A program made the position numbers and the translations under genes. From Gammaproteobacteria bacterium (lineage in GTDB: Bacteria > Pseudomonadota > Gammaproteobacteria > SURF-13), in contig QZKM01000042.1 in the NCBI GenBank assembly GCA_003599485.1, positions 1 to 37,686 on the forward strand: a stretch of DNA of 37,686 nt. Reading direction: 5' to 3'. How positions within the stretch are numbered: position 1 is the first letter of the stretch; each line of letters begins with the position of its first letter. The notes under the pieces are model-generated. The model ran no database searches. It saw only the letters and a program-made list of their open reading frames with translations, and was not told where the DNA came from. Positions 1-37,686 of this stretch are shown here, in pieces.

Positions 1-64
1 AGCACAGGCTGCCCCATTCGGTTTGCTGTTGTTGCCGCGCAAAGGCGGTCATGCTGGAGGTCAC
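1..64 (-). CDS. yicC: YicC-family endoribonuclease, N-terminal fragment
   Basis: Only the first 21 codons are in the window. They read MTSSMTAFARQQQQTEWG and onward; SMTAFAR is the typical beginning of the YicC/YloC family, whose members act on RNA as endoribonucleases. I chose the GTG at 64-62 because family proteins usually have a few residues before SMTAFAR; the ATG at 52-50 is the alternative. It is transcribed away from rph, and a divergent yicC/rph pair is common in gammaproteobacteria. No convincing Shine-Dalgarno sequence is visible. The identification rests on a short but characteristic stretch plus gene order. Confidence 0.7.
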   Translation of the reverse strand, partial: MTSSMTAFARQQQQTEWGSLC

Positions 65-152
65 GTAGTAGTTTGGGCTTTGAAAAAGAGAGCCCACATA
101 CTAGGTGGATTGGCGCGCGCGCGCAAGTGAGGCGCGCCGCGTAAAGCGGCTG

Positions 153-161
153 TGTTAAAAT
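153..161 (+). promoter_or_regulatory. Candidate extended -10 promoter for rph-rdgB-hemW
   Basis: TGTTAAAAT fits an extended -10 element (TGn followed by a TATAAT-like hexamer at 156-161). It lies 33 bases before the rph ATG in the divergent yicC/rph gap. No good -35 is seen, which extended -10 promoters tolerate. The same nine bases recur before the ccoG-like gene (26604-26612). Confidence 0.4.
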
Positions 162-194
162 GTTTTCTTTATTGGAAATTTTCATCACCCCATC

Positions 195-911
195 ATGCGC
201 CCCAGCGCCCGCGCCCCCGCTCAGTTACGCCCTATCCGCTTCACGCGTCACTACACTAAGCACGCCGAAGGCTCGGTGCTGGTTGAGATCGGCGACACCA
301 AGGTGATCTGCACCGCCTCGGTGGACGAAAAAGTGCCGCCGTTCCTGAAGGGCCAAGGCCAGGGCTGGGTGACCGCTGAATACGGCATGCTGCCGCGCGC
401 CACCGGCAAGCGCACCGCGCGCGAGGCCGCGCAGGGCAGGCAGGGCGGGCGCACGCATGAGATACAGCGCCTGATCGGCCGCTCCCTGCGCGCGGCGGTG
501 GACCTCGCCGCGCTGGGCGAGCGCACCATCACCGTGGACTGCGACGTGATTCAGGCCGACGGCGGCACACGCTGCGCCTCCATCAGCGGCGGCTGCCTCG
601 CGCTGCACGATGCGCTTGGCGGATTGCAGCACAAGGGTTTGTTCACGCGCGATCCGCTGCGTGCGCTGGTCGCCTCCATCTCGGTCGGCATATATAAAGG
701 CACGCCGGTGCTGGACCTGGATTACGCCGAAGACTCCACCTGCGAAACCGACATGAACGTGGTGATGAACGACGCGGGCGGCTACATCGAAGTCCAGGGC
801 ACCGCCGAGGGCCACCCGTTCAGCGAACAGGAGATGTCAGCCATGCTGCAACTCGCGCGCGCAGGAATTCAGGATGTCATCCAAAGGCAAAAGGCCGCAC
901 TTACCGCCTAA
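195..911 (+). CDS. rph: Ribonuclease PH
   Basis: This is a 238-residue protein of the usual RNase PH length. The enzyme is a phosphate-dependent 3'-to-5' exoribonuclease that trims tRNA 3' ends in the cytosol, releasing nucleoside diphosphates. Recognisable parts are the [18 protein letters not shown] opening, the [17 protein letters not shown] segment, the basic [19 protein letters not shown] region that binds phosphate and RNA, and the acidic [18 protein letters not shown] stretch that carries the metal-binding aspartates. The ATG at 195 starts at the family N-terminus; there is no strong Shine-Dalgarno. The 3' end overlaps rdgB by 38 bases in another frame, so the two genes are cotranscribed and probably translationally coupled. 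Nothing is missing. Confidence 0.97.
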
Positions 912-1515
912 GATCGTGCTGGCGAGCAGCAACCCAGGCAAGGTGCTGGAAATTCAGGCGCTGGCGGGCGGCATGGCGGAGATCGTTCCGCAATCGCAGT
1001 TCAACGTGCCGGACGCCGAAGAGACGGGCCTCAGCTTCGTCGAGAACGCCATCATCAAGGCGCGCCACGCCGCCGGTCACACCAGCCTGCCCGCGCTGGC
1101 CGATGACTCCGGTCTGGAAGTGGACGCCCTGCACGGCGCACCCGGCATCTATTCCGCGCGCTACGCGGGCAAAGGCGCGTCCGACTGGGCCAATCTGGAA
1201 AAACTGCTGCGCGATCTCAGCGAGGTGCCGGAGGCGCAACGCGGCGCGCGCTTCGTGTGCGTCATGGTGTACATGCGCCACGCACTCGACCCCACGCCCA
1301 TCATCTGCCAGGGCGTCTGGGAAGGCCGCATCCTGCTCGAAGCCAGGGGTGAACACGGCTTCGGCTATGACCCGGTGTTCTTCGTCCCCAGCCATAGCTG
1401 CTCCTCCGCGGAACTGCCGCCGGAAGTCAAAAACCGCCTCAGCCACCGTGCGCAGGCGCTCAAGAAAATGCTGGAGGCATTACAAATCGCCGTTGCACAT
1501 GAGCCCGCAGTTTAA
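874..1515 (+). CDS. rdgB: XTP/dITP pyrophosphatase (RdgB/HAM1 family)
   Basis: This 213-residue enzyme hydrolyses non-canonical purine nucleoside triphosphates (XTP, dITP, ITP) to monophosphate and pyrophosphate, cleaning the nucleotide pool. Family motifs are complete: [18 protein letters not shown] at the N-terminus (the substrate-binding SNxxK motif), [37 protein letters not shown], and the C-terminal [11 protein letters not shown] with [11 protein letters not shown]. The start at 874 lies inside rph and is preceded by AGGA about seven bases upstream, which supports it. The first 12 residues extend beyond the usual start near KIVLASSN, so the exact initiation codon is slightly uncertain. 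The gene overlaps hemW by 17 bases. The rph-rdgB-hemW order is conserved in gammaproteobacteria. Confidence 0.96.
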
Positions 1516-2728
1516 GTTCGCGGCGCTGCCGCCGCTGTCGTTGTATATTCATCTGCCGTGGTGCGAGCGCAAGTGTCCGTACTGCGATTTCAACTCGCAT
1601 GAAAAACGCAATGATTTTGATGAACGCCGTTACGTGCGCGCGCTCATCGCCGATCTGGATCAGGATTTGCCGCGCATCTGGGGCAGGCCGGTGGTTTCCG
1701 TGTTCATCGGCGGCGGCACGCCGAGCCTGTTTTCGCCCGAAGCGCTCGATGAATTGTTTTCCGCCCTGCGCGCGCGTCTCGCCATTCGCCCCGACGCGGA
1801 AATCACGCTGGAAGCCAATCCCGGCAGCAGCGAATATGCGAAGTTCAGGGAGTTCCGCGCGCTTGGCGTCAATCGTCTATCCATCGGCGTGCAAAGCTTT
1901 AACAATGAAAGTTTAAGGCATCTGGGCCGCATCCACGGCCGTAAAGAAGCCATACGCGCCGCCGAGAGCGCGCACGAGGCGGGCTTTGACAACTTCAATC
2001 TGGACCTGATGTACGGCTTGCCGGGGCAATCGTTAAACGATGCGTTGGAAGATTTACACACCGCGTCCGCTCTGGAGCCCACGCATCTCTCACACTACCA
2101 GCTCACCCTCGAACCCAACACGCTGTTTCACCTGCACCCCCCGCCGCTGCCGGACGATGATCTGATTGGTGACATGCAAACCCGGTGTCAGGCAGAGCTC
2201 GCCGAACACGGCTATGAAAATTACGAAGTCTCGGCCTACGCGCAGAAAGACGCGCCCGCCTGCGCGCAGCGCGCGGGCAGGCGCTGCAAACACAATCTCA
2301 ACTACTGGCAATTCGGCGATTACTTAGGAATCGGCGCAGGCGCTCACGGAAAAATCACCGACGCGCAACAACAAACCATCACCCGTCTGTGGAAACTCAA
2401 GCAGCCGCGCGACTATATGGATAAATCAGAAACCCCCGCGCGCATTGGCGGAGAAAACACACTCACCCCCGCTGACGCCGCATTCGAATTCATGCTCAAC
2501 ATCCTGCGCCTGACAGAAGGCTTTCCGCTGCAATTATTCATCGAGCGCACCGGTCTGTCCCTTTCCCTCATCGAAGCGCCGCTCAAACAGGCCGAAGCAC
2601 GCGGCCTGCTGACTTGGGACCTCCACGCCATCCGCCCCACCGCGCAAGGACAGCGTTACCTCAACGATTTAACCGCGCTGTTCTTGCCGCAGCAACCCTC
2701 CATGAGCGGAGTTTTACAGCATCAGTAG
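1499..2728 (+). CDS. hemW: Radical SAM haem chaperone HemW
   Basis: A 409-residue radical SAM protein of the HemW family (older name: oxygen-independent coproporphyrinogen oxidase-like). HemW binds haem and delivers it to respiratory proteins. The [4Fe-4S] motif CERKCPYCDFNSH has the CxxxCxxC spacing followed by the extra residues typical of HemW. Also visible are VFIGGGTPSLF, ITLEANPGS, LSIGVQSFNNESLRHLGRIH and NFNLDLMYGLPGQ, all landmarks of the TIM-barrel core. The open frame runs further upstream through rdgB, but the family start matches the ATG at 1499, which overlaps the rdgB stop. The link to haem trafficking fits the large cytochrome locus later in the window, although hemW is a housekeeping gene in most relatives. 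Confidence 0.95.
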   Translation: MSPQFKFAALPPLSLYIHLPWCERKCPYCDFNSHEKRNDFDERRYVRALIADLDQDLPRIWGRPVVSVFIGGGTPSLFSPEALDELFSALRARLAIRPDAEITLEANPGSSEYAKFREFRALGVNRLSIGVQSFNNESLRHLGRIHGRKEAIRAAESAHEAGFDNFNLDLMYGLPGQSLNDALEDLHTASALEPTHLSHYQLTLEPNTLFHLHPPPLPDDDLIGDMQTRCQAELAEHGYENYEVSAYAQKDAPACAQRAGRRCKHNLNYWQFGDYLGIGAGAHGKITDAQQQTITRLWKLKQPRDYMDKSETPARIGGENTLTPADAAFEFMLNILRLTEGFPLQLFIERTGLSLSLIEAPLKQAEARGLLTWDLHAIRPTAQGQRYLNDLTALFLPQQPSMSGVLQHQ

Positions 2729-2959
2729 CGACCAGACTTCAGCGCACCTGTTCCTTCGCTTCTTTAACGCAAAATTAACATTACATCGCTGTATCAGGCG
2801 GCATCCGGGTTTATTCATTGCTCCTCATCGCGCCGTGGGCGTAGAATACTGTTCTACGCAGGCCTTCAGGGGATGATCTTGGTCCGTGCGTAGCAGATGG
2901 CGCGCACAGCAGCGGCCATGTGTTCTCCATAACTTTAAATATCAAAGGAGGGTGCACCG
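2729..2959 (+). other. Intergenic leader with a small hairpin upstream of the avidin-like gene
   Basis: These 231 bases hold no gene that I can support. A perfect 8-bp inverted repeat (GCGTAGAA / TTCTACGC, 2839-2846 and 2852-2859, loop of five) lies in the middle; it has no T-tract, so it may be an operator or an mRNA structure rather than a terminator. The 3' part is AT-rich (CTTTAAATAT) and ends in a strong Shine-Dalgarno AAAGGAGG at 2945-2952. A promoter for the avidin-like gene is expected here but I cannot fix its boxes. Confidence 0.45.
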
Positions 2960-3412
2960 ATGATAAATTTCCGCGCGTGGATACCGGTATTTTTTCTGGC
3001 GTTTTGCATCAACTCCGCGTTGGCTAAAGATGCAACGCAAGGCGGCGTACAAGCCTTGTCCGCATGGACCAACCAGTCCGGTTCAACACTGTATATCCAG
3101 AGTGTTGATCCCTCCGGCAGCTTGAGTGGTTACTATATCAACCGCGCAGCGGGGTATGGTTGTCAAAACACACCCTATCCCGTCACCGGCTGGGTCTACG
3201 GCACCGCAATCACTTTTACCGTGCTATGGGAAAACGCCACGGAGTCGTGTAATTCAATCACGGCGTGGACCGGCTTTTACTACCAGGGGCAGATAACGAC
3301 CCTTTGGCAGCTGGTTATCAATGGCTCGACAAGCACGGGCCAAATTATCAGCGGCGAGGACATCTTCAAGCCGTCCCAACAGAAAAAATCCAAAACCCTG
3401 AAAGGCAAATAG
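2960..3412 (+). CDS. Secreted avidin-family biotin-binding protein, rhizavidin (dimeric) type
   Basis: A 150-residue preprotein. Residues 1-22 form a signal peptide ending in ALA, so the mature protein is probably periplasmic or secreted. The rest aligns along its whole length with avidin/streptavidin. Biotin-contact positions (streptavidin number in brackets) are N38 (23), S42 (27), Y59 (43), W90 (79), S99 (88), T101 (90), W103 (92), W116 (108) and D134 (128). The position of W120, which in tetramers reaches over from the neighbouring subunit, is T126 here. C68 and C97 sit in the two loops that a disulphide joins in rhizavidin, and the GCQNTPYPVTG and ESCNSITAWTG segments look rhizavidin-like. 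It is therefore most likely a dimeric avidin that binds biotin tightly. The start follows a strong AAAGGAGG. The basic tail (KKSKTLKGK) is unexplained. Its biological role is unknown; biotin sequestration or defence is only inference. Confidence 0.92.
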   Translation: MINFRAWIPVFFLAFCINSALAKDATQGGVQALSAWTNQSGSTLYIQSVDPSGSLSGYYINRAAGYGCQNTPYPVTGWVYGTAITFTVLWENATESCNSITAWTGFYYQGQITTLWQLVINGSTSTGQIISGEDIFKPSQQKKSKTLKGK

Positions 3413-3430
3413 CCGGCGCAGGCCATCAGC

Positions 3431-3471
3431 AGGGTGACGCGAAAATCATCCATGATTTCTTGCGTCACCCT
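3431..3471 (+). terminator. Long imperfect hairpin between the avidin and lectin genes
   Basis: AGGGTGACGC (3431-3440) pairs exactly with GCGTCACCCT (3462-3471), and the inner arms GAAAATCAT / ATGATTTCT extend the stem to about 19 bp around a two-base loop. There is no T-run after it, so it is a weak candidate as an intrinsic terminator. It may act as an intercistronic 3'-end stabiliser or attenuator. Confidence 0.45.
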
Positions 3472-3532
3472 GTCAGTACCGGTATCGGGCTGCTGCATCA
3501 CGCGATAACACATCATTAAAGGAGCGTGCATC

Positions 3533-3919
3533 ATGCCGAATCCCATCAACGTCAATATTTCCGTTACACAACCGAACGTAACGCTTTACATCATGGTGGA
3601 TACCTTTGCGGCGTATACCCAGCAAGCCACCATCCAGTGTCCCAACCAGCAGACGCTCACTGCCAATGGAAACGGCGAAGGCAAGCGTATCGGCTTCTGG
3701 ACTTATCCAATCTCGACACCGGGTATTTACAGTTTTCAGTGCTTGATCCAGTACAACGACGGCAGCGGCTTCAAACCGAGCCAGGCCGTCGCCAGCGGCG
3801 CGTTCTCCACCCTGTCGCTCAACCAGACGGTGGTATTTTCGGAGGATGCCGGCGACAGCGACATGAATGACTGTTTCGTCACGTTCATGTGGTTCGCCAG
3901 CGGTGTCACGCCAAAATAA
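3533..3919 (+). CDS. LecB/PA-IIL-like calcium-dependent lectin
   Basis: A 128-residue, beta-rich protein with no signal peptide, close in size to the fucose/mannose lectin LecB (PA-IIL) of Pseudomonas, which is about 115 residues. The diagnostic region is residues 103-113, SEDAGDSDMND, which keeps every acidic or amide residue of the LecB calcium loop SEDGTDNDYND (E104, D105, D108, D110, N112, D113); two Ca2+ ions in that loop hold the sugar. The preceding strands (GIYSFQCLIQYNDG and QTVVFSED) match the LecB order. In LecB the C-terminal glycine carboxylate also binds calcium; here the chain continues past the loop to FASGVTPK, so that contact may differ. Three cysteines are present. A strong AAAGGAG precedes the ATG by eight bases. 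Sugar specificity cannot be read from the sequence. The gene lies between the avidin-like and protease genes on the same strand. Confidence 0.78.
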   Translation: MPNPINVNISVTQPNVTLYIMVDTFAAYTQQATIQCPNQQTLTANGNGEGKRIGFWTYPISTPGIYSFQCLIQYNDGSGFKPSQAVASGAFSTLSLNQTVVFSEDAGDSDMNDCFVTFMWFASGVTPK

Positions 3920-3940
3920 CACCCACCCGGAGAAATGCGC

Positions 3941-5635
3941 ATGAAAAACGTCATCCGCCGTATAGCCGCGCTTCTGCTCGGATGCCTTGTTTTCCACGGA
4001 TCGGCCATAGCAGCTCCTCCGCAAGCCCCGGTCACCGTTGATATCTCCGACGGCGTACAGATCGTGCCCGGCAACAAGGCCATACGCGCAACGCTGGAGA
4101 TCAAGGCGGCGACGCCTGTACGCGCAAGGCTGCGCGTTTTTACCACCCCGGTAAACGGTAACCCCGTGGAGGGCGGAATGCTCATCGAGCGCGTGACTGC
4201 GGTCAAGGAGGCCCAAAAGCTCGCTATTGAAATCCCCGTCAAGTCCGCCGGTGATTTCGAACTGAGCGCCATCGTCGAGAAGGAAGAAGGAAGCGTCAGT
4301 GATGGCGCGCTCGGTTATGTGCGTCTCACCGAGGAGGGCGAAGTCAGCCTGATGCTGCCGCAGAAGTATCACGAAATCCGCGGGCGGGAACGCGCGCTGA
4401 CCGAACCGGGCTTTGGCCTCCAACCCCGGCGCGCTCGCCCAGGCTTGGCGCCGCCGCCGTTGCAGCGCGAAGCAGAGCAAGACAAGGCCGGGTCACGACC
4501 GATGGTGGAAGACGCCAAAGAAGTGCATCTTCCAGGCTACAACATCGGCTCCGGGCGGCTAACGCCTGGCGCTCGCCCGCAGGCTATCCCGGGGGCCGCC
4601 AAAAAGCTGCTCATTACGGGGAACGTCAGCACCACGGTCAACGGCGTGGTCGTGCCCATGGCCAACACGTCGCTCGAGATTTGGGACAGCGACAGCTTCA
4701 GCCCCGATGATCTGCTCGGCACGACCGAAACCGACGCCAGCGGCAACTACTCCATTACCGTGGACAACGATGATGGACCGTTCGGCGGCGGCGTGGACGT
4801 CTATCTTTACGAGACCTCGCGCCGCCCGGGAAAGATCGCAGTGCTGCAACTCATCCCCGACGGCCAGGGCGGCTATTTCCCTTTCTACTATGCCTGGCGC
4901 TCACCCACCCGGGACGACATCACCGCGCCCAGCGTAGCCATCAACTTCAGCATCACCGATAACGCGCGCGCCGCCGCCGTGTGGATGGGCGCCAGCCGCG
5001 CCTGGTGGCTGTCGGAGAATCAAAGCGGCCACAAGCTGAGTTACGTTGAGGTCAGATTTCCCGGCTTTACCTCCGGCACCTACTACAGGGGCGGCATCAT
5101 CAATATAGACTCCCAATACGGCGACTCACCGGAGACCGTGGGGCATGAGTACGGCCACGCCGTGATGGACCAGGCCTACGGCGGCGTTCCCGGCGAGGGC
5201 GGCGTACACTTCATGTGCGCTGCCGCCTCCGCGGGTCTGGCATGGAGCGAGGGGTTCGCCACGGCCCTCGGACTTGTGGTGGGCAATGGCAATGGCATAG
5301 ACCATTGGAACGTCGGAGACACGGGGCTCAGCATCGAGAATTGGTCATGTAACCTGCGCGACATGTCCACCGACGAGGGGCGCGTGGCGGCCGGTTTGTG
5401 GGATCTGTACGACACCGCCAATGATAACAACGGTGGCAGCGCCGACCGCGGCGTCGCGGGCCACTCCGATGCCAACCAGGGCGCGCAACTGGTCACGCTC
5501 GCGCAGATTCTGCAAACCCTGTGGGTGAGCAAACAGAACGATACCACGGCCTACTGGAGCGCGTTACGGCCCAGGCTTAACGCCAACCAAACCGCCACCA
5601 GCGACGACATCATGACCTATAACTACTACAAGTAA
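3941..5635 (+). CDS. Secreted zinc metallopeptidase (HExxH...E) with a carboxypeptidase-regulatory-like domain
   Basis: A 564-residue exported protein. Residues 1-25 are a signal peptide (basic start, hydrophobic core, SAIAA). A beta-rich region (about 30-150) is followed by a proline/arginine-rich linker (about 155-225) and a transthyretin-like domain with LEIWDSDSF and TDASGNYSITVD (about 225-300). The peptidase domain then has H402-E403-Y-G-H406 and a downstream glutamate in WSEGFA (E437), the pattern of clan MA(E) zinc enzymes in which two His and one Glu bind zinc and the HExxH Glu is catalytic. The ATG at 3941 is preferred over 3935 because CGGAG lies eight bases upstream of it and only two from the other. 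An LLGC sequence lies inside the leader but is a poor lipobox. It is not assignable to a named peptidase family by eye. It follows the lectin gene by 21 bases. Confidence 0.85.
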   Translation: MKNVIRRIAALLLGCLVFHGSAIAAPPQAPVTVDISDGVQIVPGNKAIRATLEIKAATPVRARLRVFTTPVNGNPVEGGMLIERVTAVKEAQKLAIEIPVKSAGDFELSAIVEKEEGSVSDGALGYVRLTEEGEVSLMLPQKYHEIRGRERALTEPGFGLQPRRARPGLAPPPLQREAEQDKAGSRPMVEDAKEVHLPGYNIGSGRLTPGARPQAIPGAAKKLLITGNVSTTVNGVVVPMANTSLEIWDSDSFSPDDLLGTTETDASGNYSITVDNDDGPFGGGVDVYLYETSRRPGKIAVLQLIPDGQGGYFPFYYAWRSPTRDDITAPSVAINFSITDNARAAAVWMGASRAWWLSENQSGHKLSYVEVRFPGFTSGTYYRGGIINIDSQYGDSPETVGHEYGHAVMDQAYGGVPGEGGVHFMCAAASAGLAWSEGFATALGLVVGNGNGIDHWNVGDTGLSIENWSCNLRDMSTDEGRVAAGLWDLYDTANDNNGGSADRGVAGHSDANQGAQLVTLAQILQTLWVSKQNDTTAYWSALRPRLNANQTATSDDIMTYNYYK

Positions 5636-5678
5636 GAGAGCTTTCCGGTTTTGTCCTGAGACAACAAGGAGCCTGCTC

Positions 5679-5894
5679 ATGAAGCAAGAGTCCAGTGCGC
5701 TATCGCTGGCCGGCAGAGTGCTCATCATCGCAACGGTGCTGGGTGCGGTATTGCTTGCGCTGTTCAAATGGCTGTACCCGCAGGTGGAGATCGGCGAAGC
5801 TCTGTCGTTGATCGCACTGCTTTCCCTGCTGGCGGCGGTGGCGCTCAGCGCCTCCTGGATGCGCCGGAAAAGACGCAAGGAGGGGGCGGAATGA
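5679..5894 (+). CDS. Small two-helix inner-membrane protein
   Basis: A 71-residue protein with two hydrophobic segments (about 11-30 and 42-60), a short loop containing acidic residues, and a strongly basic end (RRKRRKEGAE), which places the C-terminus in the cytoplasm by the positive-inside rule. AAGGAG lies seven bases before the ATG. The stop overlaps the start of the next gene (ATGA), so the two are translationally coupled. I do not recognise a family. Its size and its place before a lipoprotein and a phospholipase-like gene would suit an immunity, holin-like or export-accessory role, but nothing in the sequence proves this. Confidence 0.7.
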   Translation: MKQESSALSLAGRVLIIATVLGAVLLALFKWLYPQVEIGEALSLIALLSLLAAVALSASWMRRKRRKEGAE

Positions 5895-6700
5895 AATTGG
5901 CCGCGCTGCGCCTGTTGCTGGCGACAGTGTGCGTCAGCGTTTTTATTGGCGCCTGCAAGCCTCCATCGCAAGAGGCAAAGCAGGCGCCCATCGTGGACAA
6001 AAACGGCGGCGCCGAAACGGAGCCGCCGCCCGCGATGGCAAACGGACACGAGCCGCCGCAAATACGTCATCACGCCTACGACCTGTTGCTACAGATTGAC
6101 GGCGAGCGCCCCGGTTATGGCCTGTACACCTATGTGCTGTTCGGGCGCAAGGTGGGCGCAGATGCCCCATCCCTGCCGCACGACGTTGCGCAACGCTATC
6201 AGGCCCTGCTGGAGGCCATCGAGTCCTCAACCAGCACCGCCGGCGATCTGGAAGCGGCGCTCATTCCCAAAGAGGAAACCAATCTGTTCAACATCCCCGC
6301 CAAATCCGCCGATGCGCGCCCGGCCCTGGACAGCTATCACTCCGGACTGGCCCTGACCTATCGCAGCCTGGCGCTGGGCGCCCTCAGAGGGCATGACAAG
6401 TTTGGACGCCTGCTATCAGGCGGCGCCGGCCCGTTTCTGATTTCCACCCTGCGGCCGCTGAATCAGGTCAGGAGTCCGGAGCCGCTGCTGTTCGCCGACC
6501 TCTCTGTGCATAACCCCGCCGCCATGCGCGAGCTGGTGGCCGCCTACAAGCAGCGCATCAACCGCAGCGCACCCGGCAAACTGGAGTTGTTCGAGCCGCT
6601 GCGCCTTGCCCTGCTCACATTGATTCTGGATGCCAACGACCATGTAACGCTCATCAAGGACGCCGTAGCGGATTGGCGCGACACGCTTCCCGATCAATAG
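5891..6700 (+). CDS. Lipoprotein of unknown function, upstream of the Tle1-like gene
   Basis: A 269-residue lipoprotein precursor. The N-terminus MKLAALRLLL is followed by a hydrophobic core and the lipobox FIGAC, with the lipidated cysteine at residue 22; the next residues KPP do not include an Asp at +2, so outer-membrane sorting is expected. A proline-rich linker (about 45-60) leads to a folded domain beginning HHAYDLLLQIDGERPGYGLY, which I cannot assign. The start at 5891 uses an ATGA overlap with the preceding stop and has AAGGAGG upstream, although the frame stays open further upstream. Tle1-type effectors often sit next to periplasmic lipoprotein immunity proteins, so an immunity role is possible, but I see no direct sequence evidence. 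Confidence 0.75.
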   Translation: MKLAALRLLLATVCVSVFIGACKPPSQEAKQAPIVDKNGGAETEPPPAMANGHEPPQIRHHAYDLLLQIDGERPGYGLYTYVLFGRKVGADAPSLPHDVAQRYQALLEAIESSTSTAGDLEAALIPKEETNLFNIPAKSADARPALDSYHSGLALTYRSLALGALRGHDKFGRLLSGGAGPFLISTLRPLNQVRSPEPLLFADLSVHNPAAMRELVAAYKQRINRSAPGKLELFEPLRLALLTLILDANDHVTLIKDAVADWRDTLPDQ

Positions 6701-6743
6701 CCGCAGAGTGGTTTTTAATCCCCATCCGTCAAGGAGCCCGCTC

Positions 6744-7864
6744 ATGGAAAATACGCAAGAATATATTCAGGATTTCTCACGCCCCCAGGGAGCGCAACGT
6801 TATCATCTGCATGGATGGCACCTGGAATGACGAGACCGGCAAGGACGGCGACAGTGTCGTTACCAACATTGCCAAATTGTACAAATCCCTCGACGTTGAC
6901 TCCGAAATGCAAATATCCAGATACTTCAGAGGCGTCGGCAGCGATGAGGAGAGTACGCGCATGGAGACCTGGATCGGCGGCGCCACGGGCAAAAATGAGA
7001 AGCGAATCCGCGATAACGCCTATTCGACCATCGCTAAGGAATACCGGAACGGCGATCGCATTTTCATATTCGGCTTCAGCCGGGGCGCCGCCAGCGCGCG
7101 CATGCTGGCGAGCCAACTGCACAAGGAGGGTATTCCTCATGAAGATCACGGTTACCACGGCGCCCCGGGAAAATCACGTAACAAAACATATCGAAAACTG
7201 GTTCGTGAGTTATAAGCCGGAAGGCGAGAGGCGGCCGGTGGACGTCACCTTCCTCGGCGTGTGGGATACCGTCTACGCCTTCGGTATCCCCATGAAGATT
7301 GCAGGCATCCCGTTTTACCGCTGGGACTTGTTCAAGGACAAACACGTGTCGCCCAACATCAGAAAGGCCCTGCACCTCGTCAGCATTGATGAAACGCGCA
7401 CACCGTTCGAGCCGACCCTGATGAACTACAATCCCGGCGTGGTGGAGGAGGTATGGTTCCCGGGCGTGCATGCGGACGTGGGCGGAGGCTACGCCGAAGA
7501 CGAGTTGGGCAGAATCTCATTCAACTATATGGTGGACAAGCTCAATGAGTACACCGGTAAACAAGGCTTGCCACCGGTGAGGTTTCATGAGGCGACACTG
7601 AAGGGCTATCTGGAACTGCGGGAAGCCGATTACCAGTTCCATTTTCACGGCCTGGGATACAAGAAAGGAATGCGTACCATTCACATTCTGGAAGACGACA
7701 AACCCTGCGCGCGCCTTCCCCGGATTCATGAATCGGTGTTCGCCTTGCAGCAAAGCGCGGCCACTTACAGTGTGGTGGAGGAACGCAAGGGCATGAAGAA
7801 GTACCGCATCCAGTACAACCCACCCAATCTCAAGGCGCTGCAGGGCAAGTATGAGGCGGCTTGA
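6744..7864 (+). pseudogene. DUF2235/Tle1-like phospholipase, broken by two single-base frameshifts
   Basis: Translation from the ATG at 6744 (AAGGAG eight bases upstream) runs MENTQEYIQDFSRP and hits a stop after 28 codons. Removing one C from the C5 run at 6782-6786 joins it to a second frame containing NVIICMDGTWND, the classic DUF2235 start, and the nucleophile elbow GFSRGAAS (GxSxG). That frame ends at 7215; a second one-base shift between about 7120 and 7170 leads to the third frame with VTFLGVWDTV and WFPGVHADVGGGY, which supplies the catalytic His region. With both shifts corrected the product would have 372 residues, a complete alpha/beta-hydrolase domain. Relatives include type VI secretion phospholipase effectors (Tle1). 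An AAGGAGG at 7123-7129 precedes an in-frame ATG at 7139, so the C-terminal part could be translated alone. No secretion-system genes are nearby. Confidence 0.85.
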
Positions 7865-7901
7865 TTGTCTATAACGCGGTTTAAATGAAAAGGAGATACA
7901 C

Positions 7902-8357
7902 ATGCAAAAGACGAGACAGGTGAGCAAGGCAAAATCCCAGACCAACCGGCTTGAACAAAAGCTCAAATCATTCGGGAAGAAATGGGAAAAGGTAATGGCG
8001 GCGAGTGTCACAAATGCCGTGACTCATATGAAGCTGGCTCAAGAACTCTATGACCTTGCTCTTAAAACCGAGGGTGCCGAGCTTAAAATCGTGGAGCACA
8101 GGCTGGACAAGCCAAAAGCCAAGCCGACGATCACTCGATACAAACTCACCAATCCCCGGGCTGCATTACATACAATGCTCCGGTTTTGCAATGTCTGGAT
8201 TCCGATGGGCCAATGGGTATGCCTGAACCGCGGGTGTCCCGCGTGGAATCCGCCGGGCGCACCCGCGGGTAAATTTTGTTTTCTCATCGGGTGCTTGATC
8301 AATATCTGCCCCACACCGGGTGCTGCTAAAACGCGATGTGTTTATCTTTGCATCTAA
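7902..8357 (+). CDS. Hypothetical protein with a basic helical N-terminus and a cysteine-rich tail
   Basis: A 151-residue protein of unknown function. The first 55 residues are lysine-rich and probably helical (QTNRLEQKLKSFGKKWEK). The last 56 residues contain eight cysteines (96, 107, 112, 126, 131, 136, 146, 150) within a hydrophobic, Pro/Gly-rich stretch. There is no signal peptide. The start is well supported by AAAAGGAG five to eight bases upstream. It follows the Tle1-like gene by 37 bases and probably shares its transcript. The change in composition between the two halves could mean a metal-binding or palmitoylation-like region, or a frameshifted C-terminus; the latter cannot be excluded because the neighbouring genes are frameshifted. 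Confidence 0.55.
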   Translation: MQKTRQVSKAKSQTNRLEQKLKSFGKKWEKVMAASVTNAVTHMKLAQELYDLALKTEGAELKIVEHRLDKPKAKPTITRYKLTNPRAALHTMLRFCNVWIPMGQWVCLNRGCPAWNPPGAPAGKFCFLIGCLINICPTPGAAKTRCVYLCI

Positions 8358-8501
8358 GTGTACAGGCCAGCCTGGTAACCCCATGCGGCGACAGCATTAA
8401 AGCTGCGCTCGCCCTCGCTGCTCTCTGCCGGCCGCCTGTGTGACCGTTATGCACCAGGGGGGCCATAATTTTCGCGGTTCGGCAGCCGTGGAGTTGTCTT
8501 T

Positions 8502-8996
8502 ATGAACATGAGCAGCCCGTTTGTTGTTGCAATAGTCGCTCTGGTTGGCGTGGCGCTGGGCGCGATAATCGGGCACTTTTCTGCGATAGAACAACAAGAG
8601 CAGAGCAAGCTGCTTGAGCTCCGCAGCAGCGCCTACCTTCTTTTCCTGCGTGGCCAGGCAGCATTGCAAGAGTCGAAGCAGCAAAGCAACCTTGAGAAGG
8701 CGGAAGAGCTTGAGTCGCAATACCGTCAGGCCGTCAAGGAAGCGCGGTTTCAAATCGGGATACTTGGCTCCGGGGACGAGGTAAACGCCCTTGCGGAATA
8801 CTTCCTGTTAAATCCCCCCGGCGTCATCTGTACTGCGACCTGGGCGGTAGATGTGGAGATTTACAAGGCCATGAGACGCGACCTGATCCCCAGAAAAAAG
8901 GAGGCGGAGGTAGACGATGCCCGGCTATACTATCTCCTCTGGGGGAATTGCCTGCCACCCCCGCTGGCGGGGCGTGACGCCAAGCTCCGCGAGTAG
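8502..8996 (+). CDS. Single-pass membrane protein with a coiled-coil domain, unknown function
   Basis: A 164-residue protein with one N-terminal membrane helix (about 8-27, SPFVVAIVALVGVALGAIIG), then a Gln/Glu/Leu-rich segment (about 30-85) that looks like a coiled coil, and a C-terminal part with a few aromatics and a final Pro-rich turn. This is the layout of an inner-membrane protein with a cytoplasmic or periplasmic helical domain. GTGGAG lies eight bases before the ATG at 8502; an ATG two codons later is also possible. I do not recognise a family. It is the last gene of the plus-strand accessory block and is convergent with the YvlD-like gene. The 144 bases before it contain nothing I can name. 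Confidence 0.6.
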   Translation: MNMSSPFVVAIVALVGVALGAIIGHFSAIEQQEQSKLLELRSSAYLLFLRGQAALQESKQQSNLEKAEELESQYRQAVKEARFQIGILGSGDEVNALAEYFLLNPPGVICTATWAVDVEIYKAMRRDLIPRKKEAEVDDARLYYLLWGNCLPPPLAGRDAKLRE

Positions 8997-9065
8997 TTTT
9001 TGTATGGCAGGAAAGCGGGCGAATAATTATCAGGCACGCCCTTCGAATGGCGAATAGTGCGTACG

Positions 9066-9449
9066 TCAGTAGCGCCGCTGCCGCGCAACGATGATCTCAA
9101 CCCGCCCGCGCGGGCCGATGAAGTACGACGCGAGCCAGCCGGTTATGCTCACGACAATCGCCCCGAACAGCGCCGCCCAGAAACCGGTGATGGTGAAGTT
9201 GTCAAACGCCCACGCCACCAGCCCCAGCATCGCCGCGTTGATTACCAGCAAAAACAATCCAAGCGTAAAAATGGCGGCAGGCAGCGTGAGGATAATCAGC
9301 ACCGGTCGCACCACTGCGTTGACAACGCCAAGCAACAACGCCGCCCCAAGCAACGTCCCCACGCCTGTCACTTGAATGCCCGGTACCAGCTCCGACGCCA
9401 GCCACAATCCAAGCGCGACAATCAGCAGACGTAATATGAACCCGGCCAT
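9066..9449 (-). CDS. YvlD/phage-holin-IV-like four-helix membrane protein
   Basis: A 127-residue integral membrane protein with four hydrophobic helices and the conserved pattern of the YvlD family (COG1950): N-terminal RLLIVALGLWLASELVPGI, then GVVNAVVRPVLIILTLPAAIFTLGLF, in which the NAxxRPxL and TLGLF motifs are typical. The family is annotated as phage-holin-like, but members are chromosomal and their function is not settled (membrane stress in Bacillus). It starts eight bases after the vsr stop, so it may be transcribed with vsr, although its function does not obviously connect with restriction-modification. Confidence 0.85.
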   Translation of the reverse strand: MAGFILRLLIVALGLWLASELVPGIQVTGVGTLLGAALLLGVVNAVVRPVLIILTLPAAIFTLGLFLLVINAAMLGLVAWAFDNFTITGFWAALFGAIVVSITGWLASYFIGPRGRVEIIVARQRRY

Positions 9450-9456
9450 GAGGTTA

Positions 9457-9897
9457 TCACTCTATTTGATTCAATTTAAGAAAGCGGGAAAGCTTCCTTG
9501 TGATCTTCCTTTTATCATTTAGGTCACACTCCCAAAGAATTAGCACACGCCAGCCAGAAGACCTAAGAGCTTCTTGATGCACAGCGTCTCGCTGGCGGTT
9601 TTTCTCAATCTTTGTTTGCCAGTAGGTACGATGAATTTTGGGTATTCTGGCCCCGCGTGGGCAGTTATGTCCATGCCAGAAGCAACCGTGGATAAAAAGT
9701 GCGAGCTTGCGCCCTATCCAGGTGATATCAGGTTTACCAGGGATGTCAGTTCGGTGAAGTCGGTATCCCCGCTGGTCTATGCTCTGTAAAAAGCGCCGAA
9801 TGGCAAGCTCGATCGAGGTGTCCTTGCCCTTCACACGCCGCATCGCAGCGCTTCGCTGCTCAGGGGTTAGATTGTCGGCCAAGGGATTCAGCTTCAA
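9457..9897 (-). CDS. vsr: Very short patch repair endonuclease Vsr
   Basis: A 146-residue endonuclease that nicks 5' of the T in T:G mismatches made by deamination of 5-methylcytosine, and so protects sites methylated by a partner cytosine methyltransferase. The LTPEQRSAAMRRVKGKDT start, PGKPDITWIGRKLALFIHGCFWHGH core and GWRVLILWECDL end are all typical. Catalytic residues correspond to D57, H70 and H75, with the same spacing as D51/H64/H69 of E. coli Vsr. The start is a TTG (9897-9895) that overlaps the stop of the preceding gene as TTGA, so translation is coupled to it. The protein looks intact although both genes upstream of it in the operon are damaged. Confidence 0.95.
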   Translation of the reverse strand: MKLNPLADNLTPEQRSAAMRRVKGKDTSIELAIRRFLQSIDQRGYRLHRTDIPGKPDITWIGRKLALFIHGCFWHGHNCPRGARIPKIHRTYWQTKIEKNRQRDAVHQEALRSSGWRVLILWECDLNDKRKITRKLSRFLKLNQIE

Positions 9898-10504
9898 CCA
9901 AAGTCAATGCGCAAGCTCGCGTCGGATTCATGGTTGAAGATGATCTCATTGTATTTCTCGGCAAGCTTCTCGATGGTGATCTTGCGTTGCTCGCCCTTGA
10001 GCAGGCTCATTTTATAGAGGTTGGCGGTCAAGAACCGCAAAGCATCCATGATCTCGACGCGATCATCAATGCCAAGGCTCTCGGCAGCCCCTTCGGCTGC
10101 TCCGATCGTAATTTTTTCGAGCTATCTACCTGTAATTCATGGTAGTGACGCAACAACTGAAGCAACCCCTGAAAGGCATAAGTTTGCCTGGCTGAATTTG
10201 CGAAACAAAACAGCGGTACAGGCTTTTCATATTGTTCAGTAATTCGTTTGTTTCGCCCAGTTAATGATTGATTTCCAGACCGTCCCTGCCCGGTATATGT
10301 CAATACATCCCCTTCAATTCGATCATGATAAGGATTATCTGCAATATTCTTATATTGGCCATTGAGTTTAGTCATTATGGCAATGTGTCTCACGTCCTTA
10401 TTTTTATCTACGGCGGGTCGAATTCCTCCTAGATTCTCAACGGAGAGCGACACACTGATTTGATCGTTGGTGTAGTTTTGGCCAACAACAAATTCAGTAA
10501 GCAT
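9894..10504 (-). pseudogene. SRA-like restriction-associated protein, frameshifted
   Basis: The ATG at 10504 overlaps the stop of the methyltransferase remnant (ATGCTTACTGA). The first 130 or so residues include FVVGQNYTNDQI, DVLTYTGQGRSGNQSL and NKRITEQYEKPVPLFCFA; this F-x-G-x-Y ... YTGxGxxG ... N-x-x-I pattern resembles the SRA/YDG-like N-terminal domain found in several restriction endonucleases. The frame is lost at an A6 run (10112-10117). Adding one A restores a continuous reading of 203 residues ending ...SLRIDFG, whose stop overlaps the TTG start of vsr. That perfect junction argues that the corrected frame is the original one. No HNH or PD-(D/E)XK nuclease motif is seen, so the cleavage part may be atypical, lost or absent. 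Position between methyltransferase and vsr supports a restriction role. Confidence 0.65.
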
Positions 10505-10904
10505 ATGAATGGATACTCTTGGGGAGGTCGGCAAGAGAAATATCTTGGCAAGGAAAAGATGCCCACGCCAACGGTGCATACGGCAGGTCTTGGCCTTTTA
10601 CATTGGTAATCGAGCCAAGGTGAAAATGGTTGGCGTTGTGGTTGGCAGAGTACACAGCAGCCTTTTTCGCGCAGATGTCGTTGGCCCAGACGGGCTTAAA
10701 GACATCTTTGAGACCCTCGGCGACCAGACCGCTTCCGGCGAAAAACTCCAAAAAAGCAGGTTGGGTGCTCTTGAGGCCAGCCCCTGGTTTCGTTGAGTAA
10801 ACTATCTCTCCCAAGCCCAATCTTGGCGTATAAGGCGTTTGATGACCAAGAGAGTACTCCATAGATTGAGATTCTATATATGATGTTGATCGAAGTGCAA
10901 TCAC
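10494..10904 (-). pseudogene. DNA (cytosine-5)-methyltransferase, truncated by internal deletion
   Basis: A 136-residue remnant of an enzyme that normally has 330 or more. It has the SAM-binding motif I (FLEFFAGSGLVAEGL), the following acidic region (VWANDICAKKAAVYSANH) and motif IV with the catalytic Pro-Cys (WASFPCQDISLA). Directly after SLA, where the family continues with G and the long motif VI-X region, the frame reads DLPKSIHSYAY and stops. Motifs VI, VIII, IX (with the target-recognition domain) and X are absent, so it cannot methylate DNA. The last 11 residues could be the original C-terminus joined by an in-frame deletion. The start is uncertain: ATG at 10904 or at 10862. A linked vsr indicates that the complete enzyme once made 5-methylcytosine. 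Confidence 0.82.
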
Positions 10905-11013
10905 TTATTTCAGTATCTCAGAAGAGTACCACCCCCAGCGCCTTGAACACCGGCTTGAGGTGGAGCTTCTGCTCGCGCAAGGTTTCGGCGGCGGGTCGGT
11001 GACGGGTATGTTT

Positions 11014-12840
11014 TCAGGCGTCATCGCGCGGGTGCGCGCGGATGACTTCAAGGAAATCTGCGCCGTAGGCGGCGAGTTTGCGTTCGCCGACGCCGGAGAT
11101 GTGCGCGAGCTGTTCCAGTGTCTGCGGGCGGCGGGCGACCATTTCGGCGAGGGTGGCGTCGTGGAACACGACGTAGGGCGGCACGCCTTGGGCCTTGGCG
11201 ATTTCCAAGCGACGGGCGCGTAACGCTTCCCATAGACGTTGGTCGGTTTCTTGGCTAAAGGCGCCGCGCGCTGCGCGGGTGGCTTTGGTTTTCTTGGTCT
11301 TTTCGGGCTTGGTTTCGCGGCGCAGCATGACGCGCTCCTCGCCGCGCAGCACGGGGCGGCAGGCGTCGGTGAGTTTCAGCGCGCCGTGGCCTTCGAGGTC
11401 TACGGCGAGCAGGCCGCGGGCGATGAGTTGGCGGAACACGCCGCGCCATTCTTGTTGACCCAGGTCCTTGCCGATGCCAAAGGTGCTCGACTTGTCATGT
11501 CCAAAGCGCTGGATGCGTTCGTCTTCTTTTCCCAGCAGCACGTCTATCAGATAGTTCACGCCGAAGCGTTGCCCGGTGCGGTGCACGCAGGACAGCGCCT
11601 TCTGCGCCGGCACACTGGCGTCCCAGGTTGCGGGGGGTTCCAGGCAGGTATCGCAGTTGCCGCAGGGCGCGGGCAACGGATCATCAAAGTAGGCGAGCAG
11701 CGCCTGACGGCGGCAGGTGGTGAGTTCGCATAATCCCAGCATGGCGTCGAGCTTGTGGCGTTCGACGCGCTTGTGCGCATCGCCGCTCTGCGAGCTTTCC
11801 AGCATCTGACGCAGGGTAATCACGTCTTGCAGGCCGTAAATCATCCACGCGTCGGCGGGCAGGCCGTCGCGCCCGGCGCGGCCGGTCTCCTGATAATAGG
11901 CCTCGATGCTCTTCGGCAGATTCAGGTGCGCGACGAAGCGCACGTTGGGTTTGTCTATGCCCATGCCGAAGGCGATGGTGGCGACGATGATGACGCCCTC
12001 CTCGTTGATGAAGCGCGCCTGGTTGCGCTCGCGCACCTCGGCGGAGAGTCCGGCATGGTAAGGCAGCGCGGCGAGGCCTTGAGCTTCGAGCCAGGCGGCG
12101 ATTTCATCCACGCGCTTGCGCGACAAACAATAGACGATGCCGGCGTCGCCCGCATGCTCCGCGCGGATAAAGCGCAGCAATTGTTCGCGCGCGCTGCCGT
12201 TTCCCTGGCTGATGCGGTAGCGGATGTTTGGGCGGTCGAAGCCGCTGATGAACACGCGCGCGTTTTCGAGCCCGAGGCGCGCGATGATCTCGCGCCGCGT
12301 GGGCTCGTCCGCCGTGGCGGTGAGCGCGATGCGCGGAACACCGGGGAAGCGCTGGTGCAGCACCGAGAGCTGGATATAGTCGGGGCGAAAATCATGGCCC
12401 CACTGCGAGACGCAGTGCGCTTCGTCTATGGCGAACAGCGCGAGTCCGGCGCGCGCCAGCAGGTCAAGGGTGCGTTCCAGCATCAGGCGTTCGGGCGCGA
12501 TGTAGAGCAGATCGAGTTCGCCGTTCAGCAGTTGCTGCTCGACCATGCCCGCCGCCGTGGCGTCGAGCGTGGAGTTGAGAAAGGCGGCGCGCACCCCGGC
12601 CTGCTTGAGCGCCGCCACCTGATCCTGCATCAGCGCAATCAGCGGCGAAATGACCAAACCCGTGCCGGGACGCGCGATGGACGGAATCTGGAAACACAGC
12701 GACTTGCCGCCGCCGGTGGGCATCAGCACCAGCGCATCATTGCCCGCCATCAGGGTATGGATGACCTCCTCCTGCGGCACGCGGTAGCGCTCGTAGCCGA
12801 ATACGCTGCGCAGAATGTGGAGGGGATCCATCACGGACAC
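11014..12840 (-). CDS. recQ: ATP-dependent DNA helicase RecQ
   Basis: A 608-residue 3'-to-5' superfamily 2 DNA helicase acting in recombination repair and restart of stalled forks. Walker A is [11 protein letters not shown] (41-50), the DEAH box is at 139-142 within the aromatic-rich loop [19 protein letters not shown], and motif VI is [10 protein letters not shown]. The RQC zinc site is present (C...CGNCDTC, roughly residues 378-403), followed by the winged-helix region and a C-terminal HRDC domain ([28 protein letters not shown] and [12 protein letters not shown]). Length and order are those of E. coli RecQ. The next gene on this strand begins 110 bases downstream; that gap contains a short open stretch in the recQ frame, which I do not interpret. 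Confidence 0.97.
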
Positions 12841-12860
12841 CCGTCCAGCGGGCGCAGGGT

Positions 12861-13631
12861 TTACCAGCGCAGCCAGGCGTACAGGCCCGCCGCGAGCACA
12901 GAGATTCCCGCGAGCAGGACTTTCCAGCGGTTTTTCACCAACTGCTTGACGGCGAAAAAGTGGTTAGGCTCCACCTTCACTTCCAGTTCCGGCCAGGAGT
13001 ACACGCGCGTCTCCTCGCCAGCGGGCGTTTTCATCTTCAAGGTGACATCCAGCGCCAACGCGCGCTTGCCGCCCTTCAGGGGCAGCACCTCCCATGCCCA
13101 CTGTAAGCGGGAGCGCCCGGCCAGAGCCTGCTCCACGGGGGTGAGCGGGGTGACGCGGAATCCGTCGCCGGTAAGCGCGGGCGCGAGCTGCGCGCCGATC
13201 TTCAAGGTGGTGACGTTGCTCGGGGCGGCGTGATTGAGCGCGCGCATGATGGGCGCGATGATGTCATGGCTGATGCCGAGTTCCAGGCGCTTCGCCTCCC
13301 CGGCAATGAGGCCGCGCGGCGCGACGGCGCGCAGATTGCGCATGCCGAGCCGCTCCACCTGTTCGCGCATCACCAGGGTCAAGTCCTGCGCCTGTTCGGC
13401 GAGATTGCCCTCTGCCGCCGCGAACAGCGGGATGACCGCCTTGAGCGGCGCGGTATGGTACAGCTCGCCGGAGTAGCCCGGCTCGCCGTCCTGCAATTCG
13501 CGGCGCTGCCGGTCAACCGGGCTTTCCTCGGTGATGCTCTTGACCATCAGACCTTTCATCACCACCAGGTAGAATATGATGTCGGCGAAGATGAACAGAA
13601 TGATGAAGACGACAAAATCCTTGATTTCCAT
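12861..13631 (-). CDS. Membrane protein of unknown function, anchored at both ends
   Basis: A 256-residue protein (from the ATG at 13631) with one helix at the N-terminus (about 6-26, [19 protein letters not shown]) and one at the extreme C-terminus (about 237-255, preceded by basic KNRWK). The middle, about 200 residues, is soluble and of mixed structure. The frame extends upstream to 13763, but that part has no membrane-protein character and would overlap the divergent promoter, so I prefer 13631, which has GAGGA upstream at a rather long distance. I do not recognise a family. It stands 20 bases upstream of recQ on the same strand and is divergent from the respiratory locus. Confidence 0.6.
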
Positions 13632-13740
13632 AAAGTTAACCGGTTCCTCCCCGGCCCGCCCCCGCTCCGTTACGCATGGCCTGACATAGATGAAAAGTGC
13701 GCTTGCATCGGGCGGAAATTTCGTGCCATAATTCGAATAA

Positions 13741-13746
13741 TATAAT
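13741..13746 (+). promoter_or_regulatory. Candidate -10 box for the first respiratory operon
   Basis: A perfect TATAAT lies in an AT-rich island (13728-13752) in the divergent gap before the 47-residue gene and the c4-type cytochrome. No good -35 is seen at the usual distance, so an activator may be needed. An ATTCGAAT palindrome sits directly upstream at 13731-13738. A transcript would have a leader of about 34 bases. Confidence 0.4.
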
Positions 13747-13786
13747 TTTTCATCCTGACACAAAAGCGCTTTGAGGGAGGTGTAGC

Positions 13787-13930
13787 TTGTTCGATCTATC
13801 GGTGAATTTGGCCAAAGAGTCCGTTGAGTATAGCAGCGGCGATGTGCTGACCCTGTACGGCATCATCATTGCCGTGGTGCTTGCCATCGCCATCGTCGGC
13901 TATAAAACGGCGACTAAAAAGAAATTCTAA
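13787..13930 (+). CDS. 47-residue single-helix membrane protein at the head of the respiratory locus
   Basis: An open frame from TTG 13787 to TAA 13930 encodes a small protein with an amphipathic start (FDLSVNLAKESVEYSSGD), one membrane helix (about 21-38, LTLYGIIIAVVLAIAIVG) and a basic end (YKTATKKKF). GGGAGG six bases before the TTG is a very strong Shine-Dalgarno, which supports a real gene despite the rare start codon. The shape is that of the small CcoQ/CcoS-like subunits of cbb3 oxidases, but no specific motif proves that. It is 22 bases upstream of the c4-type cytochrome gene. Confidence 0.62.
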   Translation: MFDLSVNLAKESVEYSSGDVLTLYGIIIAVVLAIAIVGYKTATKKKF

Positions 13931-13952
13931 AAAATACGAGGAGAGTTTCACT

Positions 13953-14780
13953 ATGCGTCGGTTTTTAACAGCACTATTAGCGGCCGCCGCGCTCGGCGCC
14001 TTCGGCGTGGTCTGGTCCGAAGAACAGGCGGCGGAGCCAGCCCCGGCCGCAGAGGCCGCGGCGCCTGCAGCTACGCCCATGCCCATGGAGGCGCTCACGC
14101 TGGCGGGTAACGCCGAGGCCGGCGCAAAGATTTTCGCCGAAGGCAAGGGCGAGGCGCCACCCTGCATGTCCTGTCACGGCGAAAAGGGTCTCGGCGATGA
14201 CAACATGGGCACGCCGCGTCTGGCGGGGCAGGGTTTTGTCTACCTCAGAAAGCAGTTATACGAGTTCGCCGCCGACCGCCGCACCGACACCACCATGGGC
14301 GTGATGAACGGCATCGCCAGGGCGCTGTCCGACCAGGACAAGGCCGACATCTCGGCCTATGAAGCCAGCATCCGCGAGGATGTGCTGGCCTCCGCTTCCA
14401 ACCTGGAGGAAATCAAGGCCGCGGGCGCGGTGCCGGTGGGCGAGAAGCACCTCGGCAAGGGTATCGTGCTGTACGGCATTCCGGAGCGCAACGTGCCAGC
14501 ATGCACCAGCTGTCACCAATACAACGGACGCGGCGCGTTGCCGGTCTACCCCAGCATCGGCGGCCAGCGCTACGTGTATCTCGTCAATCAGTTGAAAATG
14601 TGGCGTGACGGCAGCCGCGCCAACGATCCGCTGGCGCAGATGCGCGCCGTGGCGGGCAAGCTGAGCGATGAGGACATCTACAACGTGGCCGCGTATCTGA
14701 CCAGCGCGCCGCCCATCTCCATCGGTAATTCGCGTCAGCCGCACCAGCCGGAGCCGGCAGCGGCGGGCGTCGCGCACTGA
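13953..14780 (+). CDS. Dihaem cytochrome c4-type protein
   Basis: A 275-residue exported protein. Residues 1-22 form a signal peptide or uncleaved anchor (MRRFLTALLAAAALGAFGVV), followed by an Ala/Pro/Glu-rich linker (24-45). Two class I cytochrome c domains follow, with haem sites CMSCH (71-75) and CTSCH (184-188). The surrounding patterns (GAKIFAEGKGEAPPCMSCHGEKGLGDD; PRLAGQGFVYLRKQLYEFAADRR; YPSIGGQRYVYLVNQLKMWRDGSRANDPLAQM) match cytochrome c4, a periplasmic electron donor to terminal oxidases, especially cbb3. The ATG at 13953 is preferred over earlier in-frame positions because GAGGAGAG precedes it and the leader begins there. A strong terminator follows. Likely role: electron carrier from the bc1 complex to the oxidase encoded downstream. 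Confidence 0.9.
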   Translation: MRRFLTALLAAAALGAFGVVWSEEQAAEPAPAAEAAAPAATPMPMEALTLAGNAEAGAKIFAEGKGEAPPCMSCHGEKGLGDDNMGTPRLAGQGFVYLRKQLYEFAADRRTDTTMGVMNGIARALSDQDKADISAYEASIREDVLASASNLEEIKAAGAVPVGEKHLGKGIVLYGIPERNVPACTSCHQYNGRGALPVYPSIGGQRYVYLVNQLKMWRDGSRANDPLAQMRAVAGKLSDEDIYNVAAYLTSAPPISIGNSRQPHQPEPAAAGVAH

Positions 14781-14808
14781 CGAACTGTTTGTTGTAAAGG
14801 CGGTCTCA

Positions 14809-14839
14809 TAAAGGGCGGGTCATCCGCCCTTTATTTTTT
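14809..14839 (+). terminator. Rho-independent terminator after the c4-type cytochrome gene
   Basis: A 10-bp perfect stem (TAAAGGGCGG, 14809-14818, pairing with CCGCCCTTTA, 14824-14833) with a five-base loop is followed directly by six T residues. This is a textbook intrinsic terminator, 28 bases after the stop codon at 14780. Confidence 0.92.
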
Positions 14840-14859
14840 ACCCCGCCGTAATCCGCGCA

Positions 14860-15438
14860 ATGAGCAAAAAATCACTTAAGCCGGGCGAGAAAATCCTGTT
14901 CGCCGTGTTCGGCGCGTTCTTCGTGCTGGCCTTGATAGGATTTGTGGCGCTGGAGGCGGTGCGCAGTCAGATGGACGAGCCCATGTTCACTTCGCGCACC
15001 TCGTTCACTCTCTCCGCCGAAGGGCGGCGCGGCTCGGAATTGTTCCGCAAAAACAACTGCACCGCCTGCCATCGCGCCATGCGCAACGGCACCAACCACG
15101 GCATCATCCTGGACGGCGCCGGCTCGCGCCGCAGCCAGGCGTGGCTGGAGGCGTTTCTCAAAAACCCCGAGGCCAGCTACGCGGGCGTGACCATAGATCA
15201 CGGCCTGCCGCCCAAGGAGGCGGCTTACGTGGCGCAGTTACCTGCACAGGATTTGCGCGACATCGCCACGTTTCTCTCCGAACTGAAGGCCGAGCAAGGC
15301 TCCGCCATGGCGCAAAAACCGCCTGAGGGCAGTGAAGGGCTGGCCAGGCGCCTGGCCCACGCCTGGGCGCCGCAGGCCTGGAAGGACAAGTACCCGGAGC
15401 GGCAGACGCCGCAGGAACAGGCGCCGCCGCATGAGTGA
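14860..15438 (+). CDS. Membrane-anchored mono-haem cytochrome c
   Basis: A 192-residue protein with one N-terminal membrane helix (about 12-33) after a basic KKSLKPGEK, so it is anchored with its haem domain in the periplasm. The single haem site is CTACH (67-71) inside GSELFRKNNCTACHRA, and the domain ends with the helix DLRDIATFLSELKAEQ. The layout (one anchor plus one haem c) is that of NorC or CcoO-like subunits. The Gly-Glu-Lys before the helix and the general plan are shared with the cytochrome at 21768-22256, suggesting paralogy. No clear Shine-Dalgarno is seen. The stop overlaps the start of the next gene by eight bases, so the two are coupled. It is probably the electron-entry partner of the four-helix protein that follows. 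Confidence 0.85.
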   Translation: MSKKSLKPGEKILFAVFGAFFVLALIGFVALEAVRSQMDEPMFTSRTSFTLSAEGRRGSELFRKNNCTACHRAMRNGTNHGIILDGAGSRRSQAWLEAFLKNPEASYAGVTIDHGLPPKEAAYVAQLPAQDLRDIATFLSELKAEQGSAMAQKPPEGSEGLARRLAHAWAPQAWKDKYPERQTPQEQAPPHE

Positions 15439-15940
15439 AGAATTCGGGCAAGACCCGCGTTACCGCCGTTACATTCTGTGGTTTATCGCGGCCTGCGTCA
15501 TTTACAGTATCATTGGCTTTTCCTGGGGTGTAGCGGTGGGCATGCTGCCCAAGCTGCGCGAGTTCGTCAACCACCAGCCGCACGCGCACCTCATCATGCT
15601 CGGCCACGGTCACCTCAACCTGCTGGGCTGGGTGGAGATGGCGATCTTTGCGGCGGTGTACTACATCGTTCCCCGCATCGCGCGGCGAGAAATCTACAGC
15701 CTGCGCCTGGTCAATATCCATTTCTGGATCCACAACTTCGGCCTGCTCGGCATGGTGGTATCGTTCGTGCTGGCGGGCAGTCTGGGCGGACTTGCCAGCC
15801 AGACCATGGACATGGGCGAGGTGAATAAAATCGTGCGCCCGTTCATGATTATGGTGGGCCTGTTCGGCAGCCTGGTGCTGCTGTCGAACATCATCTGGGC
15901 CTACAACCTGCTGCGCACCGCGTGGCGCTGGCGGCCATGA
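15431..15940 (+). CDS. Four-helix fragment-like relative of haem-copper oxidase subunit I
   Basis: A 169-residue integral membrane protein with about four helices. The segment GHGHLNLLGWVEM (from 58) matches the HxH region of CcoN/NorB (compare AHAHLALLGF in the CcoN-like protein of this window), where one His binds haem b and the other high-spin haem b3. A second His pair, HAH, lies at 51-53, and NIHFW (95-99) matches the next conserved helix. The first part of subunit I, with the CuB ligands, is absent, so it cannot form the full binuclear site alone. It could bind one b haem and work with the mono-haem cytochrome encoded just upstream (8-base overlap). The start at 15431 matches the beginning of the hydrophilic N-terminus. 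The next gene starts in an ATGA overlap. It may be a functional short family rather than a truncated gene. Confidence 0.8.
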   Translation: MSEEFGQDPRYRRYILWFIAACVIYSIIGFSWGVAVGMLPKLREFVNHQPHAHLIMLGHGHLNLLGWVEMAIFAAVYYIVPRIARREIYSLRLVNIHFWIHNFGLLGMVVSFVLAGSLGGLASQTMDMGEVNKIVRPFMIMVGLFGSLVLLSNIIWAYNLLRTAWRWRP

Positions 15941-16431
15941 GCGCGCGCATTGTAATTCTGCTGTGCGCCGCCCTGCTGCTTGCCGCCTGCAACAGCGGCT
16001 CCAGGGTCAAGGCCGGACAACAGGCGCCCAGTGTCGCCACCAAGACCCTGGCCGACGTCGGCGGCGATTTCGGCAAGATCACCACCTACCGCCACCCCGA
16101 CGCGCGCATGTATCAGTATTCGCTCGATCAGGCGCTTAAAACCGGCAAGCCTCTCGTGCTCGCCTTCGCCACACCCGGCCACTGCACCCCGTGCGACCAG
16201 CAGTTGCAGATGCTGAAGGCGATGCTCAACAAATACCAGGACCGCGTGCTGTTTCTGCACCTGGATCAATACCAGAATCCGCAGGCGTTCAAGGCCTTCG
16301 GCGTGATGGGCGATCCGTGGACTTACGTGGTGGATCAGCGCGGCACGGTGCGCTACGTCGAGGCCGGGCGGGTGATGTTTGGCGAGCTGGAGGCGCAGCT
16401 CATCAAGCTCGTTCCCGCGCCGGACGGTTGA
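15937..16431 (+). CDS. Thioredoxin-fold lipoprotein
   Basis: A 164-residue precursor starting in an ATGA overlap with the previous stop. The lipobox LLAAC puts the lipidated cysteine at residue 18. The domain has a thioredoxin-like active site CTPC (83-86) in KPLVLAFATPGHCTPCDQQ, then RVLFLHLDQYQNP and VMGDPWTYVVDQRGTVRYVEAGR, in which the Pro before the strand is at the expected cis-Pro position. Such membrane-bound periplasmic thioredoxins (TlpA, ResA) reduce the cysteines of apocytochromes c or of copper centres. In an operon with a cytochrome c and an oxidase-like subunit, a role in cytochrome c maturation or copper insertion is the best inference. Confidence 0.85.
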   Translation: MSARIVILLCAALLLAACNSGSRVKAGQQAPSVATKTLADVGGDFGKITTYRHPDARMYQYSLDQALKTGKPLVLAFATPGHCTPCDQQLQMLKAMLNKYQDRVLFLHLDQYQNPQAFKAFGVMGDPWTYVVDQRGTVRYVEAGRVMFGELEAQLIKLVPAPDG

Positions 16432-16438
16432 TACGCCG

Positions 16439-16891
16439 ATGGCGAACGCGCGCTATACATTGATGCAGGACAAGGCCGGCATGGTGTGGGACCTGCTGCT
16501 GTACGCGCCTACCGTCGCGGTGCTGGGGCTGCTGGCGCTGAAACTCTGGTACGGCGCCAACCAGGGTGTGGCCTACGTGCTGTTCTTCATGGCCTCGTTT
16601 TTCTTCATCGCGGGCGCCAACCGTATTCTCAAGACGCGCCTCATGCTGCTGCCTTCCGCGCCCGTCGCGCTGGAAATAACTCCGGAGCAGATACGGCTGG
16701 AGTTGCGCGGCGGCGGGCGCGTGACACTGGTGAAGGACGTGCGCTTTTACAGCGACAGCCAGGGCAAATCATTTGGGCTGTCAGGCAAGGACGGCCTGGG
16801 ACAGCCGCTCCAGTTCGTGTTCCACCGCGGCCAGTTCGCGGATCAGGCCGCCTACCGGCAAGTGACCGAGGCGCTCGCCCCGTACAAATAG
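16439..16891 (+). CDS. Membrane protein with two helices and a PH-like C-terminal domain, unknown
   Basis: A 150-residue protein with two hydrophobic helices (about 17-38 and 43-60) and a soluble beta-rich C-terminal part with strands such as VALEITPEQIRLELRGGGRVTLVKDVRFYSD. This resembles the bacterial PH-like (YdbT/YcxB-type) membrane proteins, but the match is by shape only. It starts eight bases after the lipoprotein stop and is the last gene of this segment; no clear Shine-Dalgarno precedes it. Function unknown; position suggests an accessory of the cytochrome module. Confidence 0.7.
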   Translation: MANARYTLMQDKAGMVWDLLLYAPTVAVLGLLALKLWYGANQGVAYVLFFMASFFFIAGANRILKTRLMLLPSAPVALEITPEQIRLELRGGGRVTLVKDVRFYSDSQGKSFGLSGKDGLGQPLQFVFHRGQFADQAAYRQVTEALAPYK

Positions 16892-16918
16892 CCCTTGGCG
16901 GAATAACCCCGGCGCGCC

Positions 16919-17149
16919 TCAACGGCGTCCACGCCGGCGCTGAATCACATCCCAGGCCATCCAGCCCAGCACCGCCGCGCCCGCGGCGCAAACCACGATA
17001 ATCGCCGTGTATTCCGTGGCCTGGCTCACCAGGCCGCCGATCAGCATATGCACCGAATAGCCCAAAATCACCAGCCCGCCCAGGGCCGCCAAGGCATAAA
17101 GCAGCAATTCTTTCATAAAGGCGCGAAAATAGGGGTTGAAATTATCCAA
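16919..17149 (-). CDS. Small two-helix membrane protein, minus strand within the respiratory locus
   Basis: A frame of up to 76 residues with two hydrophobic helices (about 13-36 and 46-66) and a basic C-terminus (QRRRGRR). The start is either TTG at 17149 or, more conventionally, ATG at 17116 (MKELLLYALAALGG, 65 residues); neither has a good Shine-Dalgarno. It is on the opposite strand to its neighbours. Composition and the positive end support a real membrane protein, but I do not recognise it. Confidence 0.5.
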   Translation of the reverse strand: MDNFNPYFRAFMKELLLYALAALGGLVILGYSVHMLIGGLVSQATEYTAIIVVCAAGAAVLGWMAWDVIQRRRGRR

Positions 17150-17251
17150 TAACCGCGGTAAATTTAGCAGAATTCGGATTTAACGGCGCGCGGCCGCGGA
17201 AAATGGGCCGCATGACAAGCTGGATTAACATTAATTTAACTGGAGACTGGG

Positions 17252-17548
17252 ATGGCACAACAAGTCAGCATGGTAAGAAAATCCCTCATCTTGAGCCTGG
17301 TGGTGGGCATGGTGGTGGGCATGGGGAACGGCAGCGTATTCGGTATTTACCTGATGGCCAATCTGGGGCGCGGCAATTTCGCCGAGTGGGGCGGCTGGGG
17401 CTGGCAGTCTTACAACCCGTTCGGCTATTTCAACGGTTTCATGACCTGGGTCATGCTGGTGTTCGGCGTCGCCTTCATCTGGATATTATTGTCCGCCATA
17501 TACGGCCATGATAAGATGTCCAAGGCGGGCGTGGGGAGCGGTCATTAG
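17252..17548 (+). CDS. Two-helix membrane protein upstream of the oxidase core
   Basis: A 98-residue protein with two hydrophobic helices (about 11-36 and 64-83), joined by a Gly/Trp/Asn-rich loop (GRGNFAEWGGWGWQSYNPFGYFNG) probably on the periplasmic side. The sequence is too glycine- and aromatic-rich for a generic anchor and is likely packed against another membrane subunit. The ATG at 17252 has GGAG seven bases upstream. It is the first plus-strand gene of the segment containing the CcoN- and CcoO-like genes. No family recognised. Confidence 0.75.
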   Translation: MAQQVSMVRKSLILSLVVGMVVGMGNGSVFGIYLMANLGRGNFAEWGGWGWQSYNPFGYFNGFMTWVMLVFGVAFIWILLSAIYGHDKMSKAGVGSGH

Positions 17549-17605
17549 GGCCGCTTCGCTTTGTTTTAAAGCTACTCGAAATCACACTTATCGGAGCACA
17601 CAACA

Positions 17606-17761
17606 ATGTTAGCAGCAATCGCCGCAATTTTCAGCATGGTCGCCGCCTTCTCCAGCATGTGGCTCGCCTGGTATCTGATGATACCGTGCAAGGTGTGTGG
17701 CCGGTCCGGCACCCGCGGGCTGTTCACGCCCTGCTGCCCGTCACCCGCCAAAAGAAAATAA
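17606..17761 (+). CDS. 51-residue membrane miniprotein with CxxC and CC motifs
   Basis: The frame from ATG 17606 to TAA 17761 encodes one membrane helix (about 2-26, rich in Ala/Met/Phe/Trp) followed by a short basic tail with KVCGRSGTRGLFTPCCPS. The CxxC-spaced cysteine after IPC (IPCKVC) and the CC pair could bind a metal such as copper or zinc. GGAG lies ten bases before the ATG. It is immediately upstream of the CcoN-like gene, which suggests a small subunit or metal-handling assembly factor of that complex. Its membrane composition and ribosome-binding site support it, but there is no homology evidence. Confidence 0.6.
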   Translation: MLAAIAAIFSMVAAFSSMWLAWYLMIPCKVCGRSGTRGLFTPCCPSPAKRK

Positions 17762-17816
17762 GTTCACGTGGACACGCATAATAACGATTTTATAAATTTG
17801 TGATGAGGTATTGAGC

Positions 17817-19226
17817 ATGTTGATGAAATATCTGTTTGCCAAGAACGAGGACATTCCTCCCGGCACAGCGACGCTGTTCTTCTCTTTCTCTTCCATCGTG
17901 TGGTTCATCATCGGCACCGGCCTGGGCTCGTTCAACGCCGCCAAGCTCGCGTTCCCCGACTGGGTCACCGGCATGGAATACTTCGCCTTCGGCAAGATGC
18001 GCCAGGTGCACGTGATGGCGGTGATCTTCGGCTGGATCTCCATGGCCTTCGCCGCCGCCATGATGTACATCACCCCGGCGCTCGGCAACACCAAGCTGTG
18101 GTCGGAGAAGCTCGCGCTGTGGAGCTGCATGAACTGGAATATCGGTTTGGCGCTGGCGCTGATCTCCCTGTGGATGGGGATGACCTCCGGGCGTGAATAT
18201 TCCGACTTCATCTATCCCTTTGATTTAATCATCCTGTTCGGCGTGATCCTGCCGGTGGCGCTCAACGTGTGGATGACCATCGCCCACCGCCGCACCCAGG
18301 GCATCTACACCACCAACTGGTTCTTCGCCGGTTCGATCTTCATGCTGATGATCGTGCTGCTGGTGGGCAACCTGCCGGAGTATTTCCATCTCACCGGCTT
18401 GACCGAAGCCTATCTCACCTGGTGGAACGCGCATAACATCCTGGGCCTGTGGATCACGCCGGTGGCCGCGGCCATTGCCTACTACACCATACCCAAGATC
18501 ACCGGCAATCCGCTGTACTCGCACCGCATCGGCCACCTGCACTTCTGGTCCATCGTGATCTTCTACTCCACCCCCGCCGCGCATCACCTGATGTCCGCGC
18601 CGCTGCCGGAGTGGCTGAAGTCGTTCGCTTCGGTGGAAGGCGTGCTGATCCTGGTGCCGGCGATCGCCTTCGTGTCCAACATCCTGCTCACCCTGCAGGG
18701 CAAGTGGAACATGTTCGTGGAAAACATCGAGGTGCGCTTCACCGTGACCGGCGTGCTGCTCGCCATCCCCCTCAACATGCAGGGCGGCTTCCAGCAGACG
18801 CGCTCCATCAACTGGTATATCCACGGCACCGGCTGGATCGTGGCGCACGCGCATCTCGCGCTGCTCGGCTTTTCCACCTTCATTGAGGTGGCCGCCGTGT
18901 ACTACGGCCTGCAGATGATCATGAAGCGCAAGCTATACTCGCTGGCGCTCGCCAACTTCCACTTCTGGATGCTGCTGATCGGCTTCTCGATTTACTGGAT
19001 CTCCATGACCATCGCGGGCCTGATCCAGGGCGCGGGCAAGATTTACGAAGTGCCCTACATTGACATCGTGATCGCCGAGCACCCGTACATGATCGCGCGC
19101 TGGTTCGGCGGCACCCTGGTGTTCCTGGGCAACTGCGTATGGCTGTACAACATGTACATGACGGCGCGCGAGGGCACCGTGGTGCCGCAGGGCCGCATGG
19201 TGCATGAGCTGGCCTACGAACGTTGA
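17817..19226 (+). CDS. ccoN-like: Divergent cbb3-type (C-family) haem-copper oxidase subunit I, CcoN-like
   Basis: A 469-residue protein with about 12 helices. With numbering from ATG 17817 (GAGGT seven bases upstream), ligand candidates are H65 (RQVHVMAVIFGW, low-spin haem), H206 (WWNAHN) and H256/H257 (AAHHL) for CuB, and H344/H346 (VAHAHLALLGF) for the haems. Y250 lies 44 residues after H206, the same offset as the cross-linked H207-Y251 pair of Pseudomonas stutzeri CcoN, so the oxidase-type tyrosine is kept. Other CcoN landmarks are PLYSHR, HFW, LPEW and the C-terminal HFWMLLIGFSIYWISM. It reduces O2 to water in the inner membrane if it acts as other family members; NO reduction cannot be excluded. 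It is clearly more distant from textbook CcoN than usual: MSAPLPEW replaces HYTALPDW. The CcoO-like gene follows. Confidence 0.88.
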   Translation: MLMKYLFAKNEDIPPGTATLFFSFSSIVWFIIGTGLGSFNAAKLAFPDWVTGMEYFAFGKMRQVHVMAVIFGWISMAFAAAMMYITPALGNTKLWSEKLALWSCMNWNIGLALALISLWMGMTSGREYSDFIYPFDLIILFGVILPVALNVWMTIAHRRTQGIYTTNWFFAGSIFMLMIVLLVGNLPEYFHLTGLTEAYLTWWNAHNILGLWITPVAAAIAYYTIPKITGNPLYSHRIGHLHFWSIVIFYSTPAAHHLMSAPLPEWLKSFASVEGVLILVPAIAFVSNILLTLQGKWNMFVENIEVRFTVTGVLLAIPLNMQGGFQQTRSINWYIHGTGWIVAHAHLALLGFSTFIEVAAVYYGLQMIMKRKLYSLALANFHFWMLLIGFSIYWISMTIAGLIQGAGKIYEVPYIDIVIAEHPYMIARWFGGTLVFLGNCVWLYNMYMTAREGTVVPQGRMVHELAYER

Positions 19227-19253
19227 TCATCTTGCTTAGGGGAGTATAAGAAC

Positions 19254-20204
19254 GTGGCCTTTAGAGAATATAAAATCGGCGCTGTGATGTTCGGTGTGGC
19301 GCTCAGCCTGTCTATGTTCATCACGCTGGTAATGCCGAGCTTCAACATCATTTCCGTGGGCTCGACGGCGGTGGCGCTGGATAAACAGTTGACCTATGGT
19401 TATAACAGCGGCTTCACCTTCAGCGACCCGTTTCTTACCGGCGGCGCCGCGCCGCACAGGGTAGTGCTGAGGAAAGACCCGGCCAGCGGCGCGGACATGG
19501 AGCCTGTCACGGCCTATGTATTCAGTGCGGGGATGCCGTTTCCGAGCGGCATACTGCACCCGGCCGTATTGGGTGAAGGCACCGACGATCTGAGCGTGGA
19601 ACAGGGCCGGATCAATGAGGCGAGCGTGGAGCAGGGCGCGGTGTTTCTGGTGCAGCACGGCAGCTACAACGGCGCCGAGTATCCCTACATCGAGAACGCC
19701 ACTGCTACCCGCGGCTGGCTGCCGGACGCGGTGCTGACGGCGGCCGGTGACGCCAACACCAGCTACGCCGGAGCGGGCAAGGTGATCTTTGTGCGCGAGG
19801 GCTGCTGGTGGTGCCACACCCTGCTGCCGGAACAGACCCAGGACTTCCAGTACTTCGGCGCGCCGCCCTACCTCGGCGACTTCAACGGCGAGTCACCGAC
19901 CGCGTTCGGTTCAGACCGCAAGGCGCCCGACCTGCTGCGCGTTGGCGCACGCAACTCCTCCAAGGAGTGGATGATGATGCACTTCTTCAATCCGCGCCTG
20001 GTGCAGCCGCACTCCATCATGCCGCGCTTTGATTACCTGTGGGGTGAAACCGACGCCAACGGCAACAAGATAGACTATACGGCTTGGCGCAAGGAGTACC
20101 TGGAGTACCGCCGCGGCGAGCGCATCACCCCGCCGGAAGTGCCGGTGCCTGCGCCCGGCAGCGAAGCGCGCTATCTGATAGATTTTGTCTTGAACCTGAA
20201 GTAG
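19254..20204 (+). CDS. ccoO-like: CcoO-like membrane-anchored mono-haem cytochrome c with a large insertion
   Basis: A 316-residue protein, clearly longer than standard CcoO (about 200). One N-terminal helix (8-28) anchors it. The haem site CWWCH (184-188) sits in the family pattern GKVIFVREGCWWCHTLL, followed by DLLRVGARNSSKEWMMMHFFNPRLV and the likely axial methionine M256 in PHSIMPR. Residues about 45-170, between anchor and haem, have no counterpart in usual CcoO, where the haem motif lies about 70 residues from the start. The GTG at 19254 is supported by GGGGAG nine bases upstream. It would pass electrons from a soluble cytochrome (such as the c4-type) to the CcoN-like subunit. It follows that gene by 27 bases. 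Confidence 0.87.
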   Translation: MAFREYKIGAVMFGVALSLSMFITLVMPSFNIISVGSTAVALDKQLTYGYNSGFTFSDPFLTGGAAPHRVVLRKDPASGADMEPVTAYVFSAGMPFPSGILHPAVLGEGTDDLSVEQGRINEASVEQGAVFLVQHGSYNGAEYPYIENATATRGWLPDAVLTAAGDANTSYAGAGKVIFVREGCWWCHTLLPEQTQDFQYFGAPPYLGDFNGESPTAFGSDRKAPDLLRVGARNSSKEWMMMHFFNPRLVQPHSIMPRFDYLWGETDANGNKIDYTAWRKEYLEYRRGERITPPEVPVPAPGSEARYLIDFVLNLK

Positions 20205-20217
20205 AGGAGAACGTATC

Positions 20218-20898
20218 ATGGCTTGGAGATTTGATAATCCGTTACGCACCATGACGGACGACGCGAGCAACAAGGTCGCCATGGAGATATGGGAAGCCGA
20301 AAGCCTGGGCGGCATTACCGAGAACAACAACCGGCTGCCGCAGCCCGTGGTGTACCTGCTGGTGCTCACCATCATTTCCGCATTCCTCATCACCTTCCCG
20401 CTATGGGGTCAGCGCCCGACTGCGGCGATCTACGAGGAATTCGTGGCGATGATGGACAGTCCTGAGGTGCAGGCGCTCGCCACCGACGAAGAAAAGATGA
20501 ATTACTTGGTGCAGACGGCCAGGGAAGGCGGTTCCAGGTACGCCACTCAGCACACCAACCACCCCATCACTATGGATGATCTGCGCGTGCTGCGCCCCCA
20601 GATCGAGGCTCTGAAGACCCAGGGCGTGGTGCTGGATGACTATACCGTGGTGGGCGACAAGATCGTGCTGGCCAATTTCGAGGGCAACCTGCGCGCCGAT
20701 GGCACGCAAGAGCGTCAACAGCCGTGGTGGGATCAGGGCTACACCATAGACATCTTTTATGTGATTTATTTCTGCCTAGCGGTGATGATCGTGGTGAAGC
20801 GCCTGCCGCCATACACGGTGCAGCCGCGCCACGGCAACGAACGCATCCTGAGCGACGCTGAAATCGCCGAGCTCAGCCCCCAGAGGAGAGTAGCATGA
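20218..20898 (+). CDS. Two-helix membrane protein with a periplasmic insert, part of the oxidase operon
   Basis: A 226-residue protein with helices at about 44-62 (VVYLLVLTIISAFLITFPLWG) and about 178-196, enclosing a hydrophilic periplasmic domain of about 110 residues. It has no CxxCH, so it is not CcoP, although its place after the CcoO-like gene is where ccoP often lies. The region around the first helix (LPQPVVYLLVLTIISAF, FPLWGQRP) resembles the protein at 27962-28369 (VPYWFVAVIVVVTLVAV, FPFWGDRP); the second helix is followed in both by a short polar tail, so the two are probably paralogues and this one gained a domain. GAGGAG is eight bases before the ATG. The stop overlaps the start of the next gene (ATGA). 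Confidence 0.8.
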   Translation: MAWRFDNPLRTMTDDASNKVAMEIWEAESLGGITENNNRLPQPVVYLLVLTIISAFLITFPLWGQRPTAAIYEEFVAMMDSPEVQALATDEEKMNYLVQTAREGGSRYATQHTNHPITMDDLRVLRPQIEALKTQGVVLDDYTVVGDKIVLANFEGNLRADGTQERQQPWWDQGYTIDIFYVIYFCLAVMIVVKRLPPYTVQPRHGNERILSDAEIAELSPQRRVA

Positions 20899-21023
20899 TA
20901 GACTTGGACAACCCCCCCCTGGTGCTGGCCGGAGTGACGCTGGTCGCGCTGATCGTGCCGGTGCTGTACAGCTTCATCGTGGACCGTTACGCGCCGAACC
21001 TGTACAAGAAGAAAAAGCAGTAA
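20895..21023 (+). CDS. 42-residue single-helix subunit-like protein
   Basis: The frame from ATG 20895 to TAA 21023 begins in an ATGA overlap with the preceding gene and has GAGGAGAG upstream. It encodes a short acidic start (MIDLDNPP), one helix (about 10-27, LAGVTLVALIVPVLYSFIV) and a basic end (YKKKKQ). A C8 run at 20912-20919 lies in frame and is intact. The size and shape resemble CcoQ-like stabilising subunits, but the CcoQ sequence signature is not visible. It is the last gene before a strong hairpin. Confidence 0.68.
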   Translation: MIDLDNPPLVLAGVTLVALIVPVLYSFIVDRYAPNLYKKKKQ

Positions 21024-21044
21024 TCCGCCACGCAGTATCCAGCC

Positions 21045-21081
21045 AAGCACAATGCCGCTTAACAGCGGCATTGTGCTTTCT
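21045..21081 (+). terminator. Strong hairpin terminator after the CcoN/CcoO-like operon
   Basis: AAGCACAATGCCGCT (21045-21059) pairs perfectly with AGCGGCATTGTGCTT (21064-21078), a 15-bp stem with the four-base loop TAAC. The right arm ends in TT and the next base is T, so the U-tract is short. It lies 22 bases after the 42-residue gene. Confidence 0.8.
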
Positions 21082-21166
21082 CCGTCCGGAGTAGCGACGT
21101 AACGGCCCTTCACCAGGCACCAGACAGGCGTATCGAGGGCTCCTGCTGTATTTTTTAAGCACTGTG

Positions 21167-21475
21167 ATGTCTGAATTAAATAACCAATTCTCCGTGACTT
21201 CGCCACAGGGCAGCATGCTGGTAGAGGCGCAAAACCCGTTGCGCGAAGACCGCGGGGTGGACAGTCTGTACAGCCAGCAATTCAGCATAGGGATATTTTT
21301 TTTCATGCTGCTCGCCATCATATTTTTTGCCTCCATCGTGGTGGGATTTATGGCGGGAAAAAATGTCAAAGGGTTGAAGCGCGGAGAAAAATGGCTGTTT
21401 GCCTGGATATTCCTGGGCATCGTGGTGGCGGTGATCTTCGGCGCGTTGCAATTGCTGGGTGGCTATTTGGTCTAG
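21167..21475 (+). CDS. Two-helix membrane protein of the respiratory locus
   Basis: A 102-residue protein with a hydrophilic N-terminus (about 35 residues) and two helices (about 39-61, FSIGIFFFMLLAIIFFASIVVGF, and 76-97), linked by a basic cytoplasmic loop KNVKGLKRGEKW. I start it at ATG 21167; a GTG immediately upstream (21164) is the alternative. No Shine-Dalgarno is seen. It follows the terminator and probably opens a new transcription unit running to the CcoS-like and cytochrome genes. No family recognised. Confidence 0.7.
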   Translation: MSELNNQFSVTSPQGSMLVEAQNPLREDRGVDSLYSQQFSIGIFFFMLLAIIFFASIVVGFMAGKNVKGLKRGEKWLFAWIFLGIVVAVIFGALQLLGGYLV

Positions 21476-21506
21476 AAACTGAGTAACTTGTCAGGAGGAT
21501 GAAGTA

Positions 21507-21764
21507 ATGAACGCGGATTTATTAGTGGACGGCTGGACGATTTATTTGTGGCTGGTGGTGGGCGCGCTGATTCTGATTGCGGTGGCGTTTGGCATCCGCT
21601 GGGCGATGCGCAACGAGCAGTTTGACGAGGACATCAAATATGTGATGTTCACGGAAGCGGACAAGGATAAAATGGATCCGGTCGAGTATGCCAAGAGCCG
21701 CGAGGTGATCGCGCGGCAGATCAAGCGCCGCGAGGAGTTGATCAACCGCGAAGGCCACGGCTAG
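21507..21764 (+). CDS. CcoS-like small membrane protein with an extended tail
   Basis: An 85-residue protein with one helix (about 11-32, TIYLWLVVGALILIAVAFGIRWAM) followed by RNEQFDE. The sequence W-A-x-R-x-x-Q-F-D/E-D/E after a single helix is the hallmark of CcoS, which helps insert cofactors (haem and copper) into cbb3 oxidases. After it comes a charged tail of about 40 residues (MDPVEYAKSREVIARQIKRREEL), longer than the usual short CcoS end and probably helical. AGGAGG lies eight bases upstream of the ATG. The next gene starts within a few bases. Confidence 0.7.
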   Translation: MNADLLVDGWTIYLWLVVGALILIAVAFGIRWAMRNEQFDEDIKYVMFTEADKDKMDPVEYAKSREVIARQIKRREELINREGHG

Positions 21765-21767
21765 CGC

Positions 21768-22256
21768 GTGCGCAAGGGAGAAAAATGGGTACTGGGGCTG
21801 ATTGGAGCCGTCGCCCTGGTTGCGCTCGCAAAGGGCCTGTGGCAGTCCGGCATGAAAAAGGAAACAGACCCCGGCATACCTTTCTACAGCACCGCCTCCC
21901 CTGATCTGGCGCGCGCCGGCTGGGATTTATACCGCCGGCTGGAGTGCAAGAGCTGTCACACGTTATGGACGGTGCGCAATATGTTTGAATCCGTGCCCGC
22001 TCCAGCCCTGGACGGCATCGGTTCATTGCGCGAAGAAGCGTGGTTTTACAATTATTTTTCCGCACCCGATCCGCAAGCCATACTGCCCAGCCGGTTAAAG
22101 CCGCAATACCGTATGCCCTCTTATGCGCATCTCAGCGAACGGGAACGGCGCACCCTGGCGGCCTATATGGCGAGCCTCAAGGTGCAAGACTGGTACCTGG
22201 AACAGACGCGCCAGGCGGAGTACGAAAAATTGACGGGGAAACCCTACCGCCAGTAA
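21768..22256 (+). CDS. Membrane-anchored mono-haem cytochrome c (second copy)
   Basis: A 162-residue protein starting at GTG 21768. A basic RKGEKW is followed by a helix (about 8-25), then a periplasmic domain with haem site CKSCH (60-64) in GWDLYRRLECKSCHTLW. The likely axial methionine is in QYRMPSYAHLSE, and the domain ends in ERRTLAAYMASLK. This NorC-like layout (anchor, one haem, C-terminal helix) resembles the cytochrome at 14860-15438, probably a paralogue. It lies three bases after the CcoS-like gene. Likely role: membrane-bound electron carrier to one of the oxidase modules. Confidence 0.85.
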   Translation: MRKGEKWVLGLIGAVALVALAKGLWQSGMKKETDPGIPFYSTASPDLARAGWDLYRRLECKSCHTLWTVRNMFESVPAPALDGIGSLREEAWFYNYFSAPDPQAILPSRLKPQYRMPSYAHLSERERRTLAAYMASLKVQDWYLEQTRQAEYEKLTGKPYRQ

Positions 22257-22276
22257 CCCAGCAGGCGTCCGTCAGT

Positions 22277-23326
22277 ATGAAGTCAGCCAAGTCTACCCGG
22301 CCGTTAAGCGACGCAGAGCGCCTGAAGCGCAAGCGCTACCTCACCGCCACGCTCATTACCTGCGTGACGCTGGCCATGATAGGCGGGAGTATCCACGTGG
22401 TGCAGCTCGGCGCCAACCGCCTCGCGGAGATGCGCGGCAAGGCCACCTACGACCTCAAGGAGGAGAGATCGCGTATCCGCGCCGCGGGTGAGGAGGCGGT
22501 GCGCAGGGCCGGCGAGGCCAGGGTGGTGATGGGCCTGTACACGCCGGAGGAGGTCGAGGCGCTGCTCACGCCCGCACAGTGGGAGGAGATCAACACCATG
22601 ATCGAGATCCCCGCCGGTCCGTTTATCATGGGTACCGGCAGCGAGCGCGCCGATGACCAGAACCGGCCTGAGCACAGTGTGACCCTGCCCGCTTATCGCA
22701 TAGATAAATATCCCGTGACCAACGCCCAGTATGCCCGTTTTGTCGCCGCCACCGGATACCCCCCGCCGGGAAACTGGCCGGGGGGCAAGATACCCAGGGG
22801 CAGGGAGCTGCACCCGGTGACCATGGTGTCGTGGCAGAACGCGCAACGATACGCGCAATGGGCCGGCAAACGCCTGCCCACGGAGGCGGAGTGGGAAAAG
22901 GCCGCTCGCGGCACGGACGGGCGGCGCTGGCCGTGGGGCAACGCCATGGACGCAGGCCGGCTCAATACCTATTACAATACCGGTTCCACCACGGAAGTCA
23001 CCCGTTACCCGCAAGGGGCGAGTCCCTATGGGGTGATGGACATGGCGGGCAACGTGAGCCAGTGGACGGCGGATGATTTCCTGCCTTACGAGGGCAGCAG
23101 CGCGCCGGCCGAGTTGTTCAAGGCCAAGCGCGGGGTGGCCGCCTCGACTGAAGACCGCAGCCTGAAGGTGGTGGACTTGGCCTTCACCGGAGAACGTTAC
23201 AAGGCGATGCGTGGCGGCTCATGGAAGAGCGACCCGTTTTCCACTTCCAGCTATCACCGCAACTATTCGCTGCCGCACTATGCCTCGGACTTTTTTGGTT
23301 TTCGCTGCGCGCAGGATGTGAAGTGA
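22277..23326 (+). CDS. Membrane-anchored FGE/SUMF1-fold protein without catalytic cysteines
   Basis: A 349-residue protein with a basic N-terminus, one membrane helix (about 23-42), a charged helical linker (about 50-95) and a formylglycine-generating-enzyme-like domain (about 108-347). Domain landmarks are [85 protein letters not shown] and [10 protein letters not shown]. In active enzymes the segment after RGGSW carries two copper-binding cysteines; here it reads SSYHRNY (324-330), so both are missing and the protein should not oxidise cysteine. Only C344 in GFRCA remains. Similar inactive FGE-fold proteins (NirV, PvdO types) accompany nitrite reductase or siderophore genes. It may be a structural or assembly partner of the oxidase. 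The start at 22277 lies 20 bases after the cytochrome stop. Confidence 0.85.
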
Positions 23327-23328
23327 AC

Positions 23329-23559
23329 ATGGATTCAAAATACTTGACCGCTGCGCTGATCCTGTTCGCGTTCACCGGCAATGCGGAGGCGGTGGACAGT
23401 TATCGTTATCTGCATGTCACGCTCGATACCGTGTGGTACATTTTTCTGTTTCTGCTGCCTGGCGTGCTGCTGCCGCTGGCGGTCGCCGCCTGGCTGTACT
23501 GGCGTTACGCCAGGCGCGGCAAGGCGCCGGGTCAAGGCGCGAAGGACAACGAGCCGTGA
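23329..23559 (+). CDS. Small exported single-helix membrane protein
   Basis: A 76-residue protein starting three bases after the previous stop. The N-terminus (MDSKYLTAALILFAFTGNAEA) looks like a cleavable signal peptide ending in AEA; a second helix (about 33-55, WYIFLFLLPGVLLPLAVAAWLYW) is followed by a basic YARRGKAPGQGAKDNEP. The mature protein would thus have a short periplasmic start and a cytoplasmic tail. No Shine-Dalgarno is seen; translation is probably coupled. The stop overlaps the GTG start of the next gene (GTGA). Confidence 0.7.
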   Translation: MDSKYLTAALILFAFTGNAEAVDSYRYLHVTLDTVWYIFLFLLPGVLLPLAVAAWLYWRYARRGKAPGQGAKDNEP

Positions 23560-23915
23560 GCAGACTGCTCCAGATCAGCGCCGCGCTGTTGTGCCTGCTG
23601 ATGCCGCCGCTCACGATACAGGCGGAAACGGTGAACAGCGCCGTGCAGCAGGGCCAGGACGTGATGCGCGGTTTTACCGAGCCGCCGCCGCTTGATAAAC
23701 AGGATCTCGACGCCGAGACCAAACAGAAGCGCCAAATCCTGTTTTTGATGGGCTCCGTTTTGCTCATCAGCGTTTTTACCACGGTGGGGCTTGGGATCGC
23801 CATGGCGCTGTACAACAGGCCGGTGTTCGTGGCGCACATGGTGTTCGCCGGCATCAGCGCTACCCTGGCGCTGATACATGCTATCGTGGCGATGGTGTGG
23901 TTTTACCCCTTCTAA
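23556..23915 (+). CDS. Membrane protein with a signal peptide and two helices, unknown
   Basis: A 119-residue protein starting at a GTG in a GTGA overlap. Residues 1-22 are a signal peptide (ALLCLLMPPLTIQA), followed by a hydrophilic periplasmic segment (about 24-60, with ETVNSAVQQGQDVMRG and KQDLDAETKQKRQ), and two helices (about 61-82 and 91-115). The frame is open further upstream but the leader sets the start. I do not recognise a family; it belongs to the set of small membrane proteins around the oxidase. Confidence 0.7.
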   Translation: MSRLLQISAALLCLLMPPLTIQAETVNSAVQQGQDVMRGFTEPPPLDKQDLDAETKQKRQILFLMGSVLLISVFTTVGLGIAMALYNRPVFVAHMVFAGISATLALIHAIVAMVWFYPF

Positions 23916-26545
23916 CCCCGCGCCGGTCCTGGGCGCTGGTTCTGCTCTACGGCCTCTCCGGCCTGGCCGCGCTGGCCTATCAGGTGCTGTGGGCGCGCAT
24001 GTTGAGTCTGCAATTCGGCGTCAGCATCTTCGGCGTCGTTGTGACCGTGGCGGCGTTCATGGCCGGGCTCGGCGCGGGCAGTCTCACCGGCGCCGCGTTG
24101 AGCCGCCGTATCAAGGCGCCGCTCGTATGGTACGCTGCGCTGGAAGGCGGGGTGGCGCTGTTTGCCCTGTTCTCGCCTTATCTGTTTCGCCTGCTGGACG
24201 CGCTGCTCGATGGCCTGGCTGCGGGCGCATCGTTGCACGTCTGGTATCTTGCTCAGGGTGCGGCGACGCTGCTGCTGCTGTTAATCCCCGCAACGGCGCT
24301 GGGCATGACCTTCCCCTTGATGTTGCGGGCGCTGGCCGCGTCACGTCTGGGCGTGGCTGAACTCTACGGCGTGAATACGCTGGGCGCGGTACTGGGCGCA
24401 TTGCTGCCGCTGGCGCTTCTGCCCGCGCTGGGATGGATGAGCGCCATGCAGAGCGTGGCCGGCTTAGGGATCGCCATGGCGCTCACCGCCGCCGTGCTTG
24501 CCCTGTTCTCGTGGGGCAAAATTAAACGTGATATAGACCACGCCGCCTCTCGTCCCGCGCGCAGGAATCTAATCGCCTATGGCGTAGTGGGCGCGGCGGC
24601 GCTGATGCTGGAAGTCGCCTGGACGCGGATTTTCGGCATGACGCTGCTGCGCACCGAATACGTCATGGCGCTTATCCTCGCCGTATTCCTGCTCGGTATC
24701 GGGACGGGGAGCCTGGCCGTACGCATCCTGCGGCGCGGTACAGGGTTTCCGGCGCTGTTTCCGACGCTGTTTACGGCGCTGCCGCTGGCCGCTTCGGGCT
24801 TCGCCGTACTGAGCCTGTGGTTTGCGCCGCTGGTCTCGGCCTGGGCCGAGCGCGGCGCGTTTCATTCACTGTTGCACGCGCTGACGCTGCAAGGTTTGGC
24901 GCTGGCCGCGCTGACCCTGCCGGTCACGCTCATGCTGGGCGCGTGGCTGCCGCTGCTCTGCAGGCGCATCGGCGGCGATGATTCCGGCAGCGGCCCCGCG
25001 CTGTATGGCGCAAACTCAATGGGCGGGGCGCTCGGCGCGCTGGCGGCGGGACTGGTGCTGATGCCGCAGTGGGGCGCGCCCGCGACAGTGTGCATCGCCG
25101 CGCTGTTGCTGCTGCTGTGCGGCGCGGTGTGGATGACGCCGAGCGTCAAGCACGTTGCGGCCTGGAGCGCAGGCGGGCTGCTGATTGCGTTTGCCGCCTG
25201 GCCGGTGCGTGACTTGCCGCCGGTGGCGCGCCTGTTGCCGCAGACTCAGGCCTACAGCACGGATGTCTTCCGCCATGAAGATGCGCTTGCCATTACCCAT
25301 GTGGTGGAGCGTCCTTCCGGGCAGCGCGTGCTGCTGACCGACCTGCAGCGCATGGACGCCTCCACCGACCAGGCCGCGGTGGCGACACAACAGAATCAGG
25401 CGCGCCTGCCGCTGTTGCTGCACCCTGCGCCGCGCACGGTTTTGTTTCTCGGCCTGGGCACGGGCATTTCCGTGTCCGGCTCGCTGCCGTTTCCGCAGCT
25501 TGAGCGCACGGCGGTCGAGTTGTCGCAGGGCGTGATCGAAGCCGCGCCGCTGTTTGCGCCGCTCAATCAGGGCGTGTTGGGAAACATGCATGTCGTGCGC
25601 GATGACGCGCGGCGTTTCCTGCGCGCCACGAATCAGAGCTACGACGTCATCATCGGCGATTTGTTTCACCCCGATCTCATCGGGCACAGCGCGCTGCTCA
25701 CCACGCAACAATTCGCGCGCGCGCGCGCGCGGCTGAACGAGAACGGGTTATTCGTACAGTGGCTGGCGCTGAATCAGTTCGACGCCGAATCGCTGGACAG
25801 CGTGCTGCGAGGGTTCAACCAGGTGTTTCCCGGCGCCGTGATATTCATGGACGGTTTCAGGCTGGCGCTGGCCGGCGCCAGAAGCGCCCCGCCGGGCGCG
25901 GTCGCCATGCTGGCCAATTTACAGCGCATGAGCGGCGCGGCGCAAGCCGAGGCGACCGGAGGCGAAGGCGCGGCGACGTGGCTCGGGCGTTATTGGGGAA
26001 AAATAAACGCCGGAGCCGGGCCGGTGCAGGATGAATGGGCGCCGCGTATTGAATACCGCCTGCCGCGCGCGCGCTACGGCGGAGAGATGGATTTGGCGCG
26101 CCTGCTGGAAAAATTATTGCGCGCGCGGCCATCACTGGATGCCGCCGCAAAGGAGCTGCAGGTTGCGGCAAGTGAGCGCGCCGCGTTTGAGCGCGCCTAT
26201 GGCGCGACAGAACTCGCCGTGCGCGGCTGGCTCGCCGCGCTTCGCGGTGACGCTGACGGCGCGCGCCTGCTGCGTCTGGCCTACGAGACCAACCCGCATG
26301 ACCGCTGGATCGGTTTCGCCCTGGCCGACGCCATGTACGGGACTTTGCCGCAGGCGCGCGCCGGCGGGCGCAGCGAGCGCGACGCGCTGCGGGCGATACT
26401 GGCAATCCGCCCCGACCACGCCGAAACGTTACGCCGCTTATGGCATTTGGAGCGCAGCGCCGGAGACAGCGCCGCCGCCGCGCGCTACCGCGCGCGTTTG
26501 GCCGAGGCGAGCCCATTGGACAAAGAAGTTCGCATGACCCAATAG
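23897..26545 (+). CDS. Membrane-fused spermidine-synthase-like protein with a C-terminal TPR-like tail
   Basis: An 882-residue protein starting at GTG 23897, overlapping the preceding gene by 19 bases. Residues about 10-440 contain a dozen or more hydrophobic helices of the transporter-like module seen in 'fused MFS/spermidine synthase' proteins (landmarks LSGLAALAYQVLWARMLSLQFG, ELYGVNTLGAVLGA and ALYGANSMGGALGALAAG). The next part, about 450-690, resembles spermidine synthase: VLFLGLGTGISVSG (about 514-527) is the glycine-rich SAM/dcSAM loop, then ERTAVELSQGVIEAA and DDARRFLRATNQSYDVIIGDLFHP. The end (about 740-870) is helical and repeat-like. Whether it makes a polyamine is unknown; in this family the substrate is often undetermined. 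A (CG)9 run at 25714-25731 lies in frame. It lies between respiratory genes, which is unusual. Confidence 0.85.
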   Translation: MVLPLLTPRRSWALVLLYGLSGLAALAYQVLWARMLSLQFGVSIFGVVVTVAAFMAGLGAGSLTGAALSRRIKAPLVWYAALEGGVALFALFSPYLFRLLDALLDGLAAGASLHVWYLAQGAATLLLLLIPATALGMTFPLMLRALAASRLGVAELYGVNTLGAVLGALLPLALLPALGWMSAMQSVAGLGIAMALTAAVLALFSWGKIKRDIDHAASRPARRNLIAYGVVGAAALMLEVAWTRIFGMTLLRTEYVMALILAVFLLGIGTGSLAVRILRRGTGFPALFPTLFTALPLAASGFAVLSLWFAPLVSAWAERGAFHSLLHALTLQGLALAALTLPVTLMLGAWLPLLCRRIGGDDSGSGPALYGANSMGGALGALAAGLVLMPQWGAPATVCIAALLLLLCGAVWMTPSVKHVAAWSAGGLLIAFAAWPVRDLPPVARLLPQTQAYSTDVFRHEDALAITHVVERPSGQRVLLTDLQRMDASTDQAAVATQQNQARLPLLLHPAPRTVLFLGLGTGISVSGSLPFPQLERTAVELSQGVIEAAPLFAPLNQGVLGNMHVVRDDARRFLRATNQSYDVIIGDLFHPDLIGHSALLTTQQFARARARLNENGLFVQWLALNQFDAESLDSVLRGFNQVFPGAVIFMDGFRLALAGARSAPPGAVAMLANLQRMSGAAQAEATGGEGAATWLGRYWGKINAGAGPVQDEWAPRIEYRLPRARYGGEMDLARLLEKLLRARPSLDAAAKELQVAASERAAFERAYGATELAVRGWLAALRGDADGARLLRLAYETNPHDRWIGFALADAMYGTLPQARAGGRSERDALRAILAIRPDHAETLRRLWHLERSAGDSAAAARYRARLAEASPLDKEVRMTQ

Positions 26546-26603
26546 CACTCCCCGCCGCGCGAATTGTCAAAACACGTGTGCGCCCATGAGCGGGCGGTGC
26601 GTG

Positions 26604-26612
26604 TGTTAAAAT
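26604..26612 (+). promoter_or_regulatory. Candidate extended -10 promoter before the CcoG-like gene
   Basis: TGTTAAAAT (hexamer TAAAAT at 26607-26612) lies only nine bases before the ATG at 26622, so a transcript would be nearly leaderless. A TTGTCA at 26564-26569 is too far for a normal -35. An imperfect GC-rich hairpin (about 26572-26605) overlaps it and could be a regulatory element. The same nine bases precede rph. Confidence 0.3.
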
Positions 26613-26621
26613 GGTGATTTT

Positions 26622-27965
26622 ATGAGCATCAGCGCCAATGAGGCTTTAAGCCGCATCAAGGTGACGGCCGGGACGCGTCCCGCTTCGGACGGCAGACGCT
26701 TGCGTGTTGCGCGCCGCGCCATGCAGTGGGGTGCGCTGGCGCTCGCCGTATTGATTCCGCTTACCGGATTGTTTCGCATAGACCCCGCCGCCGCCACATT
26801 TGTGGTGCTGGACCGGCAAATCTGGTTCGCCGACTTCTTCATCGTGGCGGGATTCTGGCTGGCGTTGTCCAGTATCCTGGTCATGACCTATTCCATGGTG
26901 GGCGCGGCGTTCTGCGGCTGGGTGTGTCCGCAAAACACCTTTTCCGAATGGGCCAACCGGGTCACCAAACGCCTGCTGGGCAAGCACGCGGAGGTCAGTC
27001 TCAGCGGCGAGTCCTTGCACGTGTCGGCCGGCAAGAAGAGCTGGTTCAACTGGCTGCTGCTCGGCCTGCTGTTGTCGGGCGCGGCCATGCTGCTGGCCTT
27101 GATACCGCTGCTCTATTTTTATCCGCCGACGGCGCTGTGGTCGTTCATCACGTTCCGTCACGACGCGCGCCTGGCGCCGTCGCTGCACTGGATTTACACG
27201 GTGTTCGTGCTGATTATCCTGGTGGATATCGCCGTGGTAAGGCACTTCTTCTGCCGCTTCATGTGCATTTACCGCGTGTGGCAGCACTCGTTTAAAACCA
27301 CGCATACGCTGCACATCGCCTATGACGACGCGCGCACGGCGCGCTGCGCCGCGTGTAATTATTGCCTGACGGTGTGTCCGGTGGAGATAGACCCGCGCAA
27401 TACCCGTCTCTATGACAGTTGCATCAACTGCGGCGCCTGCATCAGCGCGTGCGACTCATTGCAATATAAAACCGGCGAACCGGGACTGCTCAGCTTCGAG
27501 TTTGGCGAGCGCAGGCTTTCCAGGCTGGCGGGACAGGCGCTGGCGGCGGGGTCCAAAATAAAAAGCAATCTCGGCACCCTGCTGGGACGGTTTTCCTGGA
27601 GCCTGCCGTTTACGCTGATTGGCATGGCGCTGTTTGTATGGGGCATGGTGAGTTATCAGCCCTATCACCTCACGGTGTACCGCGCCGACGCCAACCAGGG
27701 CGCGGCGATACAAGATTACCGCGTCGCGCTGGCCAATAAACTGTATCGCCCGCAGCGGCTCAAGCTGAGCGTGCAGGGCCTGCCGGAAGGAAGTTACACG
27801 CTGTCGGCGCAGGAGGCGAGCTTCGCCAGCGCCGGAAGGCGGGATGTGATGCTCACCCTCCATCCGGGTTTGCCGCGAGGGGTGCACCGGTTTGTGGTAA
27901 GCATGGAATCGGAGCAGGGCGTGCGCGTGGACTACCGCGCAACGCACGTGGTGACGGGATCATGA
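26622..27965 (+). CDS. ccoG: CcoG-like membrane [4Fe-4S] ferredoxin, cbb3 oxidase accessory protein
   Basis: A 447-residue protein with helices at about 36-55, 65-92 (ending before CGWVCPQNTFSEW), 140-165, 188-210 and 325-345. Metal-site candidates are CGWVCP (about C98/C102), FFCRFMC (about 211-217) and two ferredoxin-like clusters, CAACNYCLTVCP (about 242-252) and CINCGACISAC (about 267-277). A C-terminal Ig-like domain (about 350-445, VYRADANQGA to THVVTGS) completes the CcoG architecture. CcoG is needed for copper delivery to cbb3 oxidase, probably reducing Cu2+ in the membrane. The NapH-like Cys motifs overlap with other polyferredoxins, but the Ig-like tail favours CcoG. The stop overlaps the next start (ATGA). 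Confidence 0.9.
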   Translation: MSISANEALSRIKVTAGTRPASDGRRLRVARRAMQWGALALAVLIPLTGLFRIDPAAATFVVLDRQIWFADFFIVAGFWLALSSILVMTYSMVGAAFCGWVCPQNTFSEWANRVTKRLLGKHAEVSLSGESLHVSAGKKSWFNWLLLGLLLSGAAMLLALIPLLYFYPPTALWSFITFRHDARLAPSLHWIYTVFVLIILVDIAVVRHFFCRFMCIYRVWQHSFKTTHTLHIAYDDARTARCAACNYCLTVCPVEIDPRNTRLYDSCINCGACISACDSLQYKTGEPGLLSFEFGERRLSRLAGQALAAGSKIKSNLGTLLGRFSWSLPFTLIGMALFVWGMVSYQPYHLTVYRADANQGAAIQDYRVALANKLYRPQRLKLSVQGLPEGSYTLSAQEASFASAGRRDVMLTLHPGLPRGVHRFVVSMESEQGVRVDYRATHVVTGS

Positions 27966-28369
27966 GTGAATCTCCCGGCAAAAAACCGCAAACCGGTCCG
28001 GCGCAAACGCCGGAGTGGGGCGAGGATCATCCGCAGCACTTCGGTTACGCGAGCGACGAGGAGCGCCGCGCCCGGCGCGGGCTGGAGGATTGGGAGCTGG
28101 TGGAAAAAATCCCGGAGTCGCAGCGCAAGGTGCCGTACTGGTTTGTCGCGGTGATCGTGGTGGTCACGCTGGTCGCCGTGGGCCTGAGCTTTCCGTTCTG
28201 GGGCGACCGCCCCGGATACGAGCGCGCGTGGTTTGACTGGGGCTTTGCCGCCGCTTTGGTCTGGATCGCCGCGGGGTTTGCGTTTGTCTACTACATGGTC
28301 AACATGTACGGCTCCAAGCGCGCAGGCAAACTGGATAGCGACAAGGAGCATGATGATGAACAGGATTAG
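27962..28369 (+). CDS. Two-helix membrane protein, probable paralogue of the oxidase-operon protein at 20218
   Basis: A 135-residue protein with a long, hydrophilic, cytoplasmic N-terminus (about 55 residues, Pro/Glu/Arg-rich), two helices (about 59-79 and 93-113) separated by only FPFWGDRPGYERAWFDWG, and a charged tail. The stretch IPESQRKVPYWFVAV followed by FPFWGDRP matches LPQPVVYLLVL and FPLWGQRP of the 226-residue protein, which has about 110 more residues between its helices. It starts in an ATGA overlap with ccoG, so the two are coupled. Function unknown; its pairing with CcoG suggests an assembly or subunit role. Confidence 0.78.
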   Translation: MSESPGKKPQTGPAQTPEWGEDHPQHFGYASDEERRARRGLEDWELVEKIPESQRKVPYWFVAVIVVVTLVAVGLSFPFWGDRPGYERAWFDWGFAAALVWIAAGFAFVYYMVNMYGSKRAGKLDSDKEHDDEQD

Positions 28370-28727
28370 CGCGTTGCTGTGCGCCATGCTGCTGGCCGCC
28401 TGCGGCGCGGATGAAGCGCGGCTGCCCGTTCAGGAATGGCAGGGCGTGACGATAGGCGTGGAAACCCGTCCTGCGCCGGTGGTCGTGGGCATGAATGAGT
28501 TTTTGGTCTCCGCGCGCGGCGCGCGCGGCGCGGTGCATGATCTTCTGATATTCATACGCATGGGCGATGACAAGTCCTGGACTCAGGCGATACAGGACGG
28601 ACACACCGGAGTTTACCGGCGCGCACTGGAGGTGCAGGGGGCCGGACTAACCCTGCAAGTACGGGTCAAGCGCGCCGGGCAGGAGACGGTGTTGAGCTTT
28701 GCCCTGCCAGCAATGGATGCGCGCTAA
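28356..28727 (+). CDS. YtkA/FixH-like lipoprotein
   Basis: A 123-residue lipoprotein precursor with lipobox LLAAC (C16 counted from the ATG at 28356). The mature part reads as one beta-rich domain: GVTIGVETRPAPVVVGMNEFLVSARGARG, DLLIFIRMGDDKSW and YRRALEVQGAGLTLQVRVKRAG, a pattern like the YtkA/FixH fold, in which a His/Met-rich site handles copper in oxidase assembly. Three ATG codons (28350, 28353, 28356) follow AAGGAG; 28356 gives the best spacing (seven bases). It overlaps the preceding gene by 14 bases and the convergent gene by 4. Likely a late helper of the oxidase locus. Confidence 0.7.
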   Translation: MNRISALLCAMLLAACGADEARLPVQEWQGVTIGVETRPAPVVVGMNEFLVSARGARGAVHDLLIFIRMGDDKSWTQAIQDGHTGVYRRALEVQGAGLTLQVRVKRAGQETVLSFALPAMDAR

Positions 28728-29239
28728 CCCCGTTTATTCACGCGTTTCAGCAGCGCCGGGCTTTCCGTCCAGCGGCGCAGCAGCAATATCTTTTCCCCGC
28801 CGCGCTGCTCCGCACAGTGCGGACAGGTCAGGTGGCTCACGTACAGCTCCAGAGGTTTCTTGCCAGTCTGTATCAGGGCGCTTTGCACGCGGCGCACGCC
28901 TTGCGCCATGGCGCTGATCGGACCTTGATGCAACAGGCCGCGCACCCAGAACGGCTGCGGCAGATAGTTCAGGCCGCTGGCCGGGGATGCGGCCGGTTCC
29001 AGCAGGCGCAGGATTTTTCCGCGCAGCAAACCGGTGCGCAGCAAAACCAGACCGGGCCACTGTTCCTTGAGGCCGAGGCGGTGCAGGGTTAGCCGCTGGC
29101 GTTCCCGATGCAGTTCATAACTGATCGGCATGTGCAGAAAGGCGGGGATGGAAACCGAGTGCGTAAGACGGCCGCCGAGGTTGATGTCTTGCTCGTGCCA
29201 GCCGGGAAAGCTTTCAGGGCAGCCGCAAGCGAGGGTCAT
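28724..29239 (-). CDS. Conserved-looking protein with CGC and CPHC motifs, unknown
   Basis: A 171-residue protein that begins MTLACGCPESFPGWHEQDINLGG and has a CPHC motif near the C-terminus (about 138-141) and basic tail. With two Cys near the start and two near the end, it could bind a metal or an iron-sulphur cluster, or form a thiol-disulphide pair. It has no signal peptide and no membrane helix. It is convergent with the lipoprotein (4-base overlap) and lies directly after the four-helix protein on the minus strand, sharing one base at 29239, so the two are coupled. I do not recognise a family. Confidence 0.6.
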   Translation of the reverse strand: MTLACGCPESFPGWHEQDINLGGRLTHSVSIPAFLHMPISYELHRERQRLTLHRLGLKEQWPGLVLLRTGLLRGKILRLLEPAASPASGLNYLPQPFWVRGLLHQGPISAMAQGVRRVQSALIQTGKKPLELYVSHLTCPHCAEQRGGEKILLLRRWTESPALLKRVNKRG

Positions 29240-29790
29240 CAGCCGTTTTTATAGAGGGTGCGCACGCTCAAAAAGATATTGGCGAAATAGCACCAGAAGC
29301 CAACGCCCATTACGGTGGAGACCACGGCGATCACCGGCGGATAATAACGATGCGCCTCGGCCACACTGTCCGGGTTTTCGAGATACAACAGGCCTTCCCA
29401 GACGCCGAATACCATAAGAGTGGTATAGAAGCCCACCACGCCGAGGCTGGTCCACCAGAAGGTGTGCTGCACCAGGCGGTGCGAATAAAGCGGACGTCCG
29501 GCGAGGACGGGGAACAGGTAATAGCTGGCGGCCATGACCATTAGCACCACCCCGCCCACCATGTTGATGTGCGCGTGCGCCAGCGGGTCTATCATGTGCC
29601 CCGGCCCGCCGTAGGGGCTGCCGATCGAGTCGAGCCAAACCCGGATGGGATGGATCACCTGCAACACGCCGTGGATGGTGCCGACCAGAAAAAAGGTGGT
29701 GGACATCACCAGAAACTTGAGCAGCGGGTGGGCGGGGGATTTTTGCATGCGCAGGTGCTGCGCCACGTGACAACGGGCGGCAGCAGACAC
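29239..29790 (-). CDS. Second four-helix relative of haem-copper oxidase subunit I
   Basis: A frame of 183 residues from GTG 29790; ATG at 29748 (MQKSPAHPLLKFLVMS) is an alternative giving 169 residues. It has four helices and a His-x-His site AHAH (H72/H74) in DPLAHAHINMVGG, preceded by two further His, then PLYSHRLVQHTFWW. The last segment is close to PLYSHRIGHLHFW of the CcoN-like protein. As in the 15431 protein, only the part of subunit I that could bind a b-type haem is present; CuB ligands are absent. NorB-like regions also use AHxH, so a relation to either CcoN or NorB is possible. It is on the minus strand at the far end of the locus, mirroring the plus-strand copy at the other end. 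Confidence 0.8.
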   Translation of the reverse strand: MSAAARCHVAQHLRMQKSPAHPLLKFLVMSTTFFLVGTIHGVLQVIHPIRVWLDSIGSPYGGPGHMIDPLAHAHINMVGGVVLMVMAASYYLFPVLAGRPLYSHRLVQHTFWWTSLGVVGFYTTLMVFGVWEGLLYLENPDSVAEAHRYYPPVIAVVSTVMGVGFWCYFANIFLSVRTLYKNG

Positions 29791-29834
29791 AACCCGCCCC
29801 CCGTAGGGGCGCGGGCTAAATCAACAAGTTAGCC

Positions 29835-29939
29835 TTACTTGGGCTGAGTCAGATTCTTCATCGCCATGCTGGTAATGGCAATGGCGAGCAGAATAAACCC
29901 GGCGAAGATGGCGATCGGAATCAGTATGGATGGAAACAT
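29835..29939 (-). CDS. 34-residue single-helix miniprotein
   Basis: The frame from ATG 29939 to TAA 29835 encodes MFPSILIPIAIFAGFILLAIAITSMAMKNLTQPK: one hydrophobic helix with a short basic end. CAGGGG six to seven bases upstream of the ATG is a reasonable Shine-Dalgarno. Like the other miniproteins here it could stabilise a membrane complex. It is 45 bases upstream of the four-helix protein and on the same strand, so likely cotranscribed with it. Confidence 0.55.
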   Translation of the reverse strand: MFPSILIPIAIFAGFILLAIAITSMAMKNLTQPK

Positions 29940-30029
29940 GGTATACCCCTGAAATAACCCAAAAGCTTGATAAACGCCAATTATAATGGCGTCGGCTCCG
30001 GGGCGCAATACCCCGGAGGCCGGGCTCCG

Positions 30030-30824
30030 CTATACCGCCACGACCGCTTTGATGGCGGGGTGGCACTGGTAATTCAGGATTTCGAAATCGTCAAAACGGT
30101 AATCGAAGATCGAGGCTGGTTTGCGCTTGAGGTGGAGAGTGGGCAATGGATAAGGCGCGCGCGTGAGTTGCAGGTCCACCTGCTCCAGATGATTGAGATA
30201 GATGTGGCAGTCGCCGCCGCTCCAGACGAAATCGCCCACGCCCAAATCGCATTGCTGGGCGATCATGTGGGTGAGCAGCGCGTATTCGGCGATGTTGAAG
30301 GGCACGCCCAGAAAGGCGTCGCAGGAGCGCTGGGTAAGCTGACAGGACAGTTTTTTGTCCGTGACATAAAACTGGAAAAAGGCGTGACACGGCGGCAGGG
30401 CCATGCTGGTGAGTTCGCCCACGTTCCAGGCGCTCACGATCAGCCGCCGCGAGTTGGGGTTAGTCTTGATCTGCTCGATCAGCTCGCTGATCTGGTCTAC
30501 GGAGCGCCCGTCGGCGGTTTTCCATTTGCGCCATTGCGCGCCGTACACCGGGCCGAGATCGCCGTTGGCGTCCGCCCACTCATTCCAGATGCGCACGCCG
30601 TTGTCATTGAGGTACTTGACGTTGGTGTCGCCGCTCAGGAACCACAGCATCTCGTGGATGATGGATTTGAGATGCAGCTTTTTAGTGGTGACCAGCGGGA
30701 AGCCGTCGTTGAGATTGAAGCGCATCTGGTAGCCGAACACGCTCAGGGCGCCGGTGCCGGTGCGGTCGCCTTTTTGCGCGCCGTGCGCGCGGATGTGCCG
30801 CAGAAATTGCAGATACTGATGCAT
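30030..30824 (-). CDS. thyA: Thymidylate synthase
   Basis: A 264-residue enzyme, the exact length of E. coli ThyA. It methylates dUMP to dTMP with 5,10-methylenetetrahydrofolate in the cytosol. The catalytic cysteine is C146 in [11 protein letters not shown], the same number as in E. coli. Other motifs: [16 protein letters not shown] at the phosphate-binding site, [42 protein letters not shown], and the C-terminal AIKAVVAV end. It lies downstream of lgt on the same strand, the common gammaproteobacterial order, but three hairpins separate them. Confidence 0.97.
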
Positions 30825-30913
30825 AAGTTAAAATTTATTTATGGAAGTTCTGAATAATTCCATCCTGGAATTCTCAGAGCAAAAAAAGCAAAAACACGGT
30901 TTTCGCTTTTCTT

Positions 30914-30994
30914 CATTTTTCAATTACTTACGTAATTGAAAAATGGCGCTACATCCGTGTAGCGCAGGAACCTCTGAATTAATCAGAGGTTCCT
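30914..30994 (-). repeat. Three tandem perfect hairpins between lgt and thyA
   Basis: Within 81 bases are three different inverted repeats: 14 bp (30914-30927 / 30932-30945, four-base loop), 8 bp (30946-30953 / 30958-30965, four-base loop TCCG) and 12 bp (30966-30977 / 30983-30994, five-base loop). They abut each other. The last one overlaps the final codons and stop of lgt on the minus strand. The first contains an A/T-rich stem that could act as a bidirectional terminator. They may end lgt transcription, protect mRNA ends, or be regulatory for thyA. Confidence 0.85.
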
Positions 30995-31777
30995 TATCTT
31001 ATCTCTTCGATAAGCAAACCATAACATGGCCAGTCCGGCCAGGGTCATGGGCAGAGAAAGCGCCTGGCCCATGGTCAGCCAATTGAACGCGAGGTAACCG
31101 AGCTGTTCATCTGGCACGCGCACGAACTCGACCAGAAAACGGAACAAGCCATAGAAGATGAGAAACACGGCGGATACCGCCATCACCGGGCGCGGCCTGC
31201 CGGAGTAAATCCATAGAATGATAAACAGCAGCAGACCTTCCAGCAGCGCCTGATACAGTTGCGACGGATGGCGCGCCAGCGGCCCGCCGCCGGGGAACAC
31301 CATCGCCCACGGTACATCGCTTACCTTACCCCACAGTTCGCCGTTGATAAAGTTGCCGATGCGCCCGGCGGCGAGGCCGAGCGGAACCAGCGGCGCGATG
31401 AAATCGCTGATCTCGAAAAACCCTTTTTTGACTCTGCGCGCGTACAGCCACATGGCGATCAGCACGCCGATCAGTCCGCCGTGAAACGACATGCCCCCCT
31501 GCCAGAGTTTGAAGATATTAAGCGGTTCGGCGAGGTAACCGGGCAAGTCGTAAAACAGGATATAGCCCAGGCGGCCGCCCAGAATCGCGCCCAGCGCGCC
31601 GTAAGAAACCATATCCAGCACCTGTTCATCTTTCAGCGGCGCGTCAGGACGGAGGGAGCGGCGGTGACCCAGCCACCACGCGCAGGCAAAGCCCAGCAGA
31701 TACATGAGTCCGTACCAGCGCACCGGCAGCGAGCCGATGTGGAAAGCGATGGGGTCTATGGCGGGATAGGTCAGCAT
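30983..31777 (-). CDS. lgt: Prolipoprotein diacylglyceryl transferase
   Basis: A 264-residue integral membrane protein with seven helices. Lgt transfers diacylglyceryl from phosphatidylglycerol to the lipobox cysteine of prolipoproteins; this window alone encodes several such substrates. Visible motifs are [38 protein letters not shown] (with the conserved His), the signature [29 protein letters not shown] and [13 protein letters not shown]. The length and order match E. coli Lgt. The stop codon and last three sense codons form one arm of the hairpin described above. Confidence 0.97.
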
Positions 31778-31872
31778 GAGTGTTAATTATGCAGCATGTG
31801 TATTTCGGGCGCCATGAGATTCGGTTTCTTTAGCGGTGTGTTGAAAGGTGAGACGTGCGCCGGCGCCGGTCT

Positions 31873-33543
31873 TCATTCTTCAGGCGTAACGGCGGGAGCG
31901 GCATGAGGCGTATCGCCAAAGGGGCTGGATGTGAGCGCCTCGCGTCCCCAGATGGACAGGATTTTTCCACGGTAGGGCTGGGAGAATTCCGGCCTGGGGT
32001 TGCCCGCCGGGCGCCAGTTGTCTTCGGCGCTTACCACTCTGCCGCCGGGGTGCGCTTGAATCCAGTCCTGGACCTGCGCGCCGCCGATCACCCGCAGCGG
32101 CTCGCGCAGGCGGCCCAGGAACTGAAACTGTCCGTGGTATTTGTCAATGTAGGCGACAGGGTGACCGGCGCGTTGCAACTCGGCGATGTAGGCGCTGGCC
32201 GCATGGAGATCATAGGCGTGAGCGGCGGAGCGGATCAGGGTGAGATACAGGGTGCTGATCATCAGCACCGACGCCAGGCTGAGCGCGATGACGCGCTGCA
32301 ACGGAAGCGCAGGGTGCAGAAACAACAACAGCATGCCTATGCCGGCCGAGACCACGCCCGGCAACAAGGAGTTTTCGTGCAGCCAGGCGGGCAAGACCGG
32401 ATAGTGCTCTGCCAGGGCGGGTGCGGACATGAGCAGTGCGCCGAATGAAATCAACACTGCCCCTACGGGAAAATTGTCCCGGCGCCGGGGGGCCATGTTT
32501 TGCAGGGCGCGCGCGGCGAGCAGGGCAAACGCGGGAAACAGCGGCAGCAGGTAATGAGGTTGCTTGCCACTGATGAACGAGAAGGCGATGAATACCGGCA
32601 TTATCCACGCAAGGCAGAAGCGCACCCCGGTTTCCGCCATGGCCGGTGCAGGCCCGGCGGCGAGCTGTTTGAAACCGCGCCACAGCGCGGGCCAGATCAA
32701 CCAGGGAAACAGCAGCACGGGCAGCAGCGGGAAGTACCACCACCACGGGCGCTGATGGGCAAATGAATTCACCATGCGCCTGGCGGTCTGACCCCAGAAA
32801 ATGGCATTGCCGTATTCTTCACCCCCGCGCAGCGCGGCGGGTATGGCCCAGGCGAGCGCAATGGCGGCGCCCAGCAGCAGCGCCAGCGTGACGCCGAGAT
32901 ACCAGCGCGGCCAGGAACGCCGTTCTCCTATCCACCACGGCGCGAGCAGCGATACCGGCAGCAGGTGCAGCAGAATCACCGGCCCTTTGGCGAGCACGCC
33001 GAGACCGATGGCAAGGCCAAGCACGGCGAAGCCGCGCGCAGGGTGATGGCGCCATGCGTGCAATATGCCGATGATGCCGAGCAAGGTGAAAAACACCACC
33101 AGCATGTCAAAAAAAACGAGGGTAGTGAACAGCACCCACAATGCTGCGCCGAGCAGGATCCAGGGCACGCTTTCTGCGATGCCGTTTTGTTGCGGCCACA
33201 GCAGGCGCGCCACATAGGCGCCCATGAACAGACCGGCCAGGGAAAATAGTCCGGGTATCAGCCGCGGCCACCATTCATTCACGCCGAACAGCGCCCAGCC
33301 GGAATGAATCAGCCAGAACAGCAATGGAGGTTTATGACTGTAGGGCGCGCCATTGAGATACGGAACCAGAAAATCGCCGCGCAGCCACATCTCCCAGGCC
33401 ACGCTGACATAGCGCGTCTCGTCTACCGGCCACAGGGTGCGTGCGCTGAGCGCAACCAGCACCAGCAGCAGCCACGCTCCGGCGCATAACAGATGGGGAA
33501 ATGGCCCGCGTCGTCGTATGCCAGACGTCACCTTAATCACCAT
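31873..33543 (-). CDS. ArnT/PMT-like membrane glycosyltransferase
   Basis: A 556-residue polytopic membrane protein with about 12 helices. The N-terminal motif LWPVDETRYVSVAWEMWLRGDFLVPYLNG corresponds to the DEPRY-containing loop of ArnT-type enzymes with the catalytic acidic residue, and SHKPPLLFWLIHSGWALFG is the following family signature. ArnT-like enzymes move a sugar from undecaprenyl phosphate to lipid A or other envelope acceptors. The C-terminal periplasmic region (about 440-556) is variable. It overlaps the VTT gene by 11 bases and lies downstream of a GT2 gene, so the operon probably makes and transfers a lipid-linked sugar. The sugar is unknown. Confidence 0.85.
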   Translation of the reverse strand: MVIKVTSGIRRRGPFPHLLCAGAWLLLVLVALSARTLWPVDETRYVSVAWEMWLRGDFLVPYLNGAPYSHKPPLLFWLIHSGWALFGVNEWWPRLIPGLFSLAGLFMGAYVARLLWPQQNGIAESVPWILLGAALWVLFTTLVFFDMLVVFFTLLGIIGILHAWRHHPARGFAVLGLAIGLGVLAKGPVILLHLLPVSLLAPWWIGERRSWPRWYLGVTLALLLGAAIALAWAIPAALRGGEEYGNAIFWGQTARRMVNSFAHQRPWWWYFPLLPVLLFPWLIWPALWRGFKQLAAGPAPAMAETGVRFCLAWIMPVFIAFSFISGKQPHYLLPLFPAFALLAARALQNMAPRRRDNFPVGAVLISFGALLMSAPALAEHYPVLPAWLHENSLLPGVVSAGIGMLLLFLHPALPLQRVIALSLASVLMISTLYLTLIRSAAHAYDLHAASAYIAELQRAGHPVAYIDKYHGQFQFLGRLREPLRVIGGAQVQDWIQAHPGGRVVSAEDNWRPAGNPRPEFSQPYRGKILSIWGREALTSSPFGDTPHAAPAVTPEE

Positions 33544-34228
33544 TGGCCCGGTTTAGAGCCCGCTCGATTTCTTCGTCCGGCGTTTTTCCGTGCCGGTATT
33601 TGCGGTACAGCCATACTCCCAGAATACCTGAGATGAGGAACAGCGCGACGCCGACGCTGATGCGTAACGTCGGGTCAAGCTGGATGCCGCTGCCGATGAG
33701 CGCGAACACCGCGGTCTGCGGGATGTAGCCCAGCGCCGAGCCGGCGAAGAACGGCAGTCCGCGCACGCTCGATACGCCGGCCACGAGATTGGTCGCAGCG
33801 TTGCTGCCCACCGGCAGCAGGCGGATAAGCAGGGCCATGGAGAAGGGATGGCCGCGTAGAAAGGCGTCAAGTTTTTTTATTCTGCGCGGGAAGCGCGCGG
33901 CGACGAAATTGCGCCCCAGCAGGCGGGCGTAATAAAAGGCGCTGACGCAGCCAAATAATGCAGCCAGTAAAGCGAGCGCGCCGCCGCTGATAAAGCCGAA
34001 AGCGTAGCCGCCGAGAAAGGCGACGGCCTGGCGCGGCAGGCCGAGCGCGGTAAACAGCCCGCCGGCCGCGATAAACAGCACCTCGCCGGACAGGCCCTTG
34101 CCGCGCACCTCGGAGTCTATCCAGGCTTCGTTGAGGGTGGCGCCGAATTGCGTGATCTCAAGCAGATAACCCAGCCCGATCAGCGTGGCGATCAGCAGCA
34201 GGCCGCGCAGAATGACGCGCGGGTTCAA
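33533..34228 (-). CDS. TVP38/TMEM64 (VTT/DedA-like) membrane protein
   Basis: A 231-residue membrane protein with about six helices. The VTT core shows in ALGLPRQAVAFLGGYAFGFISGGALALLAALFGCVSAFYYARLLGR and LLIRLLPVGSNAATNLVAGVSSVRGLPFFAGSALGYIPQTAVFALIGSG. DedA/VTT relatives flip polyprenyl phosphates or phospholipids across the membrane, which would fit lipid-carrier recycling between the GT2 and ArnT-like enzymes. The start overlaps the GT2 stop by four bases and the stop overlaps the ArnT-like start, so the three genes are one coupled operon. Confidence 0.88.
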   Translation of the reverse strand: MNPRVILRGLLLIATLIGLGYLLEITQFGATLNEAWIDSEVRGKGLSGEVLFIAAGGLFTALGLPRQAVAFLGGYAFGFISGGALALLAALFGCVSAFYYARLLGRNFVAARFPRRIKKLDAFLRGHPFSMALLIRLLPVGSNAATNLVAGVSSVRGLPFFAGSALGYIPQTAVFALIGSGIQLDPTLRISVGVALFLISGILGVWLYRKYRHGKTPDEEIERALNRANGD

Positions 34229-34953
34229 TTTTCATCCTCGACAATCACCGGGCGTTTGGCGCGCCGTTGCAGCCACATCACGCCGAGCAGGTCCACAATG
34301 CCGACCCACAGGCGGTCAAACAGGCCGTAGTTTGAAACCCCGCGCGTGCGCGGGCGGTGATTAACCTCGACCGACACTACGCGCCCGCCGTGGCGCAAAA
34401 ACAACGCCGGCAGGAAGCGGTGCATGTGGTCGAAATACGGCAGCGCGAGAAATGTGTCGCGTGCGAATAATTTCAGTCCGCAACCGGTGTCGGGCGTGTA
34501 GTCGCGCAGCAAATGGCCGCGCACCGCGTTGGCGATGCGCGAGGACAGGCGTTTGAGCCGGGTGTCCCGGCGTTTGCGACGGTAGCCCGCGATCAGTTGC
34601 AAGTTCGCCGGCTGGGTGGTCTCACGCAGCACGGCATGCAGCTTGAGGATGTCCGCCGGGTCATTTTGCCCATCGCCGTCCAGTGTCGCGATCCAGCCGC
34701 TGCGCGCCGCGCGCACGCCGGTGAGTATCGAGGTGCTCTGTCCGCAGCTTTCCCGGTGACGGATCATGCGCAGGCGCGTAAAGTCACGCTGCGCGTCACG
34801 CAGGCGTTGCGGCGTCGCATCCTCGCTGCCGTCGTCCACGTAAATGACCTCATAGTCCAGCTTGCCGTCCAGCGCGGCGCGGATCTCGGCGATGAGGGGA
34901 GCGATATTGCCGGCTTCGTTGCGTACCGGAATGACGAGAGAGAGCTCTGGCAT
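34225..34953 (-). CDS. Family 2 glycosyltransferase, DPM/ArnC-like
   Basis: A 242-residue GT-A fold enzyme. Motifs: SLVIPVRNEAGNIAPLI at the nucleotide end, VIYVDDGSEDATPQRL and the donor/metal motif ATLDGDGQNDPADI, then RKRRDTRLKRLSSRIAN and LRDYTPDTGCGLKLFARDTF. It lacks C-terminal membrane helices, like dolichyl-phosphate-mannose synthase-type enzymes, and is expected to attach a sugar to undecaprenyl phosphate on the cytoplasmic face. Its product would be the donor for the ArnT-like transferase two genes downstream. A TATAAT overlaps the stop of the histidine kinase gene (35010-35015, minus strand), 56 bases upstream, and could give it a promoter, although no good -35 accompanies it. Confidence 0.9.
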   Translation of the reverse strand: MPELSLVIPVRNEAGNIAPLIAEIRAALDGKLDYEVIYVDDGSEDATPQRLRDAQRDFTRLRMIRHRESCGQSTSILTGVRAARSGWIATLDGDGQNDPADILKLHAVLRETTQPANLQLIAGYRRKRRDTRLKRLSSRIANAVRGHLLRDYTPDTGCGLKLFARDTFLALPYFDHMHRFLPALFLRHGGRVVSVEVNHRPRTRGVSNYGLFDRLWVGIVDLLGVMWLQRRAKRPVIVEDEN

Positions 34954-35010
34954 GACTTGAAATGATTACGCTGTGATGCCGAGCGCGGAAGATAACCGGC
35001 AACTGCGGCA

Positions 35011-36291
35011 TTATACCGGAGATGCCTCCTTGAACAGTAGTCTTACCCGGGTGCCGGAACCGGCGTGGCTTATGATTTCGATGCGCCAGCCGTAGCGCTC
35101 GCAGACGCGTTGCACCAGCGACAGGCCCAGTCCCATGCCCGCGGCGGCCTTGGACGCCTCTGCGCCGCGGTAGTAGCGCTCGAACAGGCGTCCCATGTCG
35201 CTCTGTTGTATGCCGATGCCGGTGTCTTCGATGGTGAGGCTGCCCTTGTCCAGCTTGAGCAAAATCCTTCCGTGTATAGTGTAATTGAAGGCATTGCGTA
35301 TCAGATTGCCGAGTACGATTCTTAAAGTAGAGGGCGCCACGGATACCTGGGTTGTGCCGTCCAGCTCCATGCTGAGTTCAATGGGTTTGCCGGAAATGAG
35401 ATAGCGGTTGTTCTCCACCACCTCGTGCAATACCGGCTCGACCGGATAAAGGGTGGTGCTTTCTGTGGTGTTTGGCGCGCGCGATAGCAGTAGCAATCCG
35501 GCGATGACGTCAGATATTTCGTGCAGCGCGTGTTCAATGCGCTGCAAGCGCTTGCGCGCGCTGTCGGGAAGATCAGGCTCGAGGAGCAGCAACTCCACCG
35601 TGCCCTTGAGGACGGCGAGCGGGGTGCGCAGCTCATGACTGGCGTCATCGCCGAACTCTCGCTCACGCGCGATGAGCGCCTTTGTGCGCTCCACATGCAG
35701 GTCAAGGGCGGCCGCCAGGGCGCCGATCTCGTCATTGTCCAGGCCGCCGGCCAAACGGGTCTTGGAGTTTTCACCGCCTGCGTCGGCTATCTTGCGGGTA
35801 AGCCGGATGAGTGGGCGCGTCACCCGATTGGAAACCGCCGCGCCTATGGCAAGCGCGGCGAGCAGGGATATGATAAGCGTGAGTGTAAGAAACAGCAGGT
35901 AGGATTGATTCAGTTGCAAGGCGCTGTCCGGCTGGGAAAGATAAAAGCGCGCGCCCTCCATGTCTTTCACGGCCACGTGGTGCTTTTGCCCGGCAACGGC
36001 AACGCTGTGAAAGCCCGGTGTGAGCTTGTTCAGATGGGCGGGCAGGCCGAAGGTGTTTTTCCCCGCCGACAGGTAGATGCGCGACTCAGCCGATCTGGGC
36101 GCAGGTAAGCGATGGTAAATAGTGTAGTACAAGACAACGCTGTCCAGCTCAGCGAATAATTTTTGAGAAATGATTTCCTCCCTGAACTGGAGGGTGAGAT
36201 AATAAGATGCGCCGACCAACGATACACCCAGTACGCCGCCAAAGAGTGAAAATGCCAGTATGATGCGGCGCTGCAAACTGCTAGAGCGCAT
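35011..36291 (-). CDS. Two-component sensor histidine kinase
   Basis: A 426-residue inner-membrane kinase (from ATG 36291; a TTG three codons earlier is possible). Two helices (about 9-31 and 128-150) flank a periplasmic sensor domain of about 95 residues. A HAMP segment follows, then the H-box FGDDASHELRTPLAVLKG with the phosphorylated His, the N-box LGNLIRNAFNYT, the G1 DTGIGI, F-box LFERYYRGAEAS and the G2 GLGLSLVQRVCERYG. This is the HisKA-HATPase layout. It overlaps the end of the response regulator gene and lies upstream of GT2, VTT and ArnT-like genes. The pairing recalls PmrAB-arn regulation, but the sensed signal cannot be read from the sequence. Confidence 0.93.
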   Translation of the reverse strand: MRSSSLQRRIILAFSLFGGVLGVSLVGASYYLTLQFREEIISQKLFAELDSVVLYYTIYHRLPAPRSAESRIYLSAGKNTFGLPAHLNKLTPGFHSVAVAGQKHHVAVKDMEGARFYLSQPDSALQLNQSYLLFLTLTLIISLLAALAIGAAVSNRVTRPLIRLTRKIADAGGENSKTRLAGGLDNDEIGALAAALDLHVERTKALIAREREFGDDASHELRTPLAVLKGTVELLLLEPDLPDSARKRLQRIEHALHEISDVIAGLLLLSRAPNTTESTTLYPVEPVLHEVVENNRYLISGKPIELSMELDGTTQVSVAPSTLRIVLGNLIRNAFNYTIHGRILLKLDKGSLTIEDTGIGIQQSDMGRLFERYYRGAEASKAAAGMGLGLSLVQRVCERYGWRIEIISHAGSGTRVRLLFKEASPV

Positions 36292-36967
36292 TCGGATCAA
36301 CCAGACGATATCCGATACCGCGCACGTTGTGCAGCAGGGGCACGCTGAAGGGCTGATCTATGGTGTTACGCAGGATATGCAGGTGCGCTCGCAGCGCGTC
36401 GCTGTCAGGCGGCGAGTCTCCCCAGATCACCGCGCTGATTTCGCGCCGTTCCACCACGCGATGCGATTGCTCCATCAGCAGGCGCAGTATCTTGAGACTG
36501 ATCGGAGACAGGTTGAGAGTGCGTCCGCCGCGCTGTACGCGCAAGGTCCGGGTGTCCAAGGTGAGGTCGGCGATCTGCAACAGCGCGCCCTGTTTTGTTT
36601 CGGCCGCGCCGCGCCGCGCGAGAACCTGCAGCCGCGCCTCCAGTTCCTGCAGCGCGAAGGGTTTGGTCAAGTAGTCGTCGGCGCCGCTGTTGAATCCCTG
36701 CAACTTGTCTTGCAGGCTGTCGCGCACCGTGAGCATCATTACCGGTGTGGCCTTGCGAGTATCGTGACGCAGCCGCGAGCACACCTCGATGCCGTCCATG
36801 CCGGGCAGCATCACGTCCAGCACGATGGCGTCGTAATCGTTGGCCGCCGCCAGGCGCAGGCCGGTGTCGCCGTCCACCGCCGCGTCCGCCAGGTGTCCTT
36901 TGGCGCTAAGATAGTCACATACGTTGGCGGAAATATCCGGGTTGTCTTCAATTACCAAGACGCGCAT
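36281..36967 (-). CDS. OmpR/PhoB-family response regulator
   Basis: A 228-residue protein. Receiver domain (about 1-115): acidic pocket E7/D8, phosphorylation site D51 in AIVLDVMLPGMDG, and K in DDYLTKPFALQELEARL. The C-terminal winged-helix domain (about 130-225) has LDTRTLRVQRGGRTLNLSPISLKILRLLMEQ and the recognition-helix region LRAHLHILRNTIDQPF, ending GIGYRLVDPNAL. The ATG at 36967 is chosen at MRVLVIEDN, with GGAAG upstream; the frame runs a few codons further. It activates or represses genes when phosphorylated by the kinase encoded next. Confidence 0.95.
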   Translation of the reverse strand: MRVLVIEDNPDISANVCDYLSAKGHLADAAVDGDTGLRLAAANDYDAIVLDVMLPGMDGIEVCSRLRHDTRKATPVMMLTVRDSLQDKLQGFNSGADDYLTKPFALQELEARLQVLARRGAAETKQGALLQIADLTLDTRTLRVQRGGRTLNLSPISLKILRLLMEQSHRVVERREISAVIWGDSPPDSDALRAHLHILRNTIDQPFSVPLLHNVRGIGYRLVDPNAL

Positions 36968-37002
36968 AGTATCTTCCTTCCCCTGACCCGTCCGCAAGCC
37001 CA

Positions 37003-37011
37003 AGTATATCA
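37003..37011 (-). promoter_or_regulatory. Candidate extended -10 promoter for the two-component operon
   Basis: On the minus strand TGATATACT forms an extended -10 (TGn + TATACT at 37008-37003) with transcription expected near 36996 and a leader of about 30 bases before the response regulator ATG. It lies in the 65-base divergent gap with the DUF255 gene. No convincing -35 is seen. Confidence 0.4.
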
Positions 37012-37032
37012 GGCCTCAAACCAACATAAAGT

Positions 37033-37686
<654 letters not shown>

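Follow-up and report, generated by a model that had tools for sequence, protein, structure and literature searches.

The window analysed here, a 37,686-nucleotide stretch of a gammaproteobacterial assembly (GCA_003599485.1, contig QZKM01000042.1, forward strand), contains a 150-residue ORF at 2960-3412 on the forward strand, with an ATG start, a TAG stop and the Shine-Dalgarno sequence AAAGGAGG upstream of the ATG, a good ribosome-binding site. Its product matches the Pfam Avidin family (PF01382) over residues 34-136 (E 1.2e-16; 61.6 bits, with the cut-off at 24), and an earlier note, made from the sequence alone, had placed an avidin at exactly this position. The avidin gene has hemW (1103-2728; NCBIfam HemW) on one side and a small conserved gene on the reverse strand (9066-9449) on the other. 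With a PA-IIL-like lectin gene and an HExxH metalloprotease-like gene on its own strand it makes up a stretch of about 3 kb. The features of this stretch are as follows.

2960..3412, + strand: wilavidin gene (almost certain assignment), with a signal peptide (about residues 1-22), an avidin barrel (about 30-137) and a lysine-rich tail (about 138-150); PF01382 match; mature part 129/129 identical to PDB 7ouq
2960..3025, + strand: predicted signal peptide MINFRAWIPVFFLAFCINSALA, from direct reading of the sequence; the PDB construct opens with an added Met followed by A22
3161..3163, + strand: Cys68, in loop L3,4; rhizavidin and shwanavidin have a loop cysteine at the aligned position
3248..3250, + strand: Cys97, in loop L5,6; rhizavidin and shwanavidin have their second loop cysteine at the aligned position
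3371..3409, + strand: lysine-rich C-terminal tail (PSQQKKSKTLKGK), present in the solved 130-residue construct and cut in 7p8y except for two residues
3430..3472, + strand: hairpin 3' of the avidin gene (-27.8 kcal/mol); its stem has 19 pairs and one bulge, and no T run follows
3533..3919, + strand: PA-IIL (LecB)-like lectin; PF07472 E 1.6e-4, barely above the cut-off; in the PDB, PA-IIL matches weakly (E 0.005); SED..D.D.ND motif kept
3935..5635, + strand: HExxH metalloprotease-like protein of 566 aa, probably secreted; zinc-protease-like motif HEYGH read from the translation; TTR-like domain PF01060 (E 2e-5)

The hairpin is not convincing as an intrinsic terminator by a terminator scan. The lectin retains the calcium-site motif SEDAGDSDMND, its overall similarity to PA-IIL is weak, and it has additional residues past the position at which PA-IIL ends.

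A phmmer search of the PDB gave as its best match chain A of 7ouq, 'wilavidin' (E 2.1e-84). From residue 22 to residue 150, which correspond to construct residues 2-130 of 7ouq, the window protein is identical at 129 of 129 positions, tail included, the construct opening with Met where the window protein has L21; the short wilavidin of 7p8y is also identical and lacks the last 11 residues. We therefore regard it as almost certain from the sequence that the gene encodes wilavidin, a predicted secreted protein of the rhizavidin/shwanavidin branch of avidins, and we counted no evidence against this identity. The entries 7ouq ('wilavidin biotin complex'), 7our ('Wilavidin apo form (P1 form)') and 7p8y ('Short wilavidin apo form') share the release date 2021-11-17, and the short form has also been deposited as 7p8z. 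Judged by this identity, the protein is not new: wilavidin has been studied before, both in complex with biotin and with its lysine-rich tail, so that its description in the earlier note as a new member of the dimeric avidins falls. By its identity to the protein of the 7ouq complex, and on that ground only, the window protein is a biotin binder.

The barrel carries the expected pocket. In an alignment with streptavidin, using a reference that agrees with PDB 1mk5 over its full length, all nine biotin contacts (N23, S27, Y43, W79, S88, T90, W92, W108 and D128) have aligned counterparts, at N38, S42, Y59, W90, S99, T101, W103, W116 and D134. All 12 residues that the earlier note had named are present with the numbering it used, and in the alignment with rhizavidin and shwanavidin that it had suggested as a check the pocket residues match, as do the loop cysteines, which it had rightly taken to be retained. 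The absence of the tryptophan that bridges subunits in tetramers also holds, since no Trp occurs after W116. Streptavidin W120 aligns not with T126 itself but with a two-residue deletion; whether T126 can be said to replace the Trp is thus a matter of alignment, whereas the absence of the bridging Trp is not.

The oligomeric state requires somewhat more caution. The earlier note had favoured a strictly dimeric, rhizavidin-type avidin, undescribed before, and both the retention of the loop cysteines in a protein without the bridging Trp and the presence of rhizavidin and shwanavidin among the closest solved structures argue for it; yet the novelty is refuted by the identity to solved wilavidin, and Avraham, Bayer and Livnah reportedly described wilavidin in the FEBS Journal as forming biotin-binding hexamers, leaving the strictly dimeric, new protein a reading that we hardly credit. 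The monomer and its loop cysteines are of the rhizavidin type, while we doubt, and do not regard as secured, that wilavidin ends up as a plain dimer; 'dimeric' is better taken to mean 'of the dimeric branch'. Four sequences gave a poor AlphaFold2 model (mean pLDDT 49), which the crystal structure makes superfluous; from its Foldseek matches we took no more than the titles and dates of the entries and the letters and lengths of their chains. In 7our (P1 cell) the chains are lettered up to F, and apo shwanavidin, a dimer, likewise has chains A to F in its P1 form, so the lettering decides neither for nor against a hexamer. In chains of the full-length construct 117-121 of 130 residues are modelled, and the approximately 10 absent from the models are probably mostly those of the tail. 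Shwanavidin has been described as dimeric, and the disulfide has been described in dimeric avidins (PMC5398887).

Close homologues were found in genome contigs by a scan with short exact peptide patterns, which is not exhaustive: MAGs of the Sulfuricellaceae (L002; 70% identity), Candidatus Thiodiazotropha (L003; 69%) and the Pseudomonadales (L004; 69%). As the nearest homologues include, by title, two MAGs of Gammaproteobacteria and one of Sulfuricellaceae, the gammaproteobacterial origin that the earlier note had guessed was a reasonable one. The cysteines and the pocket are kept in all three, and so is a charged C-terminal end, with K145, L147 and K150 conserved in each; the lysine-rich tail, which had been singled out as unusual and which belongs to the wilavidin construct, is thus a trait of a small clade and not a peculiarity of the window. 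Homologues on Rhizobium plasmids are 47% identical. A fourth contig match, in Ruminiclostridium (L005), is 38% identical over just 37 residues and was not counted as an avidin, and viral contigs gave no relative. When 369 genomes of the class were scanned with the alignment of the four sequences, the only matches were in the window's own genome and, marginally, in one other (G186; E 5.6e-4). Among 95 genomes, PF01382 and PF07472 were matched in the window's genome alone, five relatives from the family and the rest of the 95 having yielded no avidin.

Comparison with related genomes shows that the locus is variable. In a genome of the same genus (L019), the hemW protein of which is 84% identical, the hemW match stops at position 7796 and the next aligned block, corresponding to window 9080-9457, starts at 7784; all of the window from the avidin gene to 9 kb is missing there. 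A second genome of the family (G005) has the same arrangement. A third (G004) lacks the avidin-lectin-protease stretch and partly retains 5685-8356 (a 310-aa protein and the ORF at 7902), with most of the Tle1-like gene missing. The avidin (GC 0.519) and lectin (0.540) genes are AT-richer than the window (0.605) and the metalloprotease-like gene (0.627) is not. An island-like insertion, acquired at a variable spot and perhaps in more than one step, fits these observations. The contig of the Sulfuricellaceae homologue (L002) stops 35 bases 3' of the avidin gene and is uninformative on the downstream side.

Several other features of this region were noted. The Tle1-like (DUF2235) phospholipase gene, of a type associated with T6SS, occupies window 6673-7864 (+) and is split over overlapping frames (6673-7215 and 6815-7864), from which we take it to be frameshifted or to contain a sequencing error. 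Next to the insertion spot, at 9457-9897 (-) and 10028-10904 (-), are a Vsr mismatch endonuclease, a restriction fragment that is AspBHI-like but below the cut-off, and a short segment resembling a cytosine methyltransferase N-terminus, possibly a decayed restriction-modification locus. In L019 an identical 264-aa ORF occurs twice between recQ and hemW (4649-5443 and 6375-7169), with the ends of the adjacent genes duplicated, which is either a tandem duplication or an assembly artefact.

The avidin, lectin and metalloprotease-like genes could together encode one secreted module directed at other cells, combining biotin withholding, glycan binding and proteolysis. Their adjacency on one strand, in a stretch that is missing from the same-genus genome, is in keeping with this, as is the finding of no lectin homologue in the other family genomes searched and no metalloprotease-like homologue in the five other genomes of the family. 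However, two relatives with 69% identical avidins (L003 and L004) have neither a lectin nor a metalloprotease-like neighbour in the stretch read, their avidin genes lying beside other genes, the strong hairpin separates avidin from lectin, the lectin has no visible signal peptide, and the GC content of the metalloprotease-like gene is unlike that of the other two. We consider such a module unlikely, and its fuller form, in which the three genes would have been horizontally acquired and jointly deployed for export to attack or deter cells, slightly less likely again. That the lectin and protease-like neighbours join in the role of the avidin is possible, although the neighbourhoods in L003 and L004 do not support it; were the joint module true, wilavidin would gain a defined set of ecological partners.

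Wilavidin by itself would be exported and its signal peptide then cleaved, the beta-barrel holding biotin in a single-subunit pocket capped by the L3,4 loop, which may be held by a Cys68-Cys97 disulfide instead of the Trp of a neighbouring subunit. The dimer would serve as a building block that probably assembles further, reportedly to a hexamer, and the secreted protein would then most likely withhold biotin from competitors or grazers. The host genome has bioA, bioB and bioF, each above its curated cut-off in a search of these three gene families, and the host probably makes its own biotin; withholding biotin from others is thus the simplest role for a secreted avidin here. Competition between microbes and anti-grazer roles have been proposed for bacterial avidins in general (PMC8033661). 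We see about an even chance that wilavidin acts as an exported biotin scavenger against competitors or grazers, a role that it would have in common with other bacterial avidins.

As a discovery the locus brings little, the protein having been named and solved already. The only new part is the genome context, which the crystal structures lack: an island-like insertion with lectin-like and protease-like neighbours, in a host that carries three core genes of biotin synthesis, bears on the purpose of bacterial avidins.

After wilavidin, the phmmer ranking of PDB entries continues with shwanavidin (E 1e-44), rhizavidin (E 1.3e-28) and afifavidin (E 1.1e-27). Rhizavidin (3ew1, 3ew2), named as the dimeric prototype, has the pocket residues and cysteines of the window protein and is the more distant relative. 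Shwanavidin (3szh, 3szj) has in common with it the pocket residues, both loop cysteines and the missing bridging Trp, but differs in four additional residues between strands 6 and 7 and in a solved 122-residue chain without the lysine-rich tail. Beyond wilavidin as solved in its four entries, the window contributes the protein's native signal peptide and its genome context.
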